Origin: an uncultured Clostridia bacterium | GTDB taxonomy: Bacteria > Bacillota > Clostridia > Christensenellales > Borkfalkiaceae | Length of the DNA: 64,000 nt | Direction of reading: 5' to 3' | NCBI GenBank assembly: GCA_944328665.1 | Contig: CALVHS010000052.1 | Span: 1-64,000, forward strand | Shown here: in pieces, positions 1 through 64,000 of the stretch | Layout: every line of letters starts with the position of its first letter | Position numbering within the stretch: the stretch's first letter is position 1 | Translations under genes and position numbers: made by a program | The notes under the pieces: model-generated | What the model saw: only the letters and a program-made list of their open reading frames with translations | Told to the model about the DNA's origin: nothing | The model's database searches: none

Positions 1-1445
1 GCCTTTTTGATCTTGTTGATGTTGATGCCGTCGTAGCGGATCTTTCCGTCGGCGATATCGTAGAAGCGGTTCAAAAGGTTGGTGATGGTCGTCTTGCCCG
101 CGCCCGTCGCGCCGACGAAGGCGATCTTCTGCCCGGGTTTGGCATAAATGCTGACATTGTGCAGGACGATCTTATCGGGAACATAGCCGAAATCCACATC
201 AAAGAGGCGGATATCCCCTTTCAGTTCGGTATACGTGACGGAGCCGTCCGCATGGTGCGGGTGGCGCCACGCCCATTTGCCCGTGCGCTCGGCGCTTTCG
301 GTGACGGTGCCGTCCTCGGCGACGTTCGCGTTGACGAGGGTGACGTAGCCGTCGTCCGCTTCCGGCTTTTCGTCGAGCAGTTCAAAGATACGGCCCGCGC
401 CCGCGAGGCCCATGACGACCGAGTTGATCTGCATGGACACCTGCCCGATGTTGAGGGAGAACTGGCGGGACATATTGAGGAAGGAGGCGATGATCGCACC
501 CGTAAACGCACTCCAGCCCGTGACGGCGAGATTCCGTACATCCAAAAGGACGAGCAGCCCCGCCACGATGGCGACGAGCACAAAGGCGAAATGCCCGATG
601 TTCATGACGGCGGGCATCAGGATGTTGCCGTACGCGTTCGCCTTGTCGGACGCGTCGCAGAGCTCTTCGTTGATCTTGTCGAAGTCCTCTTTCGCGCGAT
701 CTTCGTGGCAGAACACCTTGATGACTTTCTGCCCGCCCATCATCTCTTCGATGTAGCCTTCCGTCTTGCCGATGACCACCTGCTGGCGGATAAAGTGCTT
801 GGCACTGCGGCTGCCGACGAACTTGGCGACGAGCGCCATGACGGCGACGCCGACAAAGACGACGATCATCAGCCACAGACTGTATAAAAGCATGATGACG
901 AACAGGGTCACCGCCGCAATGATGGAATAAAACACCTGCGGGATACTCATCGATACGAGCTGGCGCAGCGCGTCGGTATCGTTCGTATATACGGACATGA
1001 TATCGCCGTGGGTGTGCGTGTCGAAATAGCGGATGGGCAGCGACTGCATCTCGGAGAACATGTCGTCGCGGACGTGCCGCAAAAAGCCCTGCGTCACGAT
1101 CGCCATCGTCTGATTGTAAAAGAAGGAAGCGCAGAGGGCGACGATATACATCCCTCCCATGCCGCCGATGATGCCGAAGAGTGTGCTGCGCAATTCGAAC
1201 AGCTTATCCGAGATGGCGCTCGCGTCCTGCCCCGCAAGCCCCGCGAGCGGGGTAATGACTTTATCGATGACGAGGGTCAAAAACACGGAAGAACTGATCC
1301 CCGCCGCCGCCGTGACCGCGATACAGAAGAATACGGCGATCAGCCTGCCCTTGTAATAATGGAAAAGGTAAGAAAGCAGCCTGCCGAGCAATTTGAAGGA
1401 ATGGATCTTCGGCTTTTTCTGCATGACGGAAACTTCATTACGCAT
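1..1445 (-). CDS. ABC exporter half-transporter (permease-ATPase), 3' end outside window
   Basis: About 481 residues of a fused membrane/ATPase half-transporter are visible, beginning MRNEVSVMQKK at an ATG that overlaps the stop of the upstream exporter gene by 8 bp. The first ~330 residues hold the hydrophobic six-helix domain. A nucleotide-binding domain follows, with Walker A GATGAGKTT (Lys near 451); the window ends shortly after, so signature, Walker B and H-loop are not seen. By context it is the second subunit of a heterodimeric multidrug or lipid exporter with the 1438-3249 product, under the MarR gene at 3316. No frameshift was found in the stretches I translated. The substrate is unknown. 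Confidence 0.9.
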   Translation of the reverse strand, partial: MRNEVSVMQKKPKIHSFKLLGRLLSYLFHYYKGRLIAVFFCIAVTAAAGISSSVFLTLVIDKVITPLAGLAGQDASAISDKLFELRSTLFGIIGGMGGMYIVALCASFFYNQTMAIVTQGFLRHVRDDMFSEMQSLPIRYFDTHTHGDIMSVYTNDTDALRQLVSMSIPQVFYSIIAAVTLFVIMLLYSLWLMIVVFVGVAVMALVAKFVGSRSAKHFIRQQVVIGKTEGYIEEMMGGQKVIKVFCHEDRAKEDFDKINEELCDASDKANAYGNILMPAVMNIGHFAFVLVAIVAGLLVLLDVRNLAVTGWSAFTGAIIASFLNMSRQFSLNIGQVSMQINSVVMGLAGAGRIFELLDEKPEADDGYVTLVNANVAEDGTVTESAERTGKWAWRHPHHADGSVTYTELKGDIRLFDVDFGYVPDKIVLHNVSIYAKPGQKIAFVGATGAGKTTITNLLNRFYDIADGKIRYDGININKIKK

Positions 1446-3249
1446 GATCTGCACCCCCTTCCGCCGCGGCGTTCGCACCGCCTATTTTATTCTGAGAATA
1501 ATATACTTCCCGATAGATCGGATTAGAGGCGAGCAATTCCTCGTGCGTGCCGATGGCGTTGATCTTGCCACCGTCCATGACGATGATCTGATCGGCATCC
1601 TGCACGGAAGAGACGCGCTGGGCGATGATGATCTTGGTGACGTTGGGGATCTCTTCGCGGAAAGATCTGCGGATCATCGCGTCCGTCTTGGTGTCGACGG
1701 CGCTCGTCGAGTCGTCGAGGATGAGCACCTTCGGGTCTTTCAAAAGGGCGCGCGCGATGCAAAGGCGCTGCTTTTGCCCGCCCGAGACGTTGGTGCCGCC
1801 CTGCTCGATATATGTATCGTACTTGTCGGGGAAGGACTGGATGAAGTCGTCCGCGCAGGCGAGCTTGCATACGCGCAGCATCTCGTCGTCCGTCGCGTCC
1901 TCCTTGCCCCAGCGCAGGTTGTCTTTGATGGTGCCCGAGAACAGCACGTTTTTCTGCAGCACCATGGCGACCTTGTTGCGCAGCGCTTCGAGATCGTAAT
2001 CTTTTACGTTGACGCCGCCGACGTAGACCGCGCCTTCCGTCGTATCGTACAGCCTCGGGATGAGGTTGACGAGGGTGGATTTGGAAGAACCCGTTCCGCC
2101 CAAAATACCGATGGTCTGCCCCGACCTGATGTGCAGGTTCACGCCTTCGAGAGCAAAGCGCTCGGCATTTTTGGAATATTTGAAAGAGACGTTGTCAAAC
2201 ACGATGTCCCCGTCCTTGACTTCTTTGACGGCATTTTCGGGGGAGGTGATGTTGCTCTTTTCGTTGAGGACGGCGCAGATGCGTTCGCCCGACGTGCGCG
2301 CGATGATGATCATGACGATGACCATAGAAAGCTGCATGACGGCGGAAAGGATCTGCGACGCATACATGATGAGGACGGTAAGCTGTTCCTCTCCGATGAC
2401 CGCGTCCCCGACGGGGATGCCCGCCTTCAGGTTGCTGCTCGTCAAAAGAGCCGCCAACAGGAAGATGAGCAAAAAGGACAACCAGATGCAGAACTGCATC
2501 ACGGGGCCGTTGATCGCCATGATGCGCTCGGCGAGGGTGAAGTCCTTGCAGACGTCCTCGGAAGCCGCTTCGAACTTTTTCTTTTCGAAATCTTCGCGCA
2601 CGAAGGATTTGACAACGCGGATGCCCTTGATATCTTCGCGCACGGAGCGGTTCATATTGTCATACTTATGAAAGACGCGCTCGAAAATGGGATGCGTCTT
2701 GAAGATGACGATGACGAGCACCGTGGCGAGCACGGGCACGAGGGCGAGGAACACCCACGAAATGGTCACGTTGACCGTGAACGCCATCACGAGGGAGAAG
2801 ATGAGCATCAGCGGGCAGCGGATCGCCACGCGGATGATCATCATGTACGCCATTTGTACGTTTGTGACGTCCGTCGTCTGACGGGTCACGAGTGAGGAAG
2901 TGGAAAATCTGTCGATATTCGCAAAGGAATAGTCTTGGATCGAATAATACATATCCTTGCGCAAATTCTTTGCAAATCCCGCGCTCGCCCGCGCCGCAAA
3001 GCGACCCGAAAGCATGCCCGTGATCAAAGAAAGCGCCGCCATACCGATCAAAATGCCGCCGTATTTCAAGATGGTGCTCATCTGCACCGCCTCCTCGACG
3101 GCGACGCCCGTCGGGCTGATCCTGGCGATGAATTCCATGATGACCAGAGGCATCAGGCATTCAAGGATCACTTCGACGGACACGAAGATCGGAGAAAGTA
3201 TGGACGGAGTTTTGTACTCGCGGATACTTTTCGCCAAAGTTTTGATCAT
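1438..3249 (-). CDS. ABC exporter half-transporter, probable degenerate-site subunit
   Basis: 603-residue permease-ATPase of usual half-transporter length. Membrane helices fill roughly residues 15-310. The ATPase domain has Walker A GGTGSSKST (Lys390), signature VSGGQKQ, and Walker B LILDDSTSAVD. The residue after the Walker B Asp is Asp rather than the catalytic Glu, which is typical of the weak-site partner in heterodimeric exporters. The start ATG follows AAGGAG. It lies 66 bp after the MarR gene and overlaps the next half-transporter by 8 bp, so marR and the two ABC genes look like one operon. The family exports drugs, lipids or peptides; the substrate cannot be told. Confidence 0.93.
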   Translation of the reverse strand: MIKTLAKSIREYKTPSILSPIFVSVEVILECLMPLVIMEFIARISPTGVAVEEAVQMSTILKYGGILIGMAALSLITGMLSGRFAARASAGFAKNLRKDMYYSIQDYSFANIDRFSTSSLVTRQTTDVTNVQMAYMMIIRVAIRCPLMLIFSLVMAFTVNVTISWVFLALVPVLATVLVIVIFKTHPIFERVFHKYDNMNRSVREDIKGIRVVKSFVREDFEKKKFEAASEDVCKDFTLAERIMAINGPVMQFCIWLSFLLIFLLAALLTSSNLKAGIPVGDAVIGEEQLTVLIMYASQILSAVMQLSMVIVMIIIARTSGERICAVLNEKSNITSPENAVKEVKDGDIVFDNVSFKYSKNAERFALEGVNLHIRSGQTIGILGGTGSSKSTLVNLIPRLYDTTEGAVYVGGVNVKDYDLEALRNKVAMVLQKNVLFSGTIKDNLRWGKEDATDDEMLRVCKLACADDFIQSFPDKYDTYIEQGGTNVSGGQKQRLCIARALLKDPKVLILDDSTSAVDTKTDAMIRRSFREEIPNVTKIIIAQRVSSVQDADQIIVMDGGKINAIGTHEELLASNPIYREVYYSQNKIGGANAAAEGGADHA

Positions 3250-3315
3250 ATCTGTCTCCTTATAAAAATTTTACCTTGACCTGTGCTTTCCGCGCGCCCC
3301 GCGCCGCGGAAACGC

Positions 3316-3762
3316 CTAACCGTTTTCCATCTGCGAAAGGTTTTGTTTGAAACGCGCGACATAATCAAAAAAGGCGTCCAGCTCCGCTTCGGAAAAGCCC
3401 CTCGTCATCTGCGCTTCGGAGCGCTCGATCTGCGCTTGCAGCTGGCGGCGCACTTCCTCGGCATAGTCGGTCAGTTCGATCTTTTTCAGCCGCGCGTCAT
3501 ATTCGACGGGCACGCGGCGGATGAGCCCCGCCTCCTCCATCGACTTCAAGATCTCCGTCGCGCTCGAACGGCGGATATTGAATTCCGCCTCCACGTCGCG
3601 CTGAAAGAGCTCTCTTCCGCCGTTTCGGAACAAAAAATTGAGCACCCAAAATTGGACGCCTGTCAGTTTTTTGTTTTCACCGGCGGCGGGGATGTTTTCC
3701 ATCACCCTGTCGATGCGGCGGCAGAGGGATTTGACCGCATAGCCGATATGCCGTTTGTTCAT
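3316..3762 (-). CDS. MarR-family transcriptional regulator
   Basis: 148-residue winged-helix protein of usual MarR length. I chose the ATG giving MNKRHIGYAVK because GGGAGGG lies just upstream; a longer reading frame up to 3846 would run through the promoter and operator. The wHTH region carries a DVEAEFNIRRSSATEIL recognition segment followed by the beta wing. The family usually represses a neighbouring exporter until a small lipophilic ligand binds. The two ABC genes downstream in the same direction, and a palindrome over its own start region, fit an autorepressed marR-ABC operon. Confidence 0.92.
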   Translation of the reverse strand: MNKRHIGYAVKSLCRRIDRVMENIPAAGENKKLTGVQFWVLNFLFRNGGRELFQRDVEAEFNIRRSSATEILKSMEEAGLIRRVPVEYDARLKKIELTDYAEEVRRQLQAQIERSEAQMTRGFSEAELDAFFDYVARFKQNLSQMENG

Positions 3763-3786
3763 CGCACCCTCCCGCAAAATTGTTAG

Positions 3787-3796
3787 GTTAGCTAAC
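3787..3796. promoter_or_regulatory. Probable MarR operator palindrome
   Basis: A perfect 10-bp palindrome, GTTAGCTAAC, sits directly downstream of the -10 box of the marR promoter, around the expected transcription start, preceded by a further GTTAG half. Resemblance to MarR-type sites and its placement suggest steric autorepression. The site is seen; the binding is inferred. Confidence 0.7.
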
Positions 3797-3824
3797 ATTA
3801 TAACCATTTTATCAAAAATGTCAA
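3797..3824 (-). promoter_or_regulatory. Consensus sigma-A promoter of the marR-ABC operon
   Basis: On the minus strand a perfect TTGACA (3819-3824) is followed after 16 bp by a perfect TATAAT (3797-3802), about 35 bp upstream of the marR start codon. The strength of the promoter fits a unit that must be actively repressed. Confidence 0.85.
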
Positions 3825-3940
3825 CGGAATTACGGGACATTGGCAAAGCTGTTTTGTGAAAAATTTTTCACTTTCGCACCCCGCGGCGCCGACGGCGCGG
3901 CGGGGTGCGCTTTTCGTGCCCGCCTCCACCGGGAGGCGGA

Positions 3941-3980
3941 AAAGAGGGCGGGCGCGGCTTCTGCCGCGCCCGCCCTCTTT
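3941..3980. terminator. Strong hairpin terminator after the uppP unit
   Basis: A perfect 18-bp GC-rich stem (3941-3958 with 3963-3980, loop TTCT) is followed by TTTTCC on the minus strand and TTTCG on the plus strand. It would end the leftward uppP and small-protein transcript. Further hairpins lie at 3877-3909 and 3921-3938. Confidence 0.75.
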
Positions 3981-3986
3981 CGTCCG

Positions 3987-4136
3987 TCAGTCCATCTCGT
4001 AATGGCAGCCGGAAACCTGCGTGGGCGGGAATGTCTCGCCCTCGTTCATATACACTTTGCCGATCACTTCCCCTTCCTCGTTGACAACGGTATAAGAGCA
4101 GCTCTTCGGCACGGTATCTCCGCAGTTGAGCCTCAT
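3987..4136 (-). CDS. Small Cys-containing protein, 49 aa, YjzC-like in pattern
   Basis: 49-residue protein starting MRLNCGDTVPKSC, with GGAAGGAGG upstream. The layout, a GDxxPxSxxY start, a central GEVIG, then GETFPP and an aromatic end, recalls the small YjzC-like family; this is by eye and not certain. Cysteines at 5, 14 and 44 could bind metal or form a disulfide. A longer frame up to 4202 has no ribosome binding site. It lies 66 bp after uppP in the same direction and before the shared terminator, so it is probably co-transcribed with uppP. Function unknown. Confidence 0.7.
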   Translation of the reverse strand: MRLNCGDTVPKSCSYTVVNEEGEVIGKVYMNEGETFPPTQVSGCHYEMD

Positions 4137-4202
4137 AAAGAAAACCTCCTTCCTGTAAGCTGCCTTTAGCTTGTGCGCCCCCGCGCTTTTTATGCGCGGC
4201 AC

Positions 4203-4976
4203 TTACAGTGACGCGAAACAGAGGAGAACGAGCGAGAGCGCGATGAGGTAAACCGCATACCCGTACAAGTTCCCTCTTTTGACGCTGCCCGCGGCGAAGC
4301 GGAGCGCGGCAAAGCCGCAGACGGCGGCGGAAAGCGATCCGACGGCGAGGCTCTGCCAGGACGGGACGGCGCACACCGCGGGATCGGTGAGCGCTTTGAG
4401 CAGTTCCGCAAAGATCGCCCCGGCGATGATCGGGATGCTCATCAAAAAGGAAAAATCGGCGGCCTTTTCCCGCTCCGTTCCCGCCAAAAGGCAGGCGGAG
4501 ACCGTGACGCCGCTGCGGGAAAGTCCCGGCACCACGGCAAGCGCCTGCGCAAAGCCCGCCGTCCATGCCGTGCGCCAACCGACGGGGCGCAGAATGCGCG
4601 CCCGCTTTGCGCGGCGCTGCGCCGCCAGCAGGAGCGCCGCGGTCAGGGCGAAAAACGCCCACAGATATTTTCCGCCAAAAAAGAGGGCGTCTATCCGATC
4701 CCCGAAAAAGAATCCCGCCGCCGCCGCGGGCAGGGTCGCCGCCGCCAGATACAGGAGCATCTTCCGCTCCCCCTTTACGATCGCCTCGATCTTGGGAAAG
4801 TAGGCGAAGAGGACGGCAAGCAACGTGCCCGCGTGCAGCATGACGCCGAAAAACATCCCGCCGGGCGGCAGGCAAAGCAGCTTTTCAAACAAGATGATAT
4901 GCCCGCTGGACGAAACGGGCAAAAATTCCGTGATCCCCTGCACCATCCCCAAGACGGCAGCTTTCCAGATCTCCAT
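4203..4976 (-). CDS. uppP: Undecaprenyl-diphosphatase UppP (BacA family)
   Basis: 257-residue polytopic membrane enzyme that removes phosphate from undecaprenyl diphosphate so the lipid carrier can be reused in peptidoglycan and polymer synthesis. The family signature QGITEFLPVSSSGH is at residues 13-26, and GLSRSGVT followed by AGTEREKAADFSFL is in the second half. Both are diagnostic of BacA/UppP. The ATG at 4976 follows GGGGAGGGAG; the frame is open upstream to 5123 but without a ribosome binding site. Overexpression in this family gives bacitracin tolerance. Length is close to the usual ~270. Confidence 0.96.
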   Translation of the reverse strand: MEIWKAAVLGMVQGITEFLPVSSSGHIILFEKLLCLPPGGMFFGVMLHAGTLLAVLFAYFPKIEAIVKGERKMLLYLAAATLPAAAAGFFFGDRIDALFFGGKYLWAFFALTAALLLAAQRRAKRARILRPVGWRTAWTAGFAQALAVVPGLSRSGVTVSACLLAGTEREKAADFSFLMSIPIIAGAIFAELLKALTDPAVCAVPSWQSLAVGSLSAAVCGFAALRFAAGSVKRGNLYGYAVYLIALSLVLLCFASL

Positions 4977-5066
4977 GCGCTCCCTCCCCGTCTGTCTACT
5001 AATGTATGCCTGCATCGTCAAAAAAATAACGGGAACGCTTTTCTCGTCCGCATGGCGGAAAAATCC

Positions 5067-5095
5067 TTGCGGAAACGGAAAAAATTTAGTACAAT
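5067..5095 (+). promoter_or_regulatory. Probable promoter of the 5122 membrane protein
   Basis: TTGCGG and TACAAT are separated by 17 bp, with the -10 ending 26 bp before the ATG at 5122. The -35 is imperfect. Confidence 0.5.
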
Positions 5096-5121
5096 ATCGG
5101 AAAACCTCCGCGGAGCCGCGC

Positions 5122-6315
5122 ATGCTGGAAAAGATATTCGGAAAAAAGTCGACGGGCGTCGTCTATATCGTCTGCGCGAGCGTGCTGCTCCTCTCTTTGG
5201 CCGCATCGGCGCTCCTCTTTCTCGTCCGCTATCCGGATGCGTCCCTCTACGTCCTCTTTACGCAGGCGCTCGTGACAGTCATCTCCCTGGCGGCGATCAG
5301 CGCCCCCGTCTTTATCCAAAAGCGCTTCCGCTATTATATTCCGCCCTTTATCGAGATCGCGCTCTGCGCGTATGTGCTATTGTTCCTCCTGCTGCAGCGC
5401 GCACCCGAAAACGGCATGGTGCTTTACTCCTTTTTGCCCGCCTCCGGCGGCTTTATGCTGTCCATGGTGCTCTTTGCCGTCTTTTACTCCGTCCTTTCCA
5501 AACGGGCACAGGCAAAGGGCAGGCGCACGCCCCTGTTCCGTTCCGTCGCCGGCACTTTCGGCGCGGCGCTCGCGCTCATGGCGGCGCTCGGCGCCCTTGC
5601 GGCGCTCTCCTCCGTCATCATGAACGCGCCCCGCCCGCCCCTGCACGCCTCCCTGCTCTCCTTGGCGCACTATCTGCTCGGCAGTCTGCTCTTCTGCGCC
5701 ACGGGGTATTTTGCCGCGCGCTCGCACGAGGAACGCTTCCGCATCCGCAGCTTTAAAAATACGGAGAGCGCGGAACGGTTCGCGCTCGTAAAGAAGAACA
5801 GATCGATGTACACCGTCGTCGGCAATCTTTCCCGCGATACGACGGACTACCGCGGCGTCTTTCTGCGGGCAAAGGCAAGTTACTATACCGTGCGGATCGC
5901 CTATCTCGCCCTCTATGCGGGGTACATCGTCTTTTCCTGTATCACCTTTTGGGAACTGAGCGGCTGGGGGCAGGCGATCGCCTTTTTCCTCTGTTCGTCC
6001 TTCCTCTTCACGACCGCCGTCTATATCTATGAATATTTTCTCTTCCGCAAAAGGACGGTCAACCAGCGGCTGCGCAAGCTGAAGATCGCCAAGACGACCG
6101 CGCGCAGCTACTCGCTGCTGCTCATCCTCGCCGCCATGTATTTTGCGGACTTTCATTACAGCAGCCTGTCCGTCGTCCTCTCCGTGGGGATGCTCCTCTT
6201 TAACCTCTGTCTTCTCTTTTACAATCTGTTCGGCAAACCGCGCCGCTACCCGCCCGTCAAAAAGAAAAATAAAGAGGAAGGCGCGTGCGCGGAAAAAGAA
6301 AGCGGCAAGGAATAG
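5122..6315 (+). CDS. Polytopic membrane protein of unknown function
   Basis: 397 residues beginning MLEKIFGKKSTG, with about nine hydrophobic segments and a basic tail (VKKKNKEEG) that should lie in the cytoplasm. A central soluble loop around residues 205-245 contains RSFKNTESAERFALV. I recognise no family motif. The start at 5122 is chosen because the first membrane helix follows at once and a promoter lies upstream; the ribosome binding site is weak (CGGAG). It is divergent from uppP and convergent with gdhA, so it is probably a single-gene unit. Confidence 0.75.
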   Translation: MLEKIFGKKSTGVVYIVCASVLLLSLAASALLFLVRYPDASLYVLFTQALVTVISLAAISAPVFIQKRFRYYIPPFIEIALCAYVLLFLLLQRAPENGMVLYSFLPASGGFMLSMVLFAVFYSVLSKRAQAKGRRTPLFRSVAGTFGAALALMAALGALAALSSVIMNAPRPPLHASLLSLAHYLLGSLLFCATGYFAARSHEERFRIRSFKNTESAERFALVKKNRSMYTVVGNLSRDTTDYRGVFLRAKASYYTVRIAYLALYAGYIVFSCITFWELSGWGQAIAFFLCSSFLFTTAVYIYEYFLFRKRTVNQRLRKLKIAKTTARSYSLLLILAAMYFADFHYSSLSVVLSVGMLLFNLCLLFYNLFGKPRRYPPVKKKNKEEGACAEKESGKE

Positions 6316-6320
6316 AAAAG

Positions 6321-6350
6321 GGGGCAGGACGGCATCTCCCGTCCTGCCCC
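6321..6350. terminator. Bidirectional terminator between membrane protein and gdhA
   Basis: A perfect 12-bp stem (6321-6332 with 6339-6350) lies between two convergent genes. On the minus strand it is followed by CTTTTC, on the plus strand by GGTTTA, so it probably serves gdhA best. Confidence 0.7.
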
Positions 6351-6391
6351 GGTTTATCATAAGCGGAAAGTTTCTTTCCCGTTTATACGCT

Positions 6392-8103
<1,712 letters not shown>

Positions 8104-8148
8104 AGCTTTCTGCCTCCCTGTTTGCGCCCTCATTATAGCGCAAAATAC

Positions 8149-8177
8149 TTGACATATATTGTCATATTTACTAAAAT
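8149..8177 (+). promoter_or_regulatory. Promoter of the WYL regulator with overlapping palindrome
   Basis: TTGACA (8149-8154) and TAAAAT (8172-8177) are 17 bp apart. A dyad TGACA-TATAT-TGTCA covers 8150-8164, on top of the -35. That placement is typical of a repressor site, possibly autoregulation by the WYL protein. Confidence 0.7.
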
Positions 8178-8217
8178 ATTTTTATAAACTTCGGCAAAAA
8201 TTTTGGAAAGGCAAAAA

Positions 8218-9141
8218 ATGAAATTTCAATGCATGTTGAAAATCTTATTTACCCTTCTGCGCAGGCGGAAAACGAGCGCGGCTGCGCTGGCGGCGGCGTG
8301 CGACGTATCCGAACGGAGCATCCACCGCTATTTGGAAGAACTGATCGTCGCCGGCGTCCCGGTAGATATCATACGCGGCAGAAACGGCGGAATATTCCTG
8401 CCGGACACCTATCGCCTCCCCGAAAACTTTTTCAGCAAGGACGAATATGCGGCGGCCGTCAACGCGTTGGGCGCCCTGTACGAGCAGCTGCGGGACGAGA
8501 CGGTGGGCAGCGCCCTCGACAAACTCCTGTCCCAACAAAAAGCGGACAGCCGCAACCTGACCTTGTCCGGACACATTCTCGTCGACAGCGGCACATGGGG
8601 AGACGCCTATGACTTTTCGGACAAGCTGCGCATCTTAGAGGAGGCGATCGAACAATGCGGCTGCCTCGATATCCTCTACATCGACCGCAACGGCAGCGAA
8701 AGCAGGCGCACGGTCGAAGCGCACCTGCTCATCTATAAACAAAACATCTGGTATCTGTACGCATGGTGCAGAAAGCGCGGCGACTTCCGCCTTTTCCGCG
8801 TGGGCAGGATGCGCAGCGCGCGCCGGACGGGAGAGAGCTTTTGCCGCCGCGAGATCGACCGCGCCCATCTGCCCCTCCAATTCAATTTTACGGACACGGA
8901 ACTGATCGACGTTCGGCTTTCCGTACAAAAAAAAGCCCTCCCCGACGTGGAGGAGTGGCTGGGCATCGACAATATCCGTGTGGAAAAAGAGAACCTTTTC
9001 GCCGAAGCGACGCTGCCCGGCGGCGAAGTGCTCCTTTCCAAGCTGCTCTCCTTCGGAGACGGCGTCAAAGTGCTCGCCCCCGCCTCTCTCGCCGAAGAGG
9101 TGCTGAGGCGCGCGCAACGGGCGGCGGCACAGTATCGCTGA
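8218..9141 (+). CDS. HTH-WYL transcriptional regulator (YafY/DeoR-like)
   Basis: 307 residues. An N-terminal HTH_11-type winged helix shows SAAALAAACDVSERSIHRYLEEL followed by GGIFLPDTY in the wing, and the middle and C-terminal parts match the WYL-domain layout (RRTVEAHLLIYKQNIWYLYAWC, where the usual WYL triad reads WYL). WYL domains sense nucleotides or small ligands. GGAAAGG precedes the ATG at 8218; a TTG 15 bp upstream is less likely. It lies 63 bp before a dehydrogenase in the same direction, which may be its target. Confidence 0.9.
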   Translation: MKFQCMLKILFTLLRRRKTSAAALAAACDVSERSIHRYLEELIVAGVPVDIIRGRNGGIFLPDTYRLPENFFSKDEYAAAVNALGALYEQLRDETVGSALDKLLSQQKADSRNLTLSGHILVDSGTWGDAYDFSDKLRILEEAIEQCGCLDILYIDRNGSESRRTVEAHLLIYKQNIWYLYAWCRKRGDFRLFRVGRMRSARRTGESFCRREIDRAHLPLQFNFTDTELIDVRLSVQKKALPDVEEWLGIDNIRVEKENLFAEATLPGGEVLLSKLLSFGDGVKVLAPASLAEEVLRRAQRAAAQYR

Positions 9142-9204
9142 CCCTGCGCGCTCCTGCCCCCCTTGACAAAAACGCTCCGTCCGAGGACGGAAAAGGAGTT
9201 TATT

Positions 9205-10476
9205 ATGGAAAAAACATTCTCCGTATCGATCATCGGCTGCGGTTCGCGCGGCTGCGACGTCTACGGAAACCTGTTTCATGCGCAAAAGGACAAATTCCGC
9301 ATCGCCGCGCTGTGCGACGTGCGCAAAGAACAGACGGAACGCTTCGGAAAACGCTACGGCACGGACGAACTCTTTACGGACGAACGGGAATTTTTCCGCA
9401 AAAGGCGCAGCGACGCGCTCGTCATCGCCACGCAGGATCAGGATCACGTCCGCATGTGCCTGCGCGCATTGGAATTGGGATACACCGTACTGCTGGAAAA
9501 GCCCGTTACCCCCGACAAAGCGGAACTGAAAGCGCTGCTCGCCGCGGCGGAAAAATGCGGCGGCAAGGTGCTCGTCTGTCACGTCCTGCGCTATGCGCCC
9601 GCCTTCACGGAAGCCAAGCGCATCCTGCGCAGCGGCGCGATCGGCAGGCTCATCCTCATCGAAGCGGAAGAGCATGTCGGCTTCTGGCATCAGGCGCACA
9701 GCTTTGTGCGCGGCAATTGGCGCAATGAGGAGACGACGTCCCCCATGATCCTCGCCAAATGCTGCCACGACCTCGACCTGCTGCAATACTATGCGGACGC
9801 CCCCGCGGAAAAAGTATATTCCGCGGGCGGGCTCGCCTTCTTCAACAAAGCAAATCATCCCGCGGACGCAGCGGAACGCTGCGCGGACTGCAAATACCTG
9901 CACACCTGCCCCTATAGCGCGGAATATTGCTATATCACGCGGTGGAAAGAATGCGGGCAGCCGCAGGACGGATGGCCCTTCAACGTCGTCGCCCCCGCGC
10001 CCAATTCCGAAGGACAGCTGCGCAAAGCCTATGAAGAGGGGCCCTACGGCAGGTGCGTGTTCTGCTGCGACAACGACGTCGTCGACCATCAGGCAGTCTC
10101 CGTCACCTTCACGAACGGCGTACAGGCGCAGCTTACCATGACGGCGTTCACTGCCGACACGGGAAGGCGGATCTGCTTCCACGGCACGAAAGGCACCCTC
10201 AAGCTCGACGAGCCGTCCGACAGCCTTCTGCTGGAAAAATACGGACAGGCAGCGGAACGCTTCTCGCTCTCCGAGCTCGCTGCCTCGTCAAAGAAAGACG
10301 GCTTCGGGCACGGCGGCGGCGATCTCGGCATCGTCGAAGCCTTTTACGGCCTGCTCTGCGGCACGGCGCCGGAAGAGACGTCGCTGCGCCGCTCCGCGGA
10401 GAGCCACTTCCTCTGTTACGCGGCGGAAAAATCGCGCAAAAGCGGCGCCGCGATCGACATGAAAAACGAACGCTAA
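9205..10476 (+). CDS. Gfo/Idh/MocA-family NAD(P)-dependent oxidoreductase
   Basis: 423 residues starting MEKTFSVSIIGCGSRG, a Rossmann fold with GCGSRG at residues 9-14, preceded by AAAGGAG. The family signature LLEKPVTPD is near residue 100. It includes the Lys of the EKP motif that stacks on the nicotinamide. Residues ~230-250 carry four close cysteines (CADCKYLHTCPYSAEYC), an insertion seen in one branch of the family that may bind metal. Substrates are usually sugars, inositols or their phosphates; which one cannot be read here. Probably in one unit with the WYL regulator. Confidence 0.9.
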   Translation: MEKTFSVSIIGCGSRGCDVYGNLFHAQKDKFRIAALCDVRKEQTERFGKRYGTDELFTDEREFFRKRRSDALVIATQDQDHVRMCLRALELGYTVLLEKPVTPDKAELKALLAAAEKCGGKVLVCHVLRYAPAFTEAKRILRSGAIGRLILIEAEEHVGFWHQAHSFVRGNWRNEETTSPMILAKCCHDLDLLQYYADAPAEKVYSAGGLAFFNKANHPADAAERCADCKYLHTCPYSAEYCYITRWKECGQPQDGWPFNVVAPAPNSEGQLRKAYEEGPYGRCVFCCDNDVVDHQAVSVTFTNGVQAQLTMTAFTADTGRRICFHGTKGTLKLDEPSDSLLLEKYGQAAERFSLSELAASSKKDGFGHGGGDLGIVEAFYGLLCGTAPEETSLRRSAESHFLCYAAEKSRKSGAAIDMKNER

Positions 10477-10485
10477 AACAAGCGT

Positions 10486-10548
10486 GAGGGCGGGGCGCAC
10501 ATCGGTGCGCCCCGCCCTCTATCTGTCTCTATTTGTTTTTTTGTTTTA
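10486..10548. terminator. Terminator between dehydrogenase and flavoprotein
   Basis: A perfect 15-bp GC-rich stem (10486-10500 with 10505-10519, loop ATCG) is followed by a T-rich run at 10531-10548 on the plus strand, at some distance. It separates two convergent units. Confidence 0.65.
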
Positions 10549-12240
10549 TTCGTTCTTCATGCCGCAAAGCAGGCGGGGCACCCCGTCATACGCGCCCCCT
10601 TCGGCGACCACCTTATAAAAGCGGATACCGCCCGCAAGGTTGGAACAACAAAATCCGTTGGCTGAGAGCATGCGACAGGCAATATAACTGCGCAGCCCGC
10701 TGTAACAGTTGACATAGATCGTCTTTGTCTTGTCCAACTCCCCCATCCTGCCGCGCAATTCGTCCACGGGGATATTGACCGCGCCCGCAAGGTGTGCGGC
10801 CTCGTATTCTCCCCGCGTCTGCACGTCCAAAAAGAGGGCGTCTCTGTCGGCGGAGAGCTTTTCCACATCCCGCCAAGTATGCTGACGGACGGTGCCGTCC
10901 AAAATATTGCCGATCACATACCCCGCCATATTGACGGGATCTTTGGCAGAAGAGTACGGGGGCGCATAGCACAGATCGAGTTCGGTCAGATCCTGTGCGG
11001 TCATCCCCGCCCGCACCGCCGCCGCCAGCACGTCGATCCGTTTGTCCGTACCGCCGAATCCCACAGCCTGTGCGCCGAGGATCTTGCCGTCCGCGCGGTC
11101 GAAAACCACCTTCAGCGTCATATTCTTTGCGCCGGGATAATACGTCGCGTGATCGGGGGAGAAGAGCAGCGCGCTCTCCGCGGCATAGCCTGTCTCCCGC
11201 GCGGCGCGTTCGGTCAGCCCCGTGCAAGCCGCCGTCAGGTCGAAGAGCTTCAACACCGAAGACGCCTGCGCACCGCGGTAAAGGCTCGGTTTGCCCGCGA
11301 TGTTATCCGCCGCGATCCTGCCCTGTTTATTGGCAGGCCCCGCCAACGGCACGAGCGCGTCCCTGCCCGTGACGCTGTTTTTTACCTGCACGGCATCTCC
11401 CACGGCATAAATATCGGGATCGGAGGTGCGCATATGCCCGTCCACGAGCACGGCGCCCCTGATGCCGAGCGAAAGCCCCGCCCGCGCCGCCAGATCCGTT
11501 TCGGGCGCGACGCCCACGGCGAGGAGGGCAAGATCGGCACAGACGCTCCCCTTCCCCTCGATCTCGGCGACGACGCCTTCGGCGGCTCCTTTGAGGGAAG
11601 TGACCTTGCTCGAAAGGCGAAGATCGACCCCCTTTTCCCGCAGCTTTGCGTGCAGGATGCACGCCATGTCGTAATCGAAGGGGAGCATGACCTGATCTTC
11701 GAGCTGGACGAGGGTGACGCGAATGCCGCGCCCGACGAGATTTTCCGCCGCCTCGATGCCGATAAACCCGCCGCCCACGACGAGCGCGCTCTCAGGCGCT
11801 TTTTCGGCGATAAAATCATCGATGGCGAAGGTGTCTTCCACCGTACGCAGCGTAAAGATGCGCGCGTCTTTCGCCGCGAAAGGAGGATAGATCGCCTTTG
11901 CCCCCGGCGCATAGATCAGCTTGTCGTACGGCTCCGTGTATTCCGACCCGTCCGCCAGGCGGCGCACGCGCACCATCCTTTGCGCGGGCAGGATCTCCGT
12001 CGCCTCGTTATGCACGCGCACGTCCACGTTAAAACGGCGCCTGAAGCTCTCCGGCGTCTGCAAGAGCAGCTTCGCCCTCTCTTTGATCGTCCCGCCGATA
12101 TAATACGGCAGGCCGCAGTTTGCGTACGAGACATAGCCGCCCCGCTCGAGGACGACGATCTCCGCCTTTTCGTCCAATCTTCTCAAACGCGCGGCGGCAG
12201 TCGCGCCGCCCGCGACGCCGCCGATGATGACAACTTTCAT
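10546..12240 (-). CDS. CoA-disulfide reductase-like flavoprotein with C-terminal rhodanese domain
   Basis: 564 residues. An N-terminal FAD Rossmann motif (VIIGGVAGGATAAARLR) is followed by the single redox cysteine in YANCGLPYYIGG (Cys42), as in CoA-disulfide reductases and NADH oxidases. A second Rossmann motif (VVGGGFIGIEAAENL) binds NAD(P)H. The last ~95 residues are a rhodanese domain with its cysteine in NCYSGLRS (Cys512). Such fusions handle persulfide, polysulfide or CoA disulfide. The ATG at 12240 follows GGAG; the longer open frame upstream overlaps the NifX-like gene. That gene lies 19 bp upstream, so they form an operon. Confidence 0.93.
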   Translation of the reverse strand: MKVVIIGGVAGGATAAARLRRLDEKAEIVVLERGGYVSYANCGLPYYIGGTIKERAKLLLQTPESFRRRFNVDVRVHNEATEILPAQRMVRVRRLADGSEYTEPYDKLIYAPGAKAIYPPFAAKDARIFTLRTVEDTFAIDDFIAEKAPESALVVGGGFIGIEAAENLVGRGIRVTLVQLEDQVMLPFDYDMACILHAKLREKGVDLRLSSKVTSLKGAAEGVVAEIEGKGSVCADLALLAVGVAPETDLAARAGLSLGIRGAVLVDGHMRTSDPDIYAVGDAVQVKNSVTGRDALVPLAGPANKQGRIAADNIAGKPSLYRGAQASSVLKLFDLTAACTGLTERAARETGYAAESALLFSPDHATYYPGAKNMTLKVVFDRADGKILGAQAVGFGGTDKRIDVLAAAVRAGMTAQDLTELDLCYAPPYSSAKDPVNMAGYVIGNILDGTVRQHTWRDVEKLSADRDALFLDVQTRGEYEAAHLAGAVNIPVDELRGRMGELDKTKTIYVNCYSGLRSYIACRMLSANGFCCSNLAGGIRFYKVVAEGGAYDGVPRLLCGMKNE

Positions 12241-12259
12241 TCCGTTTTCTCCGCCGGCG

Positions 12260-12652
12260 TCAATTTCCCTTGCAGCCGTCATGGCCGCAGCCGTGCTCGC
12301 CGCAGTGATCATGGTGCCCGTGATGGGTGCAGTTCGCCTCGCCCGAAGAGACGAGCGTGCCCGCCAGCAAAGCCGACACCGCCTCGTCCGCGCTGCCGGA
12401 AATGCCCGCGTAGACGCGGATGCCCGCCTCGGCAAGCGCCGCGACCGCACCGCCGCCGATGCCGCCGCAAAGGAGAACGCCTACCCCCTGCGCACGCAGG
12501 AAGCCCGCCAATGCGCCGTGCCCCGCGCCGCCGGAAGAGAGGACTTCGCTGCAAACGATCTTATCCCCCTCCGTCTCATAGATCTTAAAAAACTCGGTAT
12601 GCCCGAAATGCTGAAAGATTTCGCCGTTTTGGTACGTCGCCGCGATCTTCAT
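12260..12652 (-). CDS. NifX/NifB-type (dinitrogenase iron-molybdenum cofactor) domain protein with Cys/His tail
   Basis: 130 residues. Residues 1-105 match the small NifX-like fold (MKIAATYQNGEIFQHFGHTEFF, later LLCGGIGGGAVAAL and GIRVYAGISG). The final ~23 residues hold four cysteines and seven histidines (CTHHGHHDHCGEHGCGHDGC), a likely metal-binding tail. No nif genes are nearby, so a role in nitrogenase is unlikely; stand-alone members occur widely in Clostridia and may carry or store Fe-S or other metal clusters. First gene of an operon with the rhodanese flavoprotein. Confidence 0.88.
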   Translation of the reverse strand: MKIAATYQNGEIFQHFGHTEFFKIYETEGDKIVCSEVLSSGGAGHGALAGFLRAQGVGVLLCGGIGGGAVAALAEAGIRVYAGISGSADEAVSALLAGTLVSSGEANCTHHGHHDHCGEHGCGHDGCKGN

Positions 12653-12677
12653 GTTCCACCTCTCCCGTTTTTTTATT

Positions 12678-12706
12678 ATTGTATACCCGCCCGCGAAAAA
12701 AGTCAA
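12678..12706 (-). promoter_or_regulatory. Promoter of the NifX-like/CoADR operon
   Basis: TTGACT (12701-12706) and TACAAT (12678-12683) are separated by exactly 17 bp, 25 bp upstream of the start codon. Confidence 0.8.
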
Positions 12707-12753
12707 TCGAAGAAAAAACGTGATACCCCGCCAAAAACTTTTCCCGATAACGA

Positions 12754-12776
12754 AAAAAGCCCGCGGAGGGCTTTTT
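12754..12776 (-). terminator. Terminator of ssb
   Basis: Stem AAAAAGCCC/GGGCTTTTT (12754-12762 with 12768-12776) lies directly after the ssb stop. On the minus strand it ends in a T-run, a classic intrinsic terminator. Confidence 0.9.
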
Positions 12777-12777
12777 G

Positions 12778-13473
12778 TCAGGATCCCGTTTCCCTGTGTT
12801 CGGCGGCGCCGCCGCCCGTATACAGGGTAAACTCCCGCTCGAGGTCAAAATCGTCCGCGCTGTCGAACGCCGCCAGCTTGGAAACGGATACTTCGTATGC
12901 GGTCATCGTCTTGACTTCGTACTCGGAGAGCTTTTTTTGATACTCTCGGCTTTGGATGCGCCCGGAGAGGGCGATCTTATCCCCCACCTGCAGGTTTTTG
13001 ACAAAGCGGGCGTTCCTGCCCCAGGCAATGCAGGGGATATAGTCCGACTTGTTGTACGCGCGGTTGACGGCGACCAAAAGGTCGGCGATCTCGCGGTTGA
13101 AAGGCGTGGTGCGATAGACGGGCGGCTTACAGATATACCCGCTGAGCACGATGCTGTTCGGGTTGCGCGCGGGCGACGCATCGGCAAGTTCGCGCACGAA
13201 CACGGTCAGCATCAGCCGCGACTTTCCGTTTTCGATCTTGTTGTACGAACGGAATTGCCCGAACGCGCAAAGGCAGGCGCCGACTTTCAGATCTCCGTCG
13301 GCGATCAGCCGCTCGGAGACGGTCACCGGCAAAATGTCCGCCTGTCCCGAAAGGCGCATCACCTTGACTTTCAATTCGTAAAAGCCCTCGCCGTACACCT
13401 CGTGAGAGAAGTTTGCTTCGCTCACGACCTCGCCCATGATAAACACCTTGTTGTTTTTCTCCGTATTGTTCAC
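12778..13473 (-). CDS. ssb: Single-stranded DNA-binding protein with two OB folds
   Basis: 231 residues. The second half matches the bacterial SSB OB fold (NSIVLSGYICKPPVYRTT, FNREIADLLVAVNR, YIPCIAWGRNARFVKNLQVGDKI, LSGRIQSREYQKK). The first half holds a related OB-like stretch (KVFIMGEVVSE... FYELKVKVMRLSGQADILPVTVSE). I chose a GTG start at 13473 because GGAGGAGGG precedes it; an ATG at 13509 has no ribosome binding site. The acidic DDDIPF-type tail of classical SSB is missing, so this may be an accessory SSB. Probably its own transcript or joined with nothing downstream. Confidence 0.88.
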   Translation of the reverse strand: MNNTEKNNKVFIMGEVVSEANFSHEVYGEGFYELKVKVMRLSGQADILPVTVSERLIADGDLKVGACLCAFGQFRSYNKIENGKSRLMLTVFVRELADASPARNPNSIVLSGYICKPPVYRTTPFNREIADLLVAVNRAYNKSDYIPCIAWGRNARFVKNLQVGDKIALSGRIQSREYQKKLSEYEVKTMTAYEVSVSKLAAFDSADDFDLEREFTLYTGGGAAEHRETGS

Positions 13474-13513
13474 AGGATCCCTCCTCCGAAATGTATTTCT
13501 ATCAACCATGCGG

Positions 13514-14281
13514 TCATTGCGCGGCGTGCTGTCTGCCGGCTGCGTCGACCGTATAATTTCCCCGATAGATGAGTTCGCCGACGGGGACGAACTCGTACCC
13601 CCTGTTCTTCAGAGTATCTAAAATGACGGGCAGCGCCTCATCCGTATGCATGCCGTTGTTGTGACAGAGGATGATGCTGCCGTTTTGTACGCGGTTGATC
13701 ACGCGCATCGCAATATCGCTCGCAGAAAGATCTTTCCAATCCAGGCTGTCTACGTCCCATTGGATAGTATACAACCCCATGCGTTTTGCCGTCTCCACGA
13801 GCAGGTCGTCATAGTCTCCGTACGGCGGGCGGAACAGCTCCGTTTTTTTGCCCGTGATCGCCTCGATCGCCTGTGCGGACGAGGAAAGTTCCCGCTCGAT
13901 CTCCCCTTCTCCCTGTTTCGACATATATGAATGCGTGGCGCCGTGCGTGCCGATCTCGTGCCCCGCCTCGTCTATCTTTTTGACATACTCGGGATATTTT
14001 TCCGTCCAAAATTCGACCATGAAAAATGTGGCGCGCACATTTTCCCGCGCGAGCGCGTCCAAAATGGCGTCCGTATGTTCAGTCCCCCATGCGCAGTCGA
14101 AGGTGACGGCGACCTTTTTTTGTTCCGTCTCCACCGAATAGACGGGAAGTTTGCGCACCGTACCGCCCGTAAAAACGACATACGCCCCCGTCGCCGAGAG
14201 CAGCAGAGACAGCACAAGGACAGCCGCTGCCGCCGTCAAAATAAACAGCGCCGCCTTTTTTTTGAGAAGGATGATCTTCAC
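13514..14281 (-). CDS. Polysaccharide deacetylase, PdaB-like, membrane-anchored
   Basis: 255 residues with an N-terminal anchor (residues ~10-36) and a NodB deacetylase domain outside the membrane. Motif 1 reads TFDCAWG (Asp62). That form, with one Asp and WG, is usual in sporulation deacetylase PdaB rather than TFDDGP. Zinc ligands HGATH (His113, His117), RPPYG (151-155) and WDVDSLDW follow, with LCHNN near the end. A GTG start at 14281 follows GAGGAGCGG. PdaB-type enzymes act on cortex or cell-wall glycan; with YlmC elsewhere in the window this hints at sporulation. Activity is inferred. Confidence 0.88.
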   Translation of the reverse strand: MKIILLKKKAALFILTAAAAVLVLSLLLSATGAYVVFTGGTVRKLPVYSVETEQKKVAVTFDCAWGTEHTDAILDALARENVRATFFMVEFWTEKYPEYVKKIDEAGHEIGTHGATHSYMSKQGEGEIERELSSSAQAIEAITGKKTELFRPPYGDYDDLLVETAKRMGLYTIQWDVDSLDWKDLSASDIAMRVINRVQNGSIILCHNNGMHTDEALPVILDTLKNRGYEFVPVGELIYRGNYTVDAAGRQHAAQ

Positions 14282-14392
14282 TTTCCGCTCCTCATTTTAC
14301 TAAAAATACGCCGTCGAAAGGGGATCGTTTTTGCCGAAAAAACAGTTCTTTTATCAAAAACGTCTCCCATGCCGGCCCACCTATATATATTG

Positions 14393-14455
14393 AAAAAAGC
14401 CGCGCAATATGCGCGGCATAAAAAAAACCGTTCCCCCGGCATCCCGGAGGAACGG
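14393..14455 (-). terminator. Tandem terminators after parC
   Basis: Reading leftward, a 12-bp stem with one mismatch (14428-14439/14444-14455) followed by eight T is backed up by an 8-bp stem (14399-14406/14410-14417) followed by six T. Two full intrinsic terminators in series lie after the topoisomerase operon. Confidence 0.9.
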
Positions 14456-14470
14456 CTGAACGACGCACGG

Positions 14471-16945
14471 TCATTCGGACAGATATTTCATGGACAGGAT
14501 CTTCTCCGCTTTGCACCCCTTTTTCAGTTTGATGTTCTTGCCCTTGGTGGTGCGGTCTTCGATGGTGATATCCTCTTCGGTGTCCGCCGTGACGAGGGAA
14601 CCATCGTCCATCTGCACGGCGAGCTTATACGGAACGGTGACATAATCGGCAAAGGAGACCTTGCGCCCCTTGCCGAGGTCGACGATCTTGACGCCCTTGC
14701 GGTAGCGCGCCATCGGGTCGATCTGCGAGGCGATGACCTTTTTATAGGTATTGCCGTCGGTGGCGACGATGATCTCCCCCTCTCCGTCGATCTGCCCCGC
14801 AAAGACGACCTTGTCCCCTTCGGAAAGAGCGATGCCGCGCACGCCCGCGGACACCCTGCCCTGCGTCGGGATATCGTTTTTGTAGGCGTTGAGGCACATG
14901 CCCTGTTCCGTGACGAAAAACAGGGTCGTCGTGGGTTCCGGATCGTCCGTCTCGATGCCGATCAACTCGTCCCCTTCGTTGACTTTGCATGCCTGGAAGG
15001 CATATTTTAAGATGTTGTATTCCTTCCAGTCGCTCTTTTTGACATAGCCGAGGCGGGAATAAAAGAGCAAACTGCCCTTGGGCATCTTCTCCCCCACCTC
15101 GTAAAAGGCGATGGGCCTTTCCCCGTCCTGCGCGTCGGGGCAGAGCTTCCGATACGGGACGCCCTTGTCTTTGAGTTTTCCGACGACGGCGTCCTCGAAG
15201 TCGATCTTGTAGCAATTGCCCAGGTTGGTGAAGGAATAGACGGTCTTGTCCGTGCTCGTCTTTAAGACGAGCGTGAACACGTCGGCAAGGGTCGACTTTT
15301 CGCCGAGCGATTTGTCCGAAAGGTTGTAGTTCTTTTCGGAGACGATCTTGACCTCGTCCGCCGCCGTATACAGCAGCACGCATTTTTCCACGGGGCGCAC
15401 GTCGTCGAATTTTTCCACCTTGATATCGGCGACGTCGAACACGAGCGCGCTCCTTCGTTCGCTCTTATACTGCTTTTTGAGCTCTTTCAATTCCTCCTTG
15501 ACGACGTCCATCTGTAATTTTTTGCTCTCCACGATGGCGGTGAGGCGGGCGATCAGCTTTTTCAGTTCCTCCAATTCTTGTTCGAGTTTATAGATCTCCA
15601 GCTTGGTCAGGCGCGCAAGGCGCAGATCGAGGATCGCCTGTGCCTGCTTTTCGGAGAGGTCAAACCGCTCGCGCAGGCGCTGCCTTGCGACGGGAACACT
15701 CTCGCTCGTCTTGATGATCCGGATGACCTCGTCGATGTTGCGCACGGCGATGATCAACCCTTCGAGGATGTGGCAGCGCTCTTTTGCCTGCGCGAGATCG
15801 AATTTCGTGCGGCGCAGCACCACCTCCCGCTGATAGATGACGTAATATTTGATGATCTCCAGCAGCCCCATCTGCCGCGGTTTGCCGTCGGCGATGGCGA
15901 CCATATTGATGCCGAAGGTACATTCGAGATCGGTCAGCTTGTACAGCGCGGCGAGGATCTTGTCCGCATCGGCGTCCTTTTTGACCTTGATGACGGCGCG
16001 CATGCCGTTGCGGTCGGATTCGTCCGTGATCTCGGAGATCCCGCCGAGCAGATCTTTTTTCTCCTCCCGCAGATCGGCGATCTTGGTCAAAAGCCTTGCC
16101 TTGTTGACCTGATACGGAAGTTCCGTGATGACGATCAGCCTCTTGTCGTTGTCCCCCTCCTCGATGCTGACCTTGGCGCGCATGGTGATCTTGCCGCGGC
16201 CCGTATCGTACGCCTGCACCAGTTCGCCCGCAATGATATATCCCCCCGTGGGGAAGTCGGGCGCCTTGATGTATTTCATCATCTCGAAGAGTTTGATCTT
16301 CGGATTGTCGATATAGGCAACGACGCCGTCGATGACCTCTCCGAGATTATGGGGCGGGATGTTGGTCGCCAGCCCCACCGCGATCCCCGACGCGCCGTTG
16401 ACGAGCAGGTTCGGAAATCTTCCCGGCAGCGTCTCCGGCTCTTTCAAACTGTCGTCGAAGTTGAGGGTAAAACGCACCGTGTCCTTTTCGATGTCGCGCA
16501 GCAGTTCGAGCGCGAGCGGCTCAAGACGGGCCTCGGTATAGCGCATCGCCGCGGCGGGGTCGCCGTCCACGGAACCGAAATTGCCGTGCCCGTTGACGAG
16601 GGTCATGCGCATATTGAAGTCCTGCGCCATCCGCACCATCGCGTCATATACGGACGAATCGCCGTGCGGATGGTATTTGCCCATACATTCGCCCACGATA
16701 CGCGCGCTCTTTTTATGCGGCTTGTCGGGCGTCAGCCCCATGTCGTACATCGTATACAAGATGCGGCGCTGCACGGGCTTTAAGCCGTCCTCCACGCGGG
16801 GGAGCGCCCTATCGAGGATGACGTACTCCGCATATGGGAGCATAGAGCCGGGCAGCACTTCTTCGAGCGGGGTCAAAAAGACCTGCCCCGACTGCTCCGC
16901 CGCAACGGGAAGATCGTTTTCTCTTTTGTCCTTGCGCTTTGCCAA
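14471..16945 (-). CDS. parC: Type IIA DNA topoisomerase subunit A (topoisomerase IV-like ParC)
   Basis: 824 residues. The breakage-reunion domain carries the catalytic tyrosine in [10 protein letters not shown] (Tyr136) and the winged-helix [22 protein letters not shown] coiled-coil follows (~residues 420-490). Next comes a C-terminal beta-propeller. The GyrA box (QRRGGRG type) needed for wrapping and negative supercoiling is not present; the matching place reads [11 protein letters not shown]. That favours a decatenating topoisomerase IV-like enzyme over gyrase, though a third type IIA lineage is possible. It is 15 bp after parE, with tandem terminators behind. Confidence 0.9.
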
Positions 16946-16960
16946 AATACCGTCCTCCCG

Positions 16961-18928
16961 TTAAATATTGACCCTGTCGATGAAAGAATCGACTTTGTTG
17001 AAGTTCGCGTTGCGGGCGAGAAATTCCTTGCGCGCCTCCACCCTGTCGCCCATGAGCGCCGTCACCATCTGCTCCGCTTCGGCCGCGTCCTCGATGTTGA
17101 CCCGGATAAGATTGCGCCGTGCGGGATCCATCGTCGTCTCCCAAAGCTGTTCGGCACTCATCTCGCCGAGCCCCTTATAGCGCTGGATCTGATACCCCTT
17201 GCCGACGGCTTCGATCTTTTTCTGCAATTCCTCGTCGTCGTAGGCGTATTCCGTGACGTCCTTTTTGTATACTTTATAGAGCGGAGGCATGCCGATGTAT
17301 ACGTTGCCGTTGTTGATGAGTTCGCGCATGTAGCGGAAGAAAAAGGTCAGCAGGATGCAGCGGATATGCATGCCGTCCTGGTCGGCATCCGAAAGGATGA
17401 TGACCTTATGGTATTTGAGCTCTTCCATGTCGAAATCCGAACCGTACCCCGCGCCGAGGGCGGAGATGATGGTGCGGATCTCCTCGTTGGCGAGCACCTG
17501 ATCGATGCGCTTTTTTTCCACGTTCAGCGGCTTTCCGCGCAGAGGCAGGATCGCCTGCGTCTGGCGGATGCGCGCCTGCTTGGCGGTGCCGCCCGCGGAA
17601 TCTCCCTCCACGATAAACAATTCGTTCAATTCCGGCTTTTTGCCCGTGCAGGCGGCAAGTTTGCCGACGAGGGTCAGATTATCGATGGAGTTTTTGGCGC
17701 GCGCGACCTCCTTTGCCTGCCGCGCCGCGATGCGCACCCGCGCCGCCGCCTGCGCCTTTTTGACGATCTCGTCAAAGGTGTCCTTGTTCTTCTTTTCCTT
17801 GAACAATTCGCCGAGTCCCTCGACGGTCGCCGTCTCGACGGGCTGTTTCGCCTCGGGATTGCCCAGTTTCGTCTTGGTCTGCCCCTCGAACTGCACGTTC
17901 TTCATCTTGATGGAGAGGATCGCCGTCAGCCCTTCGCGAAAATCGTCCCCCATGAGGTTGGCGTCCTTTTCTTTGAGGGCGCCCGTCGTGCGGGCGATAT
18001 CGTTGAGGCACTTGGTCAACCCCGAACGGAAGCCCGTTTCATGAAAACCGCCCTCGGGCGTGGGGATATTGTTGACAAAAGAAAAGAGGCTTTCGGTAAA
18101 ATCGGTCGTATGTTGGATGACGAACTCAATGAGGATGCCGTCCTTTTCCGTCTTATATTCGAGCGGGTCGTCGTAGAGCACCGTCTTGCCTTCGTTGAGA
18201 TAGACGGCGAAATCTTTCAGTCCCCCGTCAAATTTATAATTGACGACGATCGGCTTCTTGTCCTCCGGCACCCGCTCGTCGACGAGGTTAATCTCCAATC
18301 CCTTGTTGAGGAATGCCAGCTCTTTGAGCCGTTTGGAAACGGCGTCGAAGTTAAAGACGACGGTATCGAACACGGACGCGTCCGGCTTGAAGCGGATAAA
18401 GGAACCGCGCTTATCCGTCTTTTCCTTCGTATCCGTGAGGTGTTCGTTCGGCACGCCCGACATGTATTTTCCGCTTTTCTCGTCATAGTACGAATGAAAG
18501 GACATCCTGAACACGGTGCCGCGGTACACTTCCACCTGCAGCCATTCGGAAAGGGCGTTCGTGACGGAAGCGCCCACGCCGTGCAATCCGCCCGAAAAAG
18601 AGTAGTTATGTTCGTCAAACTTGCCGCCCGCATGCAGCTGGGTAAAGACGACTTCCACGCCCGAAACGCCCGTCTTGGGATGGATATCGGTGGGGATGCC
18701 GCGGCCGTTATCCTCGACGGACGCGCTGCCGTCTTTATAGAGCCGCACTTCGATGCGGTTCGCATAGCCGTTCGCCGCCTCGTCGATGGCGTTGTCTACG
18801 ATCTCCCAAAGGATATGATGCAATCCCTTGACGCCCGTCGAGCCGATATACATGCCCGGGCGCAGGCGCACCGCATCCAAACCTTCAAGGATCTTTATAT
18901 CCTCGGCGCTGTATTTTTGGTTAGCCAT
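16961..18928 (-). CDS. parE: Type IIA DNA topoisomerase subunit B (ParE/GyrB-like)
   Basis: 655 residues. The GHKL ATPase has LRPGMYIGST, EIVDNAIDEA and NGRGIPTD near the start, and GGLHGVGASVTNALS. The TOPRIM region shows EGDSAGG near 425, LRGKPLNVEK, and SDADQDGMHIR where most relatives have DADVDG. The end has QRYKGLGEMSAEQLWETTMDP. Length fits ParE or the shorter GyrB type. With parC downstream it forms the ATP-driven duplex-passing enzyme. Start ATG follows GGAGG. First gene of the operon, behind a strong promoter. Confidence 0.92.
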   Translation of the reverse strand: MANQKYSAEDIKILEGLDAVRLRPGMYIGSTGVKGLHHILWEIVDNAIDEAANGYANRIEVRLYKDGSASVEDNGRGIPTDIHPKTGVSGVEVVFTQLHAGGKFDEHNYSFSGGLHGVGASVTNALSEWLQVEVYRGTVFRMSFHSYYDEKSGKYMSGVPNEHLTDTKEKTDKRGSFIRFKPDASVFDTVVFNFDAVSKRLKELAFLNKGLEINLVDERVPEDKKPIVVNYKFDGGLKDFAVYLNEGKTVLYDDPLEYKTEKDGILIEFVIQHTTDFTESLFSFVNNIPTPEGGFHETGFRSGLTKCLNDIARTTGALKEKDANLMGDDFREGLTAILSIKMKNVQFEGQTKTKLGNPEAKQPVETATVEGLGELFKEKKNKDTFDEIVKKAQAAARVRIAARQAKEVARAKNSIDNLTLVGKLAACTGKKPELNELFIVEGDSAGGTAKQARIRQTQAILPLRGKPLNVEKKRIDQVLANEEIRTIISALGAGYGSDFDMEELKYHKVIILSDADQDGMHIRCILLTFFFRYMRELINNGNVYIGMPPLYKVYKKDVTEYAYDDEELQKKIEAVGKGYQIQRYKGLGEMSAEQLWETTMDPARRNLIRVNIEDAAEAEQMVTALMGDRVEARKEFLARNANFNKVDSFIDRVNI

Positions 18929-18984
18929 TTTTTCCTCCGCGCTTTCATCGCATGGGGCATATATACAGCCCCATTATATTTTCC

Positions 18985-19013
18985 ATTATACCATATCTTG
19001 CGCTTTTTTTCAA
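18985..19013 (-). promoter_or_regulatory. Promoter of the parE-parC operon
   Basis: TTGAAA (19008-19013) and a perfect TATAAT (18985-18990) are separated by 17 bp, about 57 bp upstream of the parE start. A second AT-rich TATAAT-like stretch is at 18974-18979. Confidence 0.8.
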
Positions 19014-19050
19014 ATGAAATCGCCCGAAAAACACAATTTTTGCAAAACAC

Positions 19051-19077
19051 TGCCGCACGGCAGAGTGCCGTGCGGCA
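19051..19077 (-). terminator. Hairpin after the hydrolase/XRE remnant
   Basis: A perfect 12-bp stem (19051-19062 with 19066-19077, 3-nt loop) is followed on the minus strand by GTGTTTTGC and a later T-run. It probably ends the hydrolase transcript. Confidence 0.65.
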
Positions 19078-19086
19078 TACAAAAAA

Positions 19087-19200
19087 CTTTCCGTGATCCG
19101 TTTTGCCCAACAGATAATCGGCGGAAACATCCAAAACGTCCGCTGTTTTAATGCGCATATCGAACCCGCACTCCCGCCGCCCGAGTTCCCAACGGGCAGC
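19087..19200 (-). pseudogene. Truncated XRE-family HTH regulator remnant
   Basis: The 38 codons after the stop codon of the adjacent hydrolase, in the same frame, read as the C-terminal half of an XRE helix-turn-helix domain. RWELGRRECGFDM leads into IKTADVLDVSADYLLGKTD, the classic last two helices and the DYLLG ending. The first helices are absent and no start codon with a ribosome binding site precedes it; the region upstream is the hydrolase gene. I read it as the leftover of a regulator cut by rearrangement. The similarity is by eye but the pattern is very typical. Confidence 0.7.
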
Positions 19201-19212
19201 GCGGCAACAGGT

Positions 19213-20109
19213 CTATTTTTTCCTGACCGGGATCCGCCCGACAAATCCCGCGATCGCCGCGAGCCCTTCCTCCCGGTGCTCCGCTTCATTCAAAAATTCA
19301 TGCCGCGCCCCTTCGATGAGGCGCACGGTCACATCGCGCACGCCGATCCCTTTATAATATTCCGCCAAGCGCTCTACGCCCTTTCCCATATCCCCCACGG
19401 GATCCTCTCTGCCCGAGATGAGCAGGAGCGGCAGATCGGCGGGTGCGCTTTCTCCCCTTTTATACAGCCCCGACAGCCCCTTGAAAAAGGAGGAGAAAAA
19501 ATTGTTGCTGCACACAAATTCGCAATACGGGTCGGCGTGATAACGCGCGTTGTTCTCCGCGTCGCAGCTGAGCCATTCTCCGTCCGGAAACTTTTTGGCA
19601 TAACCGCCGAATACCGTCCCGTTGACAAATTTGGCGGGCGCGTCTTTCCCTTTCAAAGCGCCGCCCAGCCCCGCGAACGCTTTTCCGGCGGCGACCGCCG
19701 CGGCGTTCTGCCTGGAACTGCCCGCGATGACAGCGCCGTCCAAAAAACGGGCGTATCTGCGCACGAACGCCTGCGTCAAAAAGGAACCGTAGGAAAACCC
19801 GAAGAGCACATATTTGAGCCCCGCGTATCTTTCGCCGTAAAATTTTGCGATACCCGCCATGTCCTTGACGGTATCGGCGAACATATCCCCTTCCGCATAC
19901 CCGAGGGTGCCCTCGTCCGTCTCGCCGTGGCCGCGGTGGTCGTCCCCCACAACGATATAGCCGAGCGCGTTCATATAGGCGGCAAACTTTTCGTATCTCC
20001 CCGTGTATTCGTTCATGCCGTGCGCAAGTTGGATCACGCCGACGGGATCTTCCACCTTCGTCCATTCGCGGACGTAGATCTGCTTTCCGTCAAAAGAAGT
20101 AAAGAGCAT
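19213..20109 (-). CDS. Alpha/beta hydrolase, monoacylglycerol lipase-like
   Basis: 298 residues of the serine aminopeptidase/lysophospholipase type. The early QLAHGMNEYTGRYEKFA and the oxyanion-side GDDHRGHGETD are typical of this group. The nucleophile is in GFSYGSF (Ser106); the likely acid is in SGREDPVGD (near 236) and the base in GARHEFLNE (near 270). No signal peptide, so a cytoplasmic esterase acting on lipid or small esters. It has its own promoter, and its stop codon is followed in frame by the XRE remnant. Confidence 0.92.
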   Translation of the reverse strand: MLFTSFDGKQIYVREWTKVEDPVGVIQLAHGMNEYTGRYEKFAAYMNALGYIVVGDDHRGHGETDEGTLGYAEGDMFADTVKDMAGIAKFYGERYAGLKYVLFGFSYGSFLTQAFVRRYARFLDGAVIAGSSRQNAAAVAAGKAFAGLGGALKGKDAPAKFVNGTVFGGYAKKFPDGEWLSCDAENNARYHADPYCEFVCSNNFFSSFFKGLSGLYKRGESAPADLPLLLISGREDPVGDMGKGVERLAEYYKGIGVRDVTVRLIEGARHEFLNEAEHREEGLAAIAGFVGRIPVRKK

Positions 20110-20131
20110 CTCCGTTCTCCCTTTTCTCTTT

Positions 20132-20160
20132 ATTGTACCCTATTTTTGTTTTTTTGTAAA
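20132..20160 (-). promoter_or_regulatory. Promoter of the hydrolase gene
   Basis: TTTACA (20155-20160) and TACAAT (20132-20137), 17 bp apart on the minus strand. Confidence 0.7.
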
Positions 20161-20244
20161 GCCCTGCGCAAAATAAATCGCAAGGTTAATGAATTTCGTC
20201 TCCGTTCCATATACTAATGACAGAGCAAAATACAGGAGAACGAT

Positions 20245-21285
20245 ATGAAAAATTTAGTGCTCACGGGCGGCGGAAGCGCGGGGCATGCGGTGCCGAACGC
20301 GGCGCTCATCCCCGCCCTTCGCGCAAAATACAATCTCTTTTACATGGGCACGGACGGGATCGAAAAGCGCATCATCGCCCCGTACGGCATCCCGTATTGC
20401 GCGATCAGCTGCACCAAACTCGTGCGGGGCTTCGCCCTTTCCAACTTTGCCATCCCCTTCCGCTTTTTGAAAAGCGTAAAGGAGGCGGAACGCGCGCTTG
20501 CCGCCGTGCGCGCGGACGGCGTCTTTTCCAAGGGCGGGTACGCAGCACTGCCGGCCGTCGTCGCGGCGGCGCGGCTGCATATCCCCGTGCTCTCGCACGA
20601 GAGCGACCTGTCCCCGGGGCTCGCCAACCGCATCGCGGCAAAGCGATGCCTCTCGGTACTGACGAGCTTTCCGAAAACGGCAAAAAAATTCCGCCGCGGG
20701 AAATACACCGGCGCGCCCCTGCGGGAAGAACTTTTTTCCGCAGACAAAGACGCCGCCCGCAAAAAATACGGCTTTTCAGGCAAAAAACCCGTCCTTTTGG
20801 CGCTCGGCGGGGGCAGCGGCAGCCGGACGGTCAACGGGGCGCTGCGCGGCGCCCTCTTCCCCCTCCTGGACACGTTCGACATCCTGCACATATGCGGACA
20901 GGGAAACGTGACGGAGAGCAACGCATGCGGCTATCGGCAAAGGGAATTCGAGGCGGACATGGCGTCCGCCTACGCGGCGGCGGACTGCGCGCTCTCCCGC
21001 GCGGGCGCGGGCGCGGCTTTCGAATTGATCGCACTCAAAATACCGACGCTGTTCGTCCCCCTCGAGAACCGCCGCACGCGGGGCGACCAGGCAGAAAACG
21101 CCGCTTACTTTGCCGAACGGGGGCTTGCCGCCGTGCTGCGCGAACGGGAACTGACGCCCGCCTCGCTGCGATCGGCGCTTCTTAAACTGAAAGAGGACGG
21201 CAGCATCCCCGCCGCCCTTGCCGACTGCACTCTCCGCCCCGGAAACGAAGCCATCCTCGCCGCCATCGACGAAATGATGCGATGA
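20245..21285 (+). CDS. murG: UDP-GlcNAc:undecaprenyl-PP-MurNAc-pentapeptide GlcNAc transferase MurG
   Basis: 346 residues, GT28/GT-B fold. The N-terminal GGGSAGH (residues 8-14) is the MurG glycine loop, followed by FSKGGYAALPAVVAA, HESDLSPGLANR and TGAPLREEL. The second domain has ALGGGSGSRTVN and the UDP-sugar site CALSRAGAGAAFELIALKIPTLFVPL. It converts lipid I to lipid II on the inner face of the membrane. A CAGGAGAA site precedes the ATG; a TATACT -10 is at 20210-20215. It stands alone rather than in a division-wall cluster, so a second murG elsewhere is possible. Confidence 0.93.
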   Translation: MKNLVLTGGGSAGHAVPNAALIPALRAKYNLFYMGTDGIEKRIIAPYGIPYCAISCTKLVRGFALSNFAIPFRFLKSVKEAERALAAVRADGVFSKGGYAALPAVVAAARLHIPVLSHESDLSPGLANRIAAKRCLSVLTSFPKTAKKFRRGKYTGAPLREELFSADKDAARKKYGFSGKKPVLLALGGGSGSRTVNGALRGALFPLLDTFDILHICGQGNVTESNACGYRQREFEADMASAYAAADCALSRAGAGAAFELIALKIPTLFVPLENRRTRGDQAENAAYFAERGLAAVLRERELTPASLRSALLKLKEDGSIPAALADCTLRPGNEAILAAIDEMMR

Positions 21286-21286
21286 C

Positions 21287-21314
21287 AAAAAAGCCCCCTC
21301 CGGCGGGAGGGGGC
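21287..21314 (-). terminator. Terminator of the esterase operon
   Basis: A perfect 9-bp stem (21293-21301 with 21306-21314) is followed by six T on the minus strand. It starts two bases after the murG stop and probably stops both converging transcripts. Confidence 0.85.
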
Positions 21315-21327
21315 GTCATCCTCAAAG

Positions 21328-22173
21328 TCAATCGTTCACAAAACCCAGCGTGGCGAGGAATTTTTTGCAGAGGGGCAGCCACGAACGGGTATAAGCGAGC
21401 GCAGGAGCGAGCGGACGGTTGCCGTCCACTTCTTCGCTGCAAACGGTCATGCCGTGCCAGCCGTCGCGGAAAAGATGCAGTTCCGCGGGAACGCCCGCCG
21501 CCGTCAATGCCTGATACAGGCGCACGGAATTTTCCACGCGCACGCAGTCGTCCGGCGTGTTCGCCCAAATAAAGGAAGGCTTGCAGGACGGGCGCACCTT
21601 TTTATCGATGGAATAGTCGTCCGGAAGCGCTTTTGTGCCGCAAAAATTGACAAACGACCCGCCGTGATAGATCTTCGGGTCGGAAGACACGACCGCATAC
21701 GAATAGACGGAGGCGTCGGGGCGGACAGATACGCATTCCTCTCCGAACAATTCTCTGACGGCGGGGTCGTCCCACAGCACGCTGATGCAGCCGAGCAGGT
21801 GCCCGCCCGCGGAGAAACCGATGGCGGCGACCTTGTCGGGCAAGAGCAAGAGACGCTCCGCGTTTTTGCGGATATACATCATCGCCATCGCCGCTTCCTG
21901 CACCTGAACGGGGTAGGAAAAACGCGGCGCGACGTCGTAATCGAGCACGAAGCAATCGAACCCCGCCCCGAAAAACGCAAGGGCAACGGGATCGCCCTCC
22001 CGTTCGGAAACGAACGAATAGCCGCCGCCGGGGATGACGAGCATGGCGGGATGGCGGGTCGTCCTGTTCATCTCGGCATACTGGCTGTGACGGTAACAGG
22101 TGAGCGTGCCCGCAAGGGCGCCGCCGCGCTCTCTGCCGAAATACGAAAACAAATCGATCTTATCTATGATCAT
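21328..22173 (-). CDS. Alpha/beta hydrolase, acetyl-esterase (BD-FAE/axe-like)
   Basis: 281 residues with the HGG-like oxyanion motif IPGGGYSFVSEREGDPVA (48-64), nucleophile in GFSAGGHL (Ser121), acid in NTPDDCV and base in DGWHGM near residue 250. This arrangement is typical of bacterial acetyl-xylan and related carbohydrate esterases of about this length. No signal peptide, so it would act on imported, partly deacetylated oligosaccharides. Preceded 13 bp upstream by an aldo/keto reductase gene, with which it is co-transcribed. Confidence 0.88.
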   Translation of the reverse strand: MIIDKIDLFSYFGRERGGALAGTLTCYRHSQYAEMNRTTRHPAMLVIPGGGYSFVSEREGDPVALAFFGAGFDCFVLDYDVAPRFSYPVQVQEAAMAMMYIRKNAERLLLLPDKVAAIGFSAGGHLLGCISVLWDDPAVRELFGEECVSVRPDASVYSYAVVSSDPKIYHGGSFVNFCGTKALPDDYSIDKKVRPSCKPSFIWANTPDDCVRVENSVRLYQALTAAGVPAELHLFRDGWHGMTVCSEEVDGNRPLAPALAYTRSWLPLCKKFLATLGFVND

Positions 22174-22186
22174 CGTATGCTCCTTT

Positions 22187-23212
22187 TCAGATCTTGCCGA
22201 TCTGATCGATCTTTTTCAATTCTTCTTCGGTGAACTGCGTGCAGACAGAAAGGTTGTCCTCGATCTGCTCCCTGCGCGACGCGCCGAGGATGACGGAAGA
22301 GACCTCCTCCCTGCGCAGCACCCAGGAAAGCGCCATTTGCGCGAGCGTCTGCCCGCGCGCCGCCGCAATGTCGTTGAGGGCGGCGATCTTGGCGCGCTCT
22401 TCCTCCGTCAGGACAGACCGCTTCAGGCTGGCGTTGCGGCTCATGCGGCTGTCTTCGGGGATGCCTTTCAGATACTTGTCCGTCAGCAGCCCCTGCGCGA
22501 GAGGGCTGTATACCGTGACGCCCACCCCCTTTTCGCGTGCGAAGGCAAAGGTGCCGTCCTCTTCCGCGCGGCGGTCAAAGATGGAATACTGCACCTGATT
22601 GAGGATGACAGGCACCTTGCGTTCCTGCAGCAGGTCGAGCATCCTGCCCGCCTGCTCCCCGTAGTTGGAGATGCCGATATACAGCGCCTTGCCGCTGTCC
22701 GTGATGCGGCGGAAGGCGTCGCATGTCTCCTCGAGCGGCGTCTTGGGATCGGGACGGTGATGATAATAGATATCCACATAATCCACCCCCAAATTTTTGA
22801 GGGAACGGTCTAAGCTGGCGATAAGGTACTTCTTGCCGCCGCCGTCGCCGTAAGGGCCGCGCCACCCGGGAAAGCCCGCTTTCGTGGTGATGACCATTTC
22901 ATCGCGATGCTCGTGCAGATCGTTTTTGAGGATGCTGCCGAAATTGCGCTCGGCAGCCCCCATCGTCGGGCCGTAATTGTTGGCGAGATCGTACACCGTG
23001 ATGCCGTTGTCAAAGGCGGCAAAAACCATGTCACGCATATTTTCGTACATGTCCGTGCTGCCGAAATTATGCCAAAACCCGAGAGAAAAAGCGGAAAGGG
23101 CCAGCCCGCTCTTACCCGCGCGACGGTACTCCATCCCCTTTTTATAGCGGTCGTCCGCGACGATGTGCTCGCGGTTCCTCTTCAAAAGCGCTTTCATGCG
23201 TTCAGCGTCCAT
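22187..23212 (-). CDS. Aldo/keto reductase (YghZ/Kv-beta-like)
   Basis: 341 residues, a TIM-barrel NADPH-dependent carbonyl reductase. The catalytic tyrosine is in YDLANNYGP, the lysine in VITTKAGFPGW, and the NADPH-binding end has VILGASRREQIEDN. The wording GPYGDGGGKKYLIASLDRSLKNLGVDYVDIYYHH is typical of the YghZ branch, which reduces methylglyoxal and sugar aldehydes. I chose the ATG at 23212 behind AAGGAG; a further ATG at 23239 would overlap the promoter end. First gene of the unit with the esterase. Confidence 0.92.
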   Translation of the reverse strand: MDAERMKALLKRNREHIVADDRYKKGMEYRRAGKSGLALSAFSLGFWHNFGSTDMYENMRDMVFAAFDNGITVYDLANNYGPTMGAAERNFGSILKNDLHEHRDEMVITTKAGFPGWRGPYGDGGGKKYLIASLDRSLKNLGVDYVDIYYHHRPDPKTPLEETCDAFRRITDSGKALYIGISNYGEQAGRMLDLLQERKVPVILNQVQYSIFDRRAEEDGTFAFAREKGVGVTVYSPLAQGLLTDKYLKGIPEDSRMSRNASLKRSVLTEEERAKIAALNDIAAARGQTLAQMALSWVLRREEVSSVILGASRREQIEDNLSVCTQFTEEELKKIDQIGKI

Positions 23213-23244
23213 ATAAGAATTTCTCCTTTCCGAAATCATCTAAG

Positions 23245-23273
23245 ATTTTAGAATAAAAAGGAGAAAAAGTCAA
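23245..23273 (-). promoter_or_regulatory. Promoter of the AKR-esterase operon
   Basis: TTGACT (23268-23273) and TAAAAT (23245-23250), spaced 17 bp, just upstream of the AKR start. Confidence 0.75.
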
Positions 23274-23328
23274 CCATCGCGCAGAGGAAAAGATCATTCT
23301 TCGCAAAGATTTTTTGCGGGGTGCCGCT

Positions 23329-23652
23329 TTATTCGTATTCCTCGTAACTGCGCCTTCCGCCCCCCTGCCCCGCGGGCGGCTCTTCGCGGCAGCATCCGCC
23401 CTTTTTCCCTCCCGGAGAGGGCGCGTTATGCAGGTCGACGAGCACCACGTCCGTGCCGATCTTGACGATATTTTTCAGGGGGATAAAGAGGTCGTTGTTT
23501 TTGAACACGCGGAAGCGCTTGCCCGGCACGACGATGCCGAACACGCGCGCTTCCGGAAAGGAAAAGACGACGTCGCACGTTTTTCCCAAATTTTTTCCGT
23601 CCGCCACGTTGACGACAAATTTAGCATGCAGTTCCGAAAAGGAGATCTCCAT
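23329..23652 (-). CDS. ylmC: YlmC/YmxH-family PRC-barrel protein
   Basis: 107 residues. The first ~75 match the YlmC/YmxH family: SFSELHAKFVVNVADGKNLG, then FGIVVPGKRFRVF and LFIPLKNIVKIGTDVVLVD, a PRC-barrel. The tail is low-complexity (GGKKGGCC, GQGGGRRSYEEYE) and ends in tyrosines and acids, unlike the core family. Members sit near sporulation genes in Bacillota and are expressed in sporulation, but their biochemical role is not established. Preceded by GGGAGG; on the same strand as the AKR unit, which has its own promoter. Confidence 0.85.
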   Translation of the reverse strand: MEISFSELHAKFVVNVADGKNLGKTCDVVFSFPEARVFGIVVPGKRFRVFKNNDLFIPLKNIVKIGTDVVLVDLHNAPSPGGKKGGCCREEPPAGQGGGRRSYEEYE

Positions 23653-23795
23653 CGTTCCGCCTCCCGCCCCCGGCGCCTCGCTCGGGGCAACGTTACAGTA
23701 TATGCGGCGGCGGCAAAAAAGGTGACATTTGCCCTTTTTTCCTCTGTTTTTAGAGAAATTCCAAGCAACTTGGAGAATTTTACGCCGCCGCGGCG

Positions 23796-23824
23796 TTGCA
23801 TATTGCTCCGCGATATGGTAAACT
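23796..23824 (+). promoter_or_regulatory. Promoter of the XRE membrane protein
   Basis: TTGCAT (23796-23801) and TAAACT (23819-23824), 17 bp apart, 29 bp before the ATG. Confidence 0.55.
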
Positions 23825-23853
23825 TATGGCACCGATCGGAAAAAGGAGAACCC

Positions 23854-25290
23854 ATGACGGAAAATGCCGTAGGCGAATTTCTCGCCGCACTCAGAAAATC
23901 GAAAGGATATACCCAACAGGAGGTCGCAGACCACCTCGGCGTCTCCAACAAGACGGTCTCCAGCTGGGAGACGGGCGCGTCCTGCCCGGATATTTCCATG
24001 CTGCCCGCCCTCGCCGAATTATACGAAGTTACCTGCGACGAGATCGTGCGCGGAAGGCGGCTGCCCGCCGAAGGGGAAAAGCCGGCCCGCGCCAAACGGG
24101 AAAAGGCGCTGACGCGCCTCCTGCAAAAACAAAAAGCAGACCTTGCCACAGTCTGCTGGATCGCGGTCGGACTGGCCGCCTTGGGCGCCATTTTGACCTT
24201 TACGGTCGGTTTCGCCGCCCTGGAAAGCCTGATCGGCTTTTTTGTGGGACTCATCGCGATAGCGGCGTCCGTAGTGACGGGCGCGGTCGGCGTCCGCCGC
24301 ATCCGTTTCGCCGCCGTGGGCGAGATCGCGGGGAACGGCGTGCAAAAATTTGCCCGCTCCCTCGACAAGGCGATGCTTTTGATCGCCTGTGCCGACGCGG
24401 CGGCGTTCGGTTTGATCCTGCCCCACGCGACGGCGCCCGTACACACCGGCCTCGACACGGAATGGCTCGGCGGCTGTATCGCCTGCGCCCTTTTGGGAGG
24501 GATCGTCTGTCTTTTGATCGGCATCCCCGTCTGCATATACCGCCAAAAAACGGCGCTTGCCTTTCCGCCCGAAGAAGAGAGCGCCGCCCAAAGGGAGGAA
24601 CGCCTCCGCGCCCTGCAGGCGGTAAAGCTCTCGCAATGGCGCTTTCGGCATATCCTGCTCATGATCGCGCTGCCCTTCGCCATCTTTTCCCTGTCCGCCG
24701 CACTGCTGGCGGCGCTGCCGTCCGCCATTTATTATCCGATGTACTCCTACTCCTACACGTCCTTCCACACGACGCTCACCTCCCTGCAAACGCCTTCCGG
24801 CCCCTTTGCGTCGGAAAAATACACCCTCCTCGGCGAACAGCCTTTCGAAGGCGAAGAGGATCGATGGGAATCCGTCTTTTTATTCGAAGAATTCCCCGAA
24901 ACGTACAGGGACGACTACCGCACGGAAGAGACGGCGGAAGGCACGCGGGTGACTGTCTATAAATACCGGGCGGCGGTCGAAAATACAGGAGAACACATCG
25001 AATTTTACGCCTACGATCCGGAATTACAGGGCGGCCTCCGCTCGATCTTTGCATTCTATCGCGGCGAGAACGAACCTTGCGAGGTCGTCTTGGAGGTGGC
25101 GCCCACCCTACCCGAACAGCGGGAGATGCACGAAAAACAAAACCTTTCCGACGCGCTTTCGTGGGCGGCGCTCGCCGCCTTGGCGGCTGCCCTGCTTTCA
25201 TTGGGGATCGACATCCCCCTCTACATCAAAAAAGAACGCGCCTTCCGCAAAGATCCGAGCAAAAAGGCGCGGGCGAACAAGGAGGGATGA
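23854..25290 (+). CDS. XRE-family HTH regulator fused to a membrane domain
   Basis: 478 residues. An N-terminal XRE helix-turn-helix (residues ~7-62; KGYTQQEVADHLGVSNKTVSSWE, later ISMLPALAELYEVTCDEI) is joined by a basic linker to a membrane part with about six helices. An extracellular region of ~130 residues rich in acidic and aromatic residues precedes the last helix. A DNA-binding head on a membrane body suggests a one-component sensor; the ligand is unknown. The start is set by AAAAGGAGAA before ATG 23854; the frame runs open far upstream through GC-rich sequence without signals. Confidence 0.85.
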   Translation: MTENAVGEFLAALRKSKGYTQQEVADHLGVSNKTVSSWETGASCPDISMLPALAELYEVTCDEIVRGRRLPAEGEKPARAKREKALTRLLQKQKADLATVCWIAVGLAALGAILTFTVGFAALESLIGFFVGLIAIAASVVTGAVGVRRIRFAAVGEIAGNGVQKFARSLDKAMLLIACADAAAFGLILPHATAPVHTGLDTEWLGGCIACALLGGIVCLLIGIPVCIYRQKTALAFPPEEESAAQREERLRALQAVKLSQWRFRHILLMIALPFAIFSLSAALLAALPSAIYYPMYSYSYTSFHTTLTSLQTPSGPFASEKYTLLGEQPFEGEEDRWESVFLFEEFPETYRDDYRTEETAEGTRVTVYKYRAAVENTGEHIEFYAYDPELQGGLRSIFAFYRGENEPCEVVLEVAPTLPEQREMHEKQNLSDALSWAALAALAAALLSLGIDIPLYIKKERAFRKDPSKKARANKEG

Positions 25291-25338
25291 GACGGCCGGG
25301 CGTTGCGCCTCTTTGACGGTCGTCCCCTCCCCTCCGGT

Positions 25339-26709
25339 TTATGCCGTGCGCACCGACGCGAGGATCTCCCCCAGCGCGGGGTCGCCGTAATCGGCGTTCG
25401 TTTCCGCGTCGACGCGGTGCGCCCCGTCCGCCGAAGTGATCCCCTTGCCTTGGATACAGGTGGTGCCGTCCGGCCAGTAGATGCGCGCCGTCGTCAGTTT
25501 TACCGCCTCGCCCGTGACACGGTTGGCATACGTCGTCTGCATGATCCCCTTGCCGTAAGTGCGCGCGGGCGCGTCCGCGGCGCCGCCCGCCTTGACGAGA
25601 TAGATATCCTCGTAACCGACCGTCCCGTAATGGAGCATTGCACCCATCAGCGCCTCCGATGCGGACGCCGTATTGCTGTTGGCGGCGATACAGATCTCGC
25701 TGCCGCCGAAATACTCTTCGTATCCGCTTCCCGCGACGCTGTACGATACGCGCCTGTCGCCGTCGCCAGCATACAATATGGGATGCGTCCCTTCGCCCGG
25801 CACCAAATAATAGGCGATCCCCAACAGGATGCCGAGATTGCCTCCCCCGTTGTTGCGCAGATCGAGCAAGAGGGTATCGCATCCGTCCTTTTGGAATTGC
25901 TCGGCGGCGAGGGCAAATCCCTGCGCGGCGTTGCCCGAAAACTGTACGAGGCGGATATACGCTTCCCCCTCTTCCAATGCGGGCATGCCGCCGCCCACCT
26001 CTTCCCACGAGCCGAGAAAGCCGTATTCGCCGAACAGCTGGGCATAGGTATGTTCGCTCGTCGCATACAGCACGAAACTCTCCGTATACGTGGCCGACGT
26101 GACGGAAAGGAAGATACAATCCTGCGTATCGTCGGCGGCGGCACGGGAAAGCCGCAAAACACATTCGCTGCCGAGGGGGAGGGATGCGACCCTCTCCGCG
26201 AGCGCCGCAGACGTAAATGTATCCGTCATCTGCCCTTCCGTGCCGATGCCCGTCAGGTACATGCCCGCCTCCGCACGGCCGCCGGCGGCGTCCTTCGCGT
26301 CGAATACGGGCGAACCGACGGCGACTTTATAGATCTTATTCGTACCGGTAAAAAAGGAGAGCCCCAGCCCGTCGTAAACGCCGCGGTCGGAATTTTGCTG
26401 CACGTCATATTCATCCGCGGAATAATAGCAGGAATAGGCGTCGAGCAGTCCTTCCGCACCGCCGATCGCCGCCTGCCAAAAATCTTCGTCGGAGATCTCT
26501 TCATAGTAATGTTCCTGCACCTGCTCTTTGAACCAAAGCAGGGAGCGCAGCCCGTCGTCCATCGTCAGCCGGTAGGTAAAAAAACCTCCGACAAAAAAAA
26601 GCGCCGCCGCCAGCACGGAAGCGACGCTCACGGACGCAATTTTCAGCGCCTTTGCAGTCTTTTTGTTCATCGGCTTTCTGTCCGTATACAGAGGTGCCTT
26701 TGCGCGCAT
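25339..26709 (-). CDS. S41-family serine peptidase (C-terminal processing protease-like)
   Basis: 456 residues with an N-terminal membrane anchor (about 22-45) and an external protease. A PDZ-like segment (VGSPVFDAKDAAGGRAEAGMYL) is followed by the S41 core. LLLDLRNNGGG comes first, then the nucleophile serine in NTASASEALMGA (near residue 350), then the Lys in TYGKGIMQTT. These are the Ser-Lys dyad motifs of Ctp enzymes, which trim or degrade exported proteins. Ribosome site AAGGAG. Last gene of a four-gene run with the deaminase, malic enzyme and PucR-type regulator. Confidence 0.92.
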   Translation of the reverse strand: MRAKAPLYTDRKPMNKKTAKALKIASVSVASVLAAALFFVGGFFTYRLTMDDGLRSLLWFKEQVQEHYYEEISDEDFWQAAIGGAEGLLDAYSCYYSADEYDVQQNSDRGVYDGLGLSFFTGTNKIYKVAVGSPVFDAKDAAGGRAEAGMYLTGIGTEGQMTDTFTSAALAERVASLPLGSECVLRLSRAAADDTQDCIFLSVTSATYTESFVLYATSEHTYAQLFGEYGFLGSWEEVGGGMPALEEGEAYIRLVQFSGNAAQGFALAAEQFQKDGCDTLLLDLRNNGGGNLGILLGIAYYLVPGEGTHPILYAGDGDRRVSYSVAGSGYEEYFGGSEICIAANSNTASASEALMGAMLHYGTVGYEDIYLVKAGGAADAPARTYGKGIMQTTYANRVTGEAVKLTTARIYWPDGTTCIQGKGITSADGAHRVDAETNADYGDPALGEILASVRTA

Positions 26710-26718
26710 ATTTACTCC

Positions 26719-27114
26719 TTATAACGATCTTTCCTGCCAGGGAAGGGGCAGCAGATCTCTCAGACGGACGGTCTTTTCCCCTTCCAGTTCCACCAAAAAC
26801 TCCGTCTCCGCGTTCTGCGGGGAGAGAAGAGAAAGAAATTCGCGGCAGCTGCCGCAGGGCGTCCACAGCTTTTTATTCTCCCCGACGCAGACGACGCGGC
26901 GGATGACCGTTTCGCCGTCGGTGACCATCGCCGCCGCCGCGCTCCGCTCTGCGCAAAACCCCAGCCCGCAATAGAGGTCGAGGTTCACCCCGCAGTAATA
27001 CCTGCCGTTCGCCCCTTCCATGACGGCGCTGACCGAACCGCTCGAAAAGCCGCTGCCATGCTCCCGCGGAGCAAGATTTTTGAGTGCCAATTCATACATT
27101 TCGCAATACGTCAT
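26719..27114 (-). CDS. Cytidine deaminase-like zinc enzyme
   Basis: 131 residues of the cytidine/blasticidin deaminase fold. The zinc site is CAE (Cys54, with Glu56 as proton shuttle) and PCGSC (Cys87, Cys90). The substrate is therefore a free nucleoside or base analogue; the family includes salvage cytidine deaminase and blasticidin deaminase, which I cannot separate here. I chose ATG 27114 (behind AGGAA) over a TTG at 27129. It lies 9 bp before the S41 protease and 17 bp after the malic enzyme. Confidence 0.85.
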   Translation of the reverse strand: MTYCEMYELALKNLAPREHGSGFSSGSVSAVMEGANGRYYCGVNLDLYCGLGFCAERSAAAAMVTDGETVIRRVVCVGENKKLWTPCGSCREFLSLLSPQNAETEFLVELEGEKTVRLRDLLPLPWQERSL

Positions 27115-27131
27115 ATATTTTTCCTGCAAAC

Positions 27132-28301
27132 TTATTCTATACGGGCAAGCCCTTCCCGCTTTGCCTGCTCGGCGACCGCCTTTGCCACGGCGGGCGCCAC
27201 CCGCCTGTCAAAGGGAGACGGAATGACATATTCGCGCGAGGGCGCTTCCACGAGAGATGCCAGCGCTCTTGCCGCCGCCACCTTCATGCCCTCGCTGATG
27301 TCCCGCGCGCGCACGTCGAGCGCGCCGCGGAAAACGCCCGGAAAGGCGAGCAGGTTGTTGATCTGGTTGGGAAAATCGCTCCTGCCCGTACCGACGACGT
27401 AAGCGCCGCCCGCCGCAGCCTCGTCCGGATAGATCTCCGGTTCGGGGTTTGCCATGGCAAACACGACGGGCTTTTCCGCCATGCTCTCCACCATGGCGCG
27501 GGTGAGTTGCTTGGGCGCGGAGACGCCGATGAACACGTCCGCCCCCGCGACCGCGTCGACAAGGGCGCCGCGCAGCCTGCCGCGGTTCGTCCGCTTTGCG
27601 ATCTCCGCCTGCGCGGAGGTGAGCCAAGGCTCCCCTTCCGCAACGAGCCCCTGCCTGTCCGCCATGACGATGTCCCGCGCCCCGCTTTCAAGGAGCAGCC
27701 GGCAGATGGCAATGCCCGCGCTGCCGGCGCCGCAGATGACGATCTTTGCCTCCTCCATCCGCTTGCCGCACACGCCGAGGGCATTGAAGAGCGCCGCCGT
27801 CACCACGATCGCCGTGCCGTGCTGATCGTCATGAAAGACGGGGATATCCAGCCTCTCCTTCAGTTTTTTCTCCACGGAGAAACATTTCGGCGCGCAGATA
27901 TCTTCGAGGTTGATCCCGCCGAAGGTGGGCGCGATCATCTCCACTGCCCTGACGATATCGTCCTCGTCCTGCCCGGAGAGGACGATGGGAACGGAATCGA
28001 TATCGGCAAATTCTTTGAAGAGCAAACTTTTGCCCTCCATGACGGGCAGCCCCGCCAAACCGCCGATGTTGCCGAGGCCCAGGACGGCGCTTCCGTCCGA
28101 AACGACGGCGACGGTATTCCATTTTCGCGTATAGGTATAGGCGGCGGCAGGATCGGCGGCGATCGCCTTGCAGGGCGCGGCGACGCCGGGCGTATAGGCG
28201 TTGGAGAGCGCTTGCCTGCCGTCCACCTTGACGAGCGGCTGCACGGCGAGCTTGCCGCGCAGTTTTGCATGCAATGCGAGAGAACTTTCGTAAATATCCA
28301 T
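27132..28301 (-). CDS. NAD(P)-dependent malic enzyme
   Basis: 389 residues, the short bacterial form without a phosphotransacetylase domain. AYTPGVA carries the active tyrosine (Tyr36), followed by GNIGGLAGLPVMEGKSLLFKEFA and the metal-site stretch GGINLEDI. FHDDQHGTAIV and the Rossmann motif CGAGSAGIAICRLL come next. VFAMANPEPEI and TGRSDFPNQINN complete the pattern. It converts malate to pyruvate and CO2, giving NAD(P)H. GGAGACC precedes the ATG. The PucR/CdaR-type regulator 14 bp upstream is likely its controller. Confidence 0.95.
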   Translation of the reverse strand: MDIYESSLALHAKLRGKLAVQPLVKVDGRQALSNAYTPGVAAPCKAIAADPAAAYTYTRKWNTVAVVSDGSAVLGLGNIGGLAGLPVMEGKSLLFKEFADIDSVPIVLSGQDEDDIVRAVEMIAPTFGGINLEDICAPKCFSVEKKLKERLDIPVFHDDQHGTAIVVTAALFNALGVCGKRMEEAKIVICGAGSAGIAICRLLLESGARDIVMADRQGLVAEGEPWLTSAQAEIAKRTNRGRLRGALVDAVAGADVFIGVSAPKQLTRAMVESMAEKPVVFAMANPEPEIYPDEAAAGGAYVVGTGRSDFPNQINNLLAFPGVFRGALDVRARDISEGMKVAAARALASLVEAPSREYVIPSPFDRRVAPAVAKAVAEQAKREGLARIE

Positions 28302-28315
28302 ATCGGTCTCCTGTA

Positions 28316-29350
28316 TCAGGTCAATTTGTTGAGCACGGTGATGACGCGGAAGGTGACCGCGTCCGAAAAATTGCGCAAATTCAACCCCATGACCTTTTCG
28401 ATCTTGTCCAGGCGGTACATGAGGGTATTGCGGTGCATATAGAGGATGCGCGACGTTTCGCTGACGTTCAGATTGTTTTCGAGGAAGGCTTCCGCCGTAT
28501 TGACCATATCCTCATCCTTCAAAAGTTCCTTTGCGTCCCCTTCGAGCAGGACGGAGAGATATTCGGCGAGTTTGGCTTCGGGCAGGTCTTCGAGCATCTT
28601 GACAAGCACGTATTCGCGATAGGTATGTACTTCCCCGCGGGAATTGAAGATGCCGCTCATGCGCAGCGCGGTATTCGCCTGCCGGTAGGACGCAGCGATC
28701 TCGTCAAAGTGACGCACGGTGCCCCCCACGCCGATATGCGCCTTTACGCCCACCTCTTCGAGCAAGGAACGGGCGAGAAAAGTAGCAAAATCCGCAGACG
28801 ACTGATATTCGAAGTCCGCCCCCGTAAACTTGATGAAGGCGCAGTCCTTGCCCGTCACGGCGACCGCCGTGTCTGCTTCTTCCCCCGCATATTGCGTCAA
28901 AAAGGAAGTGAGGTCGTTCACCTTGACATCGGAAGAGATGGCAAGCGCAAAGCAGGACAAATCGGGCACGGAATACTTGATGGCATACGTCTGCACGTCG
29001 TCGGCGGAACATTCGCCGAGCAGGATGCGGCGCACGAATTCGGAACGGGGCAAGTTGAGCGCCTTGCCCGCCGCGTTTTCGATCGCGTCGGAGAGGAAAC
29101 AGGCATAATTCTTTTCCACCGTCCCCGTCCCCTTGATGGCACAGGTATACTCCGCGCCGCGGTACATTACCTTGAAAAAAGTCACCCCGCCCCGCTCGTC
29201 CTGCACCACGCCCGTAAAGGCGCGCAGTTCAAAAAAAGGGCGCTCCCCCGCAGCGGAAAACAGAAATTTTCCCTCCGGCGAAAAGAGGAACACGTCCACA
29301 CCCGTCTTTTGATAGACGGTCTGGATGCTTTTCTTCAAATCGGAATACAT
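28316..29350 (-). CDS. PucR/CdaR-type HTH regulator
   Basis: 344 residues. An N-terminal sensor part is followed by a GGDEF-like central region (residues ~130-250). The C-terminal HTH_30 motif is ENNLNVSETSRILYMHRNTLMYRLDKIE (near 290), the hallmark of PucR and carbohydrate-diacid regulators. Ribosome site GGGGAGGTC before ATG 29350; the open frame continues upstream through the promoter and is not coding there. As first gene of the operon with malic enzyme it probably senses an organic acid. Ligand not known. Confidence 0.9.
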   Translation of the reverse strand: MYSDLKKSIQTVYQKTGVDVFLFSPEGKFLFSAAGERPFFELRAFTGVVQDERGGVTFFKVMYRGAEYTCAIKGTGTVEKNYACFLSDAIENAAGKALNLPRSEFVRRILLGECSADDVQTYAIKYSVPDLSCFALAISSDVKVNDLTSFLTQYAGEEADTAVAVTGKDCAFIKFTGADFEYQSSADFATFLARSLLEEVGVKAHIGVGGTVRHFDEIAASYRQANTALRMSGIFNSRGEVHTYREYVLVKMLEDLPEAKLAEYLSVLLEGDAKELLKDEDMVNTAEAFLENNLNVSETSRILYMHRNTLMYRLDKIEKVMGLNLRNFSDAVTFRVITVLNKLT

Positions 29351-29389
29351 GCGACCTCCCCCGAGGCTTTTTGCCCCTATATTTTTTCC

Positions 29390-29418
29390 ATTATAGCCCA
29401 AAATACAAAAAATATCAA
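29390..29418 (-). promoter_or_regulatory. Promoter of the PucR-malic enzyme operon
   Basis: TTGATA (29413-29418) and a perfect TATAAT (29390-29395), 17 bp apart, ~40 bp before the start codon. Confidence 0.8.
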
Positions 29419-29446
29419 TGATTTTTCCGATAAAGGGGAAAATCAT
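29418..29446. promoter_or_regulatory. Inverted repeat next to the -35 of the PucR promoter
   Basis: ATGATTTTTCC (29418-29428) and GGGGAAAATCAT (29435-29446) form a near-perfect dyad around a 6-bp centre, directly upstream of the -35. The position suits an activator or autoregulator site. Confidence 0.5.
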
Positions 29447-29522
29447 GTAAATTTTTGCGCGTTTTACACAATCTGTCGATAAAAACCGCCCTGCCGTGCG
29501 CCTGCGCGCAAGACCCATTTAC

Positions 29523-29551
29523 TTGACACAAATGCTTGTATGGTGTACAAT
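29523..29551 (+). promoter_or_regulatory. Promoter of the 29614 membrane protein
   Basis: Perfect TTGACA (29523-29528), 17 bp, TACAAT (29546-29551). Confidence 0.8.
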
Positions 29552-29613
29552 GATGGACGTAATCTTCGTCATTGCGGCGCGCCGCCGCGGTGCGGCCGTT
29601 CGAGGTGCCTTTC

Positions 29614-30975
29614 ATGAAACGATCGTACAATCCTGCCGACAGACAGAAGATCGCACTGCTCGCCGTTTCCTTCGCGTTCTTTGCGGGCTTTTTTCTCTTC
29701 CTGTTCTTCCCCGACGCAGCGGGGGCGAACGCATCCCTCTTTCGACAGATCTCCGACGCCGTGTCCGCGCCGTCGGGCGCGGCCGTTCTCGACGGCGCCT
29801 ATTATGCTTTTGCCGCCTTTTATCTGCTGCTCGTCGTCATCACCGTCGTCAATATTTTTGTAGAGAAAAAGGCGATATTCGTCCTCTGCTGCATCGAAAC
29901 GCTTCTCGGCATCGCCCTGCCCGCCTTTCTTCTCTGCGCGCTTGTCGGCACGGGCGCGGATCCGGCGGAGCTTTTTTCCGCGGAAAGCGGCGCCCCTTTT
30001 CGCTCCACCCTGCTCATGCCCTGCTTCGCCCTCTTGGCGGCGATCGCGCTGTGCCTGCTGTATCATAAGAAAAAGGGCATCCTGAAAGCGGTGTACGCCC
30101 TGATCGCCGCGGGCTGTGCCGCCTTCTTCTTTTCCGACATCCCCTTCCTGCTCCTCGTAGGCGAAGAAGGCAGCGACCTTACGGCGTTCCGCTTCATCCA
30201 ACTGTTGTGCGGCGCTCCGTCCTATTCCGCCTTGGGCAGATGGGACGCCTTCGTCTGTTACAGCTTTACGGTGCTCGCCTACGCCGCCGCCGTCAACGCG
30301 GCGCTCGCCTTTCTATCCCTTGCCGTGCGCCGCATGCGCATCGACTTTATCCGCGCGGCAGCCTTATTCGGCGTTTCTCTGTTCTGCTTCTGTCTGCTGA
30401 TCGCCGAAGCCGGCGCCGCCCGCTTAGGAGAACTCGGCGGCATGATCGGCTTTTTGGCAGTCTCCGCCGTACAGGTCGCCGTCGCCGCCGTATGCTTCGC
30501 CCTGCGGCGCAAAGGGCGCAAAACACAGGGATCCTTTACCGACGCGGCGAGCGTCAACGCCGCCTTCGACGAGGCGTCCGGCATCCTTTACGGCGCTCCC
30601 GCGCAAGATCCCTTCGCGTACGAGGGCGCCATCCGCGACGAATCGGCCGCCGCGGAGGCGGAAGATCCCGCCTTCGGCTATGAGGCAAAAAAACGATCCG
30701 CGCCCGACGAAAGCGATGCCGCACAGGAATACGCCGACAGCCCCGCGGCGCACGACCCCTTCCTCGACGGGCTTACCCCCGCCGAACGGGCGGAATTCGA
30801 ACGGCTGTTCATCGTGCGCGTATTCGGAGAGAACAAGCAATTGCCGCCCTACCGCCCCGGCGGGGACAACCGCGAATTTTTCGCCAAGGTGTTTGTGTTC
30901 ATGGGCAGGTTCCGCAACATCATTTCGGAAAGCCTTTTGGAAAAGATCTATTATTACAGCAACGCCGTGCGTTAA
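29614..30975 (+). CDS. Polytopic membrane protein with acidic cytoplasmic tail, unknown function
   Basis: 453 residues: about eight hydrophobic helices over residues 12-310, then a soluble tail of ~140 residues. The tail is rich in Ala, Asp and Glu and ends in a better-ordered stretch (LTPAERAEFERLFIVRVFGENKQLPPY, then FFAKVFVFMGRFRNIISESLLEKIYYY). I recognise no family. The ATG at 29614 has GAGGTG upstream; a TTG at 29572 is less likely. It has its own promoter and terminator, divergent from the PucR operon. Confidence 0.8.
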   Translation: MKRSYNPADRQKIALLAVSFAFFAGFFLFLFFPDAAGANASLFRQISDAVSAPSGAAVLDGAYYAFAAFYLLLVVITVVNIFVEKKAIFVLCCIETLLGIALPAFLLCALVGTGADPAELFSAESGAPFRSTLLMPCFALLAAIALCLLYHKKKGILKAVYALIAAGCAAFFFSDIPFLLLVGEEGSDLTAFRFIQLLCGAPSYSALGRWDAFVCYSFTVLAYAAAVNAALAFLSLAVRRMRIDFIRAAALFGVSLFCFCLLIAEAGAARLGELGGMIGFLAVSAVQVAVAAVCFALRRKGRKTQGSFTDAASVNAAFDEASGILYGAPAQDPFAYEGAIRDESAAAEAEDPAFGYEAKKRSAPDESDAAQEYADSPAAHDPFLDGLTPAERAEFERLFIVRVFGENKQLPPYRPGGDNREFFAKVFVFMGRFRNIISESLLEKIYYYSNAVR

Positions 30976-30979
30976 AGCG

Positions 30980-31006
30980 TTCCTCCCTTCGGGGAGGAAT
31001 TTTTTT
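30980..31006 (+). terminator. Terminator after the membrane protein
   Basis: Stem TTCCTCCC/GGGAGGAA closed by a stable TTCG loop (30980-30999) and followed by seven T. Classic intrinsic terminator four bases after the stop codon. Confidence 0.92.
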
Positions 31007-31026
31007 GATCTTTTGCCGAAAAACGC

Positions 31027-31056
31027 TTGACAAACAATACTATGTAATGTATAGTA
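31027..31056 (+). promoter_or_regulatory. PadR-operon promoter with overlapping operator dyad
   Basis: TTGACA (31027-31032) and TATAGT (31050-31055) are 17 bp apart. The dyad TACTAT-N7-ATAGTA (31038-31056) fills the spacer and covers the -10, a pattern expected for PadR self-repression. Confidence 0.75.
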
Positions 31057-31088
31057 TAAGGCATAAAACAGTATCGGGAGGGCGTGGC

Positions 31089-31403
31089 TTGGACATTCAA
31101 CTCAAAAAAGGGCTTTTGGATGTGTGCGTGCTTTCCGTGCTGCGGGAGGGAGAGTCCTACGGATACAAGATCGTCGCGGACGTGGCGCCCTACATCGAGA
31201 TCTCCGAATCCACCCTCTATCCCATCCTCAAACGGCTGGAATCATCCGCGATGGTGACGGCGGAAAGCCGCGCCTACAACGGCAGGCTGCGCAAATACTA
31301 CCGCATCACGGAAAAGGGATTGGAACGCATCCGAGAATTTATCGAGGACGCCAAAGAATTTGCAAAGATCTATCGATTTATCGACAACGGAGGCCGATCA
31401 TGA
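31089..31403 (+). CDS. PadR-family transcriptional regulator
   Basis: 104 residues, beginning with a TTG codon at 31089 that follows GGGAGGGCG and gives the typical PadR start (M)DIQLKKGLLDVCVLSVL. The winged helix continues with GESYGYKIV, ESTLYPILKRLE and RKYYRITEKGLERI. PadR proteins of this short type repress their own operon until a ligand or envelope signal lifts them. Its stop overlaps the next start (ATGA), so it is translationally coupled to the DUF1700 gene. Confidence 0.93.
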   Translation: MDIQLKKGLLDVCVLSVLREGESYGYKIVADVAPYIEISESTLYPILKRLESSAMVTAESRAYNGRLRKYYRITEKGLERIREFIEDAKEFAKIYRFIDNGGRS

Positions 31404-31960
31404 CATTTACGCAATGGAACAAAAAACTCAAAAAGCGGCTGTCTGCCCTGCCCGCGCAAGAGCGCGGCAAGGTGCTCGCCTATTATGAAGAACTGTACAT
31501 GGACAAAAGGGACGCGGGCATGACGGAAGCGGACATCCTCGCCGGGTTCAGCTCACCCGAAGAGGCGGCGGCGCGCGCCGCGGAAGGGAGCGAAGCCCCC
31601 GCGCCGAAGGGGAATGCGGCGGGCAGGTTCTTTTTTATGCTCGTCCTCTACCTGTTTATCGGCATCCCCGTGATCGCCGCCATCTTTTCCCTCGCCGTGA
31701 CGGCGGCGGCCCTCTTTCTCTCCGGCTTTGCCGTGCTCGCGGCGGGGATCGCCGATTTTTTCTATTTCCTCATACAGATCTGCCTGTACGGCGCCGGCGG
31801 CGCATACATCGCCCACCTCGGCATCGGGCTCGGCTGTGCCGGCGCGGGCGCGCTGCTCGTCCCTCTCTTTCTGTTTTTGACCAAAGCGCTGCTGACCGCC
31901 TGCGGAAAACTTCTCCGCGCAACGGGGCGCTACATCCGCGGCAAAAAGGAGACCGTCTGA
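31400..31960 (+). CDS. DUF1700-family membrane protein
   Basis: 186 residues. The N-terminal soluble helical part (residues ~1-60, TFTQWNKKLKKRLSALPAQERGKVLAYYEELYMDK, then ILAGFSSPEEAA) is the DUF1700 signature. About three hydrophobic segments and a basic end follow. The family always sits between PadR and DUF4097 genes and is thought to be an envelope-stress or anti-regulator component, but no mechanism is proven. ATGA overlap with padR; the next gene starts one base after its stop. Confidence 0.9.
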   Translation: MTFTQWNKKLKKRLSALPAQERGKVLAYYEELYMDKRDAGMTEADILAGFSSPEEAAARAAEGSEAPAPKGNAAGRFFFMLVLYLFIGIPVIAAIFSLAVTAAALFLSGFAVLAAGIADFFYFLIQICLYGAGGAYIAHLGIGLGCAGAGALLVPLFLFLTKALLTACGKLLRATGRYIRGKKETV

Positions 31961-31961
31961 C

Positions 31962-33008
31962 ATGAAAACAAACAAAACGTTTACAAAGATCTTTGCGATC
32001 GCAGGCGCGATCTTGCTGACGGCGGGCATTGCGCTGTTCATCGCGGGCATGACCGCGGCGGGCTGGGACTTTGCCGCGCTGAACACCGTGCGCTATATCC
32101 AAAAGGAATACGCCCTCGAAAAGGGCGACGCCGTCACGTCGCTGACCGTACACTATGAAAGCGCGGACATCGACGTCGTCTACGACGAAAACGCCGACGC
32201 CGTGCTCCTTTCCTATCCCGTCCGCACGGACGCGGACGGAAACGAGAACGCCGAAATCGAGATCGCCTATACCGCGGGCGCCCTCACCGTCGAAGAAAAG
32301 CCGAACGGCCCGGCCGATCTCTTTCAATGGAACCTTTCCTCTCCCGTCCTGACGATCACACTGCCCGCGGATACCGCCTGCGCCCTCGACATCGAAGCGG
32401 AAAACGGCACTCTCTCCTTAAAGGGCACGCAAATAATCCAAGCGCCTTCCCTTGCCCTGCGCGCGGCAAACGGCGCGCTGCGCCTTGCCCCCGAACAAGG
32501 CGTCTCCGTGGAGGGCGATGTGCTTCTCTCCTCGCAAAACGGGACAGTCTTTGCCGAAGGGATAGAGGCGGCGGGCACGATCTCCCTGCAGAACGCCATG
32601 GGAAATATCGAAGCGAAAGAGCTGACCGCCCGCTCCGTCACCGCCTCGCTCGACACGGGAAACATCCTGCTCGAAGACGTGCGCTGCACGGAAGCGCTGA
32701 CCGCGGAGAACGGCATCGGGAACGTAACTTTGCGGGGGAACATCCGCGCACAAAAGGCGGATCTTACCACGGATACGGGCGGCATCGCCGTGGACGCGGG
32801 CGGCGTTCTGGACGCGCAGGAGATCTCCCTGACGAGCGATCTGGGCGACATTTCCGTGCGCGGGGCATTGGCGGGCGCGCGGGAAGATTATACGTTTTTC
32901 ATCGACACGGGTATAGGAAATTCGGACATCCCTTCCGGCGGCAGCGGTGCAAGGCGGCTGACGGCAAGGACGGAAACAGGCAACATCTCGCTGCGCTTCG
33001 AACGATGA
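31962..33008 (+). CDS. DUF4097-family extracytoplasmic beta-repeat protein
   Basis: 348 residues with a signal-anchor at about 10-32. A long beta-rich body follows, made of ~20-residue repeats with the pattern xGxIxLxxVxxxxxLxxxxGxI (for example TASLDTGNILLEDV, TTDTGGIAVDAGG, SDLGDISVRGA, ARTETGNISLRFE). This is the right-handed beta-helix style of DUF4097/LiaG-like proteins, facing the cell-wall side. In the PadR-DUF1700-DUF4097 module it likely reports or buffers envelope state. GGAGACC precedes the ATG. Confidence 0.9.
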   Translation: MKTNKTFTKIFAIAGAILLTAGIALFIAGMTAAGWDFAALNTVRYIQKEYALEKGDAVTSLTVHYESADIDVVYDENADAVLLSYPVRTDADGNENAEIEIAYTAGALTVEEKPNGPADLFQWNLSSPVLTITLPADTACALDIEAENGTLSLKGTQIIQAPSLALRAANGALRLAPEQGVSVEGDVLLSSQNGTVFAEGIEAAGTISLQNAMGNIEAKELTARSVTASLDTGNILLEDVRCTEALTAENGIGNVTLRGNIRAQKADLTTDTGGIAVDAGGVLDAQEISLTSDLGDISVRGALAGAREDYTFFIDTGIGNSDIPSGGSGARRLTARTETGNISLRFER

Positions 33009-33019
33009 CCGCGGCAAAA

Positions 33020-33059
33020 CACGGGAGCGGGCGTCTCATAAGAGACGCCCGCTCCCGTG
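33020..33059. terminator. Bidirectional hairpin between DUF4097 and asparaginase genes
   Basis: Perfect 18-bp stem (33020-33037 with 33042-33059, loop ATAA) between converging genes. Minus strand continues TTTTGCC; the plus strand lacks a T-run. Confidence 0.65.
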
Positions 33060-33069
33060 CCTGTCAAGA

Positions 33070-34059
33070 TCAAAAGATATCCCGCTCCACCGGCCGATAA
33101 AAGAGGGCCTCCGCCTCCTTGCCTCCCGCAAAGGCGAGGATCCACATCAGCTTGGCGACCGCCGCCTCCAACGTCATGCAGCGCGCCTCCAGCACGCCGC
33201 CGCAATCGCGCAGCCGCCTGCCGACGGCATACTTGTCGAGCGCGCTCCCCTCCCGCTCCACCTGCGTGGTGAGCACCGCCGTCTTGCCGAGGGAAAGAAA
33301 GTGCGCAAGCCTCTCGAGAAATGCCTCGTTCCCGTAATCGGGCAGCCCGCCCGTACCGAACGCCTCGATGATCAATCCGTCGCAGCGCTCGTTCAAATAA
33401 TCGAAAATATCCGCGCGCAGCCCGGGGATCATCTTCAAAACAAAGATGTTTTCGTTCAAAGCGTCGTAAAAGACGGGCGCACCGTGCGGCTTTTTCCCTT
33501 CGATGTAATAAAACGGCCCGTCCTCGCGCATGACGGCGACCGCAGGAAAATCGATGCTGGAAAAAGCGTTGAAACTGCGCGTGCGCGTCTTTTTTGCGCG
33601 CGTGCCGAAGATGACGTTGCCGTCAAAGACGATGCGTACCCCGTACGCCCTGTCGTCCGCGCAAAAGCGGAAGGCGTCCGCCAGATTGCGGCGGGCATCC
33701 GTGTCGCGCGAATAGACAGAGCGCTGCGACCCCGTCAGCACGATCGGCTTGCTTCCGCCCTGCACGAGGTAGGAAAGCGCCGCCGCCGTATACGCCATCG
33801 TATCGGTGCCGTGGGTGACGACAAATCCGTCGTATGCCGCATAGTTTTCGCGCAGGATACGCGCGATCGCCAGCCAATGCGCGGGGCGCATGTCGGTGCT
33901 GTCCAAATTGAAGGGCTGCACCGTGCGCACCGAACACACGTCGGCGATCTCCGGCACGCAGGAAAGCAGCTCTTCCGAAGAGACGGCGGGCGCCAGCCCT
34001 TTGTCCGTCTCCTTGGAAGCGATGGTACCGCCCGTTGCGATCATCAGGATACGTTTCAT
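33070..34059 (-). CDS. ansA: L-asparaginase, type I
   Basis: 329 residues. The first catalytic threonine is in ATGGTIAS (Thr12) and the second set in THGTDTMAYTAAALS (near 85), with the invariant Thr-Asp pair; VLTGSQR follows. There is no signal peptide, so it is the cytoplasmic form making aspartate and ammonia. Two starts are possible: ATG 34059, with GAGG six bases upstream, or ATG 34071, overlapping the stop of the glycosidase gene as ATGA but with the ribosome site too close. Co-transcribed with the GH2 gene. Confidence 0.92.
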   Translation of the reverse strand: MKRILMIATGGTIASKETDKGLAPAVSSEELLSCVPEIADVCSVRTVQPFNLDSTDMRPAHWLAIARILRENYAAYDGFVVTHGTDTMAYTAAALSYLVQGGSKPIVLTGSQRSVYSRDTDARRNLADAFRFCADDRAYGVRIVFDGNVIFGTRAKKTRTRSFNAFSSIDFPAVAVMREDGPFYYIEGKKPHGAPVFYDALNENIFVLKMIPGLRADIFDYLNERCDGLIIEAFGTGGLPDYGNEAFLERLAHFLSLGKTAVLTTQVEREGSALDKYAVGRRLRDCGGVLEARCMTLEAAVAKLMWILAFAGGKEAEALFYRPVERDIF

Positions 34060-34067
34060 GCGGCGCC

Positions 34068-35795
34068 TCATTCCTCCTCGATCGCCGCCGCCGCGCGGTT
34101 TGCCTCAGCGATGCGCCGCACCCCTTCGGGCGAGAATTTCTGCCCGCGCGCATAGGTAAGCAGACCGTTTTGCTCCTGTTCCACGTCGTAGAGCTGCGTA
34201 TAGCAAAAGCCGGAGAGCTGCGCGCAGCCGAGCAAAAGTTTTGCCGTGCGTTCGTAATTTTGCACAAAGGACTCTTCGTCGGCAAGGGTCTCGTACCCCC
34301 ACGCCGTCTGTTCACGGATATATTCGGAGGGCTCGGCGCGGATGCCTCCGTAAGCGATCCCGCCGAATTCGCTCATGTTCTGCGGCTCTCCCGCATAACA
34401 GATGCCGTCCCCCGCGCAGTACATGTTGCCGAAGCGCATCTCTCCCCTCGCCGCGGCGCACATCTTTTCTTCCAGCGCCTCATACTTATCGTAGCAATGA
34501 TAATCCGCCACATCCGTCTTGTGCCCGTGCATGCCGCCGCTCACGTCCACACAGGGGCGGGAAGGGTCAAGCGCCTTGGTAAAGGCATAGACGGCGTCGA
34601 CAAAGCGCACATCGCGCTCCTTGCGCGTATCCGCAAGGTCAGCCCACGTCTCGTTCAGGGGGCACCATGTGATGACGGAGGGCCGGTTCACGTCGCGCTC
34701 CATCGCCTCCTTCCATTCCTGCAAAAAGACGGGAAGCGCCGCAAGGTCGTAGTAAGAAGCGCCCCAATTCGGATATTCCCCCCACACGAGAAAGCCGAGA
34801 CGGTCGCAAAGATACAAGTAGTGCGGGTCGAACACCTTTTGATGCAGCCGCGCGCCGTTGAAGCCGAGCTCGATCGCCGCGCGGATATCTGCGAGAAAAT
34901 TTTCATCGGAGGCAGGCGTATATACCCCGTCCGGATAATATCCCTGTTCAAGGACGAGGCGCTGGAAGACGGACTTGCCGTTGAGCAGGAATTTTTTGCC
35001 CTCGTAACGCACATCCCGCAGTCCGAAATAGCTAAAAACTTCGTCCTCGCCGAGGCGCAGCCGCACGCGGTACAGCCTGCCCGCGCCGCATTCCCAAAGA
35101 TGCTTTTCGGCAAGGGGGACGGTAAAGGCGGCGGCATACGCCACCTTGCCCGCGCACTGCCCCACCGTCCTGCCTTCATATTCGATCTCGGCGGAAAAAT
35201 CCGCCTCCTTTTCCGTCTGCGCACGCACCTCAAGGCGCACCGCGCCCTTTTCCGCATCCGTGATATAGCGCACGGAAAGCAGGTATTCTTCGGGCGTATG
35301 CTCCAGCCATACGCTCTGCCAAATGCCCGTCGTGCGGGTATAAAAACAGCCGAAGGACTGCTCCTTCGGAGATTGTTTGCCGCTGGGCACGTTGTCGTGC
35401 ACATCGTCGCGCACGGCGACTTCGAGCAAATTCTCCCCCTCGCGGAGGAGCGGGCCCACTTCAAAAGAAAAAGGGGTATACCCGCCCGCGTGCGCGCCCG
35501 CCTCCGCGCCGTTGACAAAGACGCGCGCTTCATGATCGACCGCGCCGAAATGCAAAAAGACGCGCCCGCCCCGCCACGATGCGGGCAGCGTAAAAGTGCG
35601 GCGGTATGCGAGCGTATAGACAAAGCCCGTTTCTCCGATCCCCGACAGCGCCGATTCGATACAATACGGCACCCGCACGGGGCGATATGCGCCGCCGGAA
35701 AGAGAAACTTCCCACATGCCGTTTAAAGAAAGAAATCCTCTGCGGGCAAATTGCGGTTCGGGGTATAACAAGTCGTTTGCGATGTCCGGTTGCAT
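34068..35795 (-). CDS. Glycoside hydrolase family 2 enzyme (beta-glucuronidase/galactosidase-like)
   Basis: 575 residues: an N-terminal jelly-roll sugar-binding domain (to ~165), an immunoglobulin-like domain, and a TIM barrel. The acid/base is in CPLNETW (Glu382) and the nucleophile in MSEFGG (Glu476), both in GH2 positions. It lacks a signal peptide, so it acts on imported oligosaccharides. It is shorter than E. coli LacZ and near GUS in size; the exact sugar is unclear. GAGGTGAACG precedes the ATG. Strong promoter upstream; asparaginase follows by a 4-bp or shorter junction. Confidence 0.92.
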   Translation of the reverse strand: MQPDIANDLLYPEPQFARRGFLSLNGMWEVSLSGGAYRPVRVPYCIESALSGIGETGFVYTLAYRRTFTLPASWRGGRVFLHFGAVDHEARVFVNGAEAGAHAGGYTPFSFEVGPLLREGENLLEVAVRDDVHDNVPSGKQSPKEQSFGCFYTRTTGIWQSVWLEHTPEEYLLSVRYITDAEKGAVRLEVRAQTEKEADFSAEIEYEGRTVGQCAGKVAYAAAFTVPLAEKHLWECGAGRLYRVRLRLGEDEVFSYFGLRDVRYEGKKFLLNGKSVFQRLVLEQGYYPDGVYTPASDENFLADIRAAIELGFNGARLHQKVFDPHYLYLCDRLGFLVWGEYPNWGASYYDLAALPVFLQEWKEAMERDVNRPSVITWCPLNETWADLADTRKERDVRFVDAVYAFTKALDPSRPCVDVSGGMHGHKTDVADYHCYDKYEALEEKMCAAARGEMRFGNMYCAGDGICYAGEPQNMSEFGGIAYGGIRAEPSEYIREQTAWGYETLADEESFVQNYERTAKLLLGCAQLSGFCYTQLYDVEQEQNGLLTYARGQKFSPEGVRRIAEANRAAAAIEEE

Positions 35796-35826
35796 AAACG
35801 TTCACCTCTTCATTCGGAATAGTTCT

Positions 35827-35855
35827 ATCATAATACATCGGCGCGCCGTTGTCAA
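35827..35855 (-). promoter_or_regulatory. Promoter of the GH2-asparaginase operon
   Basis: Perfect TTGACA (35850-35855), 17 bp, TATGAT (35827-35832) on the minus strand, 31 bp before the start codon. Confidence 0.8.
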
Positions 35856-35903
35856 CCTTCCGCGCCGCCTTTTTTTGCCAAAACGCGCCTTGCCGCCCGC
35901 AAA

Positions 35904-35945
35904 TTGTAATAAAATTGTACACGGTTTATTATTTTTGTAATAAAA
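35904..35945. repeat. Two 11-bp direct repeats between divergent promoters
   Basis: TTGTAATAAAA occurs at 35904-35914 and again at 35935-35945, 31 bp apart, about three helical turns. They lie between the GH2 and MarR promoters, so a regulator could bind both on one face. No function is shown. Confidence 0.6.
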
Positions 35946-35967
35946 GCCGCGCATGCCCCCCATTATA

Positions 35968-35996
35968 TTGACAAAAGCGCCCGCACGGCGTATACT
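35968..35996 (+). promoter_or_regulatory. Promoter of the second marR gene
   Basis: Perfect TTGACA (35968-35973), 17 bp, TATACT (35991-35996), 31 bp before the GTG start. Confidence 0.85.
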
Positions 35997-36027
35997 GTGC
36001 AATATATTACCGCAACGGAGACATACC

Positions 36028-36468
36028 GTGAAAAAATCAAAAAAGAAACAGGCCATCCTTGAACTTTTATTTCTCGTCGCCAACCTGCTGCCGAGGCAGT
36101 GCAAAGCCATGCCGGGCGGGCTGACGCTGCGCCAATATATGCTGCTTTCTTCCATGAAAGAGATGCAAAGCGCCAATCTCTCTTCCCTTTCCAAAGTCTT
36201 CGGGGGCACGCGGCAGAATATCCGCCAACTTGTGGACGCCCTGCACGAAAAAGGTTACGTCATCCTTGCGCAGTCGGAATACGACAAGCGGGAGATCCGC
36301 GTTTCCCTGACGGAAAAGGCCCTGCAATTTTTTGCCGAAAACGAGGACGCGGACGAGATCCTTCTGCAGCCCGCCTTCAAAGGGATCGGAGAAAAATCTT
36401 TAGACGGCGCCATGCAATGCCTGGAAAAGATGGCCGCCAATTTAGAATCGACAGCGGGGACGGAATGA
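36028..36468 (+). CDS. MarR-family transcriptional regulator
   Basis: 146 residues starting with GTG at 36028 (KKSKKKQAILELLF), with GGAGACATACC upstream. The winged helix is LTLRQYMLLSSM, NLSSLSKVFGGTRQNIRQLVDALHEKGYV, then DKREIRVSLTEKA in the wing. It is divergent from the GH2 operon with two direct repeats between them, so that operon is one possible target. A longer upstream frame crosses its promoter and is not coding. Its stop codon lies in the loop of its terminator. Confidence 0.9.
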   Translation: MKKSKKKQAILELLFLVANLLPRQCKAMPGGLTLRQYMLLSSMKEMQSANLSSLSKVFGGTRQNIRQLVDALHEKGYVILAQSEYDKREIRVSLTEKALQFFAENEDADEILLQPAFKGIGEKSLDGAMQCLEKMAANLESTAGTE

Positions 36469-36487
36469 TCCGTCCCCGCCGTTTTTT
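36454..36487 (+). terminator. Terminator overlapping the marR stop codon
   Basis: An 11-bp stem (36454-36464 with 36469-36479) with loop ATGA, then T6 at 36482-36487. The marR stop TGA (36466-36468) lies in the loop, so terminating ribosomes could compete with hairpin folding. Confidence 0.85.
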
Positions 36488-36497
36488 GTCATAATTT

Positions 36498-37670
36498 TTA
36501 GCGATACGCCTTTTCAAACACGCCCGCGCAGTCTTTATCGTCCATCTCGCAGGGGTTGGCGAAGAAGAGGCCCCCCATCGTCTCGCGCGCGTTGACGGCG
36601 AGCGTCATGCATTCGTCCTTAGTGATGCCGTAGTCGCTCATCTTCAGATCGTCCACGCCGCAAGCCTTCTGCAAGGCGACGAGCGCGGTGAGGAAGTCCT
36701 CGGGCTTGTCGGCTTCGGGCATCCCCATGGCGCGCGCCATCTTGATGAACTGCCCGTCGCAGGCGTGCCGTTCGATGAAGTAGCGGGCAAATTCCACCGA
36801 GATCATGATAAGCCCCGCGCCGTGCGGCAAATTGTGATGATACGCGCTCATGGCGTGTTCCATCGAGTGCTGCGCCGTGGTGGACGTGAGCTGCATGGTG
36901 ATGCCCGCGACGGTGGAGCCGTAAGCGACGTGCTCGCGCGCTTCGATATCGTTCCCGTCCCTGACGGCGCGCGGCAGGTATTTTGCGATATTTTCGATGG
37001 CGGAGAGGGCGATCGCCTCGCTGAACACGTTGACGCCCTTGCTCATCATCACCTCGGTATTGTGGAAGAGCGCGTCGAAGCCCTGATAGGCGGTGTACTT
37101 GGGCGGCACCGTCTTCATCAGTTCGGGATCGACGACGGAAAGGACGGGCACGAGGCATTCCGCGCCGAAGCCGATCTTTTCCTTCGTTTCGAGGTTGGAG
37201 ATGACGCCCCAACAGTTGATCTCCGAGCCCGTGCCCGAGGAGGTGGGCACCGTTACGATGGGCAGCCCCTTGTTTGCGAGCGGCTTGCCCTTGCCCGTGC
37301 CGCCGTTCACGTAGTCCCAAAGATCGCCGTCGTTGACAGCCATCGCGGCGATCGCCTTCGAGGAATCGAGCACCGCGCCGCCGCCGAGCGCGAGGATGAA
37401 GTCGCACCCGTTTTCGCGCGCGAACGCCGCCCCCTCCATGACGACCTCTTTGACGGGGTTTTCCATGATCTTGTCGAATACGGCGTATGCAACGCCCGCC
37501 TTTGCAAGTTGCTCTTTGACCGTATCCAGCGAGCCGTTGAATTTGGCCGATTTACCGTTGGAAATGAGCAACATTGCCTTTTTGCCCGATAATTGCTGTT
37601 CGGAAAGGGTATGCAGCATCCCCCTGCCGAATACGATGCGCGTGGGGTTATAAAAGTTGAAAGTTACCAT
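36498..37670 (-). CDS. Iron-containing alcohol dehydrogenase (group III)
   Basis: 390 residues. NAD(P) site GGGAVLDSSKA (96-105) and PTSSGTGSE (142-150). The four metal ligands are in place: Asp199 and His203 (GFDALFHNTE), His272 (SMEHAMSAYHH) and His283 (LPHGAG). The group oxidises or reduces primary alcohols and aldehydes such as butanol or lactaldehyde; the C-terminal half resembles NADPH-type butanol dehydrogenases. ATG 37670 with GGAAGGATC. Divergent from a LysR gene that may control it. Confidence 0.93.
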   Translation of the reverse strand: MVTFNFYNPTRIVFGRGMLHTLSEQQLSGKKAMLLISNGKSAKFNGSLDTVKEQLAKAGVAYAVFDKIMENPVKEVVMEGAAFARENGCDFILALGGGAVLDSSKAIAAMAVNDGDLWDYVNGGTGKGKPLANKGLPIVTVPTSSGTGSEINCWGVISNLETKEKIGFGAECLVPVLSVVDPELMKTVPPKYTAYQGFDALFHNTEVMMSKGVNVFSEAIALSAIENIAKYLPRAVRDGNDIEAREHVAYGSTVAGITMQLTSTTAQHSMEHAMSAYHHNLPHGAGLIMISVEFARYFIERHACDGQFIKMARAMGMPEADKPEDFLTALVALQKACGVDDLKMSDYGITKDECMTLAVNARETMGGLFFANPCEMDDKDCAGVFEKAYR

Positions 37671-37817
37671 AGATCCTTCCTCCGATCTCAATTTTTCCTG
37701 ATTCGATAGAGAAAGAAATCCGGACAGCCGGGCTGGCGTTTGCCGACGTGCAGTCTGCGCCGAACAAGTTTTGTTTGTTCGTTCCTGTCCTGCCGTTCTG
37801 CTCTCTATTCTGCGATC

Positions 37818-37846
37818 ACAGTATAGCATAGCCTTCAAATAATGAC
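37818..37846 (-). promoter_or_regulatory. Promoter of the alcohol dehydrogenase gene
   Basis: TTGTCA (37841-37846), 17 bp, TATACT (37818-37823) on the minus strand. This leaves a 5' leader of about 140 nt with no fold I recognise. Confidence 0.7.
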
Positions 37847-37876
37847 AAACGAATATTTTTCATGATATACAATCGC

Positions 37877-37905
37877 TTGCAGGAATGATAAATTTACGGT
37901 ATAAT
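37877..37905 (+). promoter_or_regulatory. Promoter of the lysR gene
   Basis: TTGCAG (37877-37882), 17 bp, perfect TATAAT (37900-37905), 23 bp before the ATG. It is back-to-back with the dehydrogenase promoter, the usual LysR arrangement. Confidence 0.75.
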
Positions 37906-37928
37906 CGTAATAACGGGAGGTACATTTT

Positions 37929-38798
37929 ATGGAACTTCGCTTATTGCGCTATTTTATCGAGGTGGCGCGCGAACAGAATATCACGGCGGCGGCGGAAAGG
38001 CTGTACATCACGCAGTCCACCCTTTCCAAGCAATTGATGGAGCTGGAGAGAGAACTCGGCAAACAGCTGCTCGTCCGCGGCAAGCGCAGGACGATACTGA
38101 CCGACGACGGGATGTTTTTATTCCGCCGCGCACAGGAGATCGTAGAACTTGCAGACAGGACGGAGGCGGCGTTCAAGACGACGGACGAGGTCGTAACGGG
38201 CGATATTTCCATCGGCTGCGGCGAGACGGAGGGCATGAACGTCATCATCGCCGCCATGCAAAAGATGAACGAGGCATATCCCGACGTGCATTTTCACCTA
38301 TACAGCGGCAACGACGAGGACGTCTCCGAACGGCTGGACAACGGACTCATCGACTTCGGGCTGTTCGTCGGCAGCACCGACCTCGACAAATACGACTATG
38401 TACGCCTGGAAGAAAGCGACGTCTGGGGGCTCGTACTGCGCAAAGATCATCCGCTCGCGCAAAAGCCGTCCATACGGCCGGCAGACCTCTTTTCCGTCCC
38501 CATCCTCTGCGCAAGGCAGGCGATCCATTCCAACGAGCTTGCCGGCTGGCTGGGGCAAGATCTTTCCGAACTGAACATCCGCGCGACGTATAACCTCGTC
38601 CACAATGCCGCGCTGATGGCAAAGGCGGGCATGGGCTGCGTGCTGACCATCGACAAACTCATCCCCGAAGGGGGCGAACTTATCTTTCGTCCTCTCGAGC
38701 CTGTCGTGCGGGCAGACCTCGTCTTTGCATGGAAAAAGTATCAGGTGTTTTCCAAAGCCGCAGAAAAGTTTTTAAGCCTGTTACAGGGCGCGGTATAG
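37929..38798 (+). CDS. LysR-family transcriptional regulator
   Basis: 289 residues: N-terminal HTH (MELRLLRYFIEVAREQNITAAAERLYITQSTLSKQLMELE) and a C-terminal periplasmic-binding-like effector domain (GCGETEGMN, GLFVGS, CARQAIHSNE). Length is standard. GGGAGGT upstream. Divergent from the Fe-dependent alcohol dehydrogenase, its likely target, which suggests an effector related to that substrate. CynR/GltC-like in general look only. Confidence 0.93.
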   Translation: MELRLLRYFIEVAREQNITAAAERLYITQSTLSKQLMELERELGKQLLVRGKRRTILTDDGMFLFRRAQEIVELADRTEAAFKTTDEVVTGDISIGCGETEGMNVIIAAMQKMNEAYPDVHFHLYSGNDEDVSERLDNGLIDFGLFVGSTDLDKYDYVRLEESDVWGLVLRKDHPLAQKPSIRPADLFSVPILCARQAIHSNELAGWLGQDLSELNIRATYNLVHNAALMAKAGMGCVLTIDKLIPEGGELIFRPLEPVVRADLVFAWKKYQVFSKAAEKFLSLLQGAV

Positions 38799-39185
38799 AA
38801 AATTTTGAGACGGCGAAAAAGCATGGCCGTATCCGCGATGCGCCACAGCCCCGTCCCCCGCGAACGCAGCGTGCGCCTTTTACATAAACACGTTGAGGCG
38901 CATGTTCCGTCCTTCGAAAAAAATACACAAAGCGGCGGGCGGCCCCGAAAAGAGCCGCCCGCCCGTGCCGTCACGCCGCCGGGGATAACAACGCTCGCTA
39001 AACTACCGCAATGAATGTACTCGTTGATAAAATCGTATGTCTTTTTCTTCCTTCTTCGGTCTCTTCCGTATATCGTCTCCCTAATGCCAACTTATGTTTT
39101 TGTTAGAATATAGCACCCACGCTATCTTATGACAATATAGATGTGTCCCGAACAAGAGGCACTTGAAAAAATTTTTTCGTAAACG
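38799..39185. other. Gene-free AT-richer stretch
   Basis: I see no gene in these ~390 bases. The left half has a hairpin with a 10-bp GC-rich stem (38934-38943 with 38954-38963) without a plus-strand T-run. The right half (about 39000-39160) is clearly more AT-rich than its neighbours and contains no promoter I would defend. It may be decayed sequence at an insertion point beside the arginase-like gene. Confidence 0.5.
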
Positions 39186-39210
39186 AAAAAGCAGCCCCAA
39201 AAAGGGCTGC
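39186..39210 (-). terminator. Terminator of the arginase-like gene
   Basis: Stem GCAGCCC/GGGCTGC (39191-39197 with 39204-39210) followed by TTTTT on the minus strand. Confidence 0.8.
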
Positions 39211-39237
39211 CTTCCTATTCAAATCCTGAAACAAATT

Positions 39238-40089
39238 TCAGTCTGTAAACATCTTGATCTTTGCAAACATCTTATGCAATTTGTATTCGTCGAAAGGAAG
39301 ATACTCGGCTATTGTAAAACCGACGACATCGGTATTTTCCGTGATCAAACACAGTATCTCCGACAACTTCTCGATCGTCATCTTCCCTCCGCCGGAGCCG
39401 TCTCCGACCAATTCCGTATTCGCAAAATATGTCGAATGAAAAAGCCGCTCGTCCAATACGTCTATATCAAGGTGTATCAAAATATGGTCAAAGCGGCCTA
39501 TGAAAGCCTTTATTTCGGGATCGGTCACAAATGCCTTGTCTTGCACTTTGTACTTCACGCCCGTTTCATTGAGATATTTTTCCTGATGATCGTGAAGAGG
39601 CTGAAGCCCGATATAGAGGATCTCATTCGGCTTGAACATTGGATTTTTCATCGCTTTCGTCAATTGTTCGGCTCCACGCCCCAAAAGACTGCCCAATACC
39701 ATTGCGTGAGCATTCGGATATCCGTCGTCTACGGTCGACACGTCGGGGTGCGCGTCGATCCATATAATGCCGACCTTCTCATATTTCCCGTGAAGATAGT
39801 CAAACGGTGCGAGCGACACGATGCAATTGCCCCCGACGGTGATTATCTTGTCTGGATCTTCCGCCGCGATCTTCCTTTGCGCGTCCTTGATCCCGGACAA
39901 AACCTCTTCCTCGGCATATATTCCGTTTGTAACGGCCTTTTCTTTGCCGTCGGGCGGCATGATATCCACTTTCACCACGGGTTGACGCTCGTTCGAAGGC
40001 AATATGTATTGCAACAAATTGGCTCCGAAATAATATGCGTCAAGTCCGCCGCTGACATGATCGGGATATAAAAGTCTGATCGTTTTCAT
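39238..40089 (-). CDS. Arginase/ureohydrolase-fold protein with altered metal site
   Basis: 283 residues from the ATG giving MKTIRLLYPD; an ATG 18 bases earlier (40107) is equally open and neither has an ideal ribosome site. The ureohydrolase motifs are DAHPD (112-116) and HLDIDVLDE (near 205), with a Glu in TIAEY. The first metal motif reads GGNC (86-89) where agmatinase and arginase have GGDH, so one manganese ligand is changed. Likely a related hydrolase branch with a different substrate. Codon use looks more AT-rich than its neighbours. Monocistronic. Confidence 0.8.
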   Translation of the reverse strand: MKTIRLLYPDHVSGGLDAYYFGANLLQYILPSNERQPVVKVDIMPPDGKEKAVTNGIYAEEEVLSGIKDAQRKIAAEDPDKIITVGGNCIVSLAPFDYLHGKYEKVGIIWIDAHPDVSTVDDGYPNAHAMVLGSLLGRGAEQLTKAMKNPMFKPNEILYIGLQPLHDHQEKYLNETGVKYKVQDKAFVTDPEIKAFIGRFDHILIHLDIDVLDERLFHSTYFANTELVGDGSGGGKMTIEKLSEILCLITENTDVVGFTIAEYLPFDEYKLHKMFAKIKMFTD

Positions 40090-40252
40090 TGTAATTTTGA
40101 TCTCCATGACATCTGATCTTTAATTCCGGCTTTGTTTTATTGCCTATATGATACTGTAAGGGAACAATAGGGACCGCGCCTTTTGCGGCATCTTTTGTGC
40201 GCCTTGCCGCATCGTCTTTGCAATACGCGGGTATTGCCGTTTTGACGCCGGC

Positions 40253-40283
40253 AAAACCGGCACGCCGAAAGCGTGCCGGTTTT
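40253..40283 (-). terminator. Terminator of aspS
   Basis: A 13-bp stem AAAACCGGCACGC/GCGTGCCGGTTTT (40253-40265 with 40271-40283) placed just after the aspS stop. Confidence 0.8.
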
Positions 40284-40294
40284 CGTCATATCCG

Positions 40295-41629
40295 TCAGGG
40301 CGTGACGCGGTTGATGTCGCGCGGGAACATGGAAGCGCTGCGCACGTTTTTGAATCCCAACAGGTGCATGGTGATGCGCTCCAGCCCCAGTCCAAGCCCC
40401 CCGTGCGGCGGCATCCCGTACTTGTGCGCCATCAAATAACTTTCAAAATCGGCGGGATCCATCCCGCGCGCCCGCATCTTGGCGACCTGCTCGCCATAGT
40501 CGTGGATGCGCTGTCCGCCCGTCGTGATCTCGATGCCGCGGAACAGCAGGTCGAAGCTGAGGGTATAGGCGGGATCGGCGGGGTCATCCATCGCATAAAA
40601 GGGACGCTTTTCGGAAGGGTAATGGGTGACGAAGAGGAAATCCGAACCGTATTCCTGCTTCGCCCACTTGCCGAGGATCTGCTCTTCTTCCGGCTCAAAA
40701 TCGCGATAGTCGGTGATCTTCTTTTTATATTTTTTGGTGATGATCTCCTTCGCGTCCATAAACTTGACGACGGGGATCTCTCCGATCGCGGGCAGATCGA
40801 CGTTCAACAGAGCAAGTTCGGGCGCGTAGTCCTTTTTAAGCAGCGCCATGATGTATTTGAGGGCGCCCGTCTCCATGTTCATGATGTCATAAAAGCTGTC
40901 GATAAAGCCCATTTCGAAGTCCATGCTGACATACTCGTTGAGATGGCGGGAGGTATCGTGGTGTTCGGCGCGGAACACGGGGCCGACTTCGAACACGCGC
41001 TCGTACACGGGCACGAGCATCTGTTTATAAAACTGCGGGCTCTGCGCCAGAAAAACTTGCTTGCCGAAATAGTCGAGGCGGAAGATGTTGGCGCCCCCTT
41101 CCGCTCCCTGCGCGTTGATCTTGGGGGTGCGGATCTCCGTAAAATTTTGGCTGAACAAAAATTCGCGGAAACCGCGCGCGATGCCTTCCTGGATCTTGAA
41201 CACGGCGCGCTCTTTGGGATTGCGCAGGGTGACGGGACGCATGTTCAGATTGAGATCGAGCGGAATGTTGTCCAGCTGCTTTTTATTGATGACGATGGGC
41301 ATCTGCTCGGCGGGAGAAGAAAGCACTTCGATATCGTGGATCTGCATCTCGTAGCGGTCTTCCCTGGTCTGGTCTTTGACGATCTTGCCCGTGATCTTGA
41401 CGGCGCAGCCCTCGACCACTTTTTCGTCCATGCGATAGTCGGAAAAATCGGGTGAATACACGCACTGCACGACGTCGCGCGCGGTGCGGATGATGACGAA
41501 GGCAAAGCCCGTCATCTCGCGGATACGGTGGATCATGCCCTTCATGACCACTTCGCGGTCGGCATATGCGGGAAAGTCTCGATACTCCACGCAAGTCTTT
41601 TCGATCTCGCCGTCCATCTTTTCCATCAT
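40295..41629 (-). CDS. aspS: Aspartate--tRNA(Asp/Asn) ligase, archaeal-type
   Basis: 444 residues, against ~590 for the usual bacterial enzyme, because it lacks the GAD insertion. OB fold at the N-terminus, then class II motifs: FRAEHHDTSRHLNEYVSMD (motif 2) and GLGLGLERITMHLLG (motif 3), ending in FPRDINRVTP as in archaeal AspRS. This class is often non-discriminating and charges tRNA-Asn with Asp for GatCAB amidation; whether that holds here is inferred. Own promoter and terminator. AGAGG upstream. Confidence 0.92.
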   Translation of the reverse strand: MMEKMDGEIEKTCVEYRDFPAYADREVVMKGMIHRIREMTGFAFVIIRTARDVVQCVYSPDFSDYRMDEKVVEGCAVKITGKIVKDQTREDRYEMQIHDIEVLSSPAEQMPIVINKKQLDNIPLDLNLNMRPVTLRNPKERAVFKIQEGIARGFREFLFSQNFTEIRTPKINAQGAEGGANIFRLDYFGKQVFLAQSPQFYKQMLVPVYERVFEVGPVFRAEHHDTSRHLNEYVSMDFEMGFIDSFYDIMNMETGALKYIMALLKKDYAPELALLNVDLPAIGEIPVVKFMDAKEIITKKYKKKITDYRDFEPEEEQILGKWAKQEYGSDFLFVTHYPSEKRPFYAMDDPADPAYTLSFDLLFRGIEITTGGQRIHDYGEQVAKMRARGMDPADFESYLMAHKYGMPPHGGLGLGLERITMHLLGFKNVRSASMFPRDINRVTP

Positions 41630-41661
41630 AAAAAATGACCTCTCTTTAGATTTCGCTGTCT

Positions 41662-41690
41662 ATTGTAAACTTTTGCGGCGGAAAATGCAA
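41662..41690 (-). promoter_or_regulatory. Promoter of aspS
   Basis: TTGCAT (41685-41690), 17 bp, TACAAT (41662-41667). No T-box elements in the short leader. Confidence 0.75.
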
Positions 41691-41729
41691 GCGATTGCGC
41701 GCCGTACGCGCGCAAAATTCCGCACGCCT

Positions 41730-43004
41730 TCAGCGAGGGCGGCGCAGCGGCTTGGGCAGCTTGTTTTTCATCACCCCGCCGCTCGCTTTGCCCGAGCCTA
41801 AGACGCAGCCTTCGTACGCCGCCGCGCACCAGCCGTGCAAGCGCGGCGCGGGCACCTCTTCGCCGCGCAGGTACGCCGCCGCTTCCTCTTCCGTCAATTC
41901 GTTTACCTCGCAAAAGCGCACGCCCGCCGCCATCGCGAGGGCATGGGAGGGCTCGAACCTGTCCTTTTGCACCCTGCCGAGGCACAGCCCCGCGCGAAGC
42001 ACCTTCAGCCCCGCGAGCGGGAACGCCTCCGGCAGCATCCAAAGGGTATCCCCGAAGGAAAGAAGTTCTCCCCGCGGCGGCGACTGCAGATGCTCCTCGG
42101 CAAAGGCGCGCCAAAGGGAGACCGCCCTTTTGTCCGCGGGCGCATTTTTTCCGCGGAGGATCGGAGAGCGCCCTTCCCCCTCTTTCAAAAAGAGGGCGGC
42201 ATACTGGCCCTCCCCGCGCACGCGGTGGGGCCATAGTTTATGCTCTTGCAAAAGACGAAAACCCTGCCCCGCCAAACGGGCGGCGTTTTCTTCGTCCTCC
42301 TCGCGGGAAAAGGTGCAGGTAGAATAGACAAGTTTTCCGCCCGCGCGCAGCATCTTTGCCGCGCTCGCCAAGATCTTGCGCTGCCTGTCCGCGCACATAC
42401 GGACGTTCGCCTCGCTCCATTCGGCGAGCGCAGCCTCTTCCTTGCGGAACACCCCCCCCCCCGTGCAGGGCGCGTCGACGAGGAACATGTAGAAAAAGCC
42501 CGCAAAGCGGCCTTCGAGGGCGGCGGGATCGGCGCAGAGCACGACGGCATTGCGGATCCCCAGCCGCTCAACATTTTCCGCCAAAACGGCGGCGCGGGCG
42601 GGGATCTTTTCGTTGAGAACGAGTATGCCCTCACCCCGCATCGCCGCGGCGAGCTGTCCGCTCTTGCCTCCGGGCGCGGCGCAGAGGTCGAGCACCCTCT
42701 CCCCGGGGCAAACGTCCAATAAAGGAGCCGTGCACATGGCGCTCGGCTCCTGCACATAAAAAAGCCCCGCGGCGTGAAAGAGGCTCTTGCCCGGCTTTTC
42801 GGCGCGGATGTAGACGCCGTCCTCCGTCCAGGGCACGGCGCCGTCCGTCTCCAAAACGCCGCGGCAGATAAAACTCTCGCGGGTGATCTTCAACGTATTG
42901 ACGCGCACCCCTTTCACGGGCGGCGCGCCGAGACAGGCAAAATAGGCGGCGGCATCGGGGAGCTGCCGTTCGATGCGCGCGCGGTAGGCGGAAGGCAGGT
43001 TCAT
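41730..43004 (-). CDS. rsmF: RsmF-like rRNA cytosine-C5 methyltransferase (NOL1/NOP2/Sun)
   Basis: 424 residues. SAM site LDLCAAPGGKSGQLAA (106-120), motif IV DAPC (177-180) and the catalytic cysteine in STCTF (Cys230). A C-terminal ~150 residues match the extra RNA-binding part of YebU/RsmF. After DAPC the usual SGEGMFRK reads TGGGVFRK, coded by an 11-G run. It overlaps the exonuclease gene by 4 bp (ATGA), so coupled. It would modify 16S rRNA; the exact base is not certain. Confidence 0.9.
   Translation of the reverse strand: MNLPSAYRARIERQLPDAAAYFACLGAPPVKGVRVNTLKITRESFICRGVLETDGAVPWTEDGVYIRAEKPGKSLFHAAGLFYVQEPSAMCTAPLLDVCPGERVLDLCAAPGGKSGQLAAAMRGEGILVLNEKIPARAAVLAENVERLGIRNAVVLCADPAALEGRFAGFFYMFLVDAPCTGGGVFRKEEAALAEWSEANVRMCADRQRKILASAAKMLRAGGKLVYSTCTFSREEDEENAARLAGQGFRLLQEHKLWPHRVRGEGQYAALFLKEGEGRSPILRGKNAPADKRAVSLWRAFAEEHLQSPPRGELLSFGDTLWMLPEAFPLAGLKVLRAGLCLGRVQKDRFEPSHALAMAAGVRFCEVNELTEEEAAAYLRGEEVPAPRLHGWCAAAYEGCVLGSGKASGGVMKNKLPKPLRRPR
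42452..42462 (-). repeat. 11-base homopolymer inside the methyltransferase gene
   Basis: Eleven G in a row on the coding strand (C on the plus strand) cover Thr181-Val185. Such tracts slip in replication and could switch the gene on and off, or may be a sequencing artefact. Confidence 0.9.
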
Positions 43005-43975
43005 TCTTCCTCCGCCCAGAGAAGGCGCTTGAATTCGGAGAGCTTATAGATCTCGCCGATGGCGCCCTCGTCGTACAGCTTGTGCGCCGCGTCGCGGCGG
43101 ACGGAATCGTCGCCGTCCTCCTCCACAAAGACGTTGCAGCCGGAAAGTTTCAGGGAATATTTGCCGCCCCGCGCCACGATCGCCTTGACGAGCCGCTTGG
43201 CGAGGGGAACGTCCTCTTCGATGCTGCGGGAAAAACTGAAACGCCTGCCCTTGAACTCCCGCGAGATGGGCCGCACGCGATACCCGAACACAAAGTTGTT
43301 GAATTTGGAACGCTTTTCCCCCTTTTCCCGCTTTGCCTGTGCCTTTTCGCTCATATATTTGGCGCGCGCCTGCGAAGAGCAGTTGGAAAACTGGTAATCC
43401 TGTATCTTGCCCCGGCGCACGCTGTAACGCTCTAAAAGCTCGGGCAAAGTGCATTGCTCCTTTTCGCACATCGCCTGCGCGATCCTCATGGTCGCGTAAG
43501 CGTCGTCCGCTGCGCAATGGGGCGTATATTCGACCTCGAAGATCTCCGTCAGCGCCTCCAACCCCGCCTGGCGGTCAAAAGTCTTTGTCATCGCCATGTA
43601 AACGACCTGCGTATCCGCAAAGCGAAAGGCAAAGGAAGGAAGTTTGTAACGGCGGGTCTCCAAACAGAGGTATTTGACGTCGTTGACGGCGGCATGCCCG
43701 AACACGAGCTTGTCCTCCCCCTCCAAAAGTTCCTTGATCCGCGGATAAAAGTGCGGAAAGGGCGGATATTTTTTAAATTCTTCGTAATCGTACGGAAGGA
43801 CGATCCCGTCCCCGCCGCGGTCGGTCAGATGAAACTTTCCGTTGGGATTGATGAGGATGTCCTCCTTTTTGATGATGTTGAACCGTTCGTCGCACACACA
43901 ATAACCAAAGACGCAGATCTTTGCCACATTTTTATAGACACATGCACACTCGATATCGAAAAAAACGTACTCCAT
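43001..43975 (-). CDS. DEDD-type 3'-5' exonuclease domain protein
   Basis: 324 residues. The exonuclease core has FFDIECA (Asp7, Glu9), GHAAVNDVKYL, and HCAADDAYATMRIA with the last acidic pair. The C-terminal half holds SRSIEEDVPLAKRLVKAIVARGG, a BRCT-like or DUF-type stretch, and is basic in the middle (KAQAKREKGEKRSK). It resembles DnaQ-like proteins of unknown substrate in Clostridia, not PolC. ATGA overlap with the methyltransferase gene. A TATAAT at 44005-44010 probably starts it. Confidence 0.85.
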   Translation of the reverse strand: MEYVFFDIECACVYKNVAKICVFGYCVCDERFNIIKKEDILINPNGKFHLTDRGGDGIVLPYDYEEFKKYPPFPHFYPRIKELLEGEDKLVFGHAAVNDVKYLCLETRRYKLPSFAFRFADTQVVYMAMTKTFDRQAGLEALTEIFEVEYTPHCAADDAYATMRIAQAMCEKEQCTLPELLERYSVRRGKIQDYQFSNCSSQARAKYMSEKAQAKREKGEKRSKFNNFVFGYRVRPISREFKGRRFSFSRSIEEDVPLAKRLVKAIVARGGKYSLKLSGCNVFVEEDGDDSVRRDAAHKLYDEGAIGEIYKLSEFKRLLWAEEE

Positions 43976-44020
43976 GACCGCCGCACCATATACTCTTTGC
44001 GCATATTATATCACAAATGC

Positions 44021-44080
44021 GGCGGAACTGTAAAGCCATTTTCCGTCAATACGGCGGCGATGTAAAGCCAATTTCCGTCA
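44021..44080. repeat. Two imperfect 28-bp direct repeats upstream of the exonuclease
   Basis: Copies at 44021-44048 and 44053-44080 share a core TGTAAAGCCA and TTTCCGTCA, with 24 of 28 positions equal and a 32-bp period. On the minus strand the TTTACA in copy one lies where the -35 of the exonuclease promoter would be. An operator pair is possible. Too few copies for a CRISPR. Confidence 0.75.
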
Positions 44081-44084
44081 TAAA

Positions 44085-44120
44085 TGAAAAAACTCCCCGC
44101 CCGCATAAACGCAGACGGGG
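44085..44120 (-). terminator. Terminator of the ferritin-like gene
   Basis: A 10-bp stem with two GU pairs (44095-44104 with 44111-44120) is followed on the minus strand by AG and six T. Confidence 0.8.
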
Positions 44121-44179
44121 CCCGCAGTATGTCAGACATATTACTGCGCAGATCTATAAAAACCTTTCAAGAAGGCCGT

Positions 44180-45427
44180 TCATGCGCCCTTGATGCGCGC
44201 GACATCGGTATTATCCCTCTTTTCGTCCTTCAGTTCGCGGATCGGGTGCGCCTGCTCTTCAAAGCGGTAATCCCTCCCCGTCCTGCCGATGCTCTTTTCG
44301 ATGACCATATGGCTGGCAAGGGAATTGACGTTGCCCTGCACTTCGCGGTTGTAGGAAAAGAAGCGGTGCCTGTCCGGAAGTTTGTCTACCTCTTCAAACG
44401 TTTCGGCATTGCCGGAAAGGCGAACGCTTTTGAGCACTTCGCGGATATATTCCTTCTGCGGAGCGAAATGCAAAAGGGCGGGGAACTGCCCTCCCTCGGG
44501 GAAAAGCTGCTGCCACACCTTGCCGTCATAACGCTCTAAAAGCTCCGCCGCATAATGCAGATGTGACAGCTCCTCTTCAAAGTGCATCAGCCAGATGTCC
44601 TTGATGCGCTCGTCCGTCTCGTCCTCGTAGCAAGACCAATAGAGATAACACTCCGTATACTCATGCATGACCATACAGTCGAACATGCTGACGGTGGGAT
44701 CGGACAGGCAGCCATAGCCCGTGACGTGCTGTTCCTCGATCATAGCGATCTCCGAATACAGCTTTCTGCCCAATTCGCTGTCGTGCTGGTTGGCGATGTT
44801 GAGATAATAATTCATCGTCTGCTGCTCCGCCGCCGTGATGATGCCGACGTGCAGCCGCGTGAGCGGATCGTTCAAAAAGTTATTGATATAAAACCGGACA
44901 TCGTCGTACGGATGGCGAGGCTCGGACACCGTCGGACGCCCCGGCATGATCTCGGTATACCCGCCCACGAGCTTTTCCGCATGGATGCCGCGCTCGAGAT
45001 CCAAGAGGTCGGCATAGCGGTACAGATGATCGAAGTCCTCCAAAAGGGCGAAATCCAGCTGATGCTTGACATAGGCGTTCTTCTCCCGTTGGGCGAGGAT
45101 GGCGGTGAGGTCGACGGCAAGCTGTTCGTAACCGATGGTGTGTTCGAGCGCACTTTCCTCGATCGGCTTCAGGTTGGCGATGCGCTTTTGCTGCTGCTGT
45201 TCGCCGCGGCGGATCATCGCCATCGCGCGGCGCACGTCGTTGTTGGCGCAATGGCGCGTGAAGCGGGACGTGTTCCAGATCGCCTCGAATTCGGTGCCGT
45301 TCATGAGGATGACGCGCACCCTCGTATACGGATCGACCGTCTCCTTATCGTACGGCTTGACGTTGATGTTTTTCCAGTTTTTATAAATTTTTTCGATCGG
45401 TTTGGATCTTTCTTGGAACGGGTTCAT
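44180..45427 (-). CDS. Large ferritin-like protein with diiron-type motifs, function unknown
   Basis: 415 residues. The second half shows a full four-helix diiron set: Glu in TAAEQQTMNYYL, ExxH in MIEEQHVTGYG, Glu in MVMHEYTECYLYW, and ExxH in HFEEELSHLHYA. The first half has a partly similar set (EESALEHTIGYEQLAV, ALLEDFDHLYRY). I take it as two ferritin-like bundles, one complete. No family name comes to mind. It could bind iron or manganese, as peroxide-removing or storage proteins do. CAGGAGGAAGG precedes the ATG. Monocistronic and divergent from the MTAN-like operon. Confidence 0.8.
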   Translation of the reverse strand: MNPFQERSKPIEKIYKNWKNINVKPYDKETVDPYTRVRVILMNGTEFEAIWNTSRFTRHCANNDVRRAMAMIRRGEQQQQKRIANLKPIEESALEHTIGYEQLAVDLTAILAQREKNAYVKHQLDFALLEDFDHLYRYADLLDLERGIHAEKLVGGYTEIMPGRPTVSEPRHPYDDVRFYINNFLNDPLTRLHVGIITAAEQQTMNYYLNIANQHDSELGRKLYSEIAMIEEQHVTGYGCLSDPTVSMFDCMVMHEYTECYLYWSCYEDETDERIKDIWLMHFEEELSHLHYAAELLERYDGKVWQQLFPEGGQFPALLHFAPQKEYIREVLKSVRLSGNAETFEEVDKLPDRHRFFSYNREVQGNVNSLASHMVIEKSIGRTGRDYRFEEQAHPIRELKDEKRDNTDVARIKGA

Positions 45428-45488
45428 ACCTTCCTCCTGTTTTTTTTGAAATATTATGCCTATCCCGCCCTTTTTTTATACGGAAAAT

Positions 45489-45518
45489 TTGCAAAGGACG
45501 GGCAACTTGTGATAAAAT
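45489..45518 (+). promoter_or_regulatory. Promoter of the MTAN-luxS-ung-apgM operon
   Basis: TTGCAA (45489-45494) and TAAAAT (45513-45518), 18 bp apart, ahead of GGGAGGA and the ATG at 45543. Confidence 0.6.
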
Positions 45519-45542
45519 AGAGGGAGAAAACGGGAGGACGCC

Positions 45543-46226
45543 ATGCTCACTTTTATCGTCGCCATGCAAAAGGAAGCGGACGCGCTGCTGCGCTTTGCCG
45601 ACGGAGCAGACGCGCGCATGCTCTGCGGCAAGACCGTCTATACGGGCAGGGCGTTCGGCTCTGCATTCCGACTCATCCTGTCTGGCGTGGGAAAGACGAA
45701 CGCCGCGGCTGCCGCCATGCTCGCCGTCTCCGCATTCGGCGCAGAACGCCTCGTCAACTTCGGCATGGCGGGCGGCGTTTCGGAAGCGGCCGCCCCGGGC
45801 GCGGTGCTGCGCGCCGATCGCGCGGTGCAATACGACTTTGACCTGAGCGAGATCAACGGTACCCCGCGCGGCACCCTCGACGAATGCGGGCAGCCCTATT
45901 TTTTCCTCCCCTTTGCAAAGAGCGCCTTTCCGCGGGCGACCCTCGCCACGGGGGACAAACTGACCGATTCCCTCGCAGACCTCCCCGTCCTGCTGAATTT
46001 GCGCGCCGACCTGCGCGACATGGAGGGCGCGGCGATCGCGCACGTCGCCTCATTTACGGGCGTTCCCCTTTCCGTCTACAAAGCGGTATCCAACCGCATC
46101 GGGGCGGACAGCGTAAAAAAATACAACCGTCTGCAGAGCGAAGCGCTTAACGCCCTCTCAAAAAACATGCAGACGATCTTCGGAGAAAACGATGGAGAAG
46201 ATCCCTTCCTTTCAAAAGAACCATGA
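45543..46226 (+). CDS. MTA/SAH nucleosidase-family protein
   Basis: 227 residues of the purine-nucleoside-phosphorylase fold. VAMQKEADAL holds the first catalytic glutamate (Glu11), followed by SGVGKTNAA and FGMAGGV; DMEGAAIAHVA holds the second (Glu161). The loop that normally reads SD, with the catalytic Asp, reads VSNRIG here (Asn184). Together with luxS it should feed the activated-methyl cycle by splitting adenosylhomocysteine, but the Asp to Asn change may lower or alter activity. The gene overlaps luxS by 35 bp. Confidence 0.85.
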   Translation: MLTFIVAMQKEADALLRFADGADARMLCGKTVYTGRAFGSAFRLILSGVGKTNAAAAAMLAVSAFGAERLVNFGMAGGVSEAAAPGAVLRADRAVQYDFDLSEINGTPRGTLDECGQPYFFLPFAKSAFPRATLATGDKLTDSLADLPVLLNLRADLRDMEGAAIAHVASFTGVPLSVYKAVSNRIGADSVKKYNRLQSEALNALSKNMQTIFGENDGEDPFLSKEP

Positions 46227-46641
46227 TGAACTTCTGCCCGGCCTGTACATGAGCGTCACCGACGGCATCGCGACTTTCGACCTACGCTTCAAAAAGCCGA
46301 ACGCAGGCGACTATATCGCCCAACCCGCCCTGCACAGCATCGAGCATATGCTGGCGACCGCACTCCGAAACGGCAGCCGCAAAGAAGACATCGTCTATTT
46401 CGGCCCCATGGGCTGCCGCACCGGCTTTTATCTTTTGACCAAGCGCCTCGGCTACGAAGACGTGCTCGCCGCTCTCCTGGACGCCGTCGCCGTCTGCCTG
46501 ACGATGGACGGCGTGCCCGGCTCTGCCCGCAGAGAATGCGGCAACTATTTGGAGCACGACCTCGCCGGCGCGAAAGCCGAATTGCAAAAATACGGAGAAC
46601 TGCTCAAAAAACTCGCGCGCAAGGAGGAAAAACGGAGATGA
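46192..46641 (+). CDS. luxS: S-ribosylhomocysteine lyase LuxS
   Basis: 149 residues with all LuxS hallmarks: metal ligands in HSIEHMLATALRN (His48, His52) and ECGNYLEHDL (Cys116), and catalytic Cys75 in FGPMGCRTGFYLL. It splits ribosylhomocysteine into homocysteine and DPD, the precursor of autoinducer-2. It starts within the upstream MTAN-like gene (35-bp overlap) with no clear site of its own beyond GGAGAAAACG, so coupling is likely. Its stop overlaps the ung start (ATGA). Confidence 0.97.
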   Translation: MEKIPSFQKNHDELLPGLYMSVTDGIATFDLRFKKPNAGDYIAQPALHSIEHMLATALRNGSRKEDIVYFGPMGCRTGFYLLTKRLGYEDVLAALLDAVAVCLTMDGVPGSARRECGNYLEHDLAGAKAELQKYGELLKKLARKEEKRR

Positions 46642-47303
46642 TCAAACTCGGCGGCGGATGGGACGAAGCGCTGTCCCCCCTCTTTGCCAGCGAAAATTAC
46701 CGTAAGATCCGCGAATTTTTAAAAGAAGAATATTCGCACCATGTCGTCTACCCCGACATGTACGATATCTATAACTGCTTCCGCTATACCCCGTTCGACC
46801 GGGTGAAAGCGGTCATCCTGGGGCAAGACCCCTACCACAACGAGGGACAAGCGCACGGGCTGTGCTTTTCCGTGCAGGACGGCGTAGATCCCCCTCCCTC
46901 CCTCGTCAATATTTTTAAAGAGCTCAAAGACGACGTGGGCTGCACCCTTCCGAAGTCGGGCAACCTGACCAAGTGGGCGGAGGAAGGCGTGCTGCTTCTG
47001 AATACGGCGCTGACGGTGCGCGCCCACCGCGCCAATTCGCATAGGGACTGCGGCTGGACATGGTTTACAGACAACGTCATCCGCATCCTCGGCGAAAAGA
47101 GAGAACACCTCGTCTTTCTCCTTTGGGGCGCGAACGCCCGTTCGAAAAAGCCTCTCATCGATCAAAGCAAACACCTCGTGCTCGAATGCGCGCACCCTTC
47201 CCCCTTGTCGGCATACAACGGCTTTTTCGGATGCAGGCACTTTTCCAAGACGAACGCTTACCTCGCCGCACACGGCATCTCCCCCATCGACTGGCAATTG
47301 TGA
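46638..47303 (+). CDS. ung: Uracil-DNA glycosylase, family 1
   Basis: 221 residues. GQDPYHNEGQAHGLCFSV holds the catalytic Asp64, NTALTVRAHRANSH follows, and HPSPLSAYNGFFGCRHFS holds the intercalation loop. This is the full UDG family 1 set and usual length. It cuts uracil from DNA at the start of base-excision repair. ATGA overlap with luxS and GGAG within the luxS end. ApgM starts 10 bp downstream. Confidence 0.97.
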   Translation: MIKLGGGWDEALSPLFASENYRKIREFLKEEYSHHVVYPDMYDIYNCFRYTPFDRVKAVILGQDPYHNEGQAHGLCFSVQDGVDPPPSLVNIFKELKDDVGCTLPKSGNLTKWAEEGVLLLNTALTVRAHRANSHRDCGWTWFTDNVIRILGEKREHLVFLLWGANARSKKPLIDQSKHLVLECAHPSPLSAYNGFFGCRHFSKTNAYLAAHGISPIDWQL

Positions 47304-47313
47304 GGACAGACCC

Positions 47314-48522
47314 ATGAAATACATCGTAATACTCGGCGACGGGATGGCGGACTATCCCCTGCCGCAATTAAAGGGCAAGACGCCCCTGCAGGCCGCCGAC
47401 AAACCGCACATCGACGCGCTCGCCCGAAGGGCGGAAGTCGGGCTGTGCAAAACCATCCCCGACGGCTATGCGCCGGGCAGCGACGTCGCCAACCTCTCCG
47501 TGCTGGGATACGATCCCGCGCGCTGCTACACGGGGCGCTCTCCCCTCGAAGCCGTCTCCATCGGCGTCGGCCTACAAGAGACGGACGTCACGCTGCGCTG
47601 CAACCTCGTCACGCTGAGCGGCGAGGAGAGATACGAGGACAAGCGCATGCTCGATTACAGCGCGGGAGAGATCTCTTCGGCGGAAGCCAAAGAACTGATC
47701 GGCTTTTTAAAGAAATACTTTGACTGCGAGGACAGGACGCTGTACGCGGGCGTAAGTTACCGCCATTGCCTGGTCATGCACGGAGGCAAAACGGGACACA
47801 AACTGACCCCTCCCCACGACATTACGGGCAAGCCGATCGCGGGATATCTGCCGCAGGGGCCGGCGGGCGCGCTGTATCTTTCCCTGATGAAAAGATCGCA
47901 CGAACTTCTGCGCGGCCATCCCGTCAACAGCGCGCGCAGAGCGGCGGGAAAGAACACCGCCGACTCCGTCTGGTTTTGGGGGGAAGGTACCAAGCCCGCC
48001 CTCGAAAATTTTCAAAGAAAATTCGGGCTGCGCGGGTGCGTCATTTCGGCGGTCGACCTCGTCAAGGGGATCGGCATCCTGGCGGGGATGCGCATTATCG
48101 AGGTCGAAGGCGCAACGGGCAATTACGACACGAACTTTGCGGGCAAGGCGCAGGCGGCGCTCGCGGCGCTGCGCGGGGGCGCGGACTTTGTCTATATCCA
48201 TATGGAAGCCCCCGACGAATGCGGCCATCAAGGAGACCTCGCGCACAAGATCTATTCCATCGAGCAGATCGACAAACAGGTGGTCGGCCCCATCGCGGAA
48301 AGCCTGTCTGCCGGCGGAGAACCTTTCAAACTGCTGCTCTGCCCCGACCATCCCACCCCCATCGCCGTGCGCACCCACGTTTCCGACCCCGTGCCCTTCC
48401 TCCTTTACGACAGCGAAAAGCCGGGCCGCGGCGCGCATCGCTATGACGAGGAAGCGGCGGCAGGCACGGGCGTCTTCCTGCCGCAGGGATATATGCTGAT
48501 GCAAAAGATGCTGCAAGGGTAA
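47314..48522 (+). CDS. apgM: Cofactor-independent phosphoglycerate mutase, ApgM family
   Basis: 402 residues, alkaline-phosphatase fold. GDGMADYPLPQL (8-19) and the nucleophile serine in APGSDVANLSVLGYD (Ser56) start it; the metal-site HMEAPDECGHQGD and CPDHPTPIAVRTH follow. Archaeal-type aPGM is common in Clostridia; some relatives were proposed as homoserine kinases (ThrB2), and I cannot fully separate the two here. Last gene of the MTAN-luxS-ung operon and followed by a strong terminator. Confidence 0.92.
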   Translation: MKYIVILGDGMADYPLPQLKGKTPLQAADKPHIDALARRAEVGLCKTIPDGYAPGSDVANLSVLGYDPARCYTGRSPLEAVSIGVGLQETDVTLRCNLVTLSGEERYEDKRMLDYSAGEISSAEAKELIGFLKKYFDCEDRTLYAGVSYRHCLVMHGGKTGHKLTPPHDITGKPIAGYLPQGPAGALYLSLMKRSHELLRGHPVNSARRAAGKNTADSVWFWGEGTKPALENFQRKFGLRGCVISAVDLVKGIGILAGMRIIEVEGATGNYDTNFAGKAQAALAALRGGADFVYIHMEAPDECGHQGDLAHKIYSIEQIDKQVVGPIAESLSAGGEPFKLLLCPDHPTPIAVRTHVSDPVPFLLYDSEKPGRGAHRYDEEAAAGTGVFLPQGYMLMQKMLQG

Positions 48523-48550
48523 AAAACGGCGCAGATCTGAAAATTTTCCA

Positions 48551-48578
48551 AAAAGGGGCGGACAGCGCCCCTTTTTTG
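48551..48578 (+). terminator. Terminator after apgM
   Basis: Stem AAAAAGGGGCG/CGCCCCTTTTTT around a 5-nt loop (48551-48561 with 48567-48578). Ends the four-gene operon. Confidence 0.92.
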
Positions 48579-48580
48579 TT

Positions 48581-48609
48581 TGCAAATTTTTTATAAATAC
48601 TGTATAATA
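48581..48609 (+). promoter_or_regulatory. Promoter of tRNA-Gly
   Basis: TTGCAA (48581-48586), 17 bp, perfect TATAAT (48604-48609), ending 20 bp before the tRNA. Confidence 0.85.
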
Positions 48610-48629
48610 AGGATCGCTTGAATGATTTT

Positions 48630-48704
48630 GCAGGAGTCGCCTAATGGTATGGCGCCAGCTTCCCAAGCTGGTTCCCGCGGGTTCGATTCCCGTCTCCTGC
48701 TCCA
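48630..48704 (+). tRNA. tRNA-Gly (anticodon CCC)
   Basis: 75 nt including an encoded CCA end. Acceptor arms GCAGGAG/CTCCTGC, anticodon stem CCAGC/GCTGG with loop TTCCCAA (CCC at 48662-48664), T-arm with GTTCGATTC. It reads GGG codons. A single-gene transcript with its own promoter and terminator. Confidence 0.97.
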
Positions 48705-48741
48705 AAACGGCATCCTTCCTCCATCGGAAGGATGCCGTTTT
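48704..48741 (+). terminator. Terminator of tRNA-Gly
   Basis: 16-bp stem (48704-48719 with 48726-48741, loop TCCATC) rich in GC near the loop and T-rich at its end. It begins on the last base of the tRNA. Confidence 0.92.
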
Positions 48742-48933
48742 TTCGGCATATCTCCCAAAATATAAGATAGCGGCGCGCATAAAACGCACCGCTACCTTAT
48801 AGTGAGAGAATATGAAAAAAGTTTGTGTGGGCAATTGATCTCGGCAGATCTTTTTTCCCGATCTGTGCTTATATGATAGCGCACGTTTATGTTTGTTGCA
48901 TGAAAGCGCCATGACCGAACGCAAAAAAATCGT

Positions 48934-50463
48934 TCACCGAGCGTATTTTTCAAAAACCGCCTCCGCGGCGCGCAGCCCGTCCGCCGCGGAGCTCATGATG
49001 CCGCCCGCATAGCCGCTCCCCTCGCCGCACGGAAACACCCCGCCGTGCGTGAGGCTCTCCCTGTTTTCGCCGCGCAGGATGCGCACGGGAGAAGAAAAGC
49101 GGGTCTCGGGAGCTGTCAGAAGGGCGTCCGCATGATCGAACCCCGCCAGCCGCCTGCCCATATCGCGAACGGCGGCCTTCATGGAGGAGGCGATCGCTTC
49201 GGGGAAGAGCCCGTTCAGGTCGCACATCGCCGTGCCCGCCGCATAAGTAGGCAGCACTTCTCCGAAGCGCGCGCTCGCCCGCCCCGCAAAAAAATCCTCC
49301 GCACGCTGTACGGGCGCAGCGTACTTCCCTCCCGCGGCAAGAAAGGCGGCGCGCTCCAGCCGTCGCTGAAAACGGACGCCGTCCAGGACATCGCCGCGGT
49401 CAAAATCTTCCCGCCTGACCTGCACGAGCAGCGCGCTGTTTGCGTTGACGCCGCCGCGGGCGTAATTGCTCATGCCGTTGGTCACCACGCCGCCTTTTTC
49501 GCTCGCGGCGGGCATCACATACCCGCCCGGGCACATGCAAAAGGTAAAAGCGCTGCGCCCGCCCGCATGGCTGACCAGCTTATAATCGGCGGGAGGCAGA
49601 ACGCCGCGCGGCATGCCGTACTGCGCCAGATCGATCTTTGCCTGCAGATGCTCGATACGGGCGCCCACCGCAAATTCCCGCTGCTCCATCGCAAAGCCCT
49701 GCTCCGCGAGCATCGCGAACGTATCGCGGCTGCTGTGCCCGATCGCCAGCACGAGCGCGTCGCAGGGGAAGGCGGCGCCTTCCCCCGACGCCGTCACCAA
49801 CGCCTCGCACACGGCGCCGTCCTTCATGCGCAGCCCGTCCAAACGGGTATGAAAGCACACCCGTCCGCCCCGCGCGGCGATATATTCCCGCATCCTTTTG
49901 ACGATCTTTTGCAGGTTATCGCTGCCGATGTGCGGCTTGGAAAGATACGATATCTCCTCGGGCGCGCCGAATCGCACAAACATTTCCAGCACCTTGCGGT
50001 TGAGGGGCGTATGCGTCTGCGTGTTCAGTTTTCCGTCCGAAAAAGTCCCCGCGCCTCCCTCGCCGAACTGCACGTTCGTCTCCTCGTCCAGTTTGCCTGT
50101 ACGGAAAAACACTTCGTTCTGCGCCGCGCGCTCTTCCACATCCCCGCCCCGCTCCAACACGGTCGGGCGCAGCCCGCGGTCGGCAAGCCTGACCGCGCAA
50201 AACAATCCCGCCGGGCCGCTGCCCGCGATGACGACGCGCACATCCTTCCGCGTCGCCTCCTCCCGTGCGGTAATCTGCTCACGCGGGGCCGCCCTCTCCG
50301 CCTCCACGGAATACACCCAACGGATATCCGCCTTGTTGCGCGCATCCAGCGACTTACGCAGGATGCGCAGATAGCCGCACCTGCAGTGCAACTTTTCTTC
50401 GGCGATCCTTTTTAATTTTTCCTCGCCCTCGCCGACTTTCAGCTTGATGTTATCGATCCTCAT
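48934..50463 (-). CDS. NAD(P)/FAD-dependent oxidoreductase (YhiN-unrelated 'FAD-dependent protein' type)
   Basis: 509 residues. A small N-terminal domain (residues 1-70, MRIDNIKLKVGEGEE, CRCGYLRILRKSLDARNKADIRWVY) precedes the FAD Rossmann motif VVIAGSGPAGLFCAVRLADRG. VQFGEGGAGTFSDGKL and the C-terminal GEGSGYAGGIMSSAADGLRAAEA are typical of a flavoprotein family annotated only as FAD-dependent. The reaction is not known. Start at 50463 (GGAGCTTTGCA upstream) overlaps the end of the BaiN-type gene by 14 bp, so they form one operon. Confidence 0.9.
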   Translation of the reverse strand: MRIDNIKLKVGEGEEKLKRIAEEKLHCRCGYLRILRKSLDARNKADIRWVYSVEAERAAPREQITAREEATRKDVRVVIAGSGPAGLFCAVRLADRGLRPTVLERGGDVEERAAQNEVFFRTGKLDEETNVQFGEGGAGTFSDGKLNTQTHTPLNRKVLEMFVRFGAPEEISYLSKPHIGSDNLQKIVKRMREYIAARGGRVCFHTRLDGLRMKDGAVCEALVTASGEGAAFPCDALVLAIGHSSRDTFAMLAEQGFAMEQREFAVGARIEHLQAKIDLAQYGMPRGVLPPADYKLVSHAGGRSAFTFCMCPGGYVMPAASEKGGVVTNGMSNYARGGVNANSALLVQVRREDFDRGDVLDGVRFQRRLERAAFLAAGGKYAAPVQRAEDFFAGRASARFGEVLPTYAAGTAMCDLNGLFPEAIASSMKAAVRDMGRRLAGFDHADALLTAPETRFSSPVRILRGENRESLTHGGVFPCGEGSGYAGGIMSSAADGLRAAEAVFEKYAR

Positions 50464-51679
50464 TGCAAAGCTCCGCGATCCTTTCCGCACACCGCACGCC
50501 GCTCGAAAACGCCCATTGCAGGTTGTATCCGCCGCACTCCCCGTCCACGTCGAGGATCTCTCCCGCAAAGAACAGCCCCGCCTCCTTTTTGCTCATCAAA
50601 AAGTCATCCACTTCCGAAAGCGGAACGCCGCCCTTGGTGACCTGCGCATTTTCAAATCCCATGCTGCCCTCCACGCGCAGGCGAAGATCTTTGACGCGCG
50701 CGGCGATCTCCCCCGCCCTGCCGGCAAGCGCTCCGCAGTCCGTTTCCGGCGAAATGCGCAGCGACCGCAAGATCGCCCTTGCGGCGGCGCTGTTGACGAT
50801 GCAGCGAAGAAGATCCTCCGACGGGCGGGCGGCACAGCGCGCCGCCTTGGCAGACAAAAGCGCCGCCAATTCCTCCGCGGGACAATCGGGCAGAAAATCA
50901 AGGGAAAGGACATCCCCCGCCCGCGCGCGGGAGGACGCACGGAACACCGCATTGCCGCTCACCCCGTAATCGGTGAAGATCACGTCCCCGCGGCAGAAAA
51001 ATTTTTCCTTTCCGAAGAGGGTCAGGCCGCAGTCGCAACGGATCCCCTTCAGCCCGCGGATCGGCCCGCGCTCCGTCTTCAGCTGTACGAGCGCGGGAGA
51101 AAGGGCCGTGACCGTATGCCCGAAGGCGCGGGCGAGCGCATAGCCGTTCCCGTCCGAACCGAAGTGCGGCGACGCCTGCCCTCCTGCGGCGATCAGCAAA
51201 AACCGTCCCCGATACTCCCCGTCCTTCGTCGAAATACAGAAGGACGTTCCCTTCTTTTCGGCACGAGACACATAAGCGCCCAAGCGAACGTCCACGGAGC
51301 GGGCAGCGAGCGCAAAGCGCAGGATGTCCGTCACGGAAGACGCCTGACGGGAAGCGGGATACACCCTGCCCTCCGCGTCTGCCGTAAAATAACCGCCCAA
51401 CTCCGTCAGGCGGCGCAGCAGCTGTTCTTGCCCGAAAGCCGAAAGCACGCCCGCCACCTTATCCGGCTCGGAAGTAAAATAGCGGTGCACTCCCATGTCC
51501 GTATTGGTAACATTGCCCTGCCCGTTACCCGTCGCGGAGAGTTTGCGGCCCAACCGTTCATTGCGTTCCAGCAAAAGGATCTCCCCGACGCCCGCCTCCG
51601 CAAGCGTGAGCGCGGCAAGCATCCCCGCCGCTCCGCCGCCTATAATGGCGGCGGTATATTCTTTGACCGTACCGTTCAT
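50450..51679 (-). CDS. BaiN/YhiN (HI0933-like) flavoprotein
   Basis: 409 residues: AAIIGGGAAGMLAALTLAEAG (FAD site near 10-30), LGRKLSATGNGQGNVTN, then the family end GLFFAGEILDVDGECGGYNLQWAFSSG. The family includes BaiN, which reduces bile-acid intermediates, but most members are of unknown substrate. ATG 51679 has no Shine-Dalgarno and lies 6 bp after a -10 box, so the message is probably leaderless. The next Met (Met20) is inside the FAD fold and cannot be the start. Operon with the following flavoprotein. Confidence 0.9.
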   Translation of the reverse strand: MNGTVKEYTAAIIGGGAAGMLAALTLAEAGVGEILLLERNERLGRKLSATGNGQGNVTNTDMGVHRYFTSEPDKVAGVLSAFGQEQLLRRLTELGGYFTADAEGRVYPASRQASSVTDILRFALAARSVDVRLGAYVSRAEKKGTSFCISTKDGEYRGRFLLIAAGGQASPHFGSDGNGYALARAFGHTVTALSPALVQLKTERGPIRGLKGIRCDCGLTLFGKEKFFCRGDVIFTDYGVSGNAVFRASSRARAGDVLSLDFLPDCPAEELAALLSAKAARCAARPSEDLLRCIVNSAAARAILRSLRISPETDCGALAGRAGEIAARVKDLRLRVEGSMGFENAQVTKGGVPLSEVDDFLMSKKEAGLFFAGEILDVDGECGGYNLQWAFSSGVRCAERIAELCNEDR

Positions 51680-51685
51680 ACCGCT

Positions 51686-51714
51686 ATTGTATAATATTTT
51701 TGTTTTTCTGTCAA
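51686..51714 (-). promoter_or_regulatory. Promoter giving a leaderless mRNA
   Basis: Perfect TTGACA (51709-51714), 17 bp, TACAAT (51686-51691), then only six bases before ATG 51679. Transcription would start at the A of the ATG. Confidence 0.75.
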
Positions 51715-51761
51715 ATTGTAATGAATTTTTTTACAAACTCACAGGAAAAATTCTCAGCAAC

Positions 51762-51790
51762 TTGACAATTTTGCGGTTTTATATTACTAT
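51762..51790 (+). promoter_or_regulatory. Promoter of the DUF1508 membrane protein
   Basis: TTGACA (51762-51767), 17 bp, TACTAT (51785-51790), 37 bp before the ATG and a GAGGAGG site. Confidence 0.7.
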
Positions 51791-51827
51791 ATAGATAGAA
51801 AATGCAAACTGCCGAGGAGGCCGCCGT

Positions 51828-52964
51828 ATGGGATTTTTTGACAAGATCGCCGACTACTTCAATGCAAGCACGCAGAACATGATCCTCTGCATCGTCATCG
51901 CCGTCATCGCCGTCGCCTTGATCGTCCTGATCATCGCCGCGATCGTCCTCGGCGCCAAAAGATCTAAGCAAAAGAGGGCGGAATCCGCGCCGGCCGAAGA
52001 AACCGAACAGACGTCGCCCGAAAAGCAGCCGGAGCTTTCCGCACAGGATGCCGGGCAGCCTTCCCGCGCACCCGCACAGGATGCCGCGGAAAGCGCCGTC
52101 TCTCTCGGCGACGAGGGAACGGAGAAAGAGCCGCACACAAAAGATGCGGACGGGCCGCAGCCCGCCGCAGAGGCGCAAGCAACAGAAGCCGCGCCCGAAG
52201 ATACGGCCGCCGAACAGAACGCCGCGCCCGCCGCCCCCGAAAAAGAGACAAAAAACGCCGAACCGCCCGTAAAACAGGAAGCGCGGCCTGCCGAGGCGAA
52301 ACGGGAAACCGCGTCCGCCGCGGCAAAGACCGAAACAAAGCCGTCCGCCGCAAAGGCTGCGGCAAAGCCCGCAGAAAAGAAGGCGGAAGCGGCAAAGCCC
52401 GCAGAAAAGAAGGCGGAGGCGGCAAAGCCCGCAGAGAAGAAGGCGGAGGAGGCAAAGCCCGCAGAGAAGAAGGCGGAGGAGACAAAGCCCGCAGAAAAAC
52501 CGGCAGAAAGCAAGCCCGCCGTAAAGGGAGCGGAAACGAAGCCCGCACCCGCCAAAACGGAAAAAAAGGAAGAAGAAGAGGAGAAAAAGCCCGTCTATGC
52601 GGGCAAATGGGTCATCCGCAAGAACGAAGAGACGGGCGCCTATTATTTTGATCTGCTCGCCTCCAACGGAGAAAAGCTGCTCAGCAGCATCGACTACACC
52701 TCCCTTTCGGGCGCGAGGAACGGCATCCAGACGCACAAGACGAACATCGCCAAGGGAAATTTTTCCATCGCGACGAGCAAGAACAAACAGTACTTTTTCA
52801 AGCTCATGAACGGCTCAAAACAACTGCTGTGCACGGGCGAGACATACAAGGTGCGGGCGCGCTGCGAAAGCGCGATCGAATCGGTCAAACGGTTTGCCGA
52901 GACCGCCGTCATCGTCGTAGACAAAGGCGATAAGGAAAAAGAAGCGGAAAAAGAGGAAAAGTAA
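51828..52964 (+). CDS. Membrane-anchored protein with Lys/Ala/Pro repeat and DUF1508 domains
   Basis: 378 residues. One membrane helix at ~18-43, then a low-complexity linker to ~250 with tandem decapeptides (KPAEKKAEAA type), then a C-terminal DUF1508 pair. The first is KWVIRKNEETGAYYFDLLASNGEKLLSS and the second QYFFKLMNGSKQLLCTGETYK; DUF1508/YegP folds often come in such pairs. Orientation from charge: short N-terminus outside and tail inside is possible but not sure. Own promoter and terminator. It may reach from the membrane to a binding partner. Confidence 0.8.
   Translation: MGFFDKIADYFNASTQNMILCIVIAVIAVALIVLIIAAIVLGAKRSKQKRAESAPAEETEQTSPEKQPELSAQDAGQPSRAPAQDAAESAVSLGDEGTEKEPHTKDADGPQPAAEAQATEAAPEDTAAEQNAAPAAPEKETKNAEPPVKQEARPAEAKRETASAAAKTETKPSAAKAAAKPAEKKAEAAKPAEKKAEAAKPAEKKAEEAKPAEKKAEETKPAEKPAESKPAVKGAETKPAPAKTEKKEEEEEKKPVYAGKWVIRKNEETGAYYFDLLASNGEKLLSSIDYTSLSGARNGIQTHKTNIAKGNFSIATSKNKQYFFKLMNGSKQLLCTGETYKVRARCESAIESVKRFAETAVIVVDKGDKEKEAEKEEK
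52361..52500 (+). repeat. 30-bp tandem repeat coding the decapeptide
   Basis: About 4.7 units of 30 bp (GGCAAAGCCCGCAGAAAAGA plus ten bases) with a few changes, coding K-P-A-E-K-K-A-E-x-x. Copy number may vary between strains. Confidence 0.95.
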
Positions 52965-52974
52965 GAGCACAGAC

Positions 52975-53009
52975 AAACGCGGGGCGCATGCGATGCGCCC
53001 CGCGTTTTT
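52975..53009. terminator. Bidirectional terminator between DUF1508 and mrp genes
   Basis: Perfect 15-bp stem (52975-52989 with 52993-53007, loop GCG) ending in a T-run on the plus strand. It separates converging genes. Confidence 0.85.
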
Positions 53010-53011
53010 GC

Positions 53012-53824
53012 CTATTTTTCCAGCTTTTCAAAAAATTCTTTCAAGTAGTCCCCTTCGAACAGTTCGATCAACCCCCTGTCACAACAGGCAGAGAGAGCCG
53101 CATCGAACGGGATACGGGCGATGTTTTGCACGCCGTATTCTTTGGCGACCTCTTCCAGGCGGCTCTTGCCGAACACTTCGATCGTCCTGCCGCAATCGGG
53201 ACAGACGACATAACTCATGTTTTCGACCACGCCGAGGATGGGCACGTTCATCTTTTCCGCCATTGCAGCCGCCTTTTTGACGATCATGGAGACGAGTTCC
53301 TGCGGGCTGGTGACGATAACGATGCCGTCCAGCGGCACAGACTGATAGATGCTCAACGGCACGTCGCCCGTTCCCGGAGGCATATCCACAAACATAAAAT
53401 CCACGTCGTTCCAGATGACGTCCGTCCAGAATTGCAGGACGGTGCCCGCGATGACGGGCCCGCGCCAGATGACAGGCTCGGTGTCTTCTTCCAACAGGAC
53501 GTTCATGGACATCACCTCGATGCCCGTCTTGCTTTTGACGGGCAGGATGCCGAGGTCTGTGCCCGTCGCCCTCTCCTTGATGCCGAACATCTTGGGGATG
53601 GACGGCCCCGTGATGTCGGCGTCCATGATCGCCGCCTGCAAGCCGTTGCGCTGCGCCGTGACCGCCAGAAGCGCGGTCGTAAGCGATTTGCCCACGCCGC
53701 CCTTGCCGCTGACCACGCCGATCACCTTTTTGATCTTGGAAAGTTCGTGCGGAGCCTTACGGAAATCGCGTTCGGCACAGTCCTGCGAACAGCTGCCGCA
53801 ATCGTGCGTACAATTTTCAGACAT
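53012..53824 (-). CDS. mrp: Mrp/NBP35-type ATP-binding iron-sulfur carrier
   Basis: 270 residues. The P-loop GKGGVGKS (40-47) and IMDADITGPSIPKMF mark the family; PPGTGD follows. It has an N-terminal Cys set (Cys5, 9, 12, 16) like NBP35 and a C-terminal CPDCG pair (near 209) that hold a bridging Fe-S cluster. It probably hands clusters to target enzymes. Last of the operon with two ABC genes and a tautomerase, 22 bp after the latter. Confidence 0.95.
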   Translation of the reverse strand: MSENCTHDCGSCSQDCAERDFRKAPHELSKIKKVIGVVSGKGGVGKSLTTALLAVTAQRNGLQAAIMDADITGPSIPKMFGIKERATGTDLGILPVKSKTGIEVMSMNVLLEEDTEPVIWRGPVIAGTVLQFWTDVIWNDVDFMFVDMPPGTGDVPLSIYQSVPLDGIVIVTSPQELVSMIVKKAAAMAEKMNVPILGVVENMSYVVCPDCGRTIEVFGKSRLEEVAKEYGVQNIARIPFDAALSACCDRGLIELFEGDYLKEFFEKLEK

Positions 53825-53846
53825 ATTTTTCTCCTTTTATAACATT

Positions 53847-54083
53847 TTACAACAGGCTTTTCGGGTCGTACTCCGCCTTTTTATAGAGCGCGGCGCCTTT
53901 GCCTTCGATCTCTTTTTTAAAAACATCCTGCCACTGCGCAGCGGTAAAATCTTCCACCGTACAGGTCACATAATGCCCGGAACAGCCCAACTCCCGCGTG
54001 AGCGTCTGCACGAGCGCGTCGGCGAGGCGCTTTTTTTGCTCCTCGCTCCTCCCTTCCAGCATCTTGACGGAAATGTGCGGCAT
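53847..54083 (-). CDS. Tautomerase, PptA/4-oxalocrotonate type
   Basis: 78 residues. Met is followed by Pro2, the catalytic base of the family after Met removal (MPHISVKMLEGRSEEQKKRLADALV). The W-x-x-V...EI and KKAEY end match E. coli PptA. Active tautomerases of this size use keto-enol substrates; the natural one is not known. 22 bp after the ABC gene and 22 bp before mrp. Confidence 0.88.
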   Translation of the reverse strand: MPHISVKMLEGRSEEQKKRLADALVQTLTRELGCSGHYVTCTVEDFTAAQWQDVFKKEIEGKGAALYKKAEYDPKSLL

Positions 54084-54105
54084 AGATCTTTCTCCTCCTT
54101 TATTT

Positions 54106-55890
54106 TTATTCTTTGTTCAGATTTTTATTTAATTCGTAATACGCTCCCTTCTTTGCCATCAATTCTTCGTGCGAACCCTGCTCCGCGATCCCCTTATCGG
54201 CAATAAAGAGGATCCTGTCCGCGCTGCGGACGGTGGACAGCCTGTGCGCCACAATAAAGGAAGTGCGGCCCTTCAGCAATGCTTCCAAAGAGGTCTGGAT
54301 GAGTTTTTCCATGTCCGAAGAAATGGAGCTTGTCGCCTCGTCCAAAATGACGACGGAAGGATCCTTGACGACGATGCGGGCAAAACTGATGAGCTGTTTT
54401 TCGCCTGCGGACAGCCCTTCGCCCCGCTCGGCAAGCTGTTCGTTGTAACCGTTCGGCAGGCGTTCGATGCACTTGTCCGCAAAGATCGCCTTCGCCGCGG
54501 CGATGCACTCCTCGTCCGTCGCATCGGGCTTACCGTAACGGATATTGTCCAGCACCGTGCCCTTGAACAGGAAGGGATCCTGCATCAACACCCCCACTTC
54601 TTTGCGCAGAGAATGCAGCTTGATATCACGCACGTCCACCCCGTCGATGGTCACGCTCCCCTCTTTGACGTCGTAAAAGCGTGTCAATAAGTTGATCACC
54701 GTCGTCTTTCCCGCGCCCGTCGGCCCGACGAGAGCGATGCGTTCGCCCGGTCGGACGTGGAGGTCGAAGCGTTCGAGGATATTGACGCCCTCTTCATAAC
54801 AGAACGTGACATTGTTATAATCCACTCTGCCCTGCACGTCTTTAAGTTCGACCGCGTCCGGCTTGTCCGCAATGGCGGCGGGCGTATCGATCGTTTCAAA
54901 CACGCGCTCGAGGTTGGCGGATACCTGCGCCAAATTTTGGATGATGGCGGAAAGCTGCGTCAGCGGCGCGGAAAAGAGGGTCATATAACTCAAAAAAGCA
55001 ATGACGGTACCCGGCCCCTCGGCAAAATAGCCGAGCGGGAGCGCCAAAAACGCGACCGCATACAGCATGACCGTGCCGTAATTCCAGAACGTTTCGACGA
55101 CGGGGGTATTCAATTCGTTGCGCCGCACGATCTTCATCCAGGTATTTGCGCTGTCTTGCTGCAGATCGTGATAGATCTGTTCGTTGTACTTGGTGCGGTT
55201 ATAATTTTGGATGATCTTTTCCCCCATGATCGATTCCACGAGGAACGCCGCGCGATTGGAGACTTTGGCGCGGTGGTGGCGGAAAAGTTTGCGGATCGTC
55301 CTGCGGATCAGAAAGACGCCGACCGTCAGCGGAATGACCGCAGAATAGACGACGAGGGCAAGCATCCAGCTCTGTACGAACATGAACACCGTGACAACGG
55401 CGATCTTCACCAAATTGAGGATGAAATTCATCAGATAGTTGGTGAAAAAGTCCGCCAATTCGCCGATATAATCGGTGACGCGCACCGCGATCTTGCCCGC
55501 GGGCCGGTTGTCAAAATAATCGAAAGGCAGCGTCTGCAGCTTATAAAAGATGTCGTGCCTGAGATCGGCGATGATGCCGTGCCCCATCCTGCCCATGCGC
55601 CTTTGCTGGATATAGGTGATGACGATCTCCGCCAACCCGCACAGCAAAAAGCAGCCGATCATGAGCGCGAGCCGCGCATGATCCCTGTCGGGGATCACTT
55701 CGTTGACGATGCTCTTCAAAAGCAGGGGCGGAATGAGGGAAGCCACGACCGCCACGAGCATGAGCGCCAAAACAAAGAAGAACAGTTTTTTATGGGGCGC
55801 GACATAGCGCAGCAGCCTGCGCAGGTTTTTAACGTCGATCTTCTGTTCTTTGACGACTTCGTCCTGAAAATAAGTGTTGCGCTGTGTCAT
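54106..55890 (-). CDS. ABC exporter half-transporter with intact Walker B
   Basis: 594 residues, permease plus ATPase. Membrane helices to ~320, Walker A GPTGAGKTT (near 388), signature LSAGEKQ, Walker B VVILDEATSS with the catalytic Glu, and AHRLSTV. It is the active-site partner of the 55887-57719 product, whose Walker B has Asp. A 4-bp ATGA overlap couples the two. Multidrug or lipid export is typical; substrate unknown. Confidence 0.94.
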   Translation of the reverse strand: MTQRNTYFQDEVVKEQKIDVKNLRRLLRYVAPHKKLFFFVLALMLVAVVASLIPPLLLKSIVNEVIPDRDHARLALMIGCFLLCGLAEIVITYIQQRRMGRMGHGIIADLRHDIFYKLQTLPFDYFDNRPAGKIAVRVTDYIGELADFFTNYLMNFILNLVKIAVVTVFMFVQSWMLALVVYSAVIPLTVGVFLIRRTIRKLFRHHRAKVSNRAAFLVESIMGEKIIQNYNRTKYNEQIYHDLQQDSANTWMKIVRRNELNTPVVETFWNYGTVMLYAVAFLALPLGYFAEGPGTVIAFLSYMTLFSAPLTQLSAIIQNLAQVSANLERVFETIDTPAAIADKPDAVELKDVQGRVDYNNVTFCYEEGVNILERFDLHVRPGERIALVGPTGAGKTTVINLLTRFYDVKEGSVTIDGVDVRDIKLHSLRKEVGVLMQDPFLFKGTVLDNIRYGKPDATDEECIAAAKAIFADKCIERLPNGYNEQLAERGEGLSAGEKQLISFARIVVKDPSVVILDEATSSISSDMEKLIQTSLEALLKGRTSFIVAHRLSTVRSADRILFIADKGIAEQGSHEELMAKKGAYYELNKNLNKE

Positions 55891-57719
55891 GCGGACGCCT
55901 CCCCCGCTTCCGAGAGCGCGTGCAAGTCATCCACCACGCCTTCTTCCGCCTGCATCCGCCAGATCTCGGCGAACCTGCCCTTCATTTCGATCAGTTCCGC
56001 AAACGTACCGCGTTCGACGATCTCGCCGTCCTGCATATAGAAGATCTCGTCGCAGTCGGCGAGGCTGGAAACGCGGTGCGCCGCAATGAGGATGGTGCGT
56101 TCCGGATAGTTTTCTTTGATGGAACGCATCAGCTTACGCTCGGTGATCACATCGAGTGCGCTCGACGCGTCGTCCAACACAAGCACGGGAGCATTTTTGA
56201 GGAGGGCGCGCGCGATGGAAATGCGCTGCTTTTGCCCGCCCGAAAGCCCAAGCCCTTTCTCTCCCACGATCGTCTCGTAGCCCTGCGGCAGGGCGCGGAT
56301 AAATCTGCCCGCCTGCGCCAGTTCCGCCACGCGCATGACCTCCTCCTTGGCAACGTCCGGCGCGTAAAAGGCAATGTTCGCGTCGATGGTGTTGGAAAAA
56401 AGAAAGACGTCCTGAAAGACGTAGGCGAACACGTCGCGCAGATCTTCCAGGTCATAATCGCGCACGTCCTTGCCGTCGATGAGGATCTGCCCCGCCGTCA
56501 CGTCGTAGATGCGCACGAGCGACTTCAAAAGGACGCTTTTGCCGCTCCCCGTGCCCCCCATAAAGCCCACCTTTTTCCCGAAGGGGATCTTGAGGCTGAC
56601 ATTCTTGAGGAGAGGCTTTCCTTCCGCCGTGATCGAAACGTTTTTCAGCTCGATCTCCGGGCGGCGCCCCACTTTCTGCGGCACGGCGGGCTCGGGGATG
56701 CGCGTCTCTTTTTCCAAAAAGTCCATGATGCGCCCTCCCGAAACGAGGCCGTATTGCAGCTGATACATGTTGTTGCTCATCTGCGTCAGGTGATCCATGA
56801 TCTTCAAGACATACGTGATGCAAGCCGTCATGATGCCGACGAGGAAAACACCCCGCAGCACGAGCAGCGCGCCGATGGCGATGGTCGCCACATAGGCGAC
56901 CTGACGGATGACGTTGAACCCAAGGTTGAATTTGGCGGAAACGTCCGCCTGCTCGAAATATGCCGCCCGCAGGTCGGCGTTGACCCGGTCAAACTTGTTT
57001 TCTTCCACGTCCTCGTTGGCAAAGGAGCGCACAAGGCGCACCGCGTTGATGTTTTCCTGCACGGTCAGGTTCAGCCGCGCGTTGTTGGCGCGGATATTTT
57101 GTGAGACGCGCCGCGCCGCCTTCGTATAGCGGACGAGCACCGTAAGCAAGACGGGCGCGATGAGAACGGGGATGAGCAGCATCCAGGCGCTGTTGAGCGT
57201 CAAGATCACGCAGGAGAGCGCCAACACGAAGAAGCTGTCCCCCAAGTTCTGTAAAACGCGGCTGAGCATCTCTTTAAAAGTGATGATATCCGAATTGAGG
57301 GTAGTCAACAGTTCGCCCGTGTTATACGTCGCCACCGTGCCGCTGTCCAGCTCGACCAGTTTTTTATAAGTATAGTCGCGCATCTCGTTTTCAAATAACA
57401 GCCCGTTGTACTGAAAGAGGACATTGCGGCCGTAGATAACGCCCTCCCGCACGAGCACGAAGCAGGCGAAGACCGCCGTGATCGAGAAAAAAAGCCGCCA
57501 TGTTTGCGGCTGTCCGAAACGCCCGTCGACGAGAAAGGAAAAGAGAGCGTTCCCCTCGCTGCCCACTCCCTCCTCGGTGAGGATATAATCGACAAACAGC
57601 GCGCTCAGCAGTGGGAGCAAAAGATCGAGCGCGATCGCCAAAAAGCCGAGGATCTGGCACAGCACCGCACACGGAACATGTTTTTTCCAATAGCGCATCC
57701 CGTAAGAAAAGACGCCCAT
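55887..57719 (-). CDS. ABC exporter half-transporter, probable degenerate-site subunit
   Basis: 610 residues with the same layout. Walker A GGTGSGKS (near 394), signature LSGGQKQ, Walker B LVLDDASSALD with Asp in place of the catalytic Glu, then AAHRVSS. This split of one consensus and one weak site is that of TM287/288-like heterodimeric exporters. GGGGAGGAGG precedes the ATG; first gene of a four-gene operon with the second ABC gene, a tautomerase and mrp. Confidence 0.94.
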   Translation of the reverse strand: MGVFSYGMRYWKKHVPCAVLCQILGFLAIALDLLLPLLSALFVDYILTEEGVGSEGNALFSFLVDGRFGQPQTWRLFFSITAVFACFVLVREGVIYGRNVLFQYNGLLFENEMRDYTYKKLVELDSGTVATYNTGELLTTLNSDIITFKEMLSRVLQNLGDSFFVLALSCVILTLNSAWMLLIPVLIAPVLLTVLVRYTKAARRVSQNIRANNARLNLTVQENINAVRLVRSFANEDVEENKFDRVNADLRAAYFEQADVSAKFNLGFNVIRQVAYVATIAIGALLVLRGVFLVGIMTACITYVLKIMDHLTQMSNNMYQLQYGLVSGGRIMDFLEKETRIPEPAVPQKVGRRPEIELKNVSITAEGKPLLKNVSLKIPFGKKVGFMGGTGSGKSVLLKSLVRIYDVTAGQILIDGKDVRDYDLEDLRDVFAYVFQDVFLFSNTIDANIAFYAPDVAKEEVMRVAELAQAGRFIRALPQGYETIVGEKGLGLSGGQKQRISIARALLKNAPVLVLDDASSALDVITERKLMRSIKENYPERTILIAAHRVSSLADCDEIFYMQDGEIVERGTFAELIEMKGRFAEIWRMQAEEGVVDDLHALSEAGEASA

Positions 57720-57760
57720 AAAGAGATCCTCCTCCCCTGAGGCAAAAAGATTCGCCTACT

Positions 57761-57788
57761 ATTGTAATGCAAAAAAATATTTTGTCAA
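57761..57788 (-). promoter_or_regulatory. Promoter of the ABC-tautomerase-mrp operon
   Basis: Perfect TTGACA (57783-57788), 16 bp, TACAAT (57761-57766). Followed by a ~35-nt leader with no fold I recognise. Confidence 0.8.
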
Positions 57789-57865
57789 TCGTTTGCGCAT
57801 ATATTTTTTCACATCCGAAAACTTTTTCTTTTCTCATTTTTCGCGCGCTTTTTCTGCAAAATCAG

Positions 57866-57894
57866 TTGCAAATTTTTTGATTTTACGGTACAAT
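57866..57894 (+). promoter_or_regulatory. Promoter of the SRP RNA
   Basis: TTGCAA (57866-57871), 17 bp, TACAAT (57889-57894), 6 bases before the expected RNA 5' end at 57901. Confidence 0.8.
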
Positions 57895-57900
57895 GAAATG

Positions 57901-58172
57901 GCTGTGCTAGGTGGGGAGTCAGCGGTGCCCTCGATCCGCAATCCGCTACAGCGGAACCGAAAACCTCCCCCGGGCCGGCGCGTGGAAGGCCGCGCTCCGT
58001 AAGGGACGTCGATCTCAAGGTCTCATGCAACGGACTGCCGTGAACCGTGTCAGGATAGGGATATAGCAGCACTAAGCGGATTTTTTCGTGTGCCATGAGG
58101 TAGCTTTGAAGGAGTTACCTGCGGTTTTAACGCTTCGGCGCGCCGTCTCAAAGGAGGGTGCACAGTTTTTTT
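57901..58172 (+). ncRNA. ffs: Large bacterial signal recognition particle RNA (Alu-containing)
   Basis: The 5' end GCTGTGCTAGGTGGGGAG and the GGTGCCCTCGATCCGCAATCCGC that follows are the Alu-domain signature of the long Bacillota SRP RNA, like the B. subtilis scRNA. The Ffh-binding helix is near 58050 with TGTCAGG and AGCAGCAC around a GGGA tetraloop (a GNRA loop; the usual loop here is GGAA). The ends pair (CTGTGC at 57902-57907 with GCACAG at 58160-58165), and T7 follows. Ends are set by the promoter and this pairing. Confidence 0.92.
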
Positions 58173-58174
58173 GC

Positions 58175-58210
58175 AAAAAAAGTTCCCGATCTCTTTCGGG
58201 AACTTTTTTT
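58175..58210. terminator. Bidirectional terminator between SRP RNA and LtaS-like gene
   Basis: A 15-bp stem (58175-58189 with 58196-58210) with A7 and T7 flanks works in both directions, after the SRP RNA and after the converging sulfatase gene. Confidence 0.92.
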
Positions 58211-60648
58211 CATGCGATCTTTACGATCAGCCCGTCGATCTCTCTGTCTCGGAAATAATCGTATTTGTACATGCGCTCCAGCATGTCCTGCTTCTCGTAA
58301 TAGCCGCTCGTCTTGCGCAAAAAGGCGTTGACGCCGTCCGAAAGATACTCAGCCCCGTCCTCCTCGGATCCCGAGACGAGGAAGATCGCATCCAGATCGA
58401 ACACGATATGATCTTGCTGCGGCGTGCAATAGATAAGTTCTTCCGCCTCTTCCGCATCGAAGGAGACGTCCTGCCCTTCGATCTGCACGGTCACTCGCTC
58501 CCCGGTCACGCGCACCTGCCCGTCGCAGGAAAGCACGCTGCCGTCCTCCCCGCGCGAAGCGCGCAGATAGACGCGGTCGCCGTCCGAATAGATGCCGTCC
58601 GCAAACATGCCCGATTCCCGGCTGACAAAGACGGAACTCTCCTCTTTCAGGACGCTCACGCCCTGGTACAGCCCGAGATCGAAGTCATACCCCAGCAGGT
58701 CGAGGATGGTCGGCAAAACGTCAAAGGTATTGCAGTATTTTTCGATCTTCACGCCGCCGAGATTTTCCGCCGCCTCGTGCGCGAGGTCGTAATAGTATGC
58801 CCCGTCATAGACGGACGAGACGCCCGCCTCCTCGTTTTCATAGACCATCCCTTCATACAAGGTGCTTTGTACCGTCAGATCCATGCAGCTGCCCGACCAG
58901 AAAAAGAAGGGTATATTGTAGAGCGCGGTATCCCAATACTCGCCCTCGGGGATCCCCTTCATCGCATAGCTCTGCTGCGTATAATAGCAGTTGTGATCGG
59001 CATAAAAGACGAACGCGGTGTCCTGCAGCTCGCCGGAAGCGGACAGCTCGTGCAGCAGGCGGTTGATCCCCACGTCGAGATCCATGATGCCCGTCTGATA
59101 TCGCTTATAACGCAGATATACGTCGCTCAAGGCGCCCGTCTCGTCATATTGCTCCGCCTGTACGGCGAATTTTTCATCGATATATGCGGAAGGAAAACCG
59201 GTGATGCGCTCGTAATACGGTTCCAGCCCTTTGACGGAATAACGGGCGGAACGCGTCGCCTTTTCCTCTTCGGAAAGGTCTTGCGTATAGTCGCCGTATT
59301 CGGTGAGGTCGTTATAATGACCGTGGCTGACGAGAGTCATCATCATGGTAAAAAACGCCTCTCCGTCGCCGCCTCGCTCCGTCATCTCGTTTAGGTACTG
59401 CGAGATCATCTCACTGTCCCTGTCGAGGTCGTAAAACCCGCTTTTTTCATGATATCCCGCCAAACGGGGCATCGTGTCCAAAAAATGCGCGTTGTCGAAG
59501 CCATACAGGTCGGCAAACGTCTCTTCACGCCCGTAATATGAACCGACGTTGGCGTGGAAATAATTGGTCGTATAGCCGCTTTCCTGCAAGATGTTGGGCA
59601 GGCTGAAGGCAAAATCATGATCGAGCATCCCCTCTTCCGTCAAAGTCGGCACGATCTGATTTTCGGGATCGGCGGGATAGCTGCCGAGGATAGAGAGCGC
59701 TTCGGAATGGTTGGTCTTGTCCCGTGCGTAATAGTCCGTCATGGCGACGCCCTGCGTCGCCAATGCGTACAGCGTGGGCGTGTATTCTCCGTTGATCGCG
59801 TACCACTCCCCCGATTCGATGACGACGAGCACGACATTCTGTCCGTTCAGGCTGCCCGTCATGAGCTTATCGTTCCCCCCGTACGGGCGCAAAGAAGAAT
59901 GCATGCGCGAATCGGCAAAATAATCGTCCAAAGCAGAAAGATTGTTCTGCAAGTCCTTTTCTTTTTCTTCCTCCGTCATCTGCGGGTCGACTTGTACGAA
60001 ATTGGCAATATTTTTATAATAGAAGCCGAACGTGCCAAACTTTTTGAACGCCTTTGCCGAAATGAACTGTGTATCGTAGAGATACGAATCGTCTTTATAG
60101 ATAAAAAGTTCGTCGCTCGGCGAGGTGGTCGCAAAGGAATCAAGCGCGATATAATAGAGGTTAGACGCCGTGCCCGACGTGAGACAGAAGATGAAGAGGA
60201 GCATGACGACCGTCTGCAGGCGGAAACTCTGCTTCGCTTTCAGCTTTTTCAGCCGCGCCAAAACGAAACATTCCGCCACAAAGACAAAGAGCAGCCCCGT
60301 AATGAAGAGATAATCGAGAAATTCATTGGTAAAGACGCCCCCCACCTCGTTGAGCAGGTTGAGCATGTTCAGGCTGAACACCATGTTGCTCATGCCGTAG
60401 AGGGATTCGTTGACGATGGAGAGCGCGACCTGCAAGACGAGCATGGCGCAGATCATGACCGTCTGCGCGCGGAAACTCGGCACGACGAAGATGATCGCCG
60501 CCAGGAAGAACAAAATGGCAAGATCCAGCCAGAAATACGTAGGGAATATGCCGATGCCCATCGTGTTGAAGGTGATAAATTCGATGAGCAGGGCGTTCAG
60601 TATATAACTTCCCGTATACAGGGATTTTTTCAGCAGCAGACTGTGCAC
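58210..60648 (-). CDS. LtaS-family (lipoteichoic acid synthase-type) membrane sulfatase-fold enzyme
   Basis: 812 residues: five or so membrane helices in the first ~190, then an external alkaline-phosphatase/sulfatase domain. VVIESGEWYAINGEYTPTL holds the metal-site Glu, ARDKTNHSEAL the nucleophile Thr, and FYADHNCYY the last metal pair. The family polymerises glycerol-phosphate or adds phospho-head groups to envelope glycans. Length exceeds S. aureus LtaS (~646), mainly by C-terminal additions. GTG start with AAGGA upstream. It lies 37 bp after lysC with no clear promoter. Confidence 0.9.
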   Translation of the reverse strand: MHSLLLKKSLYTGSYILNALLIEFITFNTMGIGIFPTYFWLDLAILFFLAAIIFVVPSFRAQTVMICAMLVLQVALSIVNESLYGMSNMVFSLNMLNLLNEVGGVFTNEFLDYLFITGLLFVFVAECFVLARLKKLKAKQSFRLQTVVMLLFIFCLTSGTASNLYYIALDSFATTSPSDELFIYKDDSYLYDTQFISAKAFKKFGTFGFYYKNIANFVQVDPQMTEEEKEKDLQNNLSALDDYFADSRMHSSLRPYGGNDKLMTGSLNGQNVVLVVIESGEWYAINGEYTPTLYALATQGVAMTDYYARDKTNHSEALSILGSYPADPENQIVPTLTEEGMLDHDFAFSLPNILQESGYTTNYFHANVGSYYGREETFADLYGFDNAHFLDTMPRLAGYHEKSGFYDLDRDSEMISQYLNEMTERGGDGEAFFTMMMTLVSHGHYNDLTEYGDYTQDLSEEEKATRSARYSVKGLEPYYERITGFPSAYIDEKFAVQAEQYDETGALSDVYLRYKRYQTGIMDLDVGINRLLHELSASGELQDTAFVFYADHNCYYTQQSYAMKGIPEGEYWDTALYNIPFFFWSGSCMDLTVQSTLYEGMVYENEEAGVSSVYDGAYYYDLAHEAAENLGGVKIEKYCNTFDVLPTILDLLGYDFDLGLYQGVSVLKEESSVFVSRESGMFADGIYSDGDRVYLRASRGEDGSVLSCDGQVRVTGERVTVQIEGQDVSFDAEEAEELIYCTPQQDHIVFDLDAIFLVSGSEEDGAEYLSDGVNAFLRKTSGYYEKQDMLERMYKYDYFRDREIDGLIVKIA

Positions 60649-60685
60649 GATGCATCCTTCGGCGGCAAAGCCGCCCGTTCAAAGA

Positions 60686-62008
60686 CTATTTTTCAAAAAA
60701 TTCATGATAGATCGCGCGGACGCCGCGTTCATAATCGGCATTGTCGATGCCGACGATGATGTTCAGCTCGCTCGATCCCTGGTCGATCATGCGCACGTTG
60801 ACGCCCGCTTCGGAGAGGGCGGCAAAGAGGCGCGCGGACGTGCCGATGCTCTTTGCCATGCCGTGCCCCACCGTCGCCACCAGCGCGATGTCCTCGGACA
60901 CGCGGATATAGTCGGGCGCAAGCTCTTCGCGCATCGCCGCGATCAGCCGTTCGAGCACGCCCCCCTGCAAATATCTGCTTTCGATGACGAGGGAAAGGGT
61001 GTCGATGCCCGAAGGCATGTGTTCGAAATTGATCCGCTCCCGTTCGAGGATGGAGAGCGCCCTGCACGCGAAACCGATCTCGCTGTTCATCAGCGATTTT
61101 TCCAAAAAGATGACGGTGAAGTCCTTTTTGCCCGCTATGCCCGTGACGGTATTGCCGTGCGGCGTATACTTTTTGGAAGGCAGGATAAGCGTTCCGGCAT
61201 CCTCGGGGCGGAATGTGTTTTTGATCTTGATGGGGATATCCCCCTTGCGCACGGGGAAGATCGCCTCCGCGTGCAGCACGTTCGCCCCCATATACGAAAG
61301 CTCGCGCAGCTCCTTGAAAGAGATGAGTTCTATCTTCTGCGGATTGCCGACGATATGCGGGTCGCATGCGAGAAAACCGCTTACGTCCGTCCAGTTTTCG
61401 TATACGTCGGCGTTGACGGCGCGCGCCACGATCGAGCCGCTGATGTCGCTGCCGCCGCGCGAAAAGGTGCGGATCTTTCCGTCTGCGCCCGTACCGTAAA
61501 AGCCCGGGATGACGGCATGCCCCGCCTCTTCCAGGCGGGACGCGATGCGCGGATATGAGCGCGCCTCGTCGAACTGCCCCCGCCCGTCAAAAAAGATGAT
61601 GTCCTTGGCGTCCACAAATTCCCAGCCGATCAGCGCCGCCATGATGCGCGCGTTGAGATACTCCCCGCGCGAAGCGGCAAAATCGGCGGAGCGTTCCCGT
61701 TCGATCCCCGCCTGCGTCTCGTCGAGGATGCGCCCGATATCGAGATCCAGCCCCAACTCCTCCACAATGGAACGGAAGCGCTTGCGTATGGCGGAAAACG
61801 CCTCGCCGCAATGCCCCGTCGCGATACATTCTTCGCTGCTCGCATACAATAGGTCCGTGACCTTGACGTCCCCGGAAAAGCGCTTGCCGGGCGCAGAGAC
61901 CACTGCAAATCGCCTTGCGGGATCGGCAAGCAGGATCTCCGCCGCACGGCGGATATTGTTGCCGTCCGCCAGCGACGTCCCGCCGAATTTGCAAACCATT
62001 TTATCCAT
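60686..62008 (-). CDS. lysC: Aspartokinase
   Basis: 440 residues. KFGGTSLAD (7-15) opens the kinase domain and FSRGGSDISGS is the second hallmark. Two ACT domains follow (IGFACRALSILERERINFEHM; VGHGMAKSIGTSARLFAALSEAGVNVRMIDQGSSELNI), the usual feedback module. It makes aspartyl phosphate for lysine, threonine, methionine and cell-wall diaminopimelate. ATG 62008 behind AGGAGATC overlaps the DUF1015 gene by 8 bp. Which amino acid inhibits it is not evident. Confidence 0.95.
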   Translation of the reverse strand: MDKMVCKFGGTSLADGNNIRRAAEILLADPARRFAVVSAPGKRFSGDVKVTDLLYASSEECIATGHCGEAFSAIRKRFRSIVEELGLDLDIGRILDETQAGIERERSADFAASRGEYLNARIMAALIGWEFVDAKDIIFFDGRGQFDEARSYPRIASRLEEAGHAVIPGFYGTGADGKIRTFSRGGSDISGSIVARAVNADVYENWTDVSGFLACDPHIVGNPQKIELISFKELRELSYMGANVLHAEAIFPVRKGDIPIKIKNTFRPEDAGTLILPSKKYTPHGNTVTGIAGKKDFTVIFLEKSLMNSEIGFACRALSILERERINFEHMPSGIDTLSLVIESRYLQGGVLERLIAAMREELAPDYIRVSEDIALVATVGHGMAKSIGTSARLFAALSEAGVNVRMIDQGSSELNIIVGIDNADYERGVRAIYHEFFEK

Positions 62009-63203
62009 GTACGATCTCCTTGCCCTCCATATAATAGCGTTTTTCCGCACTCTCCCCCATAGAAAACGTCTTGCGGGGCAGACAGCCGTGCTTTTCCACC
62101 GCCGCAAACAACGCAGATTTTTCCATCCGCGGAAGCAGGACGCCGACGCAGCCGTCCTGCAAGGACAGGCGGCGCACTTCCTCTTCGCCATGGATATAGT
62201 CGACGCCGCCTCCGTTTTCCAGCAGATACGCGGCTATGTATTCGTCCGTCTTCCGCACGGCGGATGCCGCGTCCCGTCCGAGCGGCGCCGCGCACTTTTG
62301 CCCGCGGACGACGAGATATGCCTCCCCCTCTCCCTCCCGCGGGAAAGAGGCGGCAAATTTTTCGGGATCGACCCCCGTGACGACGCGGTGGATCGCCTCA
62401 AAGCGGATGCCTTCGTCATAGAGGTTGACCGCCTCCGCGAGCGCAAAGCGCGCGGGATGGAGGGCGCGCTCCTCTTCGGGCAGCCCCGCTTTGACCTTTT
62501 CCCAATACGCCTTTGCCGTCGCGAGCGAATGATTGCCGTCCCCCACCAAAAAGAGGGTGCCCTGTCCGTCCGCGAGCGAAGCAAACGCCGAGACGATCTC
62601 CTCCGCCGCGGGCACAAAATAGCCGCGCACATTGCCGCCGCCCATGTTCAGCGTAAAGTCGTACAGCTTTTCGAGGGAAGCGCGCGACGCTTTGAGCTTA
62701 CCCAAAACGCGATCTTCCCTGTCGTCGTACAGGAGCATGACGTGCGGAAATTCGAGGGGGGCGCCCTCCCGTATTTTCAGCCGCGGCGGGATGCGCTCGA
62801 CGATGGTCGCCTCGCTCGCGAGGATCTGCGCGCGGGCGCCCGCTTCATAAGAATATGCTTCGAGGTCGACGGAAATGACCAGCCCGAAGCGTGCGGGCGA
62901 AAAGGGCGTTTTCCTCTCGACGAGGACGGCTCCCGCGGGAAGGCGGCGGAAGATCCCGCCCCGCAAATATTCGTTCATCGCCCGATGGATGGCGGCGATA
63001 CGCCCCGCGCAATCCTCCGTAAGAAAGATCTCCGGAAGGGTCAGGCGGAGCGTCGAGGGCGCCCGGCCGACAAAGCGGCCGAGTTCTTCCCAATAGGCGG
63101 GATCGGAAGTATGTTGGTCGCAGGCGATGACCGCCCAGCGGCACAGATCCGTCCCTTCTTTCGGCAATAATATCTCCGGTATACGGACGCAGCAATCGTT
63201 CAT
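62001..63203 (-). CDS. DUF1015-family protein
   Basis: 400 residues. AVIACDQHTSDPAYWEEL near the start and DGNHSLATAKAYWE in the middle are the DUF1015 signatures, with LVISVDLEAY and RVVTGVDPEKFAA. Members are often next to serine or aspartate-family genes; a kinase-like role has been suggested for related proteins but is unproved here. It overlaps lysC by 8 bp and follows the CdaR-like mini-gene by 21 bp. Confidence 0.88.
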   Translation of the reverse strand: MNDCCVRIPEILLPKEGTDLCRWAVIACDQHTSDPAYWEELGRFVGRAPSTLRLTLPEIFLTEDCAGRIAAIHRAMNEYLRGGIFRRLPAGAVLVERKTPFSPARFGLVISVDLEAYSYEAGARAQILASEATIVERIPPRLKIREGAPLEFPHVMLLYDDREDRVLGKLKASRASLEKLYDFTLNMGGGNVRGYFVPAAEEIVSAFASLADGQGTLFLVGDGNHSLATAKAYWEKVKAGLPEEERALHPARFALAEAVNLYDEGIRFEAIHRVVTGVDPEKFAASFPREGEGEAYLVVRGQKCAAPLGRDAASAVRKTDEYIAAYLLENGGGVDYIHGEEEVRRLSLQDGCVGVLLPRMEKSALFAAVEKHGCLPRKTFSMGESAEKRYYMEGKEIVHG

Positions 63204-63224
63204 CGGGCGTACTCCGAAAAATTT

Positions 63225-63338
63225 TTAGCAGTTGGCGACGATAAAGACGACGACCGCCAGCGCGATCGCCAGCAGCTTGATGGGGATGTTATCGATGAAG
63301 ACGCCCGCAACTTTGCGCCAAAATCCCTTTTCACGCAT
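63225..63338 (-). CDS. 37-residue YbbR/CdaR-like membrane anchor
   Basis: 37 residues: basic start MREKGFWRKVAGV, then IPIKLLAIALAVVVFIVANC and a stop. It occupies the place of cdaR after cdaA and resembles the N-terminal membrane helix of YbbR proteins (KLLSLLLAI type), but the external YbbR repeats are absent. GGGAGGAG lies upstream, and its ATG shares one base with the cdaA stop (TAATG), so translation is coupled. It could be a true small partner of CdaA or a reduced gene. Confidence 0.75.
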   Translation of the reverse strand: MREKGFWRKVAGVFIDNIPIKLLAIALAVVVFIVANC

Positions 63339-64000
63339 TATTTTCTCCTCCCTTCCGTTCCGCTGAGGTCTTTCCAGTAATAGTCGCTCAGCGTCTTTCT
63401 GAGCAGGTCGTAATCGGCATAGCGGGAGATCTTGCCCCGCTGCGCGATGGTGATGATGCCCGTCTCTTCGGAGACGATGAGGGCGACGACGTCGCTCGTC
63501 TCCGTGATGCCGATGCCCGCGCGGTGGCGGGTGCCGAGTTCTTTGGGGATATTCGCGTTCTGCGTCAGGGGCAAAAAGCACCCCGCCGCGCGGATCTTGT
63601 AGCCGTTGATGACCATCGCCCCGTCATGCAGGGGGGCGTTGGGGAAAAAGATGCCTTCGATCAGCTGCGCGGAGATGTAGGCGTCCATCACCACGCCGCT
63701 TTCGAGCACCTGCCGCGGAAGATTGTCGCCCGCAAGGATGATGAGCGCGCCGACATTGTCTTTGGACATGTTTTGCAGGGCGCGGATGATCTCGCCGATG
63801 ATGCGCTCGGCCTCTTCCCGCGTGACGTGCGGCGGGCGGTCAGGCTCCTTGGACAAAAATTTTGGCGTATTGAGGTTGATGTTGAGGATGTCCCGCTTGA
63901 CCTCGACATTGAAAATGATCATGACCGCCGCCGCAAAGACGATGGGAAAGACGAGGAAGGCGTACCCCGGCAATTTTTCGTTGCCGACAAAGATGACGCC
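63338..64000 (-). CDS. cdaA: Diadenylate cyclase CdaA, 5' end outside window
   Basis: 220 residues are visible; the gene continues past the right edge, where more membrane helices are expected. The end of a membrane helix (AFLVFPIVFAAAVMII) leads to the DAC domain with PLHDGAMVI and GTRHRAGIGITE, the DGA and RHR motifs that bind ATP and metal. It joins two ATP into c-di-AMP, which controls potassium and cell-wall balance. Ends GRRK followed by TAATG coupling to the mini-CdaR gene. Confidence 0.95.
   Translation of the reverse strand, partial: GVIFVGNEKLPGYAFLVFPIVFAAAVMIIFNVEVKRDILNINLNTPKFLSKEPDRPPHVTREEAERIIGEIIRALQNMSKDNVGALIILAGDNLPRQVLESGVVMDAYISAQLIEGIFFPNAPLHDGAMVINGYKIRAAGCFLPLTQNANIPKELGTRHRAGIGITETSDVVALIVSEETGIITIAQRGKISRYADYDLLRKTLSDYYWKDLSGTEGRRK

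Follow-up and report, generated by a model that had tools for sequence, protein, structure and literature searches.

Sulerythrin and ferriperoxin are homodimers of separate chains, in which four-helix bundles are completed by swapped pairs of helices and the two sites are alike, with the ligand pattern E, ExxH, ExxE, ExxH. In sulerythrin the ligands are Glu20, Glu53, His56, Glu92, Glu126 and His129, together with a fifth glutamate, Glu95 (PMC12833474). The sulerythrin mutation E126D changes one carboxylate bridge from a 1,3 to a 1,1 mode, and substitutions at the bridge are described as giving a shorter Fe-Fe distance and a higher reactivity toward O2 (PMC12851003). In rubrerythrin-like proteins, domain swapping is reported to be accompanied by short loops between helices alphaB and alphaC (PMC3317640).

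Here we analyze a gene from an uncultured Clostridia bacterium of the Borkfalkiaceae (GenBank assembly GCA_944328665.1), which lies in a stretch of 64,000 nucleotides (contig CALVHS010000052.1, positions 1 to 64,000; the window). Its product shares with sulerythrin and ferriperoxin the ligand pattern and, by prediction, bundles completed by swapped helix pairs, but a single chain holds two repeats and two unlike sites. It has five cysteines and no CxxC, and hence no rubredoxin (FeS4) domain, which the sulerythrin-type relatives lack too. The protein further differs from sulerythrin by Asp131 and Ala104 in one site (site B), by Gln79 in the other (site A), and by some 110 further residues at its C-terminal end. 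We hold with considerable confidence that the architecture is that of a duplicated, fused, helix-swapped double bundle. The family is ferritin-like, presumably sulerythrin-like in its working, and outside every narrower family tested.

The Gene and Its Flanking Signals

A first-pass annotation, made from the sequence alone, had marked a 415-residue reading frame at 44180-45427, and this frame is present on the minus strand (Table 1). A second long ORF, 44582-45520, runs antisense to it. When the gene is compared with four relatives, the mismatch fractions are 0.07-0.15 at codon position 1, 0.03-0.11 at position 2 and 0.40-0.54 at position 3, a distribution that fits purifying selection on the minus-strand frame, in preference to the antisense ORF. 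The minus-strand frame at 44180-45427 is a real gene under selection. Downstream of it there is one terminator-like hairpin, and shuffles of the same region give a mean of 2.1; the case for a terminator thus rests on the position of the hairpin, not on the count. Elsewhere in the window, the ORFs at 46192-48522 (+) resemble LuxS, uracil-DNA glycosylase and a phosphoglycerate mutase.

Table 1. Coordinates in the window of the gene, its flanking signals and the predicted parts of its product.
Feature	Position	Strand	Basis
CDS, fused double ferritin-like protein (predicted)	44180..45427	-	415 codons and stop
RBS AGGAGG, 5 bases 5' of the ATG	45433..45438	-	read in the sequence
Hairpin of terminator type with a T run behind it, about 60 bases 3' of the stop	44095..44120	-	
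Helices 1-2 (residues 33-84), predicted first half of bundle A; E46, E76, Q79	45176..45331	-	model, conservation
Helices 3-4 (residues 93-146), predicted bundle B; E101, D131, H134	44990..45151	-	model, conservation, bundle B folded alone
Helices 5-6 (residues 188-240), predicted bundle B; E201, E231, H234	44708..44866	-	model, conservation, bundle B folded alone
Helices 7-8 (residues 248-301), predicted second half of bundle A; E256, E259, E286, H289	44525..44686	-	model, conservation
C-terminal region (residues 305-415); predicted short beta hairpin at 337-346	44183..44515	-	model

Internal Duplication and Predicted Fold

Judged by their profiles, the two halves of the chain are genuine repeats, the product of an internal duplication. 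The profile of residues 26-160 can be aligned with that of residues 181-315 over 126 ungapped columns at an offset of 155 (hhalign, probability 62, P 7.5e-5), whereas the best of 20 column shuffles reaches P 0.02 and the reversed profile 0.4. The same offset is the best of 150 tried when the window protein is compared with itself, with 24 identities in 135 positions. The repeats are in the register E46=E201, E76=E231, Q79=H234, E101=E256, A104=E259, D131=E286 and H134=H289. A register that pairs E101 with E259 was dropped, since the ungapped repeat alignment pairs E101 with E256 and A104 with E259.

The AlphaFold model of the whole chain (pLDDT 94.7, pTM 0.92), for which the relatives used all share 55% identity or more with the query, has eight long helices at residues 33-58, 63-84, 93-114, 118-146, 188-214, 218-240, 248-269 and 273-301. 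When the model is compared with solved structures, single-bundle matches mostly span residues of about 27-304 or about 88-245, the aligner reporting the end points of a match only; the best Z is 13.3, and a Z near 13 can reflect a common helical arrangement. These spans fit a bundle A made of helices 1, 2, 7 and 8 and a bundle B made of helices 3-6. The assignment of helices 1-2 and 7-8 to bundle A draws on these ranges and on the concerted loss of site A in some members, as we discuss below. The model thus predicts two ferritin-like four-helix bundles in which the second half of each repeat is swapped. The linkers are short, 8 residues between helices 2 and 3 and 7 residues between helices 6 and 7. 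The matches listed include none to the fold over its full length: of the 50 structural matches, none aligns over more than 154 residues, and in Foldseek the longer alignments listed for the full chain have query TM-scores of at most 0.27.

Residues 86-247, which correspond to bundle B, were also folded alone (pLDDT 86.1, pTM 0.81). The 50 matches listed for this model, at Z 13.9-15.6, include mini-bacterioferritin, YciE, nigerythrin, FtnA and Dps. With Foldseek, neither the full-chain model nor bundle B had a match at E <= 0.001, and CopM and DUF305 bundles are among those listed for bundle B. The C-terminal region is shorter in the aligned non-clostridial members.

Covariation lends weak support to the swapped pairing of helices. 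In a sample of 176 sequences (about 110 effective), mutual information above z 3 marks 82 of 4998 swapped pairs, 43 of 4998 unswapped pairs and 54 of 5001 other pairs; the counts for Clostridia without the rows that lost site A are 74, 39 and 60. At z 5 they are 17, 8 and 9, the signal being weaker at higher cut-offs, and the non-contact pairing of helices 1-2 with helices 5-6 is raised too.

Two Predicted Metal Sites and the Loss of One

The ligand patterns point to a possible new diiron or manganese protein, and each bundle holds a predicted dimetal site that is most likely diiron. The ferritin-type bundles of the model carry paired glutamates with ExxH motifs, in a ligand set with two substitutions, Gln79 for His in site A and Asp131 for Glu in site B, which are conserved in the set of 176 sequences. 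Site A would consist of E46, E76xxQ79, E256xxE259 and E286xxH289, and site B of E101, D131xxH134, E201 and E231xxH234. If the sites are matched to sulerythrin by motif position, site A would retain glutamate at both bridging positions (E76, E286) as well as the fifth one (E259), with Gln79 in place of His56; site B would keep both histidines, with Asp131 in place of Glu126 and Ala104 in place of Glu95. By this analogy site B resembles a natural counterpart of sulerythrin E126D.

Conservation was read from 253 stretches, of which 7 under 370 columns were dropped (among them that of Pandoraea, aligned separately). The remaining 246 rows were thinned to 176 below 92% identity, 3 of them non-clostridial. 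The site B positions 101, 131, 134, 201, 231 and 234 are invariant in all 176 non-redundant and all 246 sequences, and Ala104 is invariant as well. In site A the common residue is kept in 176 of the 176 at position 46, 173 at 76, 174 at 79, 158 at 256, 173 at 259, 174 at 286 and 171 at 289. Among the 246 rows, 26 differ from the common residue in at least one of the thirteen site positions, always in site A; a pair of near-copies (L164 and L166) is changed at 76, 256 and 289. A distant relative (L174) has His at position 79, and Gln79 therefore looks derived in the sequences compared.

Two proteins have lost all but one residue of site A and kept every residue of site B. At positions 76, 79, 256, 259, 286 and 289, L240 (4951-6189 (-) of L269) has T, R, D, A, T and Q, and L251 (4793-6106 (-) of L270) has S, M, M, M, S and G. 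The two share 58% identity, and each is about 63% identical to its nearest relatives and is the sole copy found in its genome. The six lost residues come from both halves of the sequence and from one swapped bundle only, so these natural variants support the swap; if losses fell at random over the thirteen positions, all six would fall in site A with a chance of 0.004 per protein. In the drawn tree L251 groups with five rows that have site A intact (SH-aLRT 89), while L240 branches off at an unresolved fork, which suggests two separate events. A group summary of the tree puts both on the same side of one branch, but it disregards the 108 ungrouped rows, and the drawn tree was followed instead. 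Two losses of site A are thus likely on the sequences, and a single loss is the lesser possibility. A large ORF (L269: 1173-3299 (-)) lies about 1.7 kb from L240; it is presumably a serine recombinase.

The alignment ranges, the short linkers and the site A losses together led us to drop an arrangement with one domain per half, in which the E-ExxH sets pair within the halves. The first-pass annotation had described a two-domain ferritin-like protein with a complete ligand set in its second half and a partly matching one in its first. Both sets are there (second half: E201, E231xxH234, E256/E259, E286xxH289; first half: E46, E76xxQ79, E101, D131xxH134), and two four-helix bundles are predicted; the bundles are not the two halves, however, because helices are swapped between them, and the site that each half was thought to hold gives way to two mixed sites with residues from both halves. 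The search for an internal duplication and the structure prediction that it proposed turned up the repeat and the bundles, and neither a mismatch of fold nor a match to a known family arose.

Relationship to Known Families

The same annotation had placed the protein in no known family and seen a poor fit to catalase, rubrerythrin and ferritin, a reading upheld by profile searches. In Pfam the window protein has nothing below E 0.1 (best 0.16) and reaches no curated cut-off. Coat F (PF07875) scores 12.5 bits against a gathering score of 25.7, and there is no match to Rubrerythrin (PF02915; gathering score 22.8 bits), Manganese catalase (PF05067; 27 bits), Ferritin or DUF892. No NCBIfam cut-off is reached either; EncB (NF058679; 19.6 bits, E 0.00067) matches weakly over helices 7-8, far from its cut-off of 90. 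PADLOC has no match, PHROG one weak match of unknown function (E 0.054), and the PDB no sequence match below E 0.5. When the halves of the protein and re-ordered bundles were run against Pfam, there was no ferritin or rubrerythrin match.

Other members were searched through alignment A1, which holds 44 of 81 sequences (the window protein and 80 loci), L075 and L098 being left out because their match ranges cross a stop and the rest to limit near-copies; a further alignment, A3, holds 42 of those 44. Weak matches that recur among the 44 are to the iron exporter MbfA (20 members), EncB (9), encapsulin-associated ferritin (7), Metal_hydrol (7) and Rubrerythrin (3, best E 0.0035). We read the EncB, MbfA and Rubrerythrin matches as probable echoes of the superfamily.

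The sequence link to a named family comes through the distant relative L174 (genome G1123; 4496-5584 (+); 363 residues). It scores 145 bits with the family profile and, as a query, finds the same seven plasmid records as the window protein (E down to 6e-33). It also passes the Pfam Ferritin_2 cut-off (26.1 vs 24.7 bits), which ties the family by sequence to the ferritin-like superfamily. L174 falls just below the Rubrerythrin cut-off (22.3 vs 22.8 bits), and its halves match Rubrerythrin and Ferritin_2 below the cut-offs. It is shorter than the other members, has the His at position 79 and lacks the long C-terminal region; perhaps it is a second subfamily or an ancestral-like form.

Described ferritin-like proteins thus share parts of this design. 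Rubrerythrin has the same kind of bundle and accounts for some of the weak profile matches, but the present family is duplicated and fused and does not reach the rubrerythrin cut-off. The manganese catalase KatB matches the helical bundle (Z 13.3, 154 residues, rmsd 3.7), although the family has two bundles per chain. In EncB and EncFtn a half-site is likewise completed by another element, but the EncB profile is only 117 positions long, a fraction of the chain. Bacterioferritin, Dps and YciE/YciF (DUF892) match bundle B alone at Z 13.9-15.0 and, in the matches listed, are single-bundle chains, unlike the family; DUF892 genes adjoin the Tistrella and Pandoraea members. No description of such a fused protein was found in the literature covered, which left most subscription papers outside.

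Distribution of the Family

The family is widespread in bacteria and apparently unnamed. The gene has a match in 37 of 61 related genomes, the own genome included; 36 of these matches extend over at least 411 residues and one is cut by the end of a contig. Within the genus the gene is found in 31 of 37 genomes, and three Candidatus Borkfalkia loci (L030, L031 and L035) are 80% identical to the window protein. Although unnamed in the libraries searched, the family is matched in 223 of 396 genomes of the order (some matches split or partial) and is scattered across three phyla, with members in Clostridia, Actinomycetota and Pseudomonadota. Genomes sampled within the class give 18 matches in 391, including a weak one that covers 59 columns, and those sampled within the phylum 22 in 398, two of them partial and another from a distant relative. 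A scan of genome contigs confirmed at least 585 stretches, of which the best 80 were taken further. Wherever the records list a gene at the place of a match, the annotation is hypothetical protein. Two genomes carry two full copies, which are close in G208 (L252, L253) and diverged in G449 (L121, L122).

Seven plasmid records carry a member, which makes horizontal spread likely. The member in Subdoligranulum (one record) is 58% identical to the window protein, and those in Tistrella, Pandoraea (two records), Nonomuraea and Streptantibioticus (two records, one strain) are 39-42% identical. The carriers include L115 (Subdoligranulum variabile, OY725846.1) and L114 (Pandoraea), the latter beside many transposases. 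An origin in phages was considered and dropped, since no member was found in phage records and viral contigs gave one truncated locus.

Gene Neighborhood

In Clostridia no functional neighbor is conserved beyond close clades. An operon partner was therefore dropped as a candidate there, the largest neighbor family occurring in 26 of 100 loci, of which just 3 are numbered L044 or higher. With a hemerythrin profile built for the purpose, no hemerythrin was found in 80 clostridial loci with 768 kb of flanking sequence. Outside Clostridia, a hemerythrin gene adjoins the family gene in four of the five loci examined (one of the two Pandoraea records being included): both Nonomuraea copies, Streptantibioticus and Tistrella, where the hemerythrin domain forms a fusion with DUF892. 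In Pandoraea faecigallinarum, the genes that come after the family member encode a ferritin-like and a DUF892 protein. An ORF near the second Nonomuraea pair of hemerythrin and family member (L275: 6250-6624 (+)) is, we presume, STAS-like, of the anti-anti-sigma type, hinting at general-stress control. A mycobacterial hemerythrin-like protein acts in the response to H2O2, as reported in PMC4295536.

The own genome (92% complete) has four places with rubrerythrin domains on three contigs, and no match to hemerythrin or manganese catalase; hemerythrin is therefore no obligatory partner. In a search for a PerR box, not one of the 43 loci scored above base shuffles at the 0.05 level.

Proposed Function and Alternatives

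The following model is proposed. A tandem duplication of a ferritin-like unit, rubrerythrin- or sulerythrin-like, would have given a single-chain pair of bundles. In bundle A, helices 1-2 of the first repeat would join helices 3-4 of the second, and in bundle B helices 1-2 of the second would join helices 3-4 of the first, as if the two subunits of a domain-swapped dimer of the sulerythrin type had become a single chain. The invariant site B would be the catalytic one, and site A an accessory that some lineages can dispense with. By analogy with sulerythrin, the aspartate at the bridging position of site B may shorten the metal-metal distance and raise the reactivity toward O2. The protein would then act in stress, reducing H2O2, O2 or both to water with electrons from a donor.

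A peroxide- or O2-detoxifying diiron protein seems to us a reasonably probable function, and detoxification at diiron (or dimanganese) sites, mainly site B, is the most likely chemistry, as suggested by the ligands and the relatives. Taken whole, with swapped and fused bundles, dimetal sites and reduction of H2O2 or O2 mainly at site B, the model is the best explanation and, in our estimate, has slightly better than an even chance of being right. The lack of a conserved clostridial neighbor, of hemerythrin in the own genome and of a PerR box counts against it, and members with site B only weaken any model that needs both sites. If it holds, the family may help anaerobic gut bacteria to survive oxygen and peroxide, and Asp131 would seem to be the natural equivalent of a substitution engineered in sulerythrin for tuning its reactivity toward O2. 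With two unlike sites per chain and natural variants that have one, the role of each putative diiron site could be tested without an engineered heterodimer.

Dismutation of H2O2 to water and O2 at dimanganese sites, as in manganese catalase, needs no electron donor and is unlikely, though it heads the alternatives. KatB ties for the best structural match among those listed, L174 matches Mn_catalase weakly (E 0.01, 15.3 bits), no manganese catalase match turned up in the own genome and no electron donor is evident. The L174 score is, however, well below the cut-off of 27, the window protein has no such match and most structural matches are iron proteins. The usual catalase ligand set has neither an Asp at a bridging position nor a Gln for His, which also counts against this reading.

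Improbable, too, is a four-electron oxygen reductase, in which two diferrous sites would give two electrons each and convert O2 to two waters with no release of peroxide. Site B, with its Asp bridge, would activate O2 and site A supply the second pair of electrons, and the lineages without site A would now be two-electron peroxide reductases.

We regard as equally improbable a diiron oxygenase of the AurF or R2 type, with O2 as co-substrate for a specific organic substrate. Site B does resemble the subclass of diiron oxygenases with 1,1/1,3 bridges, as described for sulerythrin E126D (PMC12851003), and single members match AurF (E 0.086) and Ribonuc_red_sm (E 0.056) weakly. Most carriers found are gut Clostridia, however, where O2 is scarce; no biosynthetic neighbor is conserved, and the non-clostridial neighbors are stress-type genes for hemerythrin, DUF892 and ferritin-like proteins.

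A non-catalytic protein that binds or stores iron or forms a coat is very doubtful. Weak echoes of Coat_F and EncFtn speak for it, as does a structural match to a spore coat protein of Bacillus halodurans (Z 12.8), but Coat_F falls far short of its gathering score, the chain is much longer than the cage subunits of ferritin or Dps, and no site B residue varies in any of three phyla that include non-endospore-formers. Least credible is a wrong model with each half as its own bundle, since the linkers, the covariation, the predicted folding of residues 86-247 alone as one bundle and the two proteins that lost exactly the swapped site A all stand against it, even though both halves are complete four-helix repeats and both swapped and non-swapped rubrerythrin-like proteins are on record (PMC3317640).

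Follow-up and report, generated by a model that had tools for sequence, protein, structure and literature searches.

A predicted anchor-only variant of the cyclase regulator CdaR encoded directly after cdaA in Candidatus Borkfalkia and related families

The window analysed here, a stretch of 64,000 nucleotides from a Candidatus Borkfalkia MAG (1.81 Mb, 92% complete), carries an open reading frame of only 37 codons directly after the diadenylate cyclase gene cdaA. The question raised by this locus is whether so small a frame is a gene and whether its product, here called mini-CdaR, could stand in for the CdaA regulator CdaR. Loci, genomes, genera and families are designated by L, G, g and f numbers, respectively, where they have to be told apart.

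The mini-CdaR gene and its neighbours

Mini-CdaR (63338..63225, minus strand) is a single-pass membrane protein of 37 amino acids with the sequence MREKGFWRKVAGVFIDNIPIKLLAIALAVVVFIVANC and is a homologue of the CdaR membrane anchor. Its start codon (ATG) and the cdaA stop codon (TAA) overlap as TAATG, and a strong ribosome site, GGGAGGAG (63345..63352, minus strand), is located within the 3' end of cdaA just upstream of this start. In the list of starts read, the site is near-identical across nearly all of the genus. The predicted topology is N-in, C-out, with a basic cytoplasmic tail, one helix (approx. residues 18–36) and 1 to 4 residues outside, and the frame ends with a clean stop where the external part would begin. 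Both the strong ribosome site coupled to cdaA and the small frame making an anchor only, as claimed in the original prediction made for this locus, are borne out. No Pfam match to the external YbbR repeats (PF07949) was found in mini-CdaR, and no family was assigned to the mini peptides in Pfam and NCBIfam scans. A SpoIIM match of one mini peptide was below the cut-off and was taken as a hydrophobic match.

The cdaA gene itself (63338..64000, minus strand) encodes a DAC domain (PF02457, E 1.9e-39), and its 5' end is located beyond the window. The best NCBIfam match of this 5'-incomplete gene is TIGR00159 (CdaA), below the whole-protein cut-off; the whole cdaA on L001/L054 encodes three predicted transmembrane (TM) helices and the DAC domain. 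The gene after mini-CdaR encodes a DUF1015 protein (62001..63203, minus strand; PF06245, E 1.3e-50) and is followed by that of a LysC-like aspartokinase (60686..62008, minus strand), which was named from its sequence and not by a family scan. The best match to glmM (415 bits, below the curated cut-off) is encoded on another contig, so that glmM is not the next gene in the cdaA operon; the gene order DUF1015 and lysC instead of glmM had been read correctly. Further downstream of the cdaA cluster and on the same strand, an ORF of 812 amino acids (58210-60648, minus strand) resembles, by eye, a membrane sulfatase of the lipoteichoic acid synthase type. The c-di-AMP riboswitch (RF00379) had no match in the source genome, and the PstA/DarA receptor (PF06153) was found in none of 40 genomes of the genus.

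Mini-CdaR is a real gene under strong purifying selection. The same frame of 37 to 39 amino acids, with the same overlap and a clean stop, was carried by each of the 51 cdaA loci first collected from the genus (34 distinct sequences). Among these 34 sequences, the mean pN was 0.11, the mean pS 0.74 and the mean pN/pS 0.16. Variability at the three codon positions was 0.11, 0.05 and 0.38, respectively, the third position thus varying approximately eight times as much as the second. The remaining two reading frames of this strand showed the reverse pattern (pN > pS). Invariant residues are M1, W7, R8, A11, G12, F14, I15, D16, N17, P19 and K21. A sequencing error or MAG artefact is ruled out by the occurrence of the gene in well over 100 genomes.

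Relationship to the membrane anchor of CdaR

In the order, full-length CdaR starts with anchors such as LQAVKRWLKDAFTKNIGLKIGALFFAFLLWAFVMAEQNP. When an HMM built from 26 of these anchors was run against the 1370 six-frame segments of the window, mini-CdaR was ranked first (E 0.0011), the next segment having an E-value of 0.48. In profile-profile comparison, the CdaR anchors matched a broad set of mini proteins with a probability of 97.3% (E 2e-11) and the genus-only minis with 89.9%. The helix of mini-CdaR is short (20 residues), and part of this similarity could be generic hydrophobicity; the controls argue against this, since column-shuffled minis reached at most 29.4% and TM segments of CdaA at most 14.6%. 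In the reverse direction, a blind search of 341 genomes of the class with a profile of mini proteins only retrieved mostly the N-termini of long ORFs, which are full CdaR proteins, and 24 of the 26 out-of-family loci checked were Pfam YbbR. Of the weak short-frame matches outside the order, five regions were examined, none of which contained cdaA.

Since anchor HMM, profile-profile comparison and reverse search agree, mini-CdaR is identified by homology as a truncated CdaR, of which only the cytoplasmic tail and the TM anchor are left, as had been supposed. Like cdaR, the mini-CdaR gene is located directly after cdaA, and both proteins share a short cytoplasmic tail, one TM helix and the pattern N-x-x-x-K-[LI]-x-[AS]-L-x-x-A. 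Mini-CdaR differs from CdaR/YbbR (PF07949) in the absence of the external YbbR repeats and in size (32–75 residues, never longer than approximately 75, versus roughly 320–510), and glmM is not the next gene in its operon. Literature searches for a truncated YbbR or such a small membrane protein returned nothing, most subscription papers being outside their coverage. What mini-CdaR adds to a known regulator family is a new and widespread form reduced to the anchor.

Distribution, origin and loss

In each of the 34 genomes read from the genus, the gene directly follows cdaA, and the search among relatives suggested in the original prediction located it in most of the other genomes read from the family as well. 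In other genera of the family, a one-helix ORF of 32 to 46 amino acids followed cdaA in 19 of 20 loci of a first set (all except L107), and mini-CdaR was present in 38 of 40 loci of a second one (all except L218 and L255), making a total of 57 of 60 genomes. L255 was at first scored as a match and rejected on reading the DNA. The diverged peptides of genera g2, g6, g7, g9 and g13 were accepted by position, length and a single TM helix, not by the N..K motif. Mini-CdaR is also encoded in six more families of the order (f9, f18, f19, f20, f29 and f32; loci L152 and L153 were read by eye) and is a trait of a large clade of gut bacteria, not an oddity of the source genome.

YbbR (PF07949) was detected neither in the source genome nor in 40 genomes of the genus or 201 genomes of the family (18 genera), in a search that detects it in B. 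subtilis and other controls. Throughout the order it is encoded in 100 of 297 genomes, and a full-length CdaR (417–447 amino acids) follows cdaA in ten loci from seven families. The original prediction had named a full YbbR protein at this place in relatives, or a frame that is not conserved, as evidence against itself. The frame is conserved and genus and family are free of YbbR, but the same place is occupied by a full YbbR CdaR in families of the order that are further away, which shows from what mini-CdaR originated.

In a tree of 65 CdaA sequences, the loci with full CdaR form a clade (100/100), and the distribution of full, mini and no CdaR needs four changes; five are needed in a tree of 125 sequences (quick method, midpoint root). 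The deep backbone of these trees is weak, and f30, f20 and f9 are on long branches. The simplest reading is one ancient truncation, which would have been followed by several losses and one fusion, with the losses located in one multi-family clade, in genus g11 of f1 and in one g16 genome of f1; mini-CdaR was possibly lost in f30 too. Since it is missing in 15 genomes of one clade and in three more lineages, mini-CdaR is dispensable in some contexts.

Nothing similar to CdaR was found after cdaA in families f3, f6, f8, f10, f14, f16 and f24, in most of which DUF1015 is encoded next to cdaA or a short way from it. Most mini-CdaR loci and most CdaR-less loci have DUF1015 as the following gene, and it was not found adjoining full cdaR in the ten loci read. 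In the CdaR-less multi-family clade (L154, L155, L159, L160, L162-L169 and L275-L277), where no CdaR of any size follows cdaA, the DUF1015 gene frequently begins at the cdaA stop or overlaps it, and CdaA TM1 has mostly lost the aromatic/basic motif at its end. Separate losses inside lineages otherwise keeping mini-CdaR were seen at L107 and L218 (both g11), L255 (g16) and possibly L150 (f30).

Fusion to CdaA and proposed role

In three genomes of f32 (G333, G447 and G345, all g98), mini-CdaR is encoded in frame before TM1 of CdaA (L278, 851-1945, plus strand; L279, 1-1038, minus strand; L280, 755-1801, plus strand). The CdaA frame begins with MDRTPAQNVNTKDNAFVRMMKAIFVRDLRFKILAVVIGGLLWLVTVGLGVADS and continues into TM1 with no stop between and, in L278 and L279, no internal methionine. 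The mini HMM matched the three fusions with E-values of 4e-12, 2e-9 and 5e-9, and no separate mini gene follows cdaA in the two genomes whose 3' side was read. In two of the three, the first ATG is preceded by TTGAAA-17-TATAAT-7-ATG, a consensus match only; with the promoter consensus 7 bases before the ATG, the message would be leaderless. In the fusion, a C-out mini-CdaR is joined to an N-out CdaA (three TM helices, DAC domain inside), so that both topologies are kept. AlphaFold modelled the helices of the fusion well and placed the mini helix with low confidence (pLDDT approx. 48–62), its packing in the model being unreliable. A natural fusion with matching topology supports mini-CdaR as a membrane subunit of CdaA. 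Streptococcal CdaA-CdaR fusions have been reported (UniProt A5LQF8 and others; PMC10243994), which likewise unite cyclase and regulator in one chain; there, CdaR as such is fused, whereas the f32 fusion contains the anchor only, at the N-terminus of CdaA.

It is by their TM domains that CdaR and CdaA contact each other (PMC10243994, PMC8573169), and mini-CdaR would keep just this part of CdaR. The function of CdaR, and how it controls CdaA, is still an open question (PMC8573169, PMC10243994); an insertion in ybbR leads to higher c-di-AMP in S. aureus (PMC11520302). We consider it probable that mini-CdaR is the cytoplasmic tail and single TM helix left after the ancestor of a multi-family clade lost the YbbR repeats, and that it is a small subunit of CdaA. 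It would insert N-in/C-out, pack against the TM helices of CdaA, with TM1 as the likeliest contact, and set the assembly or stability, and hence the output, of the cyclase. Having no external domain, it would be unable to sense the cell wall, which full CdaR might do, and any input would have to come via the membrane; a constant TM subunit of CdaA is the most likely mechanism, input through the bilayer being possible. Its conservation beside cdaA and the natural fusion lend indirect support to an action on CdaA within the membrane, and we infer that mini-CdaR may regulate c-di-AMP synthesis. Single helices of 30 to 60 residues that are encoded for, and bind to, a larger membrane protein include KdpF, CydX and AcrZ. 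No homology to these is claimed, and mini-CdaR differs from them in being derived from a larger known regulator.

A serious contender, with somewhat less than an even chance, is that mini-CdaR assists CdaA in the membrane as a chaperone or in assembly, affecting its level, its insertion or the geometry of the dimer, instead of regulating it in response to a signal: no sensing domain remains, the overlapping start couples mini-CdaR to cdaA, and the fusion turns it into a constant fourth TM helix. By sequence, such a role is inseparable from regulation. That mini-CdaR is a small membrane protein independent of CdaA (e.g. for DUF1015 or the envelope) and merely located in the cdaA operon is unlikely. 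DUF1015 is indeed next in most mini loci, but it also adjoins cdaA in the clade from which mini-CdaR has disappeared, and mini-CdaR follows cdaA even where the stretch examined had no DUF1015 match (g2, g3 and L111 of g17). Moreover, mini-CdaR has its homologue in the CdaR anchor, and its fusion partner is CdaA and not DUF1015.

Its truncation and its outright loss in several lineages would fit a decaying, functionless cdaR remnant that is kept only because it is recent. This is very improbable in view of the low pN/pS (0.16) in the genus, the retention across seven families after, most simply, one origin, the clean start, stop and ribosome site in almost every locus, and the fusion to CdaA in one lineage. 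We give still less credence to a spacer or leader that couples downstream translation and whose peptide sequence is irrelevant; the start does overlap cdaA, but the codon-position pattern reveals selection on amino acids, and the fused form has no such role.

The very long retention of mini-CdaR and its fusion to the enzyme suggest that the helix alone is probably the working part of CdaR. It is rather likely that CdaR without its whole sensing domain has survived, for the age of the multi-family clade, as a TM subunit of the c-di-AMP cyclase of 35 to 45 residues. If so, the functional core of CdaR would be its membrane helix, and CdaA would be controllable inside the bilayer. The working part of CdaR would most obviously be looked for in its large external YbbR repeats; mini-CdaR predicts that the anchor alone acts on CdaA. 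One order offers a natural deletion series (full CdaR, anchor only, anchor fused to CdaA, nothing), and mini-CdaRs of 35 to 45 residues are ready-made constructs for testing the action of the anchor on CdaA.

The end of CdaA TM1 changes in correlation with the loss of the peptide, which points, suggestively only, to TM1 as the contact of mini-CdaR. A tyrosine four residues before the TM1 end is present in 10 of 10 CdaA proteins from loci with full CdaR, 29 of 40 with mini-CdaR and 0 of 14 with neither, and the peak hydropathy of TM1 is 1.94, 2.27 and 2.76, respectively; both differences were seen post hoc and comprise three independent losses only, with which a sign test cannot reach significance. 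One exception is G102 (L255), which has lost mini-CdaR yet retains the aromatic TM1 end.
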